DNA from: Lepraria neglecta
Taxonomy: Eukaryota; Ascomycota; Lecanoromycetes; Lecanorales; Stereocaulaceae
Assembly (NCBI GenBank): GCA_033220425.1
Contig: CM065650.1
Location: forward strand, 2,852,001 to 2,916,000
Length of the DNA stretch: 64,000 bases
Direction: 5' to 3'
The translations under genes were made by a program, and so were the position numbers. Below, piece after piece: positions 1 to 64,000 of this stretch. The notes beneath the pieces were generated by a model that was not told the origin of the DNA, did no database searches, and saw only the letters and a program-made list of their open reading frames with translations. The first letter of the stretch is position 1. Every line of letters starts with the position of its first letter.

Positions 1-391
1 CCATCAGGCGAGGCATGGTTGTTGGATGAGATCGTGATGAAGGAGAAATTCCTGAACTTCAGGTACGCCTGTCACAATGTATTAGTATGTCCCAGAGCAA
101 AGCTAGGCTCCTTGCGTTGCTTACCTGCCACTTCAGACAGCCAGGGTTAAAAGATGGTGCGCCCCGCCTAGCTCCATTGTCTGTCGTGAAAACATACAAG
201 GCATGCTGATCCCTGTGTTGAGCTGTTCGTTGCGGGAGCTCGTTCTGCCCATATGTCTCGAGAGGGAATTTATCAAAGAGGCGCTTTATGGGCTGGGGCG
301 TCGTAAACCATGGCCATGATGAATTCTTGGGTTGCGCTTTGGCTCGAGGCTTTGGCTTCTCTTCAGGCGCAGCGTTAGCATCTTGTGGCAT
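1..391 (-). CDS. SAM35: SAM35 / metaxin-like mitochondrial sorting and assembly subunit (5' part, cut by window edge)
   Basis: Two exons are visible, 391..125 and 68..1, separated by a 56-bp intron (69..124) with a GTAAGC donor. The protein starts MPQDANAAPEEKPKPRAKAQ, then shows the conserved block PWFTTPQPIKRLFDKFPLET and the stretch RDQHALYVFTTDNGARRGAP. After the intron it reads AYLKFRNFSFITISSNNHAS. These are the N-terminal signatures I know from fungal Sam35/Tom38. In that family the protein sits on the cytosolic face of the mitochondrial outer membrane in the SAM complex and binds the beta-signal of precursors. The C-terminal, GST-like part lies outside the window. The call rests on remembered family sequence and the exact splice match. 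Confidence 0.88.
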
Positions 392-852
392 TGTTCAGAT
401 CCATGCTATTGTTCGCAAATAAATTTGAAGCTGCTCGAGGCACCAAGATTGCCCCATGTGATCTAGCCCTAGCCCTAGTTCTCCTGGGATTCGTTGATCT
501 TCAACTTTACTCACCGCTTACCACCCAGAAGGTTTTCTAGAATCAGACTAGAACTTCTATGGTGGCCCAAGCGGGAGGGTACTTTGATATCCTCCCTGAG
601 AAAAGGATTATTCCATGATCATACTTGGAGGTGTGTCGAAGACGAAGGTAGACCTGCTAGGTTCTCACTGGACTCTACGATACACTATATGTCGGTTGCC
701 TCTAAATGCCGTTCTTTCCTGTGGAATACTGAAAATTTCCCATTAATTCAAGTTCTTGATAGCTTTGCTGCATTGTCATCCCAATTTGATCCTGGTACTC
801 CGCCTTGGCTCCCTGCGATTTCTGGGCTTTCTACCTAAAAAGCAGATCAAGT
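392..852. other. intergenic, with one unassigned open frame
   Basis: This holds the divergent upstream region of SAM35. A 114-residue open frame on the plus strand (494..838) has no signature I recognise. It lies just upstream of a decayed dehydrogenase and may be chance or debris. Confidence 0.4.
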
Positions 853-1858
853 TTTCACTCCCAAGATCAGTTATCCTGTAGTCACCATTGTGACTGGCGC
901 GGTGAGTAGTGTCCCTATATTGATAAAGAGGCAAGAGCTTTATTGTTATATTAAGGCTTTTAGAACTGTGGAATTGGTAAAGCCATTGCAGAAAGCCTCG
1001 TCAATAGCTTCCAAGATCGGTTCGTTCTGTACGCCACATCACGAAAGGGGCTTGGTCTGGGAGTCAAGACAGCCTTAGAAACCTAGGTTAGGTACCTAGT
1101 GCTCGACATTGCGGACCGTGCAAACATTCAGAACCTGGTAAAAGCTATTCAACGAGGCTTTTGATGTCTTGATCAACCACGCAGGTGTAAACCTTGATGA
1201 CGATTATACCCCAGAACATCTTAAGTCTACCTCGGACACTAATGTTCGAGGGACTCTGCATGTGGGTGCTCAGCTCATGTGATTGGCTGGAAGATGCATT
1301 CTGACGCTGCTGGTCGCAGATATGTGAGACTTTCATCCCTTTATTGAGAAAGGATGACGAATCGTCAACGTATCCTCTACTGGGTCGTTTCTGAATCAGT
1401 ACAGCAAAGAGATCCAACGAGGCTTTAGAAGCCCCAATATGAGCCTTGAGGGCCTCGAAAGATTGATGCAAGAGTACCAAGAGTGCGCCCAAAATTGAAC
1501 CGAAAGCGCAAATGGCTGGCCACAAAAGTCCTACAGCGTCAGCAAAGCATGCATAAACGCTTTGACTGCTGTTTTGGCCAGAGACAATCCTGGTGTGACC
1601 GTAAATGCTTGCTGTCCTGGGTGGGTCGACACGGATATGGGGAAATTGGTGGGCTCAAGCCCAGTGAAAGGTAAGCCTTCATTACCTTTGACTCAAGCAC
1701 ATCCCTCCATTCCTTAACATTTTCCGCTTCTAGCCGATGGGGCCAAGATCCCCATTCGCCTTGGATTTGGTGACATAGATGGCGTGAGTGGACGCTATTG
1801 GGAGAACCCGTCGATTACAGACAAGGGCGATGGTCAGATGATGAAATGGTAAAAAGAC
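853..1858 (+). pseudogene. decayed short-chain dehydrogenase (carbonyl-reductase type)
   Basis: Classical SDR motifs follow one another across different frames. The cofactor loop reads VTIVTGA, then a probable intron (gtgagt..ttag, about 902..951), then NCGIGKAIAESLVNSF. Next come DVLINHAGVNLDDDYTPEHL (the NNAG region), the active-site [20 protein letters not shown] (YxxxK, near 1530) and [18 protein letters not shown], and finally the tail GVSGRYWEN. The reading is broken by a TAG after the TALET stretch (about 1083), a one-base shift in a T run near 1160, further stops around 1290-1500, and no clear ATG. The intact gene would be an NADPH-dependent carbonyl reductase of about 280 residues. 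Its order and completeness suggest a host gene in decay rather than an isolated fragment. Confidence 0.82.
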
Positions 1859-2482
1859 TATACTATTCAGAGAACGTTGAGGACAAAAAATGGCAGGACT
1901 AGGCGATAAGGGTGGGTGGACCATGGCAAACCCTGCGATAGGCTGACAATGAGAGTGTTCTTTTACTTAGTACAGAGTCCGTACCATGGAAATCAAAAGA
2001 CTTGAACCCATAAATTGACTTTCGTAACCAAATTTACTCTTTGCTAAACCACCTGGTACGCTATGCACCCCAACAATGTCAAATTGAGGCGAGTGACCTC
2101 GAAATGTCGACGATTTTTAATATTCAAGCTCCGAAAGTGCAGGGATAATGCGAGCCAAGGATCGGCCCGCTAGGCGCCGCTGCCGCTTTCGGTGATAGGT
2201 ACCCCCACCAATTTTTGCCCCTCATGCTACTCGTACTTTTAGTTCGACTTTCAATCTGCCATGTGAACTATCTTCTGAACTCTCCCTCGTTTGAATTCTT
2301 CCGCACTCACCCATACTCTTACTCTCACATTCATTACCACACATACCTCTCGACTCGGGTACTCGTCATTTATAGCAACTCACCTTCCGTCAGATTCTGC
2401 TCAAACTCACCTGTGCTCTTCCTTCCCACCGTCTGCCACTTGCTCACATTTCGCGCACTTTTGCGCGACTCCACCCTCGAGA
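1859..2482. other. intergenic / promoter side of the copper-fist gene
   Basis: No gene is seen. The part just before 2483 is strongly C- and T-rich (about 2285-2470), typical of ascomycete promoters and 5' leaders. Near 1980-2060 a tRNA-like motif was examined and rejected. Confidence 0.5.
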
Positions 2483-4167
2483 ATGCCCTTAGATGAAGAT
2501 GGCTGCAAGTGGGCCTGGTAAGTAATGCCAGCCATGCGCGCAGAGCCGGATCAATGCCGGCTTTGAGCTGCTCAGGCCTCCTGAAGCCAACAGCGCTGAC
2601 GTGGGTTACAGCGACACATGCATCCGCGGCCACCGAGCGACACGATGTTACCACTGGGACAGATGGATGATGAGAGTGAAGAAGCCTGGCCGGCCCTTAC
2701 GGAACTGCCATCACCATGGCAAGAGCTGCGAATGTGAAAAGGAGAGAGTCATTATGGTCCAGGTATCGAAAGGTCAGTACTGCGTCGCAATCTTGGCTTG
2801 AGTCGTGAATCATGTAGCTAAAAAGCGTGCAGGGGCCGGCGATTGTATCTGCAGGATTGTAAGAAGAGAAGGAGACCCACCAGATGGTTCCTCGAATGGG
2901 CAGTTCGCGGAACACGCTGGTGTCAGCCAACAGCCAATGTTTGCGCAGGGTCCACAACTCTCAAATCCGTACCAAGAAGTCCATGAGCTGCCTGATGGTT
3001 ACATTTATCGCCACACGGTTCCGTATCGGCCAGAGCGAGTCTTTAGCCATGGCACATTCCCTGGACCAGCGAACGAAAACGGCATGACAGCGGGCTCTCC
3101 ATGGGTAGGACCGAGCATAAATGGCTTTCCTCAAACAGACTCTTCCGCCGCAATGATGCCTCAGCAGCTTACTTCCTTTGAGCATTCAATGGCCATTCCA
3201 ACACCTGCACCAGCTGCACCAGCTTCACCATCACAGCCCCAGGCAAGCTGTTGTACTAAACAGGGCGACCAACCCCTCCCACAGTCAAATCCTCAAGCTC
3301 AGACGCCCTCCGGCTCAGTCCGTGACCCCTATAGTGATCGTATCTTGGGGGAAGGCCAATCTGATATGGCAAACGATTCGATGGCCTTCGCATTCTCCGC
3401 AGACGCTGCGGCAACCTACGGGGGTTACAAATATCCCGTTGGCGATAACCACACTCCGAAGCCATCTGTACCCACTCCACCTGGTCAAGTGGACTACAGT
3501 TCCATGCCACATACTACGACTCCGCTGAACCATTTTACACAAGAGCCACAGCTCTTCCAAGGCGGTAACGGCCATCAATGCCATCAAGTGATGCCTCAGC
3601 GTGCGGCGTCGGGGCCAATTGGATCAATGGCACCTTGTGCTGAATCTAACGTCGTCACTGATGGCATATCACAACCCTCCCATAGTTGTCATTGTGGCCC
3701 TGACTGTCAATGTCTATACTGTACAGCCCACCCACATAACGTGCCGACCACAAACCGTTTGACGGAGCTTCAAAGGATATTGGATAAAGACTTGAGGGCG
3801 TTTCCGGGAAGTCGACCCCAATCTCAGTATGGAGAGCTACCCACGGGCGATGAAAACATGATATCCATGATGCAAGATTCAGCACTCCAACCAAAATTCA
3901 ACCACGAAATGAACTCAGCCAGTACGGTTGGCTTTAGCACCCTACCTCCTCAAGCCAGCCATTTCTTCACGACTGGCTACCAGAAATTGCAGTATTCTGT
4001 GAAGCCCGACTGTGACGATGAGACGGGAACCTGCATGTGCGGCGATGATTGTGCTTGCCTTGGATGTACCTTTCATACGGGTCATGACGCGATACCGATA
4101 CCAATGTCTGAAGTAAGCTTTCCCAGCCTTATCATGTCTGCAAAGCTGAACATGTTTGCAGTCCTAA
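2483..4167 (+). CDS. copper-fist transcription factor, Mac1/GRISEA type
   Basis: The model has exons 2483..2517, 2612..2772, 2833..4112 and 4162..4167 (493 residues); all phases agree. The N-terminus MPLDEDGCKWAC continues across the first intron into DTCIRGHRATRCYHWDRW, then KKPGRPLRNCHHHGKSCECE. This is the copper-fist zinc module with its R/KGRP minor-groove element at about residue 40. The middle is long, polar and proline/glutamine-rich. Two C-terminal cysteine clusters, CHCGPDCQCLYCTAH (about residue 300) and CMCGDDCACLGCTFH (about residue 475), fit the CxCx3CxCx2CxxH repeats that bind Cu(I) in Mac1-like factors. By family knowledge such factors switch on high-affinity copper uptake when copper is scarce. 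The last intron is inferred; if unspliced, the frame reads to 4175 with a different tail. Confidence 0.9.
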
Positions 4168-4895
4168 AAGGTTGATGCGCTTGATCGATAACGAATTTCT
4201 TATTGGAATGGCGAAGGAGTTATTGTTTCATTGAATGAAACCTAGAATTGTGGTTTACTTGGCGTATAGATGGGATTGGGCATTACGGAAGATACCCCTG
4301 CATCATGGCCTGGCTGGCTTAAGGGCGTTTTGAGAAGTCTCATTGACAGGGTTTGCATAATGACGAGGCAGGTTGCCGGCATAGTCAAGGGGGTCTTCAT
4401 TATTCTCTTCATTGATGTTTCAGATGGACGCTAAAAGAGCTGTTTATGCCCGGGTTGCGTTACACTCGCTGTTGGAATAAGAGGTGGCTATATTACACTC
4501 GCTGTTGATAATGAGAGGTGGTTTCATTATCATCGACGGTTGTATTCGCTGCAAAGGTCTCCGGACCTTGAACATATCTTAGTCTCTGCCCGAATCAATG
4601 ATTACAAAAACCTAACCCTCGTGGATTGCATGCTGAACCCTGAGAGGAATTTCCACCGGAAACGCGAAAGAGCACCGGCATGTCTCGCTTCGCGTCTGCT
4701 AACTTCCTCCAACCTTCAACCTCCATCTTTAACCACTCAGCATCTGACTGATTGAGACCAGCTCAGTCCTTGCATCCTTTAATAGAAACATTTTATTAAT
4801 CTTCCAATGACACACATCGTCATACATCAAGTTTTCAGACTCCGACATCCTCTCGCATCGCTACCTTATCTCAGGAGCGCCCTCCCATCAGCAGA
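4168..4895. other. intergenic between copper-fist gene and the 862-residue gene
   Basis: No gene is supported. It contains an imperfect tandem direct repeat (4460-4526) and, close to 4896, a pyrimidine-rich leader. Confidence 0.5.
4460..4526. repeat. imperfect tandem direct repeat, two units of about 33 bp
   Basis: Each unit begins TTACACTCGCTGTTG and ends GAGGTGG plus a few bases; the units start at 4460 and 4493 and differ by a few substitutions. Function unknown. Confidence 0.75.
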
Positions 4896-7484
4896 ATGAA
4901 TTGGACAGGCGGTAACCTATCACGCTCCCGCAACGCCAACACCTTAGTCACAGCTAAACAGAAGAATCATTTCGCTAAAGTTAGAGCAAAGCTCCAGAAT
5001 GCTCGGTCCTTTACGCCTGCAATTCGGACCTTCGACTTCGGCCATTGGCAGCCAGAATACGAAGCCAGGCGTCCCTCACGGGCACAGTCAGGATCTACGA
5101 AGAAACACCGGCAACTGCGAGAGCAGACGATCTTGGACGACTTCGAGAACACAGGACCGCTCGCGAGAAAATTGGAAAGTCTCAAACCTCGAAGCAATAA
5201 GCGAAAACGCACTCCAATCAAGCAGGAGCAATCCAATTTGCAGACACAGCCTGAGAGCCACCACAAGGGCCGGTCAGCCTCGCCAATCGTCATCCGTTCA
5301 CGATCTTCCTCCTCGTCTTCATCGCAGTCTTCACACAAAGCTACAGTAACCCAAGTCCAACCTCCAACCTCCAGCAGCTCAGCTGTTCCGAACCACACGA
5401 GCATTGAGGCGAAGCGTCGGCAACTGCTACAGATGCAAGACTGGGTCGGAGTAGAACGCAAGCACTCGAGGCCTGTTCACATGCAATTCACCGATGCGAG
5501 AGACAGGAACATGATAGGTAGGCGTCGCCAGATCAAGAAACCCATTTCTTACTTGCAGGCTACCCACCATCAGCCAGTGAGGCGGAGAGACCACCTCGAA
5601 GAACCCAGAGGACTAGCATCACCAGACCAATACTTTAGCGTTGATCAGATGAGTATTCGAATTGGTTCTGCTGCTGACAAGAGTGCATGGACACCAATCT
5701 CAGATGAAGTGTTGCTTGACTCCGAAGTCAACGAAGCAGGTCAAAGGCCGTCGCCAGCAGTGCCTACTATCAAAGCTGGTGAGCTGGGATCTTTGCATCT
5801 GCCTGATCAAGGCCTACATGATATACGCACACCGTCTGCTTTTATGGACCGCAACTCCTCACCCTCATCCTCGTCCGCTTTCGTCCCGCTCTCACATGGA
5901 AATGCGCACATGTTTCAGCGAGCTACGCTTCCAGTCGATGCTGAAGACGATGATGAGAGCTTTATACAAACAAGGGGGCCCGAAATAGAATTGACATACG
6001 AGGAGTCTGAGCCAGCACAAGAGGAACCAAGATTCAGACTAGTCTTCGAGAACACACCTCAACCTTATGCTCAGGCTTCAGAAGCTAGGGCAAGCAGCCC
6101 CATCGTCCGAGACTTCACCTCACCTAAGGTGCAGACGCCTGTCGCCACACAAAAGGAACCAGTACTCTCAAGAGGTCAAGAGGCCTGGCTCGCGAACGGC
6201 CATCATCTCCCCAACGATCATTCATCTGGCGACCATGCTCTTTCTACACCGCCCTTCACAATGGCAGCATCAAAACATTTGATGGAGCTCCAGAACTGTG
6301 GACTCAACATTGCGAGCCAAGGCAATATGAGCAAATGCATGGACAATGACCGCGAGACATTACCTGTACAGAATTTAGAGCAGATTATGAGCTCAGACGT
6401 TTTGGAAGCTGCTCCTACAAATGAAGACCCAAGATTTTCAGCACGAATAAAAGAAATTAACCAGAAGAAGCCTCGAACAACTCAAGAAGAGGAGTCATTA
6501 TGGAGAAGCTTCACCATGTTAGATGACTTGGAAGGTCCTGCTTCGAACAACAGTGCAAAAGAGCCAGCTACAAAACCACCATCGACCTCGACAGCCCCAC
6601 CTCCTGAGGCAGCAGAGGAAGAAGAACAAATCTGGCGCAACTTTATCTTCAGCGACGACGACCCCAACAACGAATGGACCATCGAAGAACCCCCACCCCC
6701 AACCCAAACACAGTCTCCCTACGACCCATCCCGCACCCCCTCCATGTTCGCTGAAGCGGCAACAAGTCCCATCAAACAAAACCTACACATGGACATGCTC
6801 AAAGCAAGCTTTGACGAGACAACGGTTTCTCCCAACGAAAGCTTCCACCGTACCGGAACATTAGCCTCCTCTTCTTCCGTCGAAGCCCGACACGCCACCG
6901 ACGCACTTTCTGTGTCCTTCGCGGAAGCATCGCCTGATACGGAAGATTCTGTAGAGCTTTTGAAGGAAGCCACTTTCCAGCCAAAACCTTCCGACATTGA
7001 TTCAATGCTGGTGGAAGCAAGTCCAGCCGAGAAGAAGACTTTCGCCTCTAAGCCCTGTGGATCACCACCTTTACCGAAGCCTGCCATTCGAAAAGACAGT
7101 CTGTCTGCTCTCATAGCTCAAGCCACATCCTTGCTGCAAAAGCTTCCTCGAAAGTATGATCCACCTTCTCTGGTTGCTGAAGCTTCGAGCGGATCGATGC
7201 AAGCTAGCTCGAGTCCTGTAAACGTATCCTCAGACGAGCTGCAGCGGTCTCCTGTCCGTGCGCCTCCAGCTCTTGTGGAGCACAAGGAGCCTAAGGTCGT
7301 CTTCACTCCGCCCAAGCGCTATGTCGGAGAGCGAGCAGCTGATCCACCAGAGCCCGTAACTCTTGGCAGAATACTACGGAACGGGAAGAGGCTAAGTGGC
7401 CAACCGGGAAAGAAGGGTCGAAAAGGCAAAGCCAATACTAAGCCTGAGGTCGAGGACGACGGAGACGACATCGAGGATGACTGA
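4896..7484 (+). CDS. conserved fungal protein of unknown function, 862 residues
   Basis: This is a single uninterrupted exon. The N-terminus MNWTGGNLSRSRNANTLVTA followed by KQKNHFAKVRAKLQN is a block I have seen at the start of many ascomycete hypothetical proteins, so the start is well supported. The rest is low-complexity and polar, with serine-rich (about residues 125-160) and acidic or proline-rich stretches. A short motif recurs: EEESLWRSFTMLDD (about residue 530) and EEEQIWRNFIFSDDD (about residue 580) look like internal repeats of one degenerate motif. Another short repeat, F/S-x-EA-(S/T) (FAEAATSP, FAEASPDT, LVEASPAE, LVAEASSG), occurs four times between about residues 610 and 770. 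The C-terminus is basic then acidic (KKGRKGKANTKPEVEDDGDD). It is probably nuclear and largely disordered. No enzyme fold is seen. Confidence 0.85.
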   Translation: MNWTGGNLSRSRNANTLVTAKQKNHFAKVRAKLQNARSFTPAIRTFDFGHWQPEYEARRPSRAQSGSTKKHRQLREQTILDDFENTGPLARKLESLKPRSNKRKRTPIKQEQSNLQTQPESHHKGRSASPIVIRSRSSSSSSSQSSHKATVTQVQPPTSSSSAVPNHTSIEAKRRQLLQMQDWVGVERKHSRPVHMQFTDARDRNMIGRRRQIKKPISYLQATHHQPVRRRDHLEEPRGLASPDQYFSVDQMSIRIGSAADKSAWTPISDEVLLDSEVNEAGQRPSPAVPTIKAGELGSLHLPDQGLHDIRTPSAFMDRNSSPSSSSAFVPLSHGNAHMFQRATLPVDAEDDDESFIQTRGPEIELTYEESEPAQEEPRFRLVFENTPQPYAQASEARASSPIVRDFTSPKVQTPVATQKEPVLSRGQEAWLANGHHLPNDHSSGDHALSTPPFTMAASKHLMELQNCGLNIASQGNMSKCMDNDRETLPVQNLEQIMSSDVLEAAPTNEDPRFSARIKEINQKKPRTTQEEESLWRSFTMLDDLEGPASNNSAKEPATKPPSTSTAPPPEAAEEEEQIWRNFIFSDDDPNNEWTIEEPPPPTQTQSPYDPSRTPSMFAEAATSPIKQNLHMDMLKASFDETTVSPNESFHRTGTLASSSSVEARHATDALSVSFAEASPDTEDSVELLKEATFQPKPSDIDSMLVEASPAEKKTFASKPCGSPPLPKPAIRKDSLSALIAQATSLLQKLPRKYDPPSLVAEASSGSMQASSSPVNVSSDELQRSPVRAPPALVEHKEPKVVFTPPKRYVGERAADPPEPVTLGRILRNGKRLSGQPGKKGRKGKANTKPEVEDDGDDIEDD

Positions 7485-7731
7485 CGTAGGCGCAGCAGCA
7501 CAGGTTCAGTGTTACGAACGTTTTGGGGGAGCATTTATCTTGGTATCACCATCTACCAACTCCTCCATTGCTTGATTGCTATCTCTGCTTCATCGTTTCT
7601 GCATTTGCTCAGACATCAAGGTTAGCTAGCTGAGCTCACAGGTTTGGTCATAATTCAAGCATGTAGGGCATGCTAGCAGCCGTGCGTCATTCGTCCCAGC
7701 TCATCTAATCATTTCAATCGTGATCGAGCTC

Positions 7732-10002
7732 TTAGCTTTCTTGCAAATCAGCAACATTCGGATACCTCAAATCCGCCTCACCTTCCAAATGTTCCATCCA
7801 CTTCTTCAAAAACTCACTCCCCTTCCCCACCGTCTCACTATCCCCAATCGCACACAACTGCCTCTTCGGCCTCGTCATAGCAACATTCAATCTCCTCTCC
7901 TCCGCCAAAAACCCCACCTCCTTTGCCTCATTACTCCTCACCAAACTAACAACCACGGCCTCCTTCTCCCGCCCCTGAAACCCATCTACACTCCCCAGCT
8001 CTATCCCTGGGAACTGCTCTTTTAGCCCGAGGTCGTGAGACAGGTAGGATAGTTGCGCGTTGTAGGGCGTTATAACTGCTATGTCTTCTGCGTGCACGCC
8101 AGCTGCAATGAGGGCGCTGACGTGGGCTTTCACGAGGAGAGCTTCTGAGGGGTTGGATTTGCTGTCGTTTAACAATGACCCCTTAGTTGGAGTCTTGCCA
8201 TCTCCACCACTGGCCTCATCTGAGGCAGCGCTCTCTGGGAAATCGCCGCCCTGGGTATCGCAGAATATCAACGGCTCTCTGGTGTCGTCTGTATCTTCGA
8301 CCGGATAGAGAAGCGTAGTAAGTAACCGGCCAGCCACGCTCGGCGCAGCGATGAGAGCAGAATCGTACATGGCGTCAGAGGGGAACCGCATAATTTTCTC
8401 GTGCATGCGGTATTGAGTCGTGAGCATGTGTTTTATGCTGGGGCCATGGAGGGTCAGGAGGCGGGAGAAGAGTGTCGTTTCGAGGGTCAAGGTGTCTTTG
8501 GACTCGGACTTGGACTTGTCCTTTTCGGGCTTTGCTTTCGAGGGTGTCGATTTGACGGTAGGCGGTAACTGCAGATGATCCCCCGCCAGCACGAGTTTCT
8601 TCGCCACAAGAAGCGGAATCCAGCACTGGGCTTCAAGTGCTTGACTTGCTTCGTCGATGATCACAACATCAAACTCTTCATTGCGAAGTTGATAACCCCC
8701 AGCACCGTGCAGTGTCGCGAGAACAACTTTACTCCCCCCAACAAGCGTACTAACGCACTGCTTCTCCCTCTCCCGATACTCCTTCCTCAAATCCTTCATA
8801 TCAGTATAAATCGCCCTCCTCTCCCTCCCATTGCGCGTCTTCTTGATACTAGCTTGTTTCGCATCCATCTCCTTTCTCACATCTTTCACTATTGAGGCGG
8901 CTTCTGAGGTCTGGGTTAGGACCTCGAGGGAGTGGTTGAGGACGGAGGGGAGGAGGCGTGCTGGGTGGCCGAGACGGAGGATGGGGATTTTGTGGGGGGC
9001 GAGGCGCTCGACTATGTTGTCGACTGAGATGTTGGAGGGGCCGCAGACTAGGATTCGCATTTTGCGGTGGAGGAGTTGCAGGATTAGTTCTATGAGGGTG
9101 TAGGTCTTGCCGGTCTGAAGCATGTTAGCTCTCGCATCTTGGATCTGGGGTTGTAGAGACTTGCTCCAGGTGGTCCATGTATCAGCGCCACCTCCCTCGA
9201 AGCCAGCGCAAACTTCACAGCATCTCTCTGCGAGTTGTCGAGTGTCTCATCAAAGAACTTGACGTCGTCCTCCGAGGCTTGTTGCACCGGTGTAGGCGTG
9301 TCTAATCCGAACAATATCCTCGCAAGAGTCGTATACTCCTTCTCCTCCATCTTCTTCAGCCTCTCCATAGTCTGGTTCATCCTACCCAACTATAGTCAGC
9401 CCACCATCTTTCCCAAATCCCCACTGCTCGTAGTAGACTCACCTCTTGTAAGTAACATCATTAGCCAACTTAACCCTACCATCCCACCCCAACGTCAGCC
9501 TTCCCATCCCCTCCCAATCCCCAACAACACATACACAAAGTCGAAATCGGATACATACTCACACCCACAATCTCCCTCCCAGCCCGTCTTCCTCGCCCTT
9601 TCCCTCCCCAAGCGCAACTTGTAGTCCCTTATTGTTTACCCTGACCACCACCCCCTCGCAACCTCTATTCTCCATAGTAGCTTTCTCCTTCTTCCTCTCC
9701 CCACCCTTTGGCTGTTCCCCTACCCTCACAATATCCCCAACGCGTACACCATGCTCACCCACCACTCCATCATTTCCGATAGCATGATCTTGTTCCAGCT
9801 CTAGGACCGTCTTACCTCCTAAGCCTGTCCGCTGGGAGGAGATGACGAGGTTTGTGATTGCGAGGCCGGCTCGGGCGAGGGTAGTTGGGGAGGTGGAGGA
9901 GAGGAGGGTGGCGGTTGATGAGGTCTCGGCGGCTTGTTCGGTGGCGAGGAGGGTAAGTTGGGAATCGGCGAACGTAGAGGGATTGAGGGGCTTTGGAGCC
10001 AT
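7732..10002 (-). CDS. superfamily 1 DNA/RNA helicase, IGHMBP2 / Hcs1 type (690 residues)
   Basis: Exons are 10002..9563, 9475..9443, 9381..9165 and 9114..7732; phases close exactly. An N-terminal beta-barrel-like region (about residues 1-150) leads into VKLANDVTYKR and MNQTMERLKKMEE. The helicase core follows: Walker A HGPPGTGKT (residues 226-234), DEASQALEAQCWIPLL with LVLAGDHLQLPPT (Walker B and Q-loop), TQYRMHEKIMRFPSDAMYDS, VDGFQGREKEAVVVSLVRSN and RLNVAMTRPKRQLCAIGD. This is the order of the UPF1-like family, closest to the yeast DNA polymerase alpha-associated helicase A. Known members unwind DNA and RNA 5' to 3' using ATP. The intron inside the Walker A coding sequence (9115..9164) starts with GC rather than GT. 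The IGHMBP2 R3H domain is not evident in this short form. Confidence 0.93.
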
Positions 10003-11026
10003 TATGGTTTATGGGGTGGGAGTCATTGGGAGTTCGGTAGAGTATGGTGGATGGACAGGTGGGAGTTAGGACGTTGGTGTGCGGTGTTGCCAGAGAAAGG
10101 CTGCAGGGTAGTAACACAGTAACGGAGGACAAATTAAGTCTTCGTTGTTGTGAAGGCGTGAACGAAGTTGAGAAATTCGTTGGTTGAAAGAGGAAGGGAG
10201 ATTGCGGGGCTGTCGAGGTGCTTTGGTGCTGTATTTAGTACTGTAATAAATGCTCCACTAAAAGCGACTTGGAGTCAGAATTTCGATGCAGCTAACAAGC
10301 AGGGTCGATAGTAAGCTGTGTCTACGAACCACAGCTAGAGGTGTTCACGAGGAGTTTCACATCAATGTTGCATGCATGTGGAAGACCCCTCATTTTCATT
10401 CAAGATTCTCATTCATATATATTGCTGACTACCATAACTAAAAAAACCTCCAAGTCACTATCACACTCCAGAATCCCAACTAGCATGCCAAACAGACAGC
10501 CTAACCCATTTTTAAGCGAGGCAGTCCCAATGGCAATCCTGGCAGGTAGCTACTCCAGCTTGGTCCAGATCCTTAATTACAAAACAAACGGTTATACAAC
10601 AGGAAGAAGGTCAACATATATAAGCTCGTTAAAAGGGTTCCCTTGCAGAAATGAAAAAGACCTCCAGTGGGTATCAAGCTTGCAGGGATGTTTATCCTCC
10701 CTTATGGAAATTGCCTCCAATGGACACAAGAGGATCCTGCAAATTCCCCAGGGAAGAGATGGTCCTGCATATGGATGAGACCTGGATCCGGAGGTCACGA
10801 TAGAATCAGAGCATGTCCCGCGATAGAATCAGAAGTCAAATGGCTCCAAGTAAGCAGTGCAGTAGCGAGGAAAAGTACACCATGGTGTGGCAAGCCATGG
10901 CGCGCAGATCTGGAACTGCGGCTTCCTTTTCATGTAGCATATAGTAATAATCCGGACTCCATGGTAGAATTTTTTCTGTGGAAAACTTAACATATCTCAA
11001 GAAGGTAATCTGTAATCCCTTTGATT
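10003..11026. other. intergenic, no supported gene
   Basis: The 5' side of the helicase (10003-10140) is G-rich on this strand. A 145-residue open frame at 10341..10778 has no recognisable feature and is treated as chance. Confidence 0.5.
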
Positions 11027-13065
11027 TCATAACCTGGACTCTTTGCTACAGGCAAACTGTGAAGCTCGCTGTTTGAGCATATTCTGGTCAATGGATTGCA
11101 GAATCGTATAGTCTTGTGTGTGCTGTGCCAGAGCAGAAGGATCCGTGGGATCCATTGTTCTTAGGCGGGCTTCCATCTGAGCAACGTGTCTATTCCGGAT
11201 TTGTTCCAAGGACAGTCCACCCCATGGCTGAGGTGGAGGCTGTGGAATGACTGTAGGTACGGAAGCAGTCGATTGAGCGCTCTGGGGAGAAGAAATCCTG
11301 GTCCTTTTCTTGGCTGCTTCTTCTGTGGGAGTGGGTGTCCGCCTCTTCCGTGGAGCATCCTGAGGTGGTGGGCTACTAGACGAGGGCGATGGGCTATTGC
11401 TTTTGTTCGAAGGGTCATAGTCGTGAACCCTTTTCATGTGATCGAAGAGATTCCATCGACGTGGAAACCCATTATCCTCAGCGGCGCGCTCGCAATCCTG
11501 GAAATGGCAGAGATGGGGTTTGTTTCCATGTCCGTGCATTGAATGGGCTTCCCTCTCATGTCGTAGAAGGCATGCAGTGGAGGAGAAGACGGCCTGGGCG
11601 CATCCTTGGGACCTGCACCTATAAGGCTTCAAGTGGGAATCCAGGTGCTTGCTGTACAAGATGATTAGTACTGACGCAGGAGACTAGAAGTTGACATTGC
11701 TCACTCGTAATTGCACTTTAGCTTCTCAGCCTTAGTGCAGCCTTCATTGTTAGGGTCCGGGCAATGGTACAAGTTATCCTCCTTGCTTGGTTCGGCCTTG
11801 TAGAAGGGATGATCACGGGCATTCCGGGTTTCACCTTCGCTGGAGCGTCGAGACATAGTGATCCCTGGATATGTTGGGAGTCCATAAGCCTGGGCAGCAG
11901 TTTCCTGGTTGGACCATAGGTCCATTGACAGGGGAGCACGCCGGAAATCCTGTTTTGGCCTCAGGGTGCTACCATGGACGTCAGATGAGGACCAAGACCA
12001 GATTGTGTTGGAGACAAACCTTTCTGAGTCCATGCAGTTATGACCGAAACAGGCTTGCATCTCTTCTACGCTCATGGGCGGGACCGTTTCAAAATCATTG
12101 GCCAGTGCCATAGGGTGAGCGGCTGCCCAGTTAATATCCTGCATCGTTGCTGAGATTGGTGTCTCCAGCTGTTGCTCCAAGAAGCTGTGTTCCGATTGGA
12201 AAGAAGGAGTTGAGGGAGTCAATGCTGTTGGTGAAGACCATTCCACAGATTGCGGAGCGCCCAGTGCGTTAGCTCCAGAGAATCCGGTCATCATTTGAGT
12301 TTCCCACTCGGTAGGCAAAGGAAGCTCATGAGCGTTGGCAAAGGCCGTGGGCGGGTGCAGCTCCATGGTATCAAACCGCACGAGATCGTTTGCATTGGTT
12401 AGAGAATCGAATTGGCCATTCACTTGAGCAGGTAGTCCGGTGGGATATTGCTCGCCCTGGTAGCCTACTGGGAAATCAAGTCCTATATCATGGCCAATGT
12501 CCATTCTGGCAAGACGAGCTTCGGCACTAGCAGTGCTATTAGAAGCATAGAAATTCATCTCCGGTCCATATGGCTGGTACAACGAGGCAGATTGTGGATG
12601 AAGGTGCATGGCATCAGGATGAGAAAAAGAAAAGGGTCCAGGTGCAACGGAGGTCAGGGACATCTCGTCGCCATAGGTGGAGTATGTTTGTAAATAATTC
12701 CCATTGCCTGGGAGTTCAGGACCAGCAGCGCTGTCTTCCGCCCACTGGCTAATCTTGGCTGCGTCATAAGCAGCGCTCTGATTCGAGCTCTTCAGCGATG
12801 AGCTAGGAACATGAGCTTTGAGACCTCCGTGGACGTATCCTTGGGCATTCCTGGTATGTTCCTGTCCGTGGGATGAAGCTACATTCTGTGGTCTTTGGTT
12901 TGCATGGCAGCCGCCACGAGGATGGGATCCAGCGGGCATATTGCTCCTCTTCTGGCTAGTCCCAGATGAGCGCTTCTTTGTGGAAGCCATGAAGTACTTG
13001 TAGTGACTATAGTGATAAATGTTAGTACTTGCAGCTCGGCGAAGTTCACTCATATCCAGAAGCAA
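11027..13065 (-). CDS. C2H2 zinc-finger regulator (fungal specific)
   Basis: Two exons, 13065..11705 and 11651..11027, are joined by a 53-bp intron in phase 2. The long first exon is polar and low-complexity. The C-terminal third carries zinc-finger elements: YHCPDPNNEGCTKAEKLKCN, DKHLDSHLKPYRCRSQGC, SSTACLLRHEREAHSMHGHG and LCHFQDCERAAEDNGFPRRW followed by NLFDHMKRVHDY. Spacing of C and H pairs fits C2H2 fingers with long inter-pair loops, as in many ascomycete regulators. The tail is proline/serine-rich with a KRRTPTPTEEAAKKR basic stretch, a likely nuclear localisation signal. Two starts are possible: 13065, or 12990 (MASTKKRSSG), which looks more natural and would give 636 residues. The same finger arrangement recurs in the gene at 33428-35795. 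Target genes are unknown. Confidence 0.85.
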
Positions 13066-15696
13066 AAAAGGACATCAAGGAATACATCAAGAACAGATAA
13101 TCTGTCGAGGGTATGTTAGCGCTAATGGTTGGTGGGAGGATGTCGTCTTTGGCATACCAAGTAAGAAGACAAAAGCCAGTCCAAGGAATCCTCAATCCAG
13201 GAAATAGGGAAACATCTGGGCCAATCCAGGTGGACATTCGGAAGTGAAGAAGCCAAGCCAAAGGAACGACAGCAATGAAAGAAATCCCATGGAGCTGTTT
13301 GACAAGAGCATCGTTGGTTAGTGTACATCCAAACCGCAAAAGCGTATTGATATAGCATTGCTGATGGACAACATACTCTGTTCAAGATCCAGTGTATATG
13401 GAAGCACTCCGAAGGGTCCTTGTACGTGGTAGGGCAGTGGTCATCGACGTCAGAGAGTCCAGCATCATATAAAGATGCAAAGGTATAGGCGTAGCAAATC
13501 CCAAGGGCCAGACTGAAAGAGCAGGAAAAAGGACATGAAGACATGGCCCGCAGGGCCTAGGACCTGGACAACGGCACGACCATCAAGCAGACAAATGACT
13601 CCATAGGAAAGCAAGCCGAGTGTCAGCGATCTTGTCGCAAGAGCTGCTTGACAACCTTTGGCTGGGGATGCTGAGCCACGCACGGCAACATGTATCCTGG
13701 GTGAGCATCGAGGCGAGACACGTGTCAAATAGGACAGTGAGTGAATGGCTCAAGAGCATTCTCGAGGTCCCGAACTGCGGACGCAAGTTCTCTGAGCAAA
13801 TCCCGGAGTGTAATGGGTAGATGGATCCTGAGTAGCTGAAGGACAGAAGCGCCTAGGTCCTCAAAGCAATGGATGCAACATATGAATCGTTTTGGAGAGT
13901 GTTGGTGTTTCCATAGGTAAGAGCGTAATGGCTAGGATAGCCAGCCGGACGGCAAAGAAAATGTCGTGTGTAGGGAGCTCATCAAGTAAAGCCGATCTCC
14001 AAGGGTCGCCGGTAGATCCAGGATAGCGACAAAGACTCTGACCGGAATGGCAGTGGACTCCATGACCAGGATAGTGGAAAGCGCAAAAGGAATACAAGTC
14101 GCGAGGTCTTGAATGAAATCGCTCGCAGAAAGAAACGAAAATAACATGCTACAGGGGATGAAGGGTAGTACCTAGTATTTTTCTCCGGAGCGGATTGCTC
14201 AGATCTGGCGAGCGGTGTGCAGGGCAGCAGGGACACACTCTGAATTTCAGATTGCCTGGATCAAGTCCTGATAGCTAATGTCCGAACACTGTGGCAAGTG
14301 CTAAATGGCCAGTCAGATCCTATGGAATCCCAGAAAGACCAATGACGGGAGAATTCCTCTGGAAGATTGTGTTGTATTCAAGTGCACTTATCGCACAGCA
14401 ATGATGTTGTCCAGCGGAAGATAATGTCGAGTCAAAGAAGCATGGTCTGGCAAAAAGATGAATCGGGAATATCAATGTTCAATGTCTCCTCGGAAATGTG
14501 GCCTGTTAGTCCAGACGGATAATCAGGTCTCCTTTGTGGTTTTGAGAGAACAGGGATATTCCTTGAGGGCCAATGCAAGTTACTCTCCGGAGAAGATGGT
14601 ATTGGCTGTAGCGATGACCTGGTGATTTTGCAGTGGAGTGATAATGAGCAAAGTAGTTGTGGTGCGGAAGATGTTCTCGTGTGCAAGATAAAATGGAAAG
14701 AATTTGGACAAACAAACTTGGGGAGGGGAAGAAGCGACCATAAATTGAAATTTGGGGGAGGCCAGCTGAGGTCCTTAGGAGTGGGGAAAATCCGGCTTAC
14801 CGGGCATTTTCTCAGCGTCAGCGTATCAGCATCGAGCTTTTCCGAGGCCGATTGGTGCAATATGCAGCACTGTTTGACGGTGTGCGAGATGGGGGTGCAT
14901 GTCGTATCGTCATAGGCTACGTGTGTGGCTCTACTGCAAGCTTTCAACGCTACAGTGGATAAGCCTGCAGTGGCTTATTGGCGTTCGGAATGGGGACTGA
15001 CGTGTCAATCGTTGCCCTCTTTGGACTGACCACTCAACGGACCGGAGCGTGAGCGCTAATTCTCAACTGAGACAAATCCCACGCCGCTAAGGGAGAAGAG
15101 TGGTCATCGCGGTCGCCAGCAGTTGGCGAAGCTTCCTCCAGACGGCTTGCGAAGCCAATGCTCATCGCCGCAGCGCAAACTGGGCAATTGGTTGCTATTG
15201 TTCCTTTTCGGTGTCCTAGCACCAAGGCAATGTGATAAGATGCATAAGCCTACTTTATGCAGGCAGCCTTCACACGCCGGTCCTGGGGAGAGCATCTGAT
15301 TGACCGGAAATGTGCTACACAATGAGGCGGAATAGGTGGAAAATCTTCATCGCATTTGGTAGGAACGACAATGTGGGGTAAGAATTACAAGGCTTCGAAT
15401 TATATCATTAGGCAGTCGGAGACAATTCTTGGCCAGCGATGGAGAAGATTGTCGGCCAAATTCGAGCTGAAGCCGCCTCGTTCACCATCATGCCATGTGA
15501 CAAAGTTGCACAAGCGTGCAGTAATCACACTTGCCATCGTACGGCCAACACACTCTCTCATGCAGCTTGCCAGCACAATCACATTGTCAAGCTCTAGAAT
15601 TCGCTGACTGGACACAATGCTTCGCACGAGAAAAAGTTTAAGCGTGGGGGAGAGGCTCAAGCGAGCTTTTATGTTGGCTTCACACCGGAGAGTCAG
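13066..15696. other. long intergenic region; possible but unproven minus-strand membrane-protein exons
   Basis: Between 13046 and 14240 the minus strand has several overlapping hydrophobic frames, for example SFLSASDFIQDLATCIPFAL (from 14147) and LALGICYAYTFASLYDAGLS (from about 13510). Splice-like sites lie nearby, but I could not assemble a continuous coding model or recognise a family. From 14240 to 15696 no gene is supported. Confidence 0.3.
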
Positions 15697-16005
15697 TAAT
15701 GGTTCACCCCTCAACCGGCAGAACCCCCCAACTGGCAGCCCCTCTCTAACTCTACAGATATAGCGTTTGAGAAAATATTTTCGCGTATATTATTATAGGT
15801 CTTACATATCTCTATAACTTTTGTACTAAAATTTTTATCGAAATTTGTCTAGCTGGCAAGCTGTAGAGTACTGTAAATTTTCGCTGTTCGAGTCCTAAGA
15901 GGCCCCTAGAGCTGTACCCCGGGGTAGAAAAATCGAGAGTTCCGGGTGACAGCCCTACAAGGCCTGCCGGTTAGGGGGGTTCTGCCTGTTGAGTGAACCC
16001 TTCTA
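15697..16005. mobile_element. MITE-like inverted-repeat element 1 (about 309 bp)
   Basis: The ends are imperfect inverted repeats of about 38 bp. The left end has GGTTCACCCCTCAACCGGCA then GAACCCCCCAACTGGCAG. The right end is its complement with a few differences (GGCCTGCCGGTTAGGGGGGT, TCTGCCTGTTGAGTGAACCC). A TA dinucleotide at each border fits a TA target-site duplication as used by Tc1/mariner-type elements. The centre is AT-rich with no coding frame, so it is non-autonomous. It shares its outer end and internal architecture with the element at 30086-30517. Confidence 0.82.
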
Positions 16006-16624
16006 GTCCTCAGACCATCAGCTGAACTATGCTTTTTGGTTTGATCATCATAGAATCTGACTGGCTGCCCATGTGTGTGGCACATGTAGCAGGAAAGGCT
16101 TTACCGAAGACTGACATGAGCACAGCCGCTCTCCGCAGAGGGCAATGATCTCTTGTGATGGTCTCTTGTCTTTCCTGCTCTGTTCCTGGCGATCCTCATT
16201 CTCCCGAGATCAGATGCTACCTAGCGACCCGAGGTTCCTGAGTTTCGGAACCAAGAAGATCATCAGTGTCACATGCTTCCAATGCTGGAAACAAGAAGGG
16301 ACTAGAAGCTGGAGCCAATGTTGATCATAGATGGTCCCTAAATGTTGGAAAGTTCCCTAGATCGATCAGAGAAAATTCCAAACTGCCCCAGGAATACTGA
16401 CAAGACCATACTCACCTAATCAATCAGCCCTATCACACAGGTGCCCCTAGATGAGTGACGTTAGCGGCTGAAACTCAGAGCACCGAATTGCCATGTTTGT
16501 CTTTTCACGAAACCGAAACACGGCCGAGCTCATCCACGGTCCCGAAAGCATGCCATCGTAAGGTTCATCGAAGCCACTGACGCTTCGCGACCCGGTTCGT
16601 TGCATCTCTGGAGCTCAGGGGGCA
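16006..16624. other. intergenic upstream of the SNARE gene
   Basis: No gene or repeat is recognised. Confidence 0.5.
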
Positions 16625-17537
16625 ATGGCAAGAGGCCTGTTCTCCAACGTCAATCCGCAGGATGTAGCTGCAATAGACCTCGGCCGCGTACTCTCGCGAC
16701 TAGAGCACAAGATTCTGTCAGCCGATGCGGATCCACGGCTGCTGCACTCAAGCTATGAGCGCACGAAGACCTCTGCTGTAAGCATAGCACTAACCTCATG
16801 AAGCATAAGCCCACATAGGTGTAGACGTCAGGCTTACGGATATGGATTAGAACCTCGAATATGCCCGCACCCTACTCCTCCGCCTCGAGCACTCTTCTTC
16901 CTCAATCAAACAGCCCTCTAAAAGAAACGCCACGCAATCTGACCTCTTCGCCCAGCGCGCCCTCATAAAACGCCTCACAGACCGGCTACATGACATCGAA
17001 GCCCAAGGCGATGATGATGACCCCCTCAATGGCCCCGAAGACGGAGAAGATATCTTAGGCGAAGAGGCCCCTACACATCCACCTCCAGCTCAAGATGTAT
17101 TACCTCCAGAAACACCATCAGCACCATCAACATCAGAACCAACATCAACGCTCCGCAACCGCCACCACCCCTCCAAACCCCCAGACGAAACAAACCCCCT
17201 CCAAGCAGGCGCCACACAAGCCGACCTCCTAGCCAACAACGACACCGAATCGGCAAACCTAACCAGCTCACTCTTCACCCTCGCCCAAGCGCTCAAAGCC
17301 TCATCCACTCAATTTGCAGCCTCCCTAGAAACAGACACAGAGACCCTCAACCGAGCTACAGAGGGGTTAGATAAGAACGCCACAGGCATGGAAGCCGCAG
17401 GGAAGAGGATGGGATTGCTGAAGAGGATGAGCGAGGGGAAAGGGTGGTGGGGACGGATCATGCTGTATGCGTGGATTGCAGGCCTATGGGTTGTTGCCAT
17501 CTTGCTTGTATTCGTAGGACCGAAGCTGAGGTTTTGA
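16625..17537 (+). CDS. USE1: Use1-like ER SNARE (279 residues)
   Basis: Exon 1 is 16625..16777 (MARGLFSNVNPQDVAAIDLG) and exon 2 is 16851..17537, with a 73-bp phase-0 intron. The N-terminal half has the helical block RVLSRLEHKILSADADPRLL and YARTLLLRLEHSS. An acidic, proline-rich linker is followed by ADLLANNDTESANLTSSLFT and a heptad-type SNARE-like helix ending in DTETLNRATEGLDKNATGME. The C-terminus is a single membrane span (LYAWIAGLWVVAILLVFVGP) with a four-residue tail, a tail anchor. By homology it would be the Q-SNARE Use1 at the endoplasmic reticulum, acting with Ufe1, Sec20 and Sec22 in Golgi-to-ER traffic. The name is inferred from domain order and C-terminal sequence. Confidence 0.83.
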
Positions 17538-18202
17538 TGTTTGAGAGGGCTAGATTCCGAAAAGTGATTGATACAATATGAGCGCAGGCGTTGTTGGATA
17601 CAGAGCGTGATTATACCATAATGCTAATTGAGCTAGGGCTCAGACTTTCGACTTTGGAAAGATGTATAGAATGAGACCGTCAAGAATTGCAAGTCTCTTT
17701 AATGCATTCCTAGAACTTAGCTATATCCACTGCCCAGTCTTTATACAAAGGATACTTCCATCATCATAGCTCTGCTATTCCTCAAGAACAGCCAGCTTGA
17801 GGACCCCTTGTATAAGTGCCACAGCAGTGAATGCTCATGCCTTCCTGTATGTGGACTTGGTACACGTAAATCTCTTAGTTACCTGATTTTGTTAAAGAGA
17901 AATTGATTAGTAGTGCTGAATAGCACGAGCACACATACGGTACATGCACCCAGCCCATCAGTATCACCAAACGAAAATCTTACCTCCGACATCTCATCTA
18001 CAGCTCCAGGGTCTCGATTTCCTTTTACTTTAATTTCCAGTAATGACTCTTATACCAATATCATCAATCGTCCCATTCCTTACCACCATTTGCAACGAGT
18101 GCTACAGTCTACCAATTCCTTATGCATAAGACTGTTGTGGTCTGCCTATATATACCCTCAGCTTCTTCGCTCCCAATTTTCATCACCTCCTTCATTTCAT
18201 AT
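17538..18202. other. intergenic (convergent 3' regions)
   Basis: It lies between the 3' ends of the SNARE gene and the minus-strand serine-rich gene. The plus-strand frame from 17913 overlaps the latter antisense and is not supported. Confidence 0.5.
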
Positions 18203-19216
18203 TCAATCCCATGCCCACAACCCATACTCCAACCCTCTTCCCCTCGCCGGCCGCCCGACCCTCTGCATCTCACTATCCAACCTCCCTATCTCCCTTGCCG
18301 TAGCATCCTGCGTCTCCCTAATCGCTTCTAAGGTGGCATATCTCGCATTTCTGTCCCCCATTCCCTCTCTCCTCCTCACCCCAGACGTGGAGGAAGCAAA
18401 AGGGTCTTGATTATCCCATGAAAACAAATCTTGGTATCCGCTCCCTAGCCGAGGTGATGGGGCGTAATATCTCCTGCTTCCTCCTGTCAAAGGCGAGACT
18501 TGCGAAGAGTGCGTCGATTGAATCGGACTGCTTCGATAAGATGTAGAATATGTTGACGACGTCTGAGGTGCTGGTACGTATTGTGCGAATAGTGGCAGTA
18601 CTGGTGGTTGGACTAATGGAATATTGTTACCCCATGAAGAAACTGAGGAGGGCGACGAGCTGATGGTTGAGGCCCGGCGTCGTGGGGAGAAACCACCCCT
18701 GTCGTATCCCGAGGATGAGGATGAAGACGACGAAGACGATGATGAAGATGGAAGATAAGCAATTGTTGATCCGCGTTGTCGTTTATAAAAATCACGAGGA
18801 GGGTCCTGGTATTTGGGAAGAAGTGAATCGAGGACTTCTTGACGGATGCCTAGTGTCTGCCGTTGCAGTAGCTGGGACGTGAGTTTCCGGACTGGCGAAG
18901 CTTTCTCTAGAGAATCCCAGTGTCGAGAGGTTGCTGAATGCCTGGAATTGTTATTACCAGTATGTACTGGGCGGTATCGTGCAGACGGTTGGGGTGTGAT
19001 TGGTTCTGTTTCGCGTAGTAGAGATCGCTTCTTGACACGGCGAGGCATGCGCGCCGTGTTGGGAGCTACATCGCGGAGCCCATCACGAGTAATAGGCCTA
19101 TATTGATAAGGAGATGGTTGATTGCGAGGAACATAGCTGGTTTGTGACATAGAAGGCATCGTGCCCTTGCGTCTGCGTTTGACCGTCGGTCGATCGAACA
19201 TGGTGAAGAGACACAT
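18203..19216 (-). CDS. serine-rich hypothetical protein (337 residues)
   Basis: A single exon encodes a basic N-terminus (FDRPTVKRRRKGTMPSMSQT) and a second basic cluster (RMPRRVKKRSLLRE), both plausible nuclear signals. It continues with RQTLGIRQEVLDSLLPKYQD, a serine homopolymer of about 14 residues encoded by a TCN/AGN microsatellite near 18720-18755, and a tyrosine/serine/proline-rich region. The C-terminal helix includes RNARYATLEAIRETQDATAR. The start could be at 19216 or at the second methionine (19201). I do not recognise the family. Codon-level order and absence of stops over 1 kb support a real gene. Confidence 0.65.
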   Translation of the reverse strand: MCLFTMFDRPTVKRRRKGTMPSMSQTSYVPRNQPSPYQYRPITRDGLRDVAPNTARMPRRVKKRSLLRETEPITPQPSARYRPVHTGNNNSRHSATSRHWDSLEKASPVRKLTSQLLQRQTLGIRQEVLDSLLPKYQDPPRDFYKRQRGSTIAYLPSSSSSSSSSSSSSGYDRGGFSPRRRASTISSSPSSVSSWGNNIPLVQPPVLPLFAQYVPAPQTSSTYSTSYRSSPIQSTHSSQVSPLTGGSRRYYAPSPRLGSGYQDLFSWDNQDPFASSTSGVRRREGMGDRNARYATLEAIRETQDATAREIGRLDSEMQRVGRPARGRGLEYGLWAWD

Positions 19217-19569
19217 GCTGCTTGTTTATATAAACGATGGGGCGCAAGAAGTTCAAGGCATCAGGAAGAAAGGGAAGGAAGGGACTGTAAGGACAGATAG
19301 AACATGTAAGGCAGACATCACAACACCAAGACATCTCATGTCAGGAGACAAAGCGAATGCACGTGCACATCCACCTAAAAGAGGATGGATGGATCAGAGG
19401 CTCAACGAAGGATGAGACAGATGATACGGGTATCATTCGACCCTCTCTTTCAACACGCGTATATCATCCCACGGAGAATCAGATATCCAAGCCCAGGGTA
19501 TCAAAGGCCGCGTGATGTGCAACATATCCAACCTCCATTTTGCAACGCCAGCTGTACCCAAATGCGCAA
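19217..19569. other. intergenic, no supported gene
   Basis: It is the upstream region of the serine-rich gene and the 3' side of the Smr gene; nothing is recognised. Confidence 0.5.
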
Positions 19570-20671
19570 TCACATGACCGTACAACACTGCCTCTGACAC
19601 ATCCTCAGAATCTTCGGTAAATACTTCTTCACCTCAGCCTCAATCTCCGCATTCGGATCCTGTTGTTGCTGTCCTCCATACTGTTGTTGTCCCTGATATC
19701 CCCCCTGCTGCTGCTGTTGATAATTCATCTGCGGATATGCATTCCCGCCCTGATACCCCCCGGATTGCTGCTGGCCATGTTGCTGATGTTGTTGCTGTCC
19801 CCCGCCATGGTGTTGCCCACCACCACCACCATGATGTCTAAACTGCTCAGGCATAACAGCCGCACCTCCCTGTAGATTAATATACATCCGCCCAGCATTC
19901 GGCTCCGTAGCATATTGTAGTCCTAGCTCTTGACACACCTCTTCAACCTTCGGTTTAATCTTCTGAATATGACCAGGCGAATGATTGCCCTTGCCCACAA
20001 TGCTATCCACGCGTCAGCCTAACCATTTCACCATTCGCTCCCTACCCTTCCCTTCCCTTCCCTTCCCAAAGGATCTTAGGCCTAGGATACGAGTGGGGCA
20101 CATACACATGCAAATGATCCTGCCCCTCACTCCTCGCATACCTAATCCTCTGCTCCAGAATCCTTTCCGCCTCCTCAACAAATTGCCCATGCAAGTCAAT
20201 CGTATCCCCGTCCACTCTCCCTACAGCATTATTCTCTCTAAAGATATAATCCGACGCCTGTTTATTATACTGGTCCATCATTGATCCATGTCTTTTTCCT
20301 TCTTCCGAAAGTTCATGCGCCGCGGCGCCGTCGCCGCGTTCGTAGGCTTTGTGAGCCTTGTCGAGGCATGAAGAGCGTTTTCCAGCTTCTTGATGCGCAA
20401 GGTTACGCAGGCGATCGTATTCTGCTTCTACGGTATTGGATTGAGGGTGGGTGAAGGCTGGGTTGAAGGCTGGATCTTGGGAGCTAGATTGGGGATGGGA
20501 ATGGGGAGGGGGAATTGCGCACCGCTTCCGCCTAGTTGGGTCATGGGATAAGACATGTTTAGATTGTAAGGACTGTATTACAACGCTGCTGGGGGTCTCA
20601 ATGAATGGTGATGCTCGCGCATGGAGAGGGACGCGCTGGTCACCTCGGCGCATATTGGCCTGGCTTGGCAA
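19570..20671 (-). CDS. DUF1771-Smr domain protein with glutamine/glycine-rich tail
   Basis: Exons 20671..20106 and 20002..19570 are joined by a 103-bp intron inside the Smr domain (332 residues). The DUF1771 helical segment reads EAEYDRLRNLAHQEAGKRSS and KAYERGDGAAAHELSEEGKR. The Smr domain has DTIDLHGQFVEEAERILEQR (the DLHG motif), then QDHLHV across the splice into IVGKGNHSPGHIQKIKPKVE (the HxxTGKG-like motif) and ATEPNAGRMYINLQGG. The remaining residues are low-complexity G/Q/H. Smr domains are structure-specific nucleases or RNA binders; related fungal proteins are linked to mRNA quality control. The N-terminus is uncertain: a second ATG at about 20553 in another frame starts MSYPMTQLGGSGAQ, which looks like family N-termini, so an unseen splice near 20500 is possible. 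Confidence 0.85.
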
Positions 20672-21732
20672 AAGTATGTAAACAGATTCATGTACATGGT
20701 TCTTTCAATTTGGGAGGCCATGCTGGGGATACGATGGCACTTAGGGATTGCTTGTAGCCTACTACAATTCTAGGATGGCAGGGGCCTCTGCCTGCAGCTG
20801 ATACACAGTTGCGGCAGTCTCCGTTCATGTGATCAGATCCATGTCCACCGTCGAAATCCTACCTGGGCAGCGCCCAGCTATGATAGCATGTGCTAACAAG
20901 AGGCAGAACAGGCATTCTAGAGTGACAGCTTGACTAGAAGGTCTGGAGTGCTCAGACCAGGGATCGCGTGATGCATGGCTGGGAAGAACGGAAGGTATTG
21001 GGCAAGCTCGTCTAACAAGATATGAATGCGTATGGTTGCTCTAGCCATACTAGTTGAAGTATTGAAGGAATTCGCGGAGGGTTTCAAAGCCTTTTGTAAA
21101 TGGTTTAGTGGGCCTGGTGAACCGAGAGAAAGCGTGGTGAAAGATGGCAAAGGCCGCCAGAGTTTGACTCCAGCAGCGAGACAAGCAACATTCTTATCCT
21201 CAGCCTTTGGTACTTGAGGTCACTCAACTATATCGTAGCGCAGTTCTTGATGAAATCTTTTTTAATGCTTTCATTCCACTGTCGACAAGACCTTGCATGC
21301 TGAACGCGAACAACCTAGAAACATTCCCTTTATCCCAGGCCCGATTTCTGAAGGCACAAACATCGGCCAATGAAAAACACTGGGTCGACACATAAGATCA
21401 TGCCTCCCAACAGGCTGGTATCACATTACAATAAAAGCCGTACTAAGAATGTTCCGAATGACCCACTCGCACGAAAGTGTCGCAAGTGCTGGTGCTGAAT
21501 TCGCCTAGCGAGAGGCGCTGTAGCGTTCGAAGATATGACAAGGGACTGATTGGCTCGTAGGACGAAGATGGTGTATACAAAATCTCAAGCGCTTTGAGAC
21601 TGAGAAGGATTCATGAACGGTTATGGGTAGCTGGTTTGTGCTTGCAAGAGAAGGGCGGAGAGTGTCCACCGTCTCAGAAAAATAGGCCTCCATAAAATTC
21701 AGCTTCTCGTCCACGTACTTGGGGTGGCGGGC
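20672..21732. other. intergenic / 3' side of the G-alpha gene
   Basis: Several short frames exist but none shows a domain, splice logic or conserved block. Confidence 0.5.
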
Positions 21733-23099
21733 CTATAACAGACCACAGTCACGAAGGTTCTCTTGGATGATGATATCTGGATACAGTGGTCAGCAGAGGC
21801 CAGCGTGGAAATGCGTGGTAGACATACCGTTGACAGCCGCCATAACGAATCGAATCTGTGTTGTATCGGTCGCGCAGGTAAAGTGGGTATAAATTTGCTT
21901 GGTCTCGTGCTGGTTCAATGATACAAAACGGTTCAAGATGTAGTCGCATGCAGCAGCGTAGTCAGGTCCACCTTCAGCAAGATTAGATTTTTGATGTTCT
22001 CGGCCATTGTCTCCAGTCTGATTCAGCTTGCCTTCGTAGTCTGGGAAGTAATTCTCCATAGGAGAAACGGGGAGCTTCTCCTTGAATCGGTCGATCTTGT
22101 TTAGGAACAGGATTATCGAAGTCTTAACGAACCACCGAGAGTTACAGATGGAGTCGAAAAGTGTGAGGGCTTCTTGCATTCGGTTGACGGTCTCGTCTTC
22201 GAAGAGGAGCTGGTCGTATTCGGAAATGGCGACGAGGAAGAGGATGGTGGTGACATTCTCAAAGCAGTGTATCCACTTCTTCCGCTCAGATCGCTGACCT
22301 CCGACATCGAACATGCGGTATGTAAGCTCGCCGATGATGAAAGTAGTCTCAGTGATGCCAGTGGTCTTCACTCGAGATCGGAGTACGTCTTGGTCGTTGG
22401 GGAGGTAATCTGGTTGTGCGATTCGGCCGATAGAGTCGAAGTAACTGAGTGGGTCGGGTTAGCAGCTGCATGAGGTTCCCTGGGAGTGGTCTCGCCGAGG
22501 GCCTTGTCCGTTTGTTTCGGACTCAAGCGGCACTTTTCAACTCCTCGTGTGTAGAGAGCCCGCCTAGGATATGGGATACTTACTATCTTGCTGAATCGTT
22601 CAATTGGTATTCTCTTGATCGCTTGAAGCACTCCTGTACACCAGCATCTTTCCACAACGCGTCAATAGCGCCTCCAACTTCCGGAGGAAGACTTTCGCCC
22701 TCGATCTGTGCAGGTTGCATGAATATAGTTTGTACATGGTATTCGGTTCGTTGATCATCAAGCGGTAGCTCGAGTGATTCCATAGCCTCCAGTATAACGC
22801 GCATCGACTGGACGGTGTTGCTGTAGATGATTTCCTTGAACGATTCTCGCTCGTCACGCGAATAGCTGCCTTCGTGAATGAGTTTCATCTGCTTCAGAAT
22901 GGTCGATTTGCCCGACTCTCCAGCTCCTGTCATTGTATTAGCCTCTGCTTTCTTGCGATCCAAGACGGCCAGCAGTCCTACCCAAAAGCAGCATCTTGAT
23001 TTCATTTCGCTGGGACATTTTATCACGCTTCAGTTGATTTTCAATCTGTTCATTCCTCTCCTTTCCCTCCTTCTCCTCTGTACTCATTCCGCAACCCAT
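21733..23099 (-). CDS. heterotrimeric G protein alpha subunit, group I (353 residues)
   Basis: Five exons (23099..22982, 22926..22584, 22444..22032, 21971..21828, 21776..21733) sum exactly to 353 codons plus stop, the usual length. The protein begins [20 protein letters not shown]: Gly2 for myristoylation and Cys3 for palmitoylation. The G1 loop GAGESGKST spans residues 40-48. Switch and guanine-binding parts follow: [80 protein letters not shown]. The end NLRDCGLL has the cysteine fourth from the C-terminus typical of Gi-like subunits. It matches MagB/GNA-1/FadA/BCG1, which transmit receptor signals controlling growth, conidiation and virulence. The third intron (21972..22031, 60 bp) has a GC donor and no in-frame stop, so retention would insert 20 residues. 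Confidence 0.96.
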
Positions 23100-24499
23100 A
23101 TTGGCGGTGGTGGGGTCTCCTGCGGCTAGGACGCAAAATATAAACGAGGGTGTAGCAGGTAGTTCCTGATTGAGCAGTCAGCCTCGATTATCAGCGCGAT
23201 GATGGATGATGATTAATGATTAATGATTAATGATTGTGTAGCCACGCCGATCTGGTGATAGATGAGGGAGGGAAGTGGTGAAGCAAGGCCGGCGTGCGCG
23301 CGCGGAGGCTTGTAGTACGAGGTCAAGCCTGACCAAGTCTCCGCAGGAGTGTGACAGGATGGAACCGGAGGGAACTCACCGTGAGGATATCGTCACTGGC
23401 TGAGATTTGCTAGAGGCACTGACTGGGACCTCCGGATGGTTGGATTGTAGGGAGCGACCGGGCATGTGAAGATGACAAAGGTCTGGATTTGTGAGAAATT
23501 GTTCTTTATTCAGCTCCAGGGCTAGCGCCGGCTAAGAAGCGGTAGGCACGAGAGACCGTGCCTGGCCCAGACCCACACTCAGAACCACCGGGGATGACGA
23601 TGTGCTACAACCCCAAGATGAGAGCAGGAATCGAAGAATGTCGTTATGGATGGAAGGATGGAGTGGATATGTAGAGGTGCAGGTGGATGAAACACGAGAA
23701 GGGGGACAACCCGAAAAGGAGAAATGGAGAGAACTAAGGATCGGCAAACCTTAAACGATTCTCCTTTGGGGTGGCTTCTGGGTTCCCTTTGCCCTGGAAG
23801 TTTGGCGGAGAACCGAACTAATAAAAAGTAAGGGGTTCTTCAACTTGCTTTTCTTTACTCCCCAGGGCGAAGGTGAAGATGAGCTTCATCGCATTTGCTT
23901 TACAGGGAAAAGAACAGCTGTCCAGCTTCTAGAAGGTCTATGATGCGTTGGCCGGCCTGACATGCGCGTAATCAATGCCTACGGCACAGCTCAAGCCTCA
24001 CAGCCCCTTGGCCTCTCAGCTCTCGTCATCTCTCCCTTCCCTCGGGTCAGTGCTTTTGCTTGGACTGGTGAGACAAGATTACCGATCGAGCCCTGAAACT
24101 ACTGCGTATGTTCGAGCACCAGGTAATTAGCTTACGAGGATGAACGGTCTATATGAAGCCAATGTTTCGGCTGTGGAGAGTTCGATGGCCTGAAGCGGTG
24201 GGGAAGGTCCCGATCTGCTGCAGATCTGTTTGCTAGTGTTTCGAACAACCCTGGTGAATATCGTGATTGATGCGGGTAAAGATGTCTCTACAATGCTGTA
24301 CCTGACGATGCTAGAGACGCTTGTGTATGTTGCAGTTGATTGGATATTAATTCGCAACACGGTGTCCAAAGTTAGACAGTAGCCCTTTGGCTTGCATGAT
24401 TTCGCGGTTGTAAAACGTCTGAACAGACAAGTCTGTGCCACAAGCCACTGAGAGGAATATGAAGCATGCCCAATAAAGACAGACTTTTGTGTTCCAGGG
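23100..24499. other. long upstream region of the G-alpha gene
   Basis: About 1.4 kb holds no supported gene. It includes a short GATTAAT tandem repeat (23211-23235) and a purine-rich stretch near 23640-23740. Regulatory genes of filamentous fungi often have long 5' leaders, so part is probably transcribed with G-alpha. Confidence 0.5.
23211..23235. repeat. GATTAAT heptamer repeat, three units plus a partial one
   Basis: Three exact copies of GATTAAT in tandem, followed by GATT. Short microsatellite; no function inferred. Confidence 0.8.
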
Positions 24500-27400
24500 T
24501 CAAAAGAATTCTCCCTCATCCTCCCTTCGTTTTCCGCGCCTCCACCGATAAGGTTCTACGTGGTCAACTTCCGTTACTGAATCTGACTCCTGGAAAGAAT
24601 CGGGTGGACTTGAGGAGTATACCGTGTCTCGTTCCGCGGGGTGTATGCCATGGCTTCCTTCGGAGTCTAGGCTGCGCGCTTTCTCATCCGCAAGGAAAGG
24701 GGGTTTGTAGGGTTCGTAGACCGGAGCGCCATCGAACTCCGAGGTTGGAACGCAGCCACTGAGTTCGAAAATAGGGCCAACCTGATTATCCGGGAGCTCA
24801 GCTTGTGCAAATTTCTGTCTTATGTTCTCTGCCGAGTCCTTTGGTGTAACGTGCCCAGGGGATTCTTCCGGCGCTGGCGCTGGGCTTGGGCCATTGAGAA
24901 GTCGATGAGCTATCCGTTTCAGTCTGTTGGGAGATGAGTCTCCGATAACGAAGTTCTGGTCCGAATAGCGCGATATCGTGTCCGAGGGTAGAGGTACTTG
25001 AGTCAGATCAGGGGGTGCCCAGAGTTTCCGCCGTAGTTGCTGGCTCGGAGTTCGCCCTGCCCACCGGCTGGAGTTTACCACGAGGTGCTGGCGGGTCTCT
25101 GTAAATGGGAACAAATAATTAGCCACTAGTATCAATTCGACTGAAATGGCCTCCAAAGGCTTACTTTGGCTTAAGTCCTCGTCTTGTAGGAGTGATCGTG
25201 GGAATCTACTGATCGGAAATGGTCCTTCTGGTCCGAGACAGAGCGATATTTCGGTGGCGGCCAGATTGTTAGAAAGCTCGACATTGATTTTACTCATCTT
25301 GAATTGACAGGTGCGGATCATCCGTTCAATGACATCCGGTGAGATGAAAGCTTGTTTGGCCTGCTCTCCCCTATGCTCTTCTTGAATGATGAAGTATAGA
25401 TCATAACGGGCTCGCATTCTATCTTCCATGAACCTTCCAAGTTCGCGGATTTCTTTGCTGTCAGGAAGCAGTCGGCAATAGATATAACCTGCATGAGTAC
25501 CTTAGTACGAATCCCAGACTTCGGCATGGTCGGCTCAGACCTTTAAACCGAATAGACCCATCTTGCCCGACCTCTACAGCGGTAGACTTCTCAAAGTAGA
25601 AGCTTGATGCGATCAATTGGAGCGCGATCTTTTGCACCCTGTCATCGGAGCTCATCTTGTCACGGACTATTTCTTGAAGGTATTGCATGCTGTCGACCTC
25701 GTCCAGTCGAGGTGGATCCTCGTCCAGCTGCGGATTGAGGCGTACGTATCTCAATTTGTTGCTCAACGGAGGTTGGAGGACATTCATATACGAGAGCCAT
25801 GTCTTTTCCGAATCTAGGGCGGACGCTATGTGATCAATGGCAATCTTGTACAGAGACTTACCGTGCGAAAAAACGCCTACCCGAGCTGTATAGGCCTTTG
25901 GAGTAGAAGCCTTGGCGTTTGTGTTATACGTAGTGCCAACAGACAGTGTGATGTCTGGGTATTCATTCTTCAAACTTGGCCAAATGAGCTTGCGTTCTTT
26001 ATCGGCAATCTGTATTGGGTTGTTGTGATATATTGCACCATCGGTGTATACCTGCTTTGAAGGCCCATGATTCAAAGGCTTGAAGATCCGAGGGGCAGCT
26101 GAAGTGGCTCTTGCACTGCTAATATATCAGTAAAAGGCTTGCTTTCTCGGATTCGTCATTTTTCTTACGCCTCCCACATTCTCAACTCTAACGTTGACCT
26201 TTCCGGTCGTTGGAAATGATAAGGTACTGCAAGCATTCAGTAGGGTAAGGGCTTATCCAAAGGGCAGACGTGTCATGTTACTGACATTTCTCTCCGCAGA
26301 GGCGATTGTAGTTTGCAAAGACAACTGCAGACCCAGCCGCTGAAGTCGCTGTTACTGCAACCTTGACGTCAGTTCCATAAGAAGCGTGAGGTCGAGCACC
26401 TCCGAAAAGGTATTCGCTCTCCGTGTAGGCGACTTTCAAGGCTTCTTCAAGTGGTCGCGTCTCATACTTCGAGTGGTTGTAGTTGTCCACAAACCATCCA
26501 ACCCCAGGAATGTTACCACCAGTCCGACGTGTGAAAGCTTGTCTACACAAGCTCTCAAAGTGACGTGTACATTCCTCAACCGACCAGTTTCTAGCGGCGA
26601 GACCAAGGGCAATCAAGCCTCCCGTGCTAAGAAAGCTAGACGTCAGCACCCATAAAGGCTGTGTAGGAGCTCTAGCCAGAGAATTTCACCTAGTGCCAAC
26701 TATTAAGTCAAAGAAGCATTGTAAGGCCAACCTCCCGCCCATTGCGCGCTCGATCTGCCTCAGAATTTCTAGCTCAACAATACCTCGAATGCCCCCTCTG
26801 AATGCGTTGTCAGCGACTTGAACTGCCCAAATGACAAACTCTTCCTACTTACCCATCGAGTGTTAGAATTCTTATTCCCGCTGCAGGAGGTTTGAGGAAG
26901 ACTCTCCAGAGCCCATATCGGGCTTTGTTGAGGGATTCCATAGGGCAGCCATCTATCTCTACCACAGTCCTGCCGCGAGCGTGACCATATGCCTTAAGGC
27001 AAGATGTGCAGAGAATGTGACCACAAGGAAGAGCATGTTCGGCCGGTTCGAATAAGCAGGAAAAGCACGTCGAATGGCTGATGAAAGCATCCGCTCGGCC
27101 TTGAGCAGAATGATTGTAGAAGTGAACCATCACTTGATCCTTATGGATATCTGCTGCAGCCTGGGCCTCAAGCTCACCACCCTCATGGACTTTCGATCGA
27201 AGTGTATTGAGCAGCTCCTGAAGTCGAGCATAGACGTCCCACTGGAATCTCTCCCGGTAGGACTTGAAAGAGAAATTTGATACGTAGCCGCCTACAGCCA
27301 GAACTTTGCCATTCTTGAGCTGATGGCCTTTCGATCCATGCTATCATTTGCGCAGAGTAAGAATTTACAGCTATACAAAGATACTCTGCGGAGGAGGTAC

Positions 27401-29771
27401 TTACACCACTGCGTACGTTTACGCATCTTGCTCCTCCACCCGGTTTGACGTACTCGCAAGGCCAATGACGGTCACAGAAATTCTCCAAAGCGGCGTCTAT
27501 GTGGTCTACATATTGTGGGAATATTTGCTCGGCAGTCCCTTTCAGAGGTCAGAATCATCTCAGAATGTTGCTCGGAGGATCCTACCTCTGATCTTCGATC
27601 TCGCCGAGTCTAACATGATGCAGGATGCAACCATGTAACTTAGTTCTGTGAAGAGAATATCGCCATCGATTGCATTCTCCCAGACTTCCATCAAATTGAT
27701 GGCTAATTTCAGGATGTTGCCTCCAAAATCCTGAGGAATGGGACTGTTTGTGAAAGACGCTTGGACAAAATCGAAAGGGCTGTCAAGATCGCAAGCAAAA
27801 TGGTCGAACGCGAATTGAAGGTAAGGTTGCAGCTCATCAGCATCAAGCAGCATTCGTAGTTCTGCCTTCTTCTCTCTGGCCAGTTCGCAGGCAAGACTTA
27901 TATCCTTATACAGCTTTTTCACTTGCTTATGGATTAAGTTTGGTCTACCGCTTGTTGGTATGCGCACGACTCTTATGGATCGGTAATAAGAATGGAGCAA
28001 TTGTTCGACCGTGTCGACTTGTCGTTGGCGGTCACGCCAGAATTGTGCGTACTTCCGAAAGGTTGCGTTGTGAAAGACAGTCTTAGCTAAGGACTCGAAT
28101 AGACGTGACGTAGCCGTAGGAATATCCCACAAAGCAGGGTCAATGTCATTCTCCGAAGCATTGAGGACGATGATAGCATGCGGAAGCACTGGCTGGTTCG
28201 ACGATTTCTCAAGGGCAGCCGCAGCCCAGTTTACCAACTTCTCGAAGACGCTTTCGATCACTCTAAGATTGGCTGTCAGATGAAGCATTTCAATTAGAGT
28301 TCCAGGATTTAGACTGACCTTGGGTTTTTGAGTACAAATACAACCACGTCGGAGAATGTGTAGAGAAGACGGGGGTACAGATGGGTGACTGCAAACTCTC
28401 TGCTTCGCTTTGCATTTGTATTCGCCCAAGTTATCTCTCTTTCCGAGGTGTGATGGAGACTTTGCACTTTTTGCTCAAAAGATCCAATTCGGCCAACTTT
28501 GGAGGGTTTGTCTTTTCTCTTCAGCCGAGCTCCGAGTGGTTCCCGCTCGCCCCCTTCCAGTCCTTCACAATCTGCATATAGCATGGGATTGTTTGAGCCA
28601 GAACTCTGAGGATCCAGGTATAGATGTACGTCACCAGATGTTGGTACATCTAGTCCAACAGAGCCAACGACAGGAGTAGGAAAGCGCTCCGTATCTTTAG
28701 TGCTTAGATCGACTACCAGTTTGATGATGGTACTCTTCCCTGCACCTGTTCTATGTAAGCATTATGACTTGCAATCGCGGTATCAAGAATGACCTGTCTG
28801 CCCTACGAATGATACGAGACTTGGAAAACGATGGTCCCGGATGCCAGGAGCCCAGTCTGAGCCATTGTGTGATGAGGCACTTAATGTTTCGGTCATTATA
28901 CTTGCATATCTTCCATAGTCTCGAAAGGAAGGCAGCGCAGCGTCTTCCCTGATCACGCCGAACCAAACAGTATCTTCATCATTTTTGTGCAATTTGTCTT
29001 GTTCAGCAGAGGTCGCCCTAGCTTCTAGAACTGCCTTGATCTTCATCGCTGTATGATAATCGGTCCTTTCGTGGGGAATAGACTCTAGATCCTTACGCTG
29101 TTTCTTGTGGAGTAGCTGGGTTTGCCAGCAGTGATCGCAGAAGTTGCATTCGCATCTATTGCAATAGTTTCGATTAGGGCCATACTGTTCGCACGAGTCG
29201 CAAATCTGGTTCGCGGAATTCTGACGATGAGTATTCCTCTGCTGGACAGCCTTGCCTCGAACATTTCTGGAACCCCGGAAAAAGTTAGCTCATTGCCCAT
29301 TTGAGACCATCATTGAGCCTACATGAGATCAGAAGGGCCATCAACATGGCCAGTCCATTCGGCATCAAGTCTTCGCGCAAGCTGTTCGTCCAGTTCTCTC
29401 TGAGAAGGCGGGTCATCTAGATCGAGGAGGCTGGTCTGCGGCTGTAAACGGACGGCACTAGATCCTTATCAGTAGTGATCTCGAAAGAAGTAGTTTTGCT
29501 GCTATCTCTCGCACGGTCTGGCCGGTTTTCTGCGCACTCCAGCTTCTATATCAACACCACCCAGGCGTGCTCCGCTCGCGATTGGGTCAGTATTGCGAGT
29601 TTCAATGCGAGGAGTGGCCGGTCGAGAAGCTAATTGAATCAAGTCGTCCTCTGGCTCTAGCTGGCGAAGGTCGTGATAATGGCTGGAAGCCTGATAGTTG
29701 CTGTTTGGTAGTGGCTTTAGAAAAGTGTCACCTCTGCTTGAGGAGGAATTATCCTGAGGTGGATAGCCCAT
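24500..29771 (-). CDS. multidomain GTPase-like / RING-like / patatin phospholipase protein (about 1,502 residues)
   Basis: The model has 14 exons: 29771..29538, 29441..29323, 29266..29097, 29048..28794, 28745..28319, 28262..27586, 27538..27405, 27340..26853, 26797..26690, 26626..26286, 26226..26169, 26115..25541, 25488..25165 and 25098..24500. They total 4,509 nt with consistent phases. In order, residues 140-165 are a cysteine-rich zinc ribbon (CDSCEQYGPNRNYCNRCECN). Residues 257-265 are a P-loop (GQTGAGKST), with DCEGLEGGE as probable G3, i.e. a GTPase-like domain. Residues 764-786 are a RING-like finger (CFSCLFEPAEHALPCGHILC). From 833 comes patatin: DGGGIRG oxyanion hole, GTSTGG nucleophile elbow (Ser871) and YTDGAIYHNNP (Asp1029). 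The catalytic Ser-Asp dyad is intact, so lipid acyl hydrolase activity is likely. The tail is disordered. I do not know a named member; NTPase-plus-patatin designs are typical of cytosolic surveillance or conflict proteins, which is inference only. An upstream ATG at 29897 is in frame. Confidence 0.87.
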
Positions 29772-30085
29772 AACATCAGCATTTGGGGTGCACAGAAATG
29801 AACCGCGCGGAACCTCAAGGTAGAAAGTGGAAGAGAAACGAAGGTGCGGGAGGTCGGAGATTACACGTAGTCGATGAGCTGCAACTTTCAGCCTCATCTG
29901 CCCCGTGCAACCCTCCCATCTAGACCATTTGCATTATTGCGGGCCATATCCAACCATAGCCGCCCCAACCAAACTAGAGTCAGCCATGTTAAGAATTATT
30001 ATTGGCTATGCATAGTCATAGTCGATGGCTACATGTGCGTGAGTATTGCCGCCCTCAATGAATCCCCTCCCGATTAGCCTCACTG
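29772..30085. other. upstream region of the patatin gene
   Basis: It is the promoter side of the multidomain gene, ending at the inverted-repeat element. No further gene is seen. Confidence 0.45.
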
Positions 30086-30517
30086 TAGAAGGGTTCACCC
30101 CCTAAGTAGGCAAACCCCCTAAGTGGGCACTAGAAATATGGGATATTATCGCAACGGTGCGTTTTGACAGAACAAAATATATGAAGTACTTGTAGCACTG
30201 ATTGTTCTCTATAATTCTATCCATATAAAGTTTCTCCTAAAGCCTGTCGTATTAAGATATATAATAATAATATAATAATCTCAGGATGTTCTTTTGCCAA
30301 GACTTCCAAGTCTTATAGGGCTGACAGTACAAAATAGCCCTCTAATACCTAGATATTTAAGGCCTAATAACTTAATAATTAATGATATTATAAAGATATG
30401 TTTAGTACGAAAGTTGTTGGCATAGTCGAGTTCTACAACGTTGCAATAGAAAGTTTTGTTATAGGTACAATAAGCATGGCTCTACGGCGGTGCCTACTTA
30501 GGGGGTGAACCCTTCTA
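30086..30517. mobile_element. MITE-like inverted-repeat element 2 (about 432 bp)
   Basis: The terminal inverted repeats are perfect over about 27 bp including the flanking TA. The left begins TAGAAGGGTTCACCCCCTAA and continues GTAGGCA; the right is its exact complement ending in GAACCCTTCTA. Just inside the left repeat the module CCCCCTAAGTAGGCA is followed by a second copy, CCCCCTAAGTGGGCA. The interior is AT-rich and non-coding. TA borders suggest a Tc1/mariner-like mobilising enzyme supplied elsewhere. Perfect ends suggest fairly recent movement. It lies about 320 bp upstream of the patatin gene start. Confidence 0.88.
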
Positions 30518-31266
30518 GCCTTAGCGACCATGGATGAGCACTTCTAAGGGGCCACGAGTGCGGGGAAACGATATTTGTGACTCTTAGTCTGCCGACGCGA
30601 CACCAAGAATTCATCTCAAAAGAGTAGAAAAAACCGAAGTTTTCAAGAATGACTTAAATCAGCATGCACTTAAATCAATCGTCTTGGGAATCAAACTCGC
30701 CTGTGGTTTGGGGTGTCAGTCACACCCCGGTACTTCGGAGAATAGGTCCGTGTTGGTAAAATCAAGGCGAACGGAACCTGCCATGGATACGAATCCCGTC
30801 CGTTCTGTATGCAACCCAAAGGCCCAGACCGTTGATTGATGCGGCCTTCCAATACTAACGTGCATTGATCATGCAGAGCGGAGGATAGGGACCGTCCAAT
30901 GAAGAGGCAGCTGCCAAGACGCTAATTGTATTTTGCTAGAGCGCATTCGGGCTAGGGGGTTGTACTCCCTAATCGGCTAAAACCCCTTATCAACCCGACG
31001 AGAGTGGGCCCTGGAGCCAGTTGTAGATGTCCCTAAAGGGGTAATCCCAGGGGCTTACGGGGGGAAGCCTCGTCGCCTAGACGACGATTCTCGGGGCCAG
31101 GTTTAGGTAGGCGAGGCAGGCAATTAATATCTTAGACGAGCCATGGAATCAAGGTAATAAATTACTGCAGTCACGACCACACACGTGCACATATTACAGT
31201 GTCTCTCAGACGTTTACGAGTCTAAGCTTCCACCTCAGCACCCATCCCAATCTTGCACACCAAACC
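30518..31266. other. intergenic, with a possible solo end of a related element
   Basis: Around 30955-31010 the sequence GGGTTGTACTCCCTAATCGG followed by CTAAAACCCCTTATC resembles the left end of element 2, but no matching right end was found. Nothing else is recognised. Confidence 0.4.
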
Positions 31267-31792
31267 TCAACAAGCAACAGCATAAGCCTGCACCGAATTC
31301 CTCCCCGGATTCGCCATCTCATTGAAATCCGAAATCCCACTCACACAAGTCCCCGGCAACCCCATCTTTGGATGATAAGTCCCCAACCAATCCGTAGCAG
31401 CATCGCAATGATTCGCCAGATTAAACAGTATCATTTTACAGCTGAGCGCACGAACTCTCATACTCGAGACTTTGTCGCCGCCGTTGGCGTTCGCGCATGG
31501 TACGGAACCAACCTCGCCGATGCGCCAGACGTTGGAGCCTGTAAGATTTGGGAGTCATCTTCTCTCTTTTGAGATGGAGTTTGAGTCCTTGAAGCGGTAG
31601 ATGGAAGAGGAAATAACGACCCGTAGGAGGCAACGTACCTCCGTTAACGTCGCATGCGTCGTCGTTCCATAGGCCGACATCTACGGTGAGGTTGCCTGCG
31701 CGCGGGGTGCGTGGTTCGAGAGCTGTAGGTGAGGTGATGGAGGTTACGGCGAGGAGGGAAACGAGGGGGAGGATGCAAGCGAGAAAATTCAT
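31267..31792 (-). CDS. small secreted cysteine-containing protein (141 residues)
   Basis: Exons 31792..31639 and 31538..31267 are split by a 99-bp intron (GTACGT donor, TTACAG acceptor) in phase 1. The first 25 residues (MNFLACILPLVSLLAVTSIT) form a classical signal peptide. The mature part has six cysteines in the contexts DACDVNGG, VPCANANG, LSCKMILF, NHCDAAT, GTCVSG and a C-terminal AVAC. This even number suggests three disulphides. No enzyme motif is present. Size, secretion and cysteine content fit an effector or surface protein of a plant- or litter-associated fungus; that role is inference. Three of the six cysteines fall in the last 55 residues. The terminal cysteine is unusual but compatible with a closing disulphide. 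Confidence 0.82.
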
Positions 31793-33427
31793 CGTTTGAA
31801 GGGCGAGAAGATGGGTTGTAAGATAGGACGGTCGAGAGTCGAGTTTGTTGGTAGGTGTGGCGGGAGATGGTGAAATTATATGGAAAGGGCGGAGAGAGGA
31901 AGAAGCAGAGCAGATAGCCTTCCAAGGAACAGCAGGTCAGACTTGAGCAGTCTTTGAGTAATGAAATAAAGAGGAGTGAGAGGTTCTGGAAGTGGAAAAG
32001 CCAATTACACATGGCATTCTGAAGTCGCTAGAACCTACCTCCGGTAGAAAACGGCTGCTAGTTATTATTAGGTCAAACATGATCTCAGTTCGAGGATTTT
32101 CTGCGCCATAACCCCCTCGTGGGTCGACTGGGATCTGGTTTAGTCGGTGTAATGGTTCCTTTAGCCAGGAACATTGCCGTTTGATGCACCAACGCCTGTG
32201 GCGAAGCATTCCAGCCAAGTGATACACGAAGGATGATGACCTATAGATCAGATGTTGGCGTAAGACTTGGTGCACTCATCACGAAAACCAAGGACTAAGA
32301 GATATTCCACGGCATATCCCAATGGGGCCCCTTTATGCTCATTGTCTCTTTTCAGAGCCGGTTCTCCACTTGCAACAAAGAAGTTCAAAATTTGTATGTT
32401 TGAAAACCATTGCGAGTTGTGGCACAGTCTTGAAAACCAGATCTGGGCAAAATATGTTCAACGCTAGAGGCCATGGTGCGATAGCGAAGCTGAAAACTCA
32501 CAAGCAGAACACGTACTTGCGAATTTACGACTGTTGCTGTCGTTAGACTGTTATCCATGCAACAGTCTGACGCAGCCGCACCGAAAACGGCACCATTGCT
32601 TCAGCCTTGCGCCGCAACCGTTTGAGCTTTCCCCCTTGAAGTCTATCTCGCGAATGCGGCACAGCAGGCTTCTCTTCGTCTATTATTGCGGCAATTTCCA
32701 GGAGAACCAAGGCCCAGGGCGAGGCTCGGATGACACGGGCAGGTTGAAGAATATGCCTGCGCCCGTATTCGCTGGATGTTGAAGGAAAGGATGAGAATTA
32801 TGAGGAGGCAGCAAGGCTTTCTCCTCCTGGCTAGTGTCTTGGCAGTACCATTGTCCTCACAGGAAAGCCTGATGCTATGCTGGTTCTCGAAAAGCTCCGG
32901 AAGGCGTGCGACTTAATCGATCGGGTGCCTTGTAGCGGTCGAGGCTCCAGTTGCCTTGATGATCTTTGAAAGTCTAGCTTTGACGTAACAATCTGGTAAG
33001 CGGTCAGCGGACCGTTGTTAAGTATCTGCACAGAGATGGGTCTCGTAGTGGGCGTGACTTAGGCGAGATTATTTGTTATCATAAATTATCTTTGACTCAG
33101 TAAAATCGAGATGCTATCTTACAAATGAAATGTGCAAGCATGCACTTTGCGTATGATATAAAGATCTGTCTAGCACATCTTAGAGTGAAGGAGAGGAGGG
33201 GTTGGTCGCGTACAAGACATTACAAAAGCATGTATGAAAGGAAAGACATAAAGAAATGAAAGGGAATCCCAAAAGTAAATCCCAAACGCCTGTCCGTCTA
33301 CATCAGTTCAATCTTGATCGAGATGAGTGAAGTCCTCCCAACCCAGCAACCAACCAACCCACCAAGATACCCCAACGCCTCGCTAATACAGAACCATTGT
33401 ATAAAAACATACCCATCATCGTACAAT
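31793..33427. other. intergenic, no supported gene
   Basis: About 1.6 kb holds only short frames without recognisable motifs. Part is the promoter of the secreted-protein gene; the rest is unexplained. Confidence 0.45.
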
Positions 33428-35795
33428 CTATTTATGCTGCCCCTTAGCCAGCTGCGCAACAACCTGCTCAAGTCTCTTGAGCCTATCATCTTTCTCTTGT
33501 AATTCCCTTCTCAGCTTCTTCACCTCCTGCTGCAGCGCACCATCTTCATCTCTCTCATCGACATCATCAGCAACAGGTCGTCTCCGCTTTCTCGTCCCAA
33601 CAAAACTCGGCGTTTCATTCAATAGGGTCTCAGGCTCCTCTCTCTGCTCAGCACCAGCATCCCTATGGACACGACGGAGGTGTTCGTGCAAGTTTTCTTT
33701 CCGCGAGAAGCCGACACCTGTGCTTCGCTTGCAATCTTTGTGGGGGCAGTGACATGAGGCTTTGGGCCCGCCGTGCTGGCGGTGGACTTCTCGTTGGTGG
33801 CGGGAGAGGCCGCCGGAGTAGGTGAAGCCATTTATTTTCTCGCAGCCGGGTTCTTCGCAGATGTAGGGTCTGTTATGTTTGTCCATGTGTTTGCTATAGA
33901 TCAACGTTAGCGTTGTTCATGCCAGAGGCTAGGGTTGGGAAAGGGGTTTACTTACCTCCACTCGCATTTCCTCGAAAACACAGGAGGATTGTCCGCGCAT
34001 TCTGGGTTATCGCAGTACATCATGCCTTCCATGTTTCGAGGTGGTTCTTGGGATCTCCTGCTGCTGTGACGAGAGTTTGAGCTTCCTGCGAGGCTTGGGG
34101 ACGCCACCAAGGGCATACTTGGACTTGTCATAGCGCGGGGGAGCACTGACAGACATGAGGATGTTGTTTGACCGGAAACGTCGCTATGAGGACTTGGGTA
34201 ATTTGTAATGTCGTGCATTTGAAGTCCAAGCCCGAATCCGAGGCTACCAAGGCTTCTGGCTGCCGCCTGGGGGTTTGCCACTTGCTGTGGTGGACCATAG
34301 GACTGGAAACTTGGGTCTGAACGACTCCTTTGTGCTGATGCTGTAATATTCCCTACTGGGTTGTATGTCGACTGCCAAGGTGTATAGCTTGGAGCATAGG
34401 CTGGTGGTTGATCTTGATTGATGCCTTGAGTGATGCCTTGACTGTAAGGCCAAGAAACGGCCGGAAAGAGGTCTGAGGAGACACTGGAAGTACCCGTTAT
34501 ATATGGACTGGCGGAAATACTAGCCTGATAGAGAGGATTGCCTTGATTCTCTGCATGGGAATAAATAGTCAGAGGCGGGTCTCGTGACTGCGCGTGTGAC
34601 TCATGACCAGGATCATTAGCGCGTCTCGCCTGCGAGCCAGCTTGTTGTGGATGCAGCCATGAGAAGTTGGGATGAGTATTTGAAGTGGGGCCAGCCCACG
34701 CTTCAGAAGTCTCGGAAATAGTTGAAGTATTTGGGGTGGTCACATATTGCTGCCTTAGCTGACTAGGGTAGTTGTATGTGGCGTTAAGTTGCTGAGTCAG
34801 TCGAGGTTCCGAGTGTCGCGTCCAAAAGTCCTCGCCTAAAGGTTCAGTGCCCCTTCGATTGCGTGTCGGCCGCGAGTTCGAATTATTGTAGGCCGAAGAT
34901 CCATAGAACATCCAGCAGACACCCCATAGGACCAGCAGAGATGGTTTGACGTTCCATGGCCACGTGGTACTTAGGGGTCGTTGACCGTTAGGCCATTCGG
35001 CGAACCATCCTTCATCAATACGCTTCTGGTATTGCCAGTAATGGTGCCAATGCAGGATGTGTGCCTCGACAATATTCAAATAATGGCGAATGATTGCGTC
35101 CAGCGCAGTCTGTTTTAGGCAGCGAAGCAAGTGTTCTAGATTGGCGACATATTTATCGCATTTGAAGTCGTCACACACCACATCATCATTCGCGCCATTA
35201 CGCTTGCGTTGAATACTGCTGCCTGATCGGTTCTGCAGCCTGTCTAGTAGTGCGGAAGTCAAACCAAGGATGTCATAGAGCTTATTGAGGCTTCGTGGGA
35301 GTGAGGTGAGATAGGAGTCATGCTTTATAAAGAGGCAATCTTGCGCGGCGACGGTACGTAGGTCAAGGTCTCCAGGTTGAGCATGAAGATCAAGGTCATC
35401 GAGTAGGCTTGTTCCGTCTCGGTCAGTATGTTTGTCCCGACCAAGACTTTGGTCCACCGACCTTGTGATGTCTCCCTTTCGTCTTTGAATTGAAACAAGG
35501 GTGTGGCGACGTCCCAGGCATGGAGTTGATTTAGACTGAGACTCGATAGTGCTGAGCAACATGATTAGCAAGCATCGGCTGAGGGATCGGCGGCGATGAC
35601 TTACCTGCTTACGGTCTTGCGCGCGTATGTCGTGAGCTTATTGGAGCAGGGAGATTTGGCTGGCTTGGTCGACGGTAGACATTTCTTGATGCACGACTTC
35701 AAGCGATCTTTGACTCTTTGAACTAGACGCGCAAGCTTAATGGCAGAGTGGAGAGAAAAAGGAGCCATTGTTGGCCTGGCATAGATGTCTGCCAC
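33428..35795 (-). CDS. C2H2 zinc-finger regulator with C-terminal coiled coil (750 residues)
   Basis: Exons 35795..35605, 35551..33956 and 33893..33428 are in phase. The N-terminus MADIYARPTMAPFSLHSAIK leads to a cysteine-containing helical region. Residues about 150-270 include ANLEHLLRCLKQTALDAIIR and HYWQYQKRIDEGWFAEWPNG, a tryptophan-rich segment. A long serine/glutamine/proline-rich middle precedes a finger block: MMYCDNPECADNPPVFSRKC, SKHMDKHNRPYICEEPGCEK, GFTYSGGLSRHQREVHRQHG and CHCPHKDCKRSTGVGFSRKE with HEHLRRVHRD. A KKRRRP-type basic patch and a coiled coil (LQQEVKKLRRELQEKDDRLK) close the protein, suggesting nuclear localisation and dimerisation. The finger block is arranged like that of the gene at 11027-13065. 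Targets are unknown. Confidence 0.86.
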
Positions 35796-37612
35796 GCAAG
35801 AATAATAGGAAGAAGGGAAAGTAGTGCGTGTATTGCATAATGCAACACAAGAGAACTGACAAGCGAGGCACGGTCCTCTTATACAGAATCATACTTGAAA
35901 CACTCTGCCGTAGCTACTGACAACTAGCCACAACTTTCGAATGCTGTCATGGCATAGAAGCTATGCGGTCGAGGGTAACAGCGAGAGCCACAACTTGTGA
36001 AAGCCACAAACCATGCATGATTAGATCACGGAGCTATACTTGATGATGTTACATCCCAGTGCTTATTCGCAGACTGCGGCTCACCCTGTGTTGGTATGGT
36101 GGGAGGCCTTATACAGGGGGACGTTAACGTATTTATCTGTTCTAGTAGGGCATCCCATAGTCCGGACTGGCACAGCCCCAAGACTTTTGGCGCTATTTCT
36201 TACCCCATGCAAGACTCGGAGAACCAGCCAATGGCAGCCGATGAGGGGTGCTCACCAGCCACCGCTAGTAGCACCTATGTCATACCAGGAAACCGTGCCT
36301 CAGTAAGCCTTCAAGTCTAGTTCACAATGTAATAGGTGTATGCGTGCCATCTTCAGCTGACTGCGGCTCTTAAGGTGCTGACTAGCAAGCCAAATGGCGC
36401 TTGAGCGGTGGCTGGAGCTCTTGAAGCTTCCTCAATGGGCGCGAGTGGGGGCCGCTGATGCTTTGAAGCTCCCGTTTACCGACTATTGATGTTGGATCTT
36501 GACATTGACAGCTGACATGGCCAGTTGAGCCCGCTCTGACTTCTTCATAAGATCCATCTCCGCCCAAGATTCACGGCGACTCCGATGTCTTTGCGACACA
36601 AGATTCCGTGTCTGATGGACCAGGGAGAGCAAGCATTAGGACCATGGCAGCTTCTGAAGCTCCGTGCGTGAGTCAAGTGCTGAAGATTATTTTTGGGTGA
36701 CTAAGCTGGTTTTGGCACACCTCGACGAATGAGATCAATCTTCAATCAACATCGACTATCGGGCAACCCGTCAGATTCTAAAGCACAACCCTGGTTCCGT
36801 TTCATGCAAGCTGAATTGCGAAAGTGCCCTATTGCTCCTCCCCCCTGGACTGCATGGCTTTTGTTTACGCTTCTGACCCGGCCAACGCTAAGCATGAACC
36901 AAATGGAGGACCTACATCCAATGATTCCGGAGTGGCGATGGCTTCATTACTTTCCAAATCGATGCATCGAAGAAACACAACGACAGTCTGCTCAAGTCAC
37001 TCGAATTCTGCGCCTCGAGAGCTGATACTGAGTTCACGGCGACAGGCGCTTAGCATCAGGCGCCCTAAAACACGGTGAGGGCTGCAGAAATAGGTTTCAT
37101 GTATCACCTGTCTGGAAAGAATAAGTATAGCCCAAATGGAAGAAGTGATAGCATTATTTATATCTAGTCGAAGTTAGACGGGCTTGTCAATAATTCATTT
37201 CATCATCCTATCCAGATCCGTCAGGATTTTCTATTTCTAGCCTCAGCTCTTCGTACAAGCAGACCTCAAAGACCGTTGCAACTTTCTTCTATTGTTTGTA
37301 TGCCCGACTAGTGATGGCTATACTGCTGGCCTAACAACTTGGAGGAATTGGGCATATGCAACGGCTACAACAAGCTAGATGCAATAGGTTTCAAAGCCAC
37401 GGAGCTGACATACAGGAAAATCCAATTCGGATCACTTCCACCACCAAAACTGCTCACGAGAAGGATGTTCGGACTTTCAGCATTCAGGCCGGCGTAACCC
37501 AAGGATCAGCTGGAAAATGATGATATCCTCTCAGAGATTCTCATTGGTTAAGACCTCATTTCTCCAGCATGAGTTAGTGTGCTGGAGAAGATTGCTTACT
37601 CGCTATCGGTAC
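35796..37612. other. intergenic, no supported gene
   Basis: About 1.8 kb upstream of the second C2H2 gene and downstream of the kinase-like gene. Short frames only, with no domain recognised. Confidence 0.45.
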
Positions 37613-38468
37613 CTATCGTTGAGTTGGGTGGCTTAGAAATAACTTGACCAAAGTGCAGATCTCAGCATACATTGATATGTCGTCTAATTTGCGTTCGCAG
37701 TCGACCTTGAGACGTCAGAACACCCTTGTATTCGCTTAAATGTTGATCTTTACCTTATGAAACTTTCCCTGGTCCTCATAATAGTGGATAATTTGTTGGC
37801 TTTCTTGTCTGAACCCCTGAATTCTCTGCTCGATTGTCCCAACATTACCATCCACCCTACCCGAGGGTTTTTCTCTGCCCTCCATGCGTTTCAGCATGGT
37901 CCGATTTGAGCTGTCGAAGCACAGGACACCTATGATCGTCCAGCCCTAGATCTCGTCAGCGGAAGAGTGGGAGCAAACGCGAAATCTCCTCCTTACACCA
38001 TTTCTGAACAACAATGCTTGGTCTAAACTTCTCGGGAAACCGTCCACGAAAAAGCGACTCTTGCCCTCCTGAATGTTTTAGATGAGATGCGCTTCCAACG
38101 TCTCCTGGACGATATCTACTGGAACAAGATCACCGGCGCTCATGATAGCCAGTATGTCGACTTGCCGTGCCGCTTGGATATTCACTGCCCGGTCCCCCAG
38201 GAGGTCACCGACAGAGACATGAACCGCGTCAAAATCTCTTGCCAGCTTCTTGCATTGCGTTCCTTTACCAACGCAGGGTCCTCCTGTATTGCTATGGTCA
38301 GCAGATTATACGGGGAGCCATAGGTGGTTGCCAGCTGGCAGACTCTGAGAGGCAACGCATACCAATAACGCAGATGATTTGCGCTTCACCATGCTCGCTG
38401 ATCGGAGGCGCGTCTGCCAGCACCTGATTGTCATGATTCGTCTGATTGTTTGGAGCCGCTGTGGTCAT
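37613..38468 (-). pseudogene. UMP-CMP kinase family gene next to viperin, with one in-frame stop
   Basis: Four exons can be read: 38468..38363, 38283..37999, 37929..37754 and 37705..37613, together 660 nt (219 codons plus stop), the usual kinase length. All three introns keep GT-AG ends and phase. Exon 1 starts MTTAAPNNQTNHDNQVLADA and runs into QIICVIG. Exon 2 opens with the P-loop GPCVGKGTQCKKLARDFDAV, then HVSVGDLLGD, GDLVPVDIVQETLEAHLI and EGKSRFFVDGFPRSLDQA (NMP-binding and GFPR motifs). Exon 3 has LCFDSSNRTMLKRMEGREK, SGRVDGNVGTIEQRI and IIHYYEDQGKFHK. One TAA (about 38060-38062) interrupts exon 2 between EAHLI and NIQEGK. The family phosphorylates UMP/CMP with ATP. The gene is divergent from viperin (454 bp between ATGs), so a CTP-supplying role like CMPK2 is the natural inference. 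Confidence 0.85.
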
Positions 38469-38922
38469 TTGGGAGCTCTCGTGGTGGGAGGAAACGCTGA
38501 GTGTTTGGTCTTGTAGAGGTGAGGACTGAGGATTGGCAAACCCAGTGGGTGGGCCCTTGCCCGGCTATATATCTCCTTTCGTCTGGACATGCTGCAAGAG
38601 TGAGACACTTCTCGGAGTTTCCGACCATCCTTCCAGACAATTCCAGGAGCCTTGCGTGACTCCTCGCACAAAGCCTCCACCTTTGCAGCCTACATCGTCT
38701 TTGTCTACTACATCAAAGCACACCCCTTAACAAGCTTCTGCAGCCTTCCAGAGAAGCAACCAAGTGAGGCATCAGCCTACAAGACAAAATTTGCGTATCT
38801 GCCTAGCGAACGCATCTTGGTGCTTTGTCTTAGCATTCAGCCCTTATCTACAACTAAGGGTCTTTACTTCCTCACCTCAAACATTGACTGCATTCCGCTT
38901 CTACCCCTTCCCTTCAGCCGAG
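38469..38922. promoter_or_regulatory. shared divergent promoter of the kinase and viperin genes
   Basis: The 454 bp between the two start codons must hold both promoters. A TATATAT element at about 38566-38572 lies roughly 100 bp upstream of the kinase ATG, a suitable TATA position for it, and 350 bp from the viperin ATG. The viperin side (38650-38920) is C/T-rich. Co-regulation is inferred from layout. Confidence 0.6.
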
Positions 38923-39909
38923 ATGTACATTTCGCTGTTCATCTTCAGCCTCTTCCAACTCAGGAAGCGTACCCAAGCTACCACCAATCACCCTCCCACC
39001 AGTCTTCATCCCAACAACCAACCACCAAAGAAAATACCCCTATCAGTAAACTACCACCTAACACGCCAATGCAACTACAAATGCGGCTTTTGCTTCCACA
39101 CCGTCACAACCTCCTACGTGCCCCCTCGAAGATGCCAAGAAAGTCATGTCCCTCGCATCCGCCGGAATGAAAAAAAATTAACTTCGCAGGCGGCGAACCC
39201 TTCATGAACCCCAAATTCCTTGGCCAGCTGGCCAAATACTGCAAGTTGACCCTCAAGGTAGAATCTGTCTCGGTCGTCACCAACGGCAGCAAAGTAACCA
39301 ACATCTGGCTCAAAGAATACGGAAAATACATCGACATCATGGCCGTTTCGTGGGATCGCTTCGACGAAGCCACAAACATCAAGATCGGACGAGGCTCAGG
39401 CAATCATCTAGAGCAATTCAAGCAGCTCGCATCAATGTGTGAGGCCCATGGCGTGATGTTCAAAGTCAATACCGTAATTAAAAAAATACAATTACGAAGA
39501 GGATATGAATGCTGCTATTGGGGCTATCAATCCGAAGCGATGGAAATGTTTCCAGGTGCTTATGGTGCCCGAGGAGAATGGTTCAGAAAAGACGTTGCGG
39601 GATGCGAGGGAGTTCTTGATCACGGACGAGCAGTGGAGGTATTTTTGTGAGAGGCATAAACACCACAAATGCTTCGTCCCTGAAGGCAACGATGTTATGG
39701 CGAGCTCATATCTCCTCCTCGACGAATACCTGTGCTTCCTCAATAAGTGAGTCAGGGAAAAGACGAAGAGCATCTTGGAGATTGGGGTTGAGGAGGCGTT
39801 GAAGGATATGTTTTGGGATGAGGAGGGGTTTAGGGAGAGGGGAGGGGTTTATGAGTGGAGTAAGCCGGAGGAGGAGGGGTATGATGCGTATCCTGAACTT
39901 GGCTTTTGA
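38923..39909 (+). pseudogene. RSAD2: viperin (RSAD2-type radical-SAM ddhCTP synthase), disrupted
   Basis: The start [20 protein letters not shown] is hydrophobic then basic, like the membrane-binding N-terminus of viperin. The radical-SAM core follows: [20 protein letters not shown] with CxxxCxxC for the [4Fe-4S] cluster (near 39070-39095), [60 protein letters not shown] and FKVNTVIKK. Then come INPKRWKCFQVLMVPEENGS, FLITDEQWRYFCERH, DEYLCFLN and SILEIGVEEALKDMFWDEEG with GGVYEWSKPE. Family knowledge: the enzyme turns CTP into ddhCTP, a chain terminator of viral RNA polymerases. The frame is broken by one extra base in each of three runs (C5 at 39121, A8 at 39170, A7 at 39480) and a TGA at 39748-39750 before the conserved tail. 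The tail lies 101 bp from the end of the PxpA gene. Confidence 0.93.
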
Positions 39910-40010
39910 TGGTTCGGTGGGAGGAGAGGAGTAGTTCACTAGGGTGACAGGACTTCAAGCCAATGACAGTTATGTTCGTTGTAGATTTTGCATTTGGAAA
40001 TGAACCTAGA

Positions 40011-40983
40011 TTATGAATACCCATGCTCCTTATTAAACCTATCACACACAGCCCTCGTAGTGCTAATAATCCCCACACAGCCCGGAGAATCAGAGTGACA
40101 GCATATCGATATCGGATAGTCCTTGACTGGCAACTGCACAGTACTCCCATCCGTAGCCGTAACCGACTCCGTCGTAAGCTGTTGCTCGACATGCTTTTCC
40201 ACGTCCTCGAGCTTCCAAGGCCTGCATTTGTATGAGCAAAGTCCACCCCTCACACAATTGGCGGGGACGTACTTCTTTATCCGATCAATAACTAACATGC
40301 CATCCTTACTATATTTGACATCACCATACATCTCCGCGCAGAACTCTACCCCCACACTCTCCGCCGCCCTCTCCATCTCCGTCCCCGCCAATCCAAAAAC
40401 CTTCACACCCTTCGGCACGCCCTTCATAACGGCCTCAGCCACCGCGAAATCCCGGCACATCATGCCGTAAAGCACGCCATGGGGCTTCACATGATTCAGC
40501 TCCACGCCCTCTTTATCTAGAAAGCCCTTCAATGCCCCCACTTGGTATACGGTATTTGCAGTATGCTCTTCGGGTGAGAGCTTCATCTCGCGGCGGCCGA
40601 AGCCTTGGAGGTCGGGGAGGCCGGGGTGGGCGCCTATGAGGACGTTGTGGGCTTTGCAGGCGCGGACTGTTTCTTGCATGATGAGGGGGTCGCCGGAGCT
40701 GATTGAGTTCCGCACATCAGCACTTCATGTCTGAACTTTTTTTTTGGGGTGATGAGACAGAATTTGCGGCTAAATGGAAGTTCTTGCTTTGGTGGATTGT
40801 CTTGTAGCTCGAGTTGGGATACTAGGAAGGGACAAAGAGCCTAGGAAAGACGCACTGGAAGCCGCAAGCTATGTTGGCGATGTCGATGAGAGATAGGAGC
40901 TCAGCGTCTGGGCCACATTTGAGGTTGCCGTAGCCTTCGCCGAGGTCGACATTCAGGAGGGCTTTGTGCTTGATGGGACCCAT
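40011..40983 (-). CDS. LamB/YcsF family protein, 5-oxoprolinase subunit A (PxpA) homologue
   Basis: Exons 40983..40856, 40698..40273 and 40221..40011 are proposed. The start MGPIKHKALLNVDLGEGYGN carries the family's NxDxGE metal-binding motif. It is followed by LIDIANIACGFH and, after the first intron, SGDPLIMQETVRACKAHNVL, IGAHPGLPDLQGFGRREM (AHPxxxD motif) and VKPHGVLYGMMCRDFAVAEA (VKPHGALY motif). The second intron (51 bp, GTACGT..TGCAG) has no frame change and is inferred because it removes a cysteine-rich stretch foreign to the family and restores RIKK-PWKLEDVEKHVEQQL. The end reads YPISICCHSDSPGCVGIIST. In bacteria PxpA hydrolyses 5-oxoproline with PxpB/PxpC and ATP. Here the divergently transcribed neighbour encodes the PxpC-like and PxpB-like domains, so a joint role is likely. 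Confidence 0.9.
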
Positions 40984-41278
40984 TGTTGACGTTTGGTGGT
41001 TGTATTGGGCTTTTGCAGGTCAATTGGTATGAGGAAGGAGCATTAAAGTGTATCCATCGAGATCAAGAAGTGTCAGAAGTATCGATCATCCCCGCTGACG
41101 TAGTTTCCACACCTTTTGCTTATCGTTTTCGTTGCATCCCCGCATCTTGGGGTGCCGTACCAGGAAGGCACTCGTGCCGCTCTTGGGCCATGGCGTGCCA
41201 ATCAGGGCTGCCTTGCTCTGGGACACCGATACCCCTCACGAGCTTTCGTATGCAATTGACAAAGTGGGTGGTCTCTAG
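40984..41278. promoter_or_regulatory. shared divergent promoter, PxpA homologue / biotin enzyme
   Basis: The 295 bp between the two ATGs suggests co-regulation. It contains GATA-core motifs on both strands (for example GATCAAG near 41061 and CGATACC near 41227), but I cannot tell functional sites from chance. Confidence 0.5.
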
Positions 41279-44200
41279 ATGAAGATGGAGCATCTCAAAA
41301 CACTGCTCATAGCTAATCGCGCGGAGATCGCCACTAGAATTCTCAAAACAGCAAGGTGTGTAGAAATAGCAGAGCTCCTTTCCTCCCGCAATCAGGCTTT
41401 GCCATTCACTGACTATTAGGTTCTAGGAAATTGGGCATTCGGACCATTGCAATATACACGGAGCCTGATGCAGCTTCTACGCATGTATCTGAAGCAGATG
41501 TGGCGGTTCTGCTTCCTGGGAGCCCTGCTAAAGCCTACATCGATGGGTATGCAAGCCCAAGTAGAAGCCCGATCCCGCGCCATGTTTTACTTGCAATGTC
41601 TTTGCTTTACCATCTATCACTGAACGCCAATTGACCATCTGAGAAGTCATTTCTTCATGTTCTGATACTCTACCTTCGTTGGATACTGTCGTGATAGTGT
41701 CCATTGCTCGTTTCGTTTCCCAATATTTCTGCAGTTTCCAATTCAACATCTGATAATATTTCGCACATACTAGAGATGAGATTATTAGGATAGCCAAGGA
41801 GCACAAAGCTGATGCTGTTATACCCGGCTACGGCTTCCTATCCGAGAATGCCGACTTCGCCCGGGACGTGGCCGCTGCTGGCATGGCTTGGGTCGGACCC
41901 AGCCCTGAAAGCATTGAGGCTTTCGGCATCAAGCATACAGCTAGGGAACTTGCACTGAAGGCTGGAGTACCTATAGTACCAGGCACGCAAGGGCTAATTG
42001 CAAGCGAAGAAGATGCTGTCAAAGAAAGCGGGAAGCTAGGCTTTCCAGTCATGCTGAAGGCCACAGCTGGTGGAGGCGGGATGGGACTTTCCATAGCCCA
42101 CAACGCCGAAGAAGTCAAAAACTCTTTTGCCACCGTGAAGTCTCGAGGCGAAAATCTATTCAAGAACTCTGGCATGTTCATTGAGCGTTTCTACCCTGAC
42201 AGCCACCATATTGAGGTGCAAGTCTTTGGCAATGGGGTGGGGAATGCGATTCACTTCGGCGAACGAGAGTGTTCTATCCAGCGAAGGCACCAGAAAGTTA
42301 TTGAAGAGTGTCCAAGCCCATTCGTCGTATCGCACTTGCGTAAGCGTTCCGATCAATTTTTCCAAAAAAAGCTGCTTATCTCCCTTACAGACCTCAGAGA
42401 AGGGCTTTGCTCAGCAGCCGTTCGACTAGCTGAATCCATCAAGTATGGTTCAGCTGGAACAGTTGAGTACCTGGTTGACGACAAAACTGGAAATTTCTTC
42501 TTTCTCGAGATGAACACGCGACTGCAAGTCGAGCATGGTATCACAGAGCTCTGCTACGACGTGGACCTCGTGCGACTAATGCTGAGACAAGCGGACGCTC
42601 AACTAGCAGGTAAAGGCGGCATAGGTGGCAAAGAGCTTGAAGCACTGCAACCTAAGGAGCCGAAAGGTGCTGCAATAGAAGCTCGAGTGTATGCTGAGAA
42701 TCCTGCACGAGACTACGCTCCATCTCCCGGGACCTTACAGATAGTAGATTGGGCAGAAACAGATGATGGGAGAATTGACACTTGGGTCCACACTGGTACC
42801 GTTGTCTCATCATACTACGACCCGCTTCTTGCGAAAGTCATGGTGCATAGACCTTCAAGAGACCAGAGTATCAAAGCGATGTCTGAGACACTGTCTAAAT
42901 CTCGAATCTGTGGACCACCCACCAATCTGGACTTCCTTGTCGGTATTGTTGAAGACCATCAATTCGCGACTGGAGTCACAATGACAAATTTCCTCACCGA
43001 CTTCAAATATTCGCCGACTGCAATAGACGTCATCTCAGGTGGAGCTTACACACAAGTGCAGGACTATCCCGGACGACCAACTATGGGTAGGGGTTTCCCT
43101 CACTCTGGACCGATGGATCCACTAGCCTTTCAGATTGCCAATCTTCTGGTTGGCAACCCACGCGGTACAGCTGGTCTTGAGTGTACGCTTGATGGGCCCG
43201 AGCTTCTCTTCCTAGGCGCTGCAGTCGTTTCAATATGCGGAGCTCCAATGGAAACAAAGCTCGATGGCAAGCCTGTGTCGATGTGGACAAGGCTCCAAAT
43301 CAGCGCTGGACAGAAATTAAAGATCGGTAAAACGACAGGTGGCGGGTGCAGGTCCTACCTTGCGATCTATGGCGGACTTCCCAGCGTCGCCGAATGGTTT
43401 GGATCCAAAGCGACATCTCCTGGTGTCGCAGTTGGTGGCTATCAAGGGAGGCAACTGGCTGCAGGGGACCTACTCGCAATCACAAGAGATGCACCTGAAT
43501 TTGGGCTCGAGCCATTGGCTTTGCCGGAGAGTATCATCCCTCGATATCCAAGTCACTGGGACATATATGCAATGGTGGGACCTTATGAAGAGGGCTATCT
43601 GCTCCCAGAGGATGTTGAAATGATCTATGAGACTAAATGGCAGATCTCTCATAATGCGGCAAGGGGTGGTATTCGTCTCATTGGACCGAAGCCCAAGTGG
43701 GCTCGCCCTGATGGTGGCGAAGGAGGAGCTCATCCGTCCAATGTCGTCGAGTACGGTTATCCAGTAGGAGCATTGAACTGGACAGGAGACGACCCATGTA
43801 TCTTCCCCATCGACTGTCCCGATTTTGGTGGTTTCGTATCAAGCACGACTATCATCAAAGCTGATTACTGGAGGCTTGGACAAATGAAAGCCGGAAACAC
43901 GATGCAGTACAAGAAGGTGGCACTCGAGGATGCACTAGCATTGCGAATGCGGGTAAATGAATTCATCTGGAGCATAGAAAAAGCATGCTTAGGAAACGGC
44001 AATCTCAGCGCTATCGAACCCTTGGATTATACAACATTGCCCCCTTCTGCCCAATCCGGATACCACGGCAAGGCAGTAGTCCAGCATATTGAAGCCAAAG
44101 GGAACCAGCCTCAGACTTTCTACAGACAGGTACGTTTTCTCCAAGAGCTATTGGCCTTGGGTCTCTCCTCACACTGAACAGGGCGGCGACGACTACATCC

Positions 44201-45518
44201 TCGTAGAGTATGGAGACGGTACTTTCAATTTGAATCATCGATGTCGAGTCACTGCCCTCATCAAAGCTTTGAAAGAGTCGAAGACTAGTATATCATTTTC
44301 AAATGGACTGATCAATACTGTCGGATGTTGCACGTGTAAGTCCTGGTAATGCAGACCCCAAAGCGGAATTTCTGACCCAACCCTTCTAGCCCTCCTGATC
44401 TACTACGATGGCACCAAAATTCCTCAAAGCAAGTTCATCTCCTATCTAGTGGACATAGAAGCTCAGCTTGGCGATCTCAGCCAGTCGAAAGTGCCTAGTC
44501 GTATCTTCAAGCTTCCAATCGCCTTCGACCACGCCAAAGAAAAGAATGCTATAAAACGCTATATGGAAACTCAACGTCCCTACGCTTCTTACCTACCAGA
44601 CAACTTGGGATTTGTAGCGAAAAACAACGGCTTCAAACGCAAAGATCTTGTGAGAATCCTCACACAGAGCAAGCTCATAACTGTCTCTGTCGGCTTCTTC
44701 GCTGCACTTCCGCTATGCTTGCCCGTTGATCCGCGAGAGAGAATGAATTGTCCCAAAGTGCGTCCCGCCGCTATGTTCTTCAAATACACTGGTATTCTAC
44801 TGACCTTCTGCTAACCCAGATGAACCCATCACGTGTCTTCACACCAGAAGGGCAAGTCTCCTGGGGCGGCTCCTGCATGGCTCTCTATAACGTCGAATCT
44901 CCCGGCGGTTACCAACTTACAGGTCTCACCATTCCCGGCTGCGACTACCTCGGGTCCAAGAAACACTACTCCCTGTCCCGCCCCTGGCTTTTCGAAGACT
45001 TCGACCAATTGACCTACTATGAAGTAGACGAGGCAGAATACGAGCGCCAACTAGCCCTTTTCCACAGCGGGCGGTATGAGTATCAGATTGAGGAAACGGT
45101 GTTCGATATGGCTGAGCACAATAAGCTACTCGAAGATACGAAAGACGAAGTAGCTGCAATCAGACAGAAACAGAAGCGCGCCCAGGACGAAATGCAAAAA
45201 TTAGAGGACGAGCTAATGGCCAAATGGACGGAGGAGAAAGCAGCGGGAAAGATTCCAATGGACAAAGTTGAAGCGTTGCTCAACGATCCAGGTATCGAAA
45301 AGATTAGCAGCCCGCTGAACGCTAACGTGTGGAAGGTCGTTGCCGAAGAAGGCCAAGAGATCAAAGAGGGAGATGAAGTCGCGATCCTTGAGGCCATGAA
45401 GTTAGAAATCTCCGTAAGGGCAGAAGAAGGGATGAAAGGCAAGTTAGAGAAGCTGCTTGTCAGACCAGGTGATGTGGTCAATGCTGGAGATCCGCTCGTG
45501 CTTGTCAGGAAGGGATGA
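41279..45518 (+). CDS. urea-carboxylase-like biotin enzyme: biotin carboxylase, KipA, KipI, biotin carrier (1,240 residues)
   Basis: Exons are 41279..41355, 41427..41546, 41774..42339, 42391..44129, 44182..44335, 44390..44757 and 44820..45518 (3,723 nt, in phase). Residues 1-455 are biotin carboxylase: EHLKTLLIANRAEIATRILK, AVIPGYGFLSENADF, KATAGGGGMGLS (ATP-grasp loop), FGERECSIQRRHQKVIEECP, EMNTRLQVEHGITE. From about 467 is the KipA/AHS2 (PxpC-like) domain: QDYPGRPTMGRGFPHSGPMD. At about 820-1060 is KipI/AHS1 (PxpB-like): YILVEYGDGTFNLNHRCRVT. The C-terminus is a biotin carrier with EAMKLEI, biotin on Lys1202. There is no amidase, so it is not a Dur1,2 fusion. Fungal proteins of this build are usually named urea carboxylase, but adjacency to PxpA makes 5-oxoproline or a guanidine-type substrate possible. 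The 227-bp second intron is the longest in the gene. Confidence 0.93.
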
Positions 45519-45805
45519 GAACCTCGGAAAGATGCGGGCAAGCCCAAGGCAGCGAATCTACGATACTCCGACTTGGGTATGTTTTGATAGTTTTGGGAAT
45601 GCTATATTGTTGTACGCTCAGAATTTTTTTGTCCATTGTTCAAGCAGTGAAAGAAGCTCTTTGTCATCGATAATGCTATTGTTATGGTAGCCTTTGTTAA
45701 CCCACCAGATCGAATCTCACCATGATACTTATTATCATCGATATCGCGAAGCTCGTATTTTCTTCGTTGCAGCGTGCCTACTCCTGATAACCTCCTTTCC
45801 TCACC

Positions 45806-46510
45806 ATGCAACCAGCCGGAACAACCATGCAACAGGACCCCGCGACCCTAAAAGGTAGGAACCCAAGATTCATGGAATTATATCAAGCGTCGCCCGCTCG
45901 ATTAGTCGCAGAAAAGGAGAACGAGATCGTACGCCGCCAACTCGAGCTACGAAATAAGCGATCCTCGAAGGCACAATCACAACGAGCCGTCTCAACTAAT
46001 TCCCCACCTACGCGAGGCGCCTCCCCATACTGCGCCTATCGCTGCATCAAAAAGGGCACCAAGCCCTACCGCACCCCCTCAAATGGACAATATCGTGAGT
46101 GTAGTCATGATCACTACGAAATGCCTCCCTCAGAATGGGCCTCCACGCCCGCGGAGGCGGAATGGGATTACAGCTTGCCAAATGGCGGGTGGCATCAGCG
46201 AAAGCGGGTAGTGAGGTTTGTGGAACCTGTTGTTACGGAGGTGTATAAGGTGGAGAGGTGGATTAGGGAGGCTTATGGGAGGCTGGTGCCTATGACTTTT
46301 AAGGAGATGATTGAGGTGTGCGAGGAGCGCGATGAGGAGCATGAGAGGATGGAGGAGTGGGATGTGGCGGCGGATGAGGCTATGAAGGATGCGATGAAGG
46401 CGTGGGAGGAGGGTGAGGACGAGGACGAGCAGGACAAGGAGGAGGAAGACGAGGGCGATGAGGGTGTAGGTTGGGTTGTGGTGGAAGATGATTGTATGGT
46501 ACTGGATTAG
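45806..46510 (+). CDS. acidic hypothetical protein (234 residues)
   Basis: A single exon. The N-terminal half is basic and polar (MQPAGTTMQQDPATLKGRNP, EIVRRQLELRNKRSS), then YCAYRCIKKGTKPYRTPSNG, and a folded-looking segment PSEWASTPAEAEWDYSLPNG with RKRVVRFVEPVVTEVYKVER and RLVPMTFKEMIEVCEERDEE. The C-terminus is extremely acidic (a D/E run of about 25 residues) ending VGWVVVEDDCMVLD. I do not recognise it. The VRFVEPVVTEVY strand resembles short motifs in fungal proteins of unknown function. Base composition shifts to G-rich in the acidic half. Confidence 0.65.
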   Translation: MQPAGTTMQQDPATLKGRNPRFMELYQASPARLVAEKENEIVRRQLELRNKRSSKAQSQRAVSTNSPPTRGASPYCAYRCIKKGTKPYRTPSNGQYRECSHDHYEMPPSEWASTPAEAEWDYSLPNGGWHQRKRVVRFVEPVVTEVYKVERWIREAYGRLVPMTFKEMIEVCEERDEEHERMEEWDVAADEAMKDAMKAWEEGEDEDEQDKEEEDEGDEGVGWVVVEDDCMVLD

Positions 46511-47095
46511 GTGGTTCAGGTGAGTTATATTTCCCCGTACAGATTTAGGTCTCTCCGTCGATTTCAAAACTACTTAGCACAGGGGCTGGTTATGACAAAA
46601 TTAAGGCAGGGTTGTATCGTTCAACGAAAGTTCGGAGAGATTTGTGTGATGTTGTGGGACAAGAGTAGTGTTATGACTATTAAGGCCCTCGTTCGATTTG
46701 GATGTTGTCTTGGAAACTCATACTTAGCTTTCTTCGTGATTTGGTTTCAGCTCAGGCCGCCAGAAATAAGTGAGACATTGAGTTTTGCATAGCCAATTCA
46801 ATGTTCTCGGATTTCTTTCCGGCGTTATTGTTCTATCAAACATAGTCCGCAGGAAGATAGTTAGCATCAAATGATCTGTTTGTCTGAGGCGGAAGGGTAT
46901 ATCGCCGGCTACTTGCGTCTAGTCAACAACATCAATACGATTTGAATAACTCTAGACAATATTCACCTATGGCGGTTGAAAAGGATTAAACAAAGCAACT
47001 TCGTTTCAGTCTAGTTCAGCCAGCCTTTGCTGGCAAGGAGATAAGTATCATATCTTCCACACCTCTGCAAAAGCATAACAAGTCCCTCCTTCCCA
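46511..47095. other. intergenic, no supported gene
   Basis: A short AT-rich region between two plus-strand genes; presumed terminator and promoter, nothing distinct. Confidence 0.5.
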
Positions 47096-49632
47096 ATGAT
47101 GGGCAACCGCTACTCCACCATCATGCCGCTCAACTCCACCTGCGCAGGCTATCGCTGTTGGCGCAAAGTAAAAGACGATGGCACCAGCTTCCATGTCAAA
47201 TGCCCCAGATGTGATTACAAGAAGCTCTTCTGTAGCCCTGTGCACAGATCAGAACAAGACGCCCGGCACAACAGGCAGTGCCCGGAAAAACAAGCTAATC
47301 AAACCGCCGCCGAGTTGGCTGGCCCAGCGACTGCTTCTCCGGGGGATAGTGAATCTCTGTTACCACAACAAAGTTCTGAAAACTCTGCATTTGCCACCAT
47401 CAACGGACCTGCGGTCAATAACGCGACTGCTGCAGCTGCTCCTCAATGTAAGGTTTTGTCATCGTCTCCGCTGTCATGTATGCTAGCTGACCATGCAGGT
47501 AGCTTCCAACGCGTCGTCTCCGACTGAAACAAAGCCACACAACGGCGAAGAACTTACGCCAATTGACAACATCGCAGCCTCACACCCTGCTGTATCCCCT
47601 CATCCTGAGTTGCAAAGCGACGCAGATGTGACAGCATTGAGCGCGGAGATGAAACATAGACTATCCATGCTGGATTCGATTGGCGAAGAGACTGCTACGA
47701 CTGAGCCAGAGAGCGAACCAGGCGCTGCTCGTTTACGTACGTACTTGTCGGATACGCAGCTTCTCTGCAAGGCATACAAAGACTGACACAGCTCCAGCTG
47801 AGCCTCATGTGGTTGAATCAGAGTCAGAGGTCAATGTGCAAGTTGACGAAAATGCAACGACTAAGGCAGCGAAGTACACAATTGAGCGGGGAATACCCGG
47901 GCTAGATGGAAGCTTTGATGGGAATGGGCCTCGAGCGAAGAAGGTCAAATTGAGCCATCAAGAAGAAGACGACGATGTTGTGATGCAAGATGACTCTATC
48001 GAAGAGCCAGATACTGTGATAGGCACCGGAACAACAGGCTCAGAAGGCCCAGAAAAGGGTGGCGATGGGAAAGACAGCCCCGAGAAAAAGGGCATCTCAG
48101 AGAAACTCGAAAATGAAGATGAAAATAGGGACAAGGACGATGAAGAGCCACGCTATGATGATTATGACTCTGACAATGAGCGCAGAATCAAGAACAAGTA
48201 TAGGACGACGAATTACATGGACAACTGCACAGATTCGGAACCGGATGATGAGGACGAATCAGATGTGGAAGAATCCGAATCTGAGAGCGAAACTAATTCA
48301 GACGAAGAGATGGGCGAAGGTGAGCCTGGCGAAGACGAAAACAAGGAGCCAAAACGTCCTGAAGCGGCATATCAGCATGGTAACAAACCGGAGGACGATC
48401 CTCTTGCTAATTCCGACCTCGGTATCTACACTCGTGAGCAGTTGGAAGAAGCGAAAGCTGCGGCGATGAGCTTCGAATCGCAGCAAGAGCCGGCACGAGG
48501 ACGTACCGATGGCGCAAGCGGCACTCCTACGGCTAGCAACCACCAGCGCACGGATTCGCTTCCTCTCTCGTCGATGCCACGCTTTACTGGTACTTACAGC
48601 CAGGGAAGAGTCAGCTCCAGAGACCGTGAGAGGAGTCTTATCATAGCTCGAGGCGTGGCTGCTACCCTGGCGCGAACACAGCTAAGGGGCGGGGGCAGTG
48701 GCCATGGCGGATTCCCAGACGACGATCTAGGTGTTGGGTATGGTGTTTCGGACGAAGAAGAGCGACGAAGCAGGCTCCAGGCCCGGCAACAAGCTCAATG
48801 GCAGGGGAACGACCACGATGGTGAGCAAGGCAACGACGAAGAAGAATACGCAAGCGACGAAATAGACACCATACATGAGGTCACCGGAGCTGAGGCTTGG
48901 GTAGCTGACGTGGCCGATGAGCATTCGAACAGTGCTTCGCCAGCTGCACAGAGCGAAGACGACCCCATCGACAAGGTCAGCGGAGCTCAAACCGAGGCCA
49001 TGGACGTCGATAATGAGCTCCTAGACAGTGATTCGCCAGTCCCAAAGCCCAAGGAAGGTGCCATTGCCAAGGGCAAGGACTCCCATACCGACGCAATGGC
49101 CACCGCCGAGGAGCCAGAAACTGACGAAAGCGAGCTCGACTTGTCCCAAGAATCGTTCGAACCCCCAGGCTCCGATCCCTTCCACACCCCAGAACGCGCT
49201 CCACCTAAGCATCATCCAGAGCTATCGAAGCCTGAAGTTGAGCAGCGACTGAGAGATTGGGAAGAGGACGGGGTGAAGGCAACCCTTAGTCCTGGGGCAT
49301 GGGAGGACCACGAAGCTGCGATCCACGGATTCGGAAACCTCCATCTGAACCAAAGCCAAGGAGGTTCGAGCGACGAACGCGACACTTGTGGGGAGCCAGG
49401 CCCTTCAATAGCTGCAGTGCTGACTCCGCCAGGAGCATCAATTGACGATTCGATGCTTGAGACGAGCAACGACCATGGCATTTCTGGGCGTCGGGACCAA
49501 GCGGATGGCCAAGGAGAAGAGCAAGGGAGCAGCGGCGACGGCGGTTCTGGCGAGGATACCGAGGGGAAAGTGGATTATGATGCAGATGATGAGCAGGAGC
49601 AAGACAAGGATGGTCGAGATGGGAGCGAATGA
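47096..49632 (+). CDS. acidic protein with N-terminal MYND-like cysteine cluster (about 808 residues)
   Basis: Exons 47096..47447, 47503..47736 and 47792..49632 close in phase. The N-terminal 60 residues hold CAGYRCWRKV, FHVKCPRCDYKKLFCSPVHR and a later H/C pair (ARHNRQCPEK). This looks like a MYND-type zinc finger in which the usual CxxxC of the second half is CxxxH. The rest is low-complexity and strongly acidic, with long D/E/S blocks (about residues 250-330), an AKKVKL-type basic patch that may be a nuclear signal, and RDRERSLIIARGVAATLART in the middle. It is probably a nuclear scaffold or chromatin-associated acidic protein; this is inference from composition. The start could be 47096 or the next ATG at 47099. 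The splice acceptor of exon 2 (GGTAG) was chosen by phase. Confidence 0.72.
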
Positions 49633-49966
49633 GTTAGCGATTGGATTATGTGGCGCGGCGGTGAGGTTCTTTTAATGTGTCATTTACGCAAAATGTTCGG
49701 CGTTTTCATAGGTCAAGTAATGTATCATCTGCATGCGGAGTACCGATGAAGCTAGCATTACGAATTTAAAAAGGCGTTAGAGAATACATACAATGGAAAA
49801 AGATGCCCATGACAAGATACCAGGACGCCTCAAGCTGAATCCTACTTTGAAACAGCATTCCTCCTCCTACAATATGTTCAACGCCACCAACACCGCGGCA
49901 AGAAACCAGTGATATCCGCTTTCTATATTCGAACATTACCCCGTCCGCTCAGAAGAAAGGCATTAA
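49633..49966. other. intergenic (convergent 3' ends)
   Basis: It lies between the acidic gene and Maf1, which are convergent. No other feature. Confidence 0.5.
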
Positions 49967-51124
49967 TCAAGCATCCATCGAAGCCGCGATATCTTCACTA
50001 ACGCCACGCACCGAACTCCCGCTGCGCCCTCTTTCCTTACAAGGACTCTCACTCCCAGAATCGCTGTCTGAGCTCGCTGACGGCACGAACCTCGGTTCAT
50101 CTCCCTCGTCCAGAATATCAGCCTCTTCAACATTCTCCTCATCCCACTCACCACTGACATCCTCATCCTCATCACCCACCCATTCTGCCTCACCGGCTCG
50201 ATCTCCAAGCCAGTATCTCGCTCGTTTCTTGCTCGTTTCTTCGTCTATGCTCCACGTCCCGCTAGCAGGTCGTTTCGCCTTGACTGGCGTTTTCTGGGGA
50301 GGACTGTTTCCAATGATACTGAGACCACGGAGGTAGATGTAGCAGACTCGCTTCTTGGTCTTGTTGAAGAAGAAGTAGTTCATGGACCACAAAGCACCTT
50401 CCTCGCCGTCGTAAGGGTCTTCCTCGGGCGAGTAGCAGTACATGCTGCATTCTTTAAGGCTCATCTCGTTATCGATAAGACGCCACATGCGCGGGTTCCA
50501 CTTCTCACTTCCATGAGGGGTTTGCGGTACGGTCGATGGAACGGAGTTCGACCAGTGCGGTGGTTGCTCAAGCATAGAGCTAGAGAATCTAGGGCGCAAA
50601 TTGTAGAGCGTAGTGTCGAGCGTGTTCATCACCTTCTTGAGACTCTTCTCGCGGCGGAAGTCGGCGGGTCGGAGGAGGTGGGAGAAGTCGTAGTCTGGAT
50701 GGCTGGCATTTAGTGTTGCAATCAAGTAAGCAAACGTCCGGCGGCTTGAGATCTGGCTAAGTGGCCCGAAAGGACTCGCTCGGGAAAGGTTGAGAGCCGA
50801 ACCAGCTGTTGTAGCCTGATGCGCAGAGAGACTGGCGGATAGGGTGAGTAGGGATGCATACTGCGTTTCTAGAGAGTTTTCGATATTCTTGTAGAGCTTC
50901 TTGTCCGCCCCCGCAGCTTTCGTGGTGTAGAGGTCGCAGCCGCCGATGACATGGCAGTCCGCTGTGTCGAAGTTGAGGGCATTCGTAACATCGTCGAAAT
51001 CGCGGAGAGGGAGGTACTAAGGATACAGGTCAGCTGACGTAATTTGACAAATGAAGAGGTTCGCCTGCGCCGTCTGAGAGGACTAGACAAGGGTCATGAC
51101 TTCGTGTAGTGAATTCACCTTCAT
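49967..51124 (-). CDS. MAF1: Maf1, RNA polymerase III repressor (351 residues)
   Basis: The first exon is only six bases, ATG-AAG (51124..51119). A 102-bp intron follows and the second exon is 51016..49967. The joined start MKYLPLRDFDDVTNALNFDT matches Maf1. It continues DCHVIGGCDLYTTKAAGADK, FAYLIATLNASHPDYDFSHL, LRPADFRREKSLKKVMNTLD and, in the conserved C box, WNPRMWRLIDNEMSLKECSM with YCYSPEEDPYDGEEGALWSM, then NKTKKRVCYIYLRGLSIIG. A serine-rich loop lies in the middle and the tail is acidic and serine-rich. Maf1 is dephosphorylated under stress, enters the nucleus and binds Pol III to block tRNA and 5S transcription, downstream of TORC1. Confidence 0.95.
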
Positions 51125-52174
51125 GTTGGGCCGTGCGAAAAGGCCACTTGGATATGGTTAACAGAACGATCACAAAGGACTGTCAGGCAAAGGACAGTGT
51201 TACTTGGGTAGGTGCAGTCTGAGGGCAGGCGCTGTCCTCTAAAGGGCAAACTCTCCGTTTTGGCGTTTGTCTCCGCTGCGAATGGCGCTTGCTTTACCGT
51301 TGTGTCCAGGATCTTAGCCAGGTGACCGCAGGGTAACACTTGAGATCTGGTTTGAGAGGCTGACTGGGGGATAAAGGATCCGGGTGCTAGCAAGGCAGGA
51401 ATGTCTCTAAGCTATGAAATCTTAGCCAGGCGATAAACGCCTAGCCGTTAGACATAGCTCTGCGAGGTCGCGACATCTTGTTATGATGGTTGTCGAGATG
51501 TGAAAGATGAAGAGGGGTTCAGCCAGTTGTTGAGGTTGGAGTCGCGACCGGCAGAACCCGAGATAGAGTAGTGACCACAATGAGTCAGCGAACCCTTGGC
51601 TTTGGCACGACCAATAGAACACGCCTGTTCGGACATCCACCCGATGCTGTTGCTGAGAGCGAACCTGGGAATATTCATGCGGGTTGTGGCTGAGAGGTGA
51701 ACACCCTTCCCAAGATGAAAGTATTGACCTGCGTCGGAGCCTGTCATGGTCTTCGTAACAAGGATTCGGAGTCTTTCCATGTCCATTGTTCTTCTGAGAA
51801 GAATGGTCCCTATTCTGATTGACCTCGGTCGAAGGTTGCGAGCAGTATGTACTTCGTTCGTATAAGTAGACAATATCATTAGCATCTCCATTTGAAGTTT
51901 GGAGTCAGCAATCGCATTCAATGTGGAACAAAAGGGTATTGAAAGGACTGTCATTTCACATTATCGAGCAAAGTCATGAGGGCTCTTTCTATTTGCATGC
52001 AGAATCGGAATCTCAAAGGATCCCACTTCTCTTTAGACCATCAACCATAACCTCTTGTTCCTGCATTGGGCCAAAGAGTATTAGCAAAATGGAACCTCAT
52101 GGACTAGTGGCACAATCACTCCAAAAAAGTACGAGAGCGATATTATACACAAAGACACCTAATCGTCCAGCCAT
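51125..52174. other. intergenic, no supported gene
   Basis: About 1 kb between two minus-strand genes. A 157-residue frame at 51481..51954 has no recognisable block and is likely chance. Confidence 0.45.
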
Positions 52175-52953
52175 CACATGATTTTGGTAACGCCATCATC
52201 CTCGACCTGATCCTCAAGAGAGCTATGTCAGTCACTGACATATGTATGGGAGAAGTGGGAAGCCAGGAATCTTCCGTGTGGTGAAAGGAGCTCACAGCTC
52301 CAGACCTTCCAAGACTAGCAAACGCAATTACACGTACCTCCATATCCTCCAGACTATCCTGCTGGCTTATGCACCTCAGCACATTTTTCTTACTGCTCTC
52401 TTGCATTTCCCCCGCTAATAACAGCTCATCCAGTATGAAGTATGCCTTTTGAAAGTTGAAGATAATATCCAGCTCGCAGACATTGCCATAGTATTTGTCC
52501 ATCTGCTCTACGTAGCGATGGACTATCTCAAGCGTAATGAGCTCATTGTCGGTCGACGAGCAGCCGGCGATGAAGAAGAGGGAGGCATAGCGGCGGTAGA
52601 CTACTTTCGTATCTGCGAGACCTCGAGGTTAGCCGTTTCCAGAGTAGAAGCCTGCGGTCGGAGAAATTTACCTTTGTATTCGAGAAAGTTGCACATGCGA
52701 GTTCTCCGCGAGAGAACCAGCTGGGAGACATCTTTGATGATCTTTGCTTTGTCCTTAGGAGAGAGTGTTGTGAACCATTTTGCAAGGCGCTGGTGCGGGA
52801 AATTTGTTTAGCTAAGATTGGGCAGAGAGGTGGGGGACGAGTTACACACCACTTTGCCCTGCCGCGATAGGAGGATGAGGTAGCTGTATAACAGTCAGAA
52901 CGATGCTTTTCAGTGTGCAACATTCGAAGTGCTGGGGCTCACTTGATGGCCAT
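52175..52953 (-). CDS. APS1: AP-1 clathrin adaptor sigma subunit (158 residues)
   Basis: Five exons: 52953..52943 (11 bp), 52883..52850, 52789..52672, 52612..52338 and a last exon of 39 bp ending with TGA near 52175. The joined sequence starts [20 protein letters not shown], continues [40 protein letters not shown] and [20 protein letters not shown], and ends [22 protein letters not shown]. Length and sequence match the small sigma-1 chain, part of the AP-1 core at the trans-Golgi and endosomes, where sigma helps bind dileucine sorting signals. The final exon boundary may be off by one base, because I chose it to keep phase and the conserved end. Confidence 0.94.
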
Positions 52954-53355
52954 CCCAGCGGTCAATGCCCGCGGAGAAGAAAAACGGTGAACTGCCGCCT
53001 CGATTATCTGGAGGTATCGAAGTTTTGCCGAATAATAGCCGACTCTACATCACTTCAAAGGCCTTCCGAGAACCGTTTTGACGAACGCTCTGAATTTCAT
53101 ACGTATGGCTACAGCGCCCGTGAGTCTTTGGAAATGTACAGATGTTCGAGATACCAAAATCAATGGGCATTAGCGCACGAGTAAAGCAATGCTGTATGGC
53201 TTCGCATAACACTGCATCACAACTCCCATCACGAAAAGCATAGAGAACTGGGGAGATTCGGTAACCCTATTATTCTATTTGAGCTGAATAGTCTGGTACC
53301 GTTAAAGAATCAAGGCCCAAGGCCGTTGTGGGGTGGCCTCCGAGCCGCAAGCATC
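52954..53355. promoter_or_regulatory. divergent promoter region, AP-1 sigma / GCL modifier
   Basis: The 402 bp between two divergent start codons has no gene. No specific site can be assigned by eye. Confidence 0.45.
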
Positions 53356-54376
53356 ATGACGAAAGTCATACTCTCTACCTCGTAGGTTGTCGAGCTCAAT
53401 TCATGTGCTAGACCATTGCTAACTTGTATATAGCAATCTTATGAATGGCGGACCGTCTATCATAGGCCGCCCCACCTCCGAGAAATCCAATGTCGAGCTC
53501 ATCAACGCTCTGCGCTCGAACTTCCTCGTCTCCAAGCAAGCATTCGCTCCTAGCCTAAACGGATCCTCGGATGGCTCATCTCCTGATACACCTTCCACTA
53601 ATACGTCGTCAGACGTCCCATATTCGAGGTGGACGGCTCGAGAGAATAGTTCGCTATTCGTACCCTCTGTCGATTTCTCACAGTCGGGCCTAGCAGAGGA
53701 GAGATCGCAGTACGACATCACGGTGAAGTTGTTCTTCCTCCCTCATACCTCAGCCTCCGAACGATGTAAGCATACCAAAGAAGCGATAGACCTGGTATTG
53801 AAAGAGCTGCACATGCCTTCAATCGACCTCCTAATCGTCTCGTTTCCTGGAGTCTCGTTTGACGCGGATGACGAGGAAGAAGAAGAGGAAGAAGAAGAAG
53901 AGCTGAATGGGAGTCAACATGGCGAAGGCGATGATATGAAGGCGATGGCAGAAACATGGAAGGCTATTGAATGGCTCCATGAGAAGGGTATAGCATCGCA
54001 GATCGGCGTCTCGGAGTTTGGCAGCGAGCGGCTGCAGAAGTTCCTGCCTCAAACCAAGGTACGGCCATCGGTTGACCAGATCAATGTGCGGGATTGCTGT
54101 GTCGTACCGAAGGCTTTGATACTATACGCCAAGCAAGAGAAGATCGAGCTTTTAACACACAATGACTGTACCAATGTATTGCCTAGTGGGACGGTGAGGG
54201 AGCTTCTCGGCACTGGCCAGAAAGGAGCTGGTGTCCTGGCGGGTCCAGAGGAAGAATCTGACGGGTTGAAGGGCGAAGTCGAGCCACAGTGGGTAGTGAA
54301 GTACACCGCAGTGGTTCGAGACCGAGGAGTGATTGAGAATAAAGGCTATTTTGCCATGGCCGAAGTCCGCAATTGA
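53356..54376 (+). CDS. glutamate-cysteine ligase modifier subunit (322 residues)
   Basis: A 26-bp first exon (53356..53381, MTKVILSTS) joins by phase-2 splicing to 53434..54376. The protein reads NLMNGGPSIIGRPTSEKSNV, RSQYDITVKLFFLPHTSASE, IDLVLKELHMPSIDLLIVSF, KAIEWLHEKGIASQIGVSEF, VRPSVDQINVRDCCVVPKAL and AKQEKIELLTHNDCTNVLPS. This is an aldo-keto-reductase barrel of the GCLM type, lacking the catalytic Tyr/Lys/His of true reductases. The family binds the catalytic ligase subunit and raises its glutamate affinity, controlling the first step of glutathione synthesis. An acidic loop of about eleven Asp/Glu (about residues 165-178) is encoded by a GAA/GAG microsatellite near 53865-53900. Confidence 0.9.
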
Positions 54377-54545
54377 GCCACAAGAGCGGAGGGGGTATTG
54401 TCATTTTTGTCTTGCGGCGTTGGATATCCAGGAATAGCGTGGAGTCCTGGAGCAGACTGGCTGTACATAGCCACGTCCGCTGTATATCCTCCCAAGGTAT
54501 TTATTTCCTGATGCCGTTGAATTTGTATCGTGAGGGTTCGGTTCT

Positions 54546-55367
54546 TTATCCAAGCAAACTCCTCTTCCTCCCCCTCATCCTCACATCCTCCAATCTCTTC
54601 AGCACCACCTTCGCCCCCTTATAGCTCTCCTCATAGACCTTCAACACCTCCTGAAACCCCTCTTCAGCTTCCGGATGTGTACTCCCAAACGCCCTCTCCA
54701 GCACATACAGATCAACAGCCTTATCTTCGTCCTGCAAGCTCTGTCCCGCAAGTCCAAAATCAATCAGAACAATTTCTCCTCCCAACCCCTCCCCAACCTG
54801 CTCCATATGCTCCCCATTCGTAGTGACCCCATTCTGTTGTGGAGCTGCAAGCGGTCCTAACATTATATTACTAGTAGTCAAATCCCCATGTACAACCCCA
54901 ACCTCATGCATCCTCCCCACCGCCCTCCCAATTTTCCCCATCAACGCCGTAACCCCCTCTTCCCATCCATCCTCGTCATCTCTACCCTCCTTCCTCCTCT
55001 TAGCCCCCGCAACCAACACCTCCCTAACAGTCTTCCCCTCAACCCACTCCATCATCATCCACCCCCCACTCACCCCATCTCCCTCAGCATCGAGAGCAAG
55101 CACACCAGGCACGCTGACACCTTCGCGCCTGCATTTCACCAGTGTTCGCGCTTCACTTAGTATTCGGTGCCGTGTTAGGCGTTTGTCGAGTATAGGATTT
55201 CGGTAGGGTTTTGAGGGGCGGTATTTGAGGGCGCAGGGGTGGGAGGGCGTAAGGAAGTAGGTGCAGTAGAGGAGGGCTTCGGCGCCTTGGGTTAGGAGGG
55301 TTGGGGCGGGGTGCGTGTGGGTGAAGGGTGCAGGGAGGGGGGGTTGAGGTGGTGATGGGCCGTCCAT
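54546..55367 (-). CDS. BUD32: Bud32 / PRPK kinase of the KEOPS (EKC) complex (273 residues)
   Basis: A single exon encodes a small atypical kinase: LLTQGAEALLYCTYFL (P-loop-like), CALKYRPSKPYRNPILDKRL (catalytic Lys), TRHRILSEARTLVKCRREGV, WMMMEWVEGKTVREVL (hinge), MHEVGVVHGDLTTSNIMLGP (HGDLTxxN loop) and IVLIDFGLAGQSLQDEDKAV (DFG-type metal site). The C-terminus is VRMRGRKRSLLG, the basic tail typical of Bud32 that contacts Kae1 and tRNA. In the complex it acts as an ATPase supporting N6-threonylcarbamoyladenosine formation on tRNA. The proline-rich first 25 residues are variable in the family, so the start at 55367 is reasonable. Confidence 0.95.
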   Translation of the reverse strand: MDGPSPPQPPLPAPFTHTHPAPTLLTQGAEALLYCTYFLTPSHPCALKYRPSKPYRNPILDKRLTRHRILSEARTLVKCRREGVSVPGVLALDAEGDGVSGGWMMMEWVEGKTVREVLVAGAKRRKEGRDDEDGWEEGVTALMGKIGRAVGRMHEVGVVHGDLTTSNIMLGPLAAPQQNGVTTNGEHMEQVGEGLGGEIVLIDFGLAGQSLQDEDKAVDLYVLERAFGSTHPEAEEGFQEVLKVYEESYKGAKVVLKRLEDVRMRGRKRSLLG

Positions 55368-55718
55368 TGGAGTGTTTTTTGTTGGTAATTGGTGTCCTCG
55401 AGAGATTTGTATGGTTCTCGGAGTTAGGAGCTAAGGAATTCGCAGACACATTTCGGACAACTCAACGACTTTTCCTTCAAACTCGAGTACGATATATCAT
55501 TTAATGTACTCAATCTATGCACAATCTTGCGGTATCCTTTCCAATGCTCTAGACGCTTGTTTGCATACAAAATAACAATGAGCTCTTCTGATTTATCCCA
55601 TCTATTCCCTTCCCAAACTAATGGCCTTCGAACGTTGGCAACTAACCGCAGATCTGATCGCATCGATAATTCGACAGATCTTCGTCTTTCTCATCCTGGG
55701 GTCTATTAGCAGTGGCTA

Positions 55719-56407
55719 CTAGAAGGGAGCGAAAGGATGTGGACCTGCCTTTGCTGGCTCTTCCTGAACCTTCTCCTTTGGATAGCCAAATTTCTCAAAG
55801 TATGCCGTCAATTTCCCCTTTGGATTCGACGTGTCGTAAAACCAAGCGGATTCCTCCAAGAACGCGTCAATATCAGTATGGGCCTCATCGACGTCTTCCG
55901 GCTCAACGACAAGCTCCACCTCCCCAACCTGGTGGTCGAAATCGGTATTGTCGAGGACGATGGTGAACTTGTCGTCCGCCAGGAATGTATACCGGATGGC
56001 CTCGAACTCTGCCAACACGTCTAGTCCGAAACTCTTCTTGTGGCAAGGGCACTTTGGGAAACGAGAGCGTACCATCTGCAGGATTTGGCTCTTGTCTTCG
56101 GTTTCTTCGAATGTCGAGCGAAGGTACGAGCTACCCTTCTTTTCTGTTTAGCTTGCCATGAGACGGCTCCTGGTGTCAGTTCTCCTTCCAGTAGCGGATT
56201 AATGTGAGGAAAGACCACCTGTTGACGCTTCCGGACCCAGAGTCCAGTGCTTGATAGCTGGTTGCCCTTCTCGTAATAGGTATCTCGTAGGCTCTCAAGG
56301 TTCAACTCATGTAGCTTCTTGAAAGGTCGTGGACTTGTTCCAAGATGCATAAGCATGAGCTTAGCTTACATACAGCTGAACTTCTGCTCGACCTCAAGCA
56401 GAACCAT
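55719..56407 (-). pseudogene. CYTH-domain thiamine-triphosphatase-like gene with an apparent frameshift
   Basis: The start MVLLEVEQKFSC (56407) has the ExExK-type CYTH opening. After a very short intron (about 36 bp, GTAAGC..ACAAG) comes PRPFKKLHELNLESLRDTYY, EKGNQLSSTGLWVRKR and, after a probable 57-bp intron (in phase, so the frame stays open), AVSWQAKQ. The next family block, STFEETEDKSQILQMVRSRF, sits in a different frame. No splice pair explains this, so one base seems lost or gained near the A4 run at 56135-56140. The remainder EAIRYTFLADDKFTIVLDNT and DFDHQVGEVELVVEPEDVDE completes the domain to 55719. The family hydrolyses thiamine triphosphate or related tripolyphosphates with a divalent metal. 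It may be a decaying gene or a sequence error. Confidence 0.75.
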
Positions 56408-57308
56408 GTTTACGTTGGGATGGTGAGGTTGTAGAAAGTAGACAGCAGAATGATATTGGCAGGTTGTGTTCGAGACGTTAAATTTTTCGGCTTAGATCCT
56501 GTGCACTGAAGTCATATGGAGAAGAAAAGTAAGAAGAGAAAGGAAGCATCTGGCAACGCATAGGTCTTGACCTTCGACACTTCGTCTGATGTGTTATGCA
56601 TATCTTTGTGTCGAGACTGCCACCAGGCTTTCTTTGTGTCAAAAATATCACTATCTCAACACGCCCTCTGTGACACTCTTGATGGCTAGTCATCCAGTTG
56701 TGCGAGACCTCAAGTCACTTCGAATCAAGTGTTCCTTGGAAGAGAATTTGCGTCTTTGCCGTCTCGCGAGCGTCGTGATGGAAAGCGAATAAGTGGCACG
56801 CTAGCCCCACATCGAAGAAATTGCCAGCACCTTCACCTGAATAACGGGGAAAGGCGGTCGTGTATTCTCCTAATACATCTTTCTCAAACCTCTAATCATT
56901 ACTCGTTTTATATATCCATTGGTTGAAGTCTGTATTGGCTTTCAAGCAAAACACTGTGGTTCGTGGATGGGCTACAAATTCACTAAGACGAGCAAACATT
57001 CAAGGGACGATTGCCACTGGATTGGAAGGTCACGTCACATGCGAGAAGGAGTGAATCAGTGCTGTGGACCTATCGGGAATCCTAGTGGCCGGCATCTCCT
57101 CAGCCTAGTGCCACTAGTGCTTATGACAGGTAGACTAATGTGGTGAGACAAGCTAGCTCAAGTCAGTGCCTCACTTCAGGTATGAAAAGCTAGATGTCCC
57201 GTGCAATCTGAGCCCACGCAGCCGTCTCTCTCATCCAAGGGGGTCTGAAGCGACTTTGGAGCGATTTCAGAAAACCTTGCGATCTAAAGAACAGGACCAC
57301 AAATAAAC
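56408..57308. other. intergenic, no supported gene
   Basis: About 0.9 kb between divergent genes; only short frames without motifs. Confidence 0.45.
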
Positions 57309-58395
57309 ATGGCCACGTCTTCTGCTCCCAGTATCTTCGATGGGGGTGTCGACTTTGATTGGAAGAAGTACATCACTCACAGACCCGACTATACCGCTTC
57401 CAATTTCTACCCGCTGATCTGGAATTACCACGAGAGGCATAGCGATCGCTACGTCCTCGCTCACGACGTACGTTATCCTTTCTGAGTTATCATTACCCTT
57501 TTCATGTCCTATTTTGAGCTGGAACTGTTTTTCTTCTCATTTGACGACCCAAGGGCCTTCTCAAAAGCAAAATGCTGACTCCGAATTCATTAAGGTCGGT
57601 ACAGGACCTGGGAACGTTGTAGAGGTCCTCGCGAAACGCTTCGATAGGGTGATAGCAAGTGATCCCAGCAAATTCCACGTCGATGTAGCCCAGAAGCGGA
57701 TCAATAGTCCCTCCGTCACATTTCACTAATGCCGAGCAGAGGATCTCACCAATGTGGTCGATCCCTATGAACACGGCCAGGCCGATCTTGTAGCAGTTGC
57801 GGAATGTATCCCATTGATGGACGCTGAGCAAGCGATGACTGGGTTTGCAAAATTGCTGAGGTCTTGAGGCACTGTAGCTATCTGGTTCTATGGGAGACCG
57901 ATATTTGCCGATAAGAAACAAGAGAAGTGCCAGGACCTTTATGACAATATCACTTCGAAAGCTTTTGAGCGAATCTTCCCCCTCAAGGCCTCGCAGGTGG
58001 AAAGCGCGGTCAAGACTATGGCTTCCTGGCTCGACATTGTCATATTTCCTTCAGAGACCTGGACCGATGTTCAGAGAATCAAGTGGAACAATGATAAGCC
58101 CCTGAGTTTCCTCGGCGAGGAACATTTCGATCATGAAATCAAGTACAAATCTGGGGTTGGTCCAGGGGACAAGATTGAGATGCAAGTGGATCGGGACTTC
58201 TGGGCGAAGGAAGACTGTGGTGTTGAGTGGGTCAAGGGGTTCATTGATGCCCAATATCTATGGGAGACTACCGACGACGAGATTGGTGCCCAGCTGGAGC
58301 CGATGTATGAGGAGTTGGAGGCTGCCATGGGCGGGAAGGGAAGTACGGTGAAGATTGCGTGGCCAGTGGTGCTTCTTTTGGCAACTAAGAAATGA
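57309..58395 (+). pseudogene. SAM-dependent methyltransferase (class I, Crg1/trans-aconitate type), disrupted
   Basis: Exon 1 (57309..57468) starts MATSSAPSIFDGGVDFDWKK and ends YHERHSDRYVLAHD at a GTACGT donor. Exon 2 begins at about 57596 (acceptor TTAAG) with VGTGPGNVVEVLAKRFDRVI, the glycine-rich SAM loop, then ASDPSKFHVDVAQKRI. Further on are CRAEDLTNVVDPYEHGQADL, VAVAECIPLMDAEQAMTGFA and, to the end, FYGRPIFADKKQEK and WLDIVIFPSETWTDVQRIKW. Two in-frame stops occur: a TAA at about 57727 where a glutamine CAA is expected, and a TGA at about 57865 in the LLR-x-GGT turn. Both lie in conserved blocks, so the gene is probably dead. A related 3' fragment lies at 62380-62606. Confidence 0.82.
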
Positions 58396-59620
58396 ATTAC
58401 CTTTGCTAGTGAGCGTTGATATTTCGACCTCACAGGCACTTTTGTTGCTTCATGATCGGTGGTGGATGGTAGCCTTGCTTTCCAGCCATGAGAATCAGCT
58501 TGCCAGTCATTCATAACACACTCTGAAATCGATCTGCCCATTCATTGTGTCATCCGTGATATTTGCAGCGGCTTTTGTTGTCTGGCGGGGTCTAATTCGG
58601 TTATGTTGCAAGTGATAAATCAACCTCCACCTCCCCCAGTGTTAATGAAAGAGATGTGCATCCTGGGGCTGACACTTGCTGCTATTGTGATTCGACATTG
58701 GCGAACTGTTTCCGTCTCGCGGCCATGCTTGAAAGTAAAATCTTATAATCCTCCGTCACATCTTTAGTATGGGAGCAAAGGCAAGATTCAAGCCGATAAG
58801 GAGGCTTGTGATTGGGCGCTTGGTTTTTGTAAGGCCAGTCCTGGTTCTCATCGTTTTGTTAATCGTTCTCAGTTCTCGTGCGCCTTTGCAATTAATGACA
58901 CACATCTAACTTAGCGAACGCAACGCAAGGTGCTTTGTCAAAAAGTACGGGATGCATGACGCAAAAGCAGGTGCGACAGGACGCTATTTTAATCGGTAAT
59001 TGATTCCGTCAATTTCGTTTGAGGAACTAGATTGCGTTGATGAAGAGGTGGATACTCCCAAACGACCCGACGAGCATCCCTGAAAAGCCATGTGGTCGGG
59101 TATTTCGGAGTACCCGTTTATGCGTTCAAAAATCTGGATTAGTTGTCGGCGTACTTACTTTGTAAGTGCGCCGAGCTTTGTAACTACGCGGAACTTTTTT
59201 GTAAGTACGCCGAGCTGAGACCCTAGTTGACATCTCAACTTGAGCGCTTAATTAAGGCCTCGATTGTTTCCCACTAACATTTGGGGTGGCGGGGCAAAAA
59301 TTCGGGCTTAAAAACCAGAGAAGTCGACTGCATTGACTGGTAGCGGTTAGCATGGCGGCAAATACCTTTTGCCTAACTATTGTTCCAGCCAACAAAACGC
59401 TCGTCTGCCAAGCGACGGGCCCGTGCGTTATAGGACATCTCGTCCAAAGCTGATAAAATTGGGTAGTACTCAACGTTCATAAGATCGCTGTTATGACTAA
59501 TGAATATGGACGGTTGAATGATCGGCAAAATGCTGAGAACTATTCTTCGAGGCATCCTCCAGCAGCAGCTTTCTCCTTCTCGGACTGAATCTCGCTAGGT
59601 CACAAAGAAAACGAGAGAAC
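58396..59620. other. intergenic with a hairpin-type repeat
   Basis: No gene is seen. It contains the short repeat cluster at 59147-59216. The remainder, upstream of the Clr5 gene, shows nothing else. Confidence 0.45.
59147..59216. repeat. hairpin plus direct repeats around a GTAAGTACGCCG core
   Basis: CGGCGTACTTAC (59147-59158) and GTAAGTGCGCCG (59162-59173) form a 12-bp inverted repeat with one mismatch and a 3-base loop. TTTGTAAGTGCGCCGAGCT (59159-59177) recurs as TTTGTAAGTACGCCGAGCT (59198-59216). A third degenerate copy (TTTGTAACTACGCGGAAC) lies between them. Confidence 0.75.
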
Positions 59621-61980
59621 ATGGACTCAACGAGCCCAGAGTTAGTTCTCGGGCCAGTGTTACTCTCTAAACCTAGAAAACCAGTCTCCTCGAAAGACTG
59701 GGAAGAGCAGCGAGAGAATTTCACACGTTTGTATGCTATAGAGAACCATTCTCTGCGCGTGACAATGGTTGAAATGAGAAGGCTGTACTCATTTGAAGCT
59801 ACGTAAGAAACAATTTCAAGCCTTGCATTTGTTAAAATCTAAACCGCTGTTAGGGAGCGTCAATACAAGCGCAGGATCGCACAATGGCACCTCGACAAGA
59901 AGATCAAGGATGACGAGATGAGAATCATGCTACGAAAACGAAAGCAAAGAAAGCGTAAGGGCAAGAAAAGCATATTTACCATCAGGGGCAGGCGAGTCAA
60001 TCCCAAGAAAATGGAGCAATTATCCCCAAGGAATGTTAGCCAAAAGGATAGTCAAAGTGATGGCGAGTCAATATGTGAGTTACGAAACACTTCCTCAGCT
60101 AGGCTTTTCTTATATTTTAATGGGTTTGCCGCAACATATAAGATGCTTCACTCCAAATCCATCGCGAAGACGACACGCCTCAAAGAGTGAAATATCTCAA
60201 TCTGATAGCGAGATTGGGCTTGCAGGGTCTCCTATGCTTTCGACGAGTGATGTTACGAGGCTGGTAAGGACCAAATCAGACCAGAAGGTACAGACAGACA
60301 TACAATTTGATGAACCTAACATCTCTCAGCCGGCTTCCGTCAACAGAGGAAAGAAAGCTAGTGTTCGCACAGGTACCGTTACACTACCCCCGATAAGTTC
60401 GTTAATCGGATTCTCGCCTAGAGCCAAAACCCTTTTTGAGGCCTCTTGCGGCGTCGACAAGGAGATCCAAGCTGGCTCACCATTGACTACGATGAAGACT
60501 TTTCAATCTCTTGATACGGTTTTCCATGGACTTGACGTCAACTTCATTGATCGGGACATCCAACTAGGCGATATCCCTGGTGAGGAGACCGAACTAGACC
60601 ATTATGGCAGCAAGATAGCCTACGAGATACCAAAAAGTTTGATGCCACTGCCGGACGCTCTATCGAAAAATGCTATAAACTTTCTCTATTTCCACCATTT
60701 CATCAACCACACCTCTAAGCTCCTGGTGACGCATGACTGCTTGAACAGCCCATTCAAGACAATTTTACCACAAAGTAAGCGCCCACGCTCGCGCACATTC
60801 CTCTCTTCTCGCATCGAACGCCGCTACTATGTCTCTCTAGAAATTTAAGTGCCAAGCTGATGCACTCAAAGTGGCCACATCAGACTCGAGCCTTTTGAAT
60901 ATGCTTTTAGCCTATTCTGCCATTCACCGCTCCGCTTTACTGGGATTTCCAATGCCAGAAAGGCGCATATACCTTTACATCAACGAAGCAATCTCTATTC
61001 TTCAACAAGCTATCTCATGCCCAAGCCATCAGGTGCCAATGGCTACAATCGCGGTCACCATCATGATGGCATCAATGGGATACATGTTCTGGTTACCGTC
61101 AGCCCCAACTGTACTATCCAGTGCTTCATGGCGCATACATCTGAATGCGGCAAAGAAGCTGATCAAACTATATTGGTCGCCGAAGTGCTACCTGCACGAC
61201 CCAACGCTGTGGTTCCTTGTCCAATGGTTCTTCCGACTCGATGTTCAGTGGCTGTTTAGGCAAGAGGGGAGTCAAGGATCCTCTGAACATGAAGTTGATA
61301 AACCGCTCATATTTGAGATCTACGGCAACAAATCGTGGCATCGTTCGCACCTTCTTGGCGACTGCCGCATTCAGTGCTTTCTGGGAGTCACTCTTCGTTG
61401 TCTGATGAGATTGACGAAAGCTGCTGAACTCGCTAGCGAAGTGAGTGAGGAGAAGTCCGTTGCCGTGACTGACGAGAGCACAACGTGGGAGCACTCAGCA
61501 AGGATAATGGAAGAAGCAGTTCTGCTAAAGGCCGACCTGGAACTAGGAGTGAGCAGTTGGGTTTCACAAAGTACATGTCCACTATTCGTCAACAGCAATT
61601 CAGAGCTGTTGGCTGAAATGAATCGACAATTTCAATTCGCTGCATTGATTCATCTGAATCGCAGAGTTTTCAGGCTGCAATCCTCACATCCCGAGGTACA
61701 AGGTCCCGTTGGTAAAATTCTCAACTCAATTGAGTTTCTGAATCAGAAAGGTGGAGCAAATACCGCCTTGCTTTATCCGCTTGCTACCGCTGGCTGTGAA
61801 GCTCTGGATCCTGGCCAAAGACATTTGGCCCTTGAGCAGTGTAGGAGAATAGAGCTAGCGGGCCATACTTGTGTAAGTATCTACTTGACTCTTTTAATGG
61901 CGATGTACTCACATTCTGCTGCTCGATAGGCACGAGGCGTGCGTGACATGATGCAGAAGCTATGGACGAAACAAGGTTAG
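59621..61980 (+). CDS. Clr5-domain / Fungal_trans_2 transcription regulator
   Basis: Exons: 59621..59802, 59854..about 60080, about 60143 or 60170..60774, 60857..61872 and 61930..61980. The N-terminus has the Clr5 domain: SSKDWEEQRENFTRLYAIEN, SLRVTMVEMRRLYSFEAT and, after the first intron, ERQYKRRIAQWHLDKKIKDD, then a very basic patch (LRKRKQRKRKGKK). The C-terminal two thirds fit the fungal-specific Fungal_trans_2 helical domain: LYFHHFINHTSKLLVTHDCL, LNMLLAYSAIHRSALLGFPM, AISILQQAISCPSHQVPMAT, WRIHLNAAKKLIKLYWSPKC and LYPLATAGCEALDPGQRHLA. It ends ARGVRDMMQKLWTKQG. There is no Zn2Cys6 cluster, so DNA contact, if any, is through Clr5. The second intron is uncertain; two acceptors keep phase with a GTTACG donor. 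It lies between the methyltransferase pseudogene and the related fragment, so it may once have regulated that locus. Confidence 0.85.
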
Positions 61981-62783
61981 GGAGGGCAGAACATGACAAT
62001 ACGAAATTCATACTATTATATTCGAGACAATACAAAAACTCAAGTCCTTCTTGTTTTGGTCTTGAGATCTCATGGTTCACGTACAACCTTACATGTCGTG
62101 AAAATAACAACAGTCCCTGATATAGGATGTTCTTGCGTCCAGATTCCTGGTATTGTTGACTAATATGGCAATAGAGGACGCACGAGTGGTTTTTTATTAC
62201 AACGGATATTCACAGGTTCTTCGTCGAGGCCATGACGATGAGGGTGGAGTTCCGCCAGGTGTGTTGCTGAGATCCAGCTCTAGCGTCTGTGAGGGCCCTG
62301 CCTGATGAAAATCGGAGGATTGCCAGTGGTGGAACTGCCGTGTGGCCTATGGTCGCACTTACACAAGCTTCGATGGCCTCAGCTGAAACCTAGGTATGAG
62401 GAGTTGGAGGCTACGATGAGTGGGAAGGGAAGTATGGTGAAGATTGCGTAAGTACACTTTTCGGGGCTACCTCCCAGCCTATCTATATACTACCTTACTC
62501 CCAAAATGTGTCATTTGGCTCAAACATCGTTCTTTTAAGGGCTATGCTGACTCCCAAATTTGTGGTGCCTGTAGTGCTGCTTCTTGGCACATAAAGGTAA
62601 AGCTCGATCAAGCATTGGTTGGTATCTGCATTCCGCCGTTTCGTGGATCGCACACGTTTTTCTAAGCAATTATAATCATATGGATTCTACCAGTCTACAA
62701 AAGTTCCTTCGCGCTACTCTTCCTTCACATTTTGCTGTCCCGGAATCATATAAGAAGCGTCAAAAACATGCAAGAGACAGCCA
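61981..62783. other. intergenic containing a methyltransferase-like fragment
   Basis: Apart from the fragment at 62380-62606 no feature is recognised. Confidence 0.45.
62380..62606 (+). pseudogene. 3' fragment related to the methyltransferase at 57309-58395
   Basis: Bases 62380-62448 align with 58291-58359 of the upstream gene with about ten differences and encode YEELEATMSGKGSMVKIA, against YEELEAAMGGKGSTVKIA. The sequence then diverges at a GTAAGTAC, and near 62564-62592 VPVVLLLGT resumes the end of the family (PVVLLLATKK upstream). The gap of about 115 bp looks like an intron absent from the other copy. No upstream part of the gene remains, so it is a relic of a second paralogue or a local duplication. 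Confidence 0.72.
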
Positions 62784-63265
62784 TTAATGCAGCAGGCTGC
62801 GGTGGCGTTTGATATCTCTAGTTTCAACACGGTCCATCATACCACTAGGCAGGCCGCCAGACGTATGAACGTCAGAATGGCCGGTGAATCTGTCTCTCGT
62901 AAACACCGGTTCTGGTGGCGCTGGTAATTGGAATGTCTGGGGTGCATTGCTGATGTTGAGCTTCATCGTTGGTATCAGTCTTGCTATAACACTCTGGTAC
63001 TTACTATTTAGTGTTAGCTATCCAGCTTGCATGCATCACGAACGATGCGAGGGTGTTTTTTAAACCTACTCCCCGAGGCATGCCCCCCACGCAGCCTGTC
63101 AATCTCCCCAAATTCGGCACATGATACGTCGATAGCGGATGTGGCTACCCCACTTTGGCACTGGTATTTGTAGCTTTGCCATAACGTGAGCATCGCTAAG
63201 ACAAACATGATGACTCCTAACACAATGCTAATTACCACCTCGATGGATTTCCGAGAGAAAGGCAT
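62784..63265 (-). CDS. small single-pass membrane protein (131 residues)
   Basis: Exons 63265..63070 and 62983..62784 join in phase 1 across an 86-bp intron (GTAGGT..TTATAG). The N-terminus MPFSRKSIEVVISIVLGVIM with FVLAMLTLWQSYKYQCQ is one strong membrane helix preceded by basic residues, so the C-terminal part probably faces outward (or lumenal) only if the basic N-terminus stays inside. The remainder is polar: EFGEIDRLRGGHASG, then RLIPTMKLNISNAPQTFQLP and RDRFTGHSDVHTSGGLP. I do not recognise the family, although many fungi encode short proteins with this N-terminal helix type. Phase agreement and the hydrophobic helix support it; expression data are absent. Confidence 0.6.
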
Positions 63266-64000
63266 AGGCTGATCAAATGCTGGTGCAACAAAATCAATTT
63301 GATCAAAAAACTCTGAGGGTAGAGGACAAGGATGTTAAATAGACTTGTCTAGCTGGAAAGAGGAAAATCAGACTTGCATAAATTCGTGGGAATAAATATA
63401 GGTCTCAATTCCGACGATGCGAGACTCTGAGACCTAAGGCTGTGCTTAAGTACTTTCTGAGAGCAAGGCAATCGAATGGGCCTCTCCAAAGAAAAAGATT
63501 CTTGATGCAGAGCTTTGGTACTTTTGTTGCGAAGAATCTTTTATCGTGTCTGGCATTTTGCGAATCTCACCGACTTGACTTGACAAGCCAAAGGTCCACG
63601 GTACCTTTGAACGTGTTGCAAATGGAGCCGGGCCCCGGAAGCGGAGCTAGAAAGCGCCTGGTCGGAAATCATATCTGAGATCCAGTGCCTGCCGTTAGAT
63701 GCTTGCTTACGCTAGTGCCGACCTCCAGCTTGCAGGAATTGATGCGGAAGAGGATTTCAGCACCCCCACGCCCCTATGAGGCTAAGTTGGGACTTTTGCG
63801 TGTTGCACAAAGGGGAGGGGTACTTTTGCCAGGGTGGCTGAGCTGACAGCGCTGACAACGCTAACCGCGGCCTAAGTATTGCGCTACAGCATGGTACTTT
63901 TGCAATAAGTTCGGATGCGGACCGTTGCCCGATTGCATTCCTGCTCAATGTCACCTTCATAGGAAGATCTCAAAGACAGTGTCATATACGTGGGGTGATA
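63266..64000. other. intergenic to window end
   Basis: No gene, repeat or RNA is recognised; short frames at 63442 and 63757 have no support. Confidence 0.45.

Follow-up and report, generated by a model that had tools for sequence, protein, structure and literature searches.

The 64,000-nucleotide stretch of Lepraria neglecta DNA analyzed here (the window) carries a viperin gene and an adenylate/UMP-CMP-type kinase gene in divergent orientation. Both genes are broken, and they very probably form a pair of pseudogenes; the window would therefore hold the decayed version of a gene pair that in fungi consists of viperin and a nucleotide kinase. The sequence-only reading of this region had flagged it as a candidate antiviral module, a tempting claim which has to be corrected since the module in its present state cannot function. 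A possible scenario, which we put forward tentatively, is that ascomycetes built their own viperin partner kinase: it belongs to an ADK clade apart from both URA6 and CMPK2 and would have been a neighbor of viperin already before Pezizomycetes and Lecanoromycetes separated; in lichen fungi, the two genes would have been duplicated jointly, and in the Lepraria lineage one pair after the other would now be disappearing.

Results

Lesions in the viperin and kinase genes of the window

The pair occupies C5:2889613-2891909, and its features are listed in Table 1. The motifs CNYKCGFC, GGEPF, NTV, RWKCFQ and DEYLCFLN are located on the plus strand, and all motifs that mark membership in the viperin family (the CxxxCxxC [4Fe-4S] motif, GGEPF and the C-terminal blocks) were found across pieces a to e. 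For all three pieces that were scanned, the NCBIfam viperin model TIGR04278 ranked first among the families, with E-values of 2.1e-16 (frame piece 38731-39204), 2.5e-34 (39171-39647) and 1.9e-30 (39478-39747). The curated TIGR04278 score of 450 bits was not reached; even the viperin of Lepraria finkii scores 386.8, and this cut-off may not fit fungal viperins. The L. finkii protein clears the cut-off of 180 set for the broader model NF038283 with a score of 244.7. In the viperin tree, the window copy groups with P0028, P0017 and P0022 (SH-aLRT 99).

The earlier assignment to viperin thus holds with respect to motifs and TIGR04278 matches and fails with respect to the reading frame: a full-length open frame was not found in the window viperin, which is interrupted by three frame breaks and one in-frame TGA. 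In an alignment of 120 viperins, the window copy is altered at 3 of 86 near-invariant columns and its relatives P0028, P0022 and P0017 at none; the 119 other viperins have a median of 0 altered columns and a maximum of 4, reached by P0037 and P0023. Piece c carries C->W and S->R exchanges at the near-invariant CDSF motif. Only 3 of the 63 differences between the window viperin and P0028 are found at near-invariant columns; judged by substitutions alone, the gene appears mostly constrained.

Table 1. Features of the viperin-kinase pair in the window.
Feature	Position	Strand	Evidence
Kinase exon 4: VDCER block and terminal stop	37613..37705	-	gene model
Kinase exon 3: RVDGN in place of the R-D-D lid motif (one Asp lost)	37754..37945	-	gene model
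Kinase exon 2: GFPR kept; in-frame TAA 38080-38078	37997..38283	-	gene model, profile matches
Kinase exon 1	38363..38468	-	gene model
Region of 454 bases separating the divergent start codons; putative shared promoter	38469..38922	.	gene coordinates
Viperin (RSAD2/SAND-type radical SAM) pseudogene, whole span	38923..39909	+	TIGR04278 matches, 120-viperin alignment, tree
Piece a: N-terminus, CNYKCGFC [4Fe-4S] motif, then frame break at C run 39121-39125	38923..39124	+	sequence, translation
Piece b (LEDAKK...), then frame break at A run 39170-39177	39125..39172	+	sequence, translation
Piece c: GGEPF and NTV blocks, then frame break at A run 39480-39486	39171..39485	+	alignment, TIGR04278
Piece d: RWKCFQ and DEYLCFLN blocks, up to the in-frame TGA 39748-39750	39484..39747	+	sequence, translation, TIGR04278
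Piece e: viperin C-terminus past the in-frame stop; terminal TGA 39907-39909	39751..39909	+	sequence, translation

The partner gene is an adenylate/UMP-CMP-type kinase gene with four exons on the minus strand (38468-37613). Its structure, its end at 37613 and the distance of 454 bases between the divergent start codons were confirmed as described earlier. The Pfam ADK model PF00406 matches the exon 2 piece with 48.3 bits, over the cut-off, and the exon 3 piece with 19.7, under the cut-off of 26.8; judged by its motifs and profile matches, the window kinase is by descent a member of the UMP-CMP kinase family (TIGR01359/PF00406). The P-loop, GDLL and GFPR motifs on which this assignment had been based are recognizable; from the full set of UMP-CMP kinase motifs (P-loop GGPGxGKGTQ, GDLLR, GFPR and R-DD), only GFPR is kept. 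The P-loop in exon 2 reads GGPCVGKGT, with loss of a Gly and with its first G split over the exon 1/2 junction. GDLL is followed by G (GDLLG) at a position where Arg has a frequency of about 1.00 in an alignment of 174 rows. In this alignment, 4 of 39 near-invariant columns are altered in the window kinase (the P-loop Gly, the Leu before DGFPR, the GDLLR Arg and an Asp of R-DD), and the nine other kinase rows compared with it have 0 to 3 substitutions when gaps are disregarded. Furthermore, exon 2 contains an in-frame TAA. A 42-base in-frame candidate cryptic intron was seen by eye, and its removal could in principle eliminate this stop; splicing out the stretch would also delete residues which are coding in the relatives.

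In total, the window pair shows three frame breaks, one in-frame TGA in the viperin gene and one in-frame TAA in the kinase gene. Since both genes are broken, a working antiviral module in the window is unsupported.

Beside the viperin gene, a LamB/YcsF gene (minus strand) and a biotin carboxylase/carboxyltransferase A-B/biotin-lipoyl gene (plus strand) occupy positions 40014-45515, a group which we take to be a 5-oxoprolinase or urea-amidolyase-like cluster. Open frames for AAA_11/AAA_12 (7735-9246, minus strand) and Maf1 (49970-51016, minus strand) are ordinary neighbors in the window.

Sequencing errors and the origin of the stops

Homopolymers are a classic site of sequencing error, and all three viperin frame breaks fall at homopolymers. 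The pair could accordingly be functional and form a live two-gene ddhNTP module if these breaks, at runs of C5, A8 and A7, were assembly errors; that most viperin substitutions avoid near-invariant columns would fit as well. We regard such an explanation as highly improbable, because the TGA and the TAA arose by substitution and not by indels, as did the changes of the P-loop Gly, the GDLLR Arg and the lid Asp. Two of the lesions are thus in-frame stops caused by substitution, and catalytic residues were also changed by substitution, which makes sequencing error unlikely.

HSP70 genes of the same assembly were used as a control. The four longest single-frame matches (598, 572, 396 and 533 model positions) are free of stops, and these clean frames likewise argue against sequencing error. 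Altogether, 18 of 23 HSP70 matches are stop-free and five contain stops; in the one of these five that was examined (C3:1259745-1260731), both stops are located in intron-like stretches. A homopolymer control yielded 19 runs of five or more bases in 7,758 bases of open frames; it is a weak control, as the stretches had been chosen as open frames or stop-free matches, and the HSP70 control is fairer. RIP as the source of the stops was rejected, the pair region having a TpA/ApT ratio of 0.61 and a (CpA+TpG)/(ApC+GpT) ratio of 1.38, like the rest of the window.

A second viperin-kinase pair in the genome

Apart from the presumed pseudogenes of the window, the L. neglecta genome (42 Mb, 11 contigs) contains one further viperin locus: a search with the viperin model gave five matches in two places only, the window and contig C2. 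The C2 viperin (C2:1369440-1370477; best match to TIGR04278, 319.9) is located head to head with a kinase gene (L005). It has an open frame of 325 codons with a single canonical intron of 60 bases, located at CG|FC and absent from the window viperin, retains the [4Fe-4S] and GGEPF motifs, and is 90% identical to L. finkii P0001. With its open frame, the C2 viperin could be active.

The C2 viperin departs from the consensus at 6 of 86 near-invariant columns, L. finkii at none. These departures, five substitutions and one deletion of the residue two before AGGEPF, exceed the maximum of 4 among the 119 other viperins. Comparison with L. finkii revealed 22 differences in 298 scored columns, 17 of them on the C2 lineage. 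Near-invariant columns take 6 of these 17 changes, with a neutral expectation of 4.9, and none of the five changes of L. finkii itself. In 27 pairs of other viperins at similar identity, 23 of 726 differences are located at near-invariant columns, and six of these 23 come from a single pair, P0011/P0023, which belongs to the small clade of C2 and L. finkii. In the C2 kinase, the reading frame breaks immediately ahead of the RIDDN motif; in the 174-row alignment, this kinase shows three near-invariant substitutions and a gap, one of the three being common to L. finkii.

From these changes we infer that the C2 pair looks unconstrained and close to dying. Its viperin might instead be active and evolving fast in an arms race, a reading to which the open frame, the canonical intron and the retained motifs lend some weight. 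We consider this adaptive explanation rather unlikely, since the changes strike near-invariant columns at the unconstrained rate, the residue two before AGGEPF was lost and the partner kinase is broken in frame. With the window pair dead and the C2 pair losing constraint, L. neglecta would be losing, or would already have lost, its viperin-kinase module. In the metagenomic viperin P0023, which the tree places close to those of C2 and L. finkii, 4 of 79 near-invariant columns are altered; this hints at a wider decay of viperin in the C2/L. finkii lineage.

The viperins of the window and C2 fall into different lichen subclades, and so do their kinases; the two pairs therefore appear to be old paralogs, and the separate clades fit an old duplication of the whole viperin-kinase pair. 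A recent segmental duplication from C2 to the contig of the window (C5) was rejected on the same grounds. Lasallia pustulata also has two viperin entries (P0050 and P0057), which stem from different contigs and fall into different regions of the tree; one of the two lies on a contig with a kinase of the linked type.

Linkage of viperin and kinase in other fungi

The best 120 of 2,440 viperin clusters were compared with the best 120 of 7,548 kinase clusters (119 with contig data); P0236 and P0243, for which contig data are missing, were excluded. A viperin and a kinase were called linked when the longest contigs of their clusters had identical length, which was taken to mean one contig. At least 10 of the 120 listed viperin clusters matched one of the 119 listed kinase clusters, and source or species agreed in all 10 matched pairs. 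When lengths were shifted by 1 to 20 bases either way, 8 matches were obtained over 40 shifts, i.e. 0.2 per shift. Among 97 further kinases from a second search, none matched the contig of a listed viperin.

Consecutive locus tags were found in two pairs (ABVK25_002429/002430 in L. finkii and M1813_007244/007245 in Trichoglossum hirsutum), and in four linked pairs the shared contig measures 3.1, 6.6, 9.5 or 11.9 kb. In the remaining cases (Lasallia, Wilcoxina and two metagenomic sequences of 27 and 55 kb), linkage means a common contig only. Head-to-head orientation was seen in both pairs of the L. neglecta genome. The named species with linked pairs cover Lecanoromycetes, Geoglossomycetes and Pezizomycetes. 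On this contig evidence, linkage of viperin and kinase is real beyond the L. neglecta genome. What survives of the proposed two-gene module is consequently the recurring linkage, seen in the second pair and far above the shifted control; the window copy itself is broken. Viperin and kinase might also be adjacent by chance and functionally unrelated, the repeats being inherited synteny. This is improbable given that the linkage extends over three classes of Pezizomycotina, that the kinases form a clade of their own and that two paralogous pairs were kept together within one genome.

Identity of the partner kinase

An unrooted tree of 64 kinase rows was calculated, including 32 URA6 rows, among them the URA6 of L. 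neglecta itself (C7:557918-558617), a separate gene with clean exons. Eleven rows were labeled as linked, namely nine of the ten matched kinases and the two of the L. neglecta genome; the tenth matched kinase, P0121 of L. finkii, entered the trees among the unlabeled 'near' rows and sits beside the C2 kinase. URA6 rows and linked rows are found on opposite sides of a branch with an SH-aLRT of 99. In a second, rooted tree, to which four distant adenylate kinases were added and from which near_P0169 and the C2:3652585 paralog were left out, the linked rows stay together (SH-aLRT 94), and two of the added adenylate kinases fall among the URA6 rows. The window kinase groups with P0141 of Stereocaulon virgatum, with support values of 81 and 86 in these trees. 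Since many of the linked rows consist of short exon fragments on long branches, the branching order among them is uncertain. An ordinary housekeeping UMP-CMP kinase present as the sole copy, the outcome that would have spoken against a dedicated partner, is not what was found: the linked kinases branch apart from URA6, and the genome has a separate, intact URA6.

Two further kinase-like loci were observed. A UMP-CMP-kinase-like paralog at C2:3652585-3653198 (L012) has a very long branch (1.49) and no adjoining viperin match, and a short ADK-like match at C1:4658748-4659050 (L016) with the altered P-loop GATGVGKRTQC is possibly another decayed kinase.

NCBIfam scores are split with respect to a preference of the linked kinases for CMP/UMP or AMP. 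P0145 scores higher with TIGR01359 (184.8) than with TIGR01360 (166.9), and P0141, the row nearest to the window kinase, gives 136.1 and 139.7, respectively; all four values are under the curated cut-offs. The URA6 row P0227 passes TIGR01359 at 236.2. The thymidylate-kinase domain PF02223, which is typical of CMPK2, was not detected at E 0.001 in P0141 and P0123, and reached a sub-threshold score of 20.8 of 27 in P0145. PF02223 also appears in the precomputed domain lists of many URA6-type rows; as judged from these profiles, it is a weak cross-match within the kinase superfamily.

CMPK2 carries a thymidylate-kinase domain (PMC9132166). Since the fungal partner has the ADK domain PF00406 instead, it is not an orthologue of CMPK2, and homology to the vertebrate RSAD2/CMPK2 pair finds no support. 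The pairing looks independently assembled, because the linked kinases belong to the ADK family and not to the thymidylate-kinase family of CMPK2; the sequence-only reading had left open whether the module was conserved or re-formed outside animals, and with different kinase families 're-formed' fits better.

Discussion

Family chemistry leads us to propose a substrate and an antiviral role for the fungal pair. In intact pairs of Pezizomycotina, the ADK-family kinase most likely would phosphorylate CMP/UMP and thereby feed CTP/UTP to viperin, which would dehydrate them to ddhCTP/ddhUTP; these products would act as chain terminators for viral RNA polymerases. As regards fungi, both the kinase step and an antiviral function are inferred here. 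If the scenario of a separate ascomycete partner kinase were true, the same two steps leading to ddhNTP would have been brought together by convergence, and a natural loss series would be at hand for testing the target of the defence. With a kinase clade of its own linked to fungal viperin, nucleotide supply would become a recurrent and convergent companion of viperin. Lichen fungi in which one pair or both have been lost could then serve as natural knock-outs to find out what threat the viperins of fungi counter.

Shomar et al. 2024 reportedly described eukaryotic viperins as genetically linked with nucleotide kinases. A literature search by title and start of abstract, with subscription papers mostly outside its coverage, found no paper on a fungal viperin-kinase pair. 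Linkage of viperin and kinase is already known in general, and the L. neglecta pair adds to a known kind of module.

Fungal URA6, the bifunctional uridylate/adenylate kinase, resembles the linked kinases in PF00406 family and length, but URA6 rows form their own group in the 64-row tree and URA6 is a separate gene here. The viperin/SAND protein of Thielavia terrestris and the solved viperins (PDB 9dfu, 7n7i and 6b4c) belong to the same family as the fungal viperins studied here, and L. finkii viperin matches 9dfu at an E-value of 5.9e-115. The T. terrestris enzyme acts on CTP and UTP (PMC9642334); as far as the available descriptions of it and of the PDB viperins go, they are single enzymes for which a kinase partner is not mentioned. 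Chicken viperin adjoins a nucleoside monophosphate kinase gene in opposite direction, an arrangement said to resemble that in humans (PMC9132166). Vertebrate RSAD2/CMPK2, so described, and the fungal pair thus both place viperin beside an opposite-facing nucleotide kinase; however, the vertebrate kinase is not orthologous to the fungal ADK partner, and the window copy is dead. In bacteria, 15% of viperin genes have a kinase neighbor, and the partner kinase is described as similar to CMPK2 (PMC11249213). Linkage is therefore common to the bacterial and the fungal genes, whereas the fungal partner, as compared to this description, is ADK-like and, in L. neglecta, divergently oriented.
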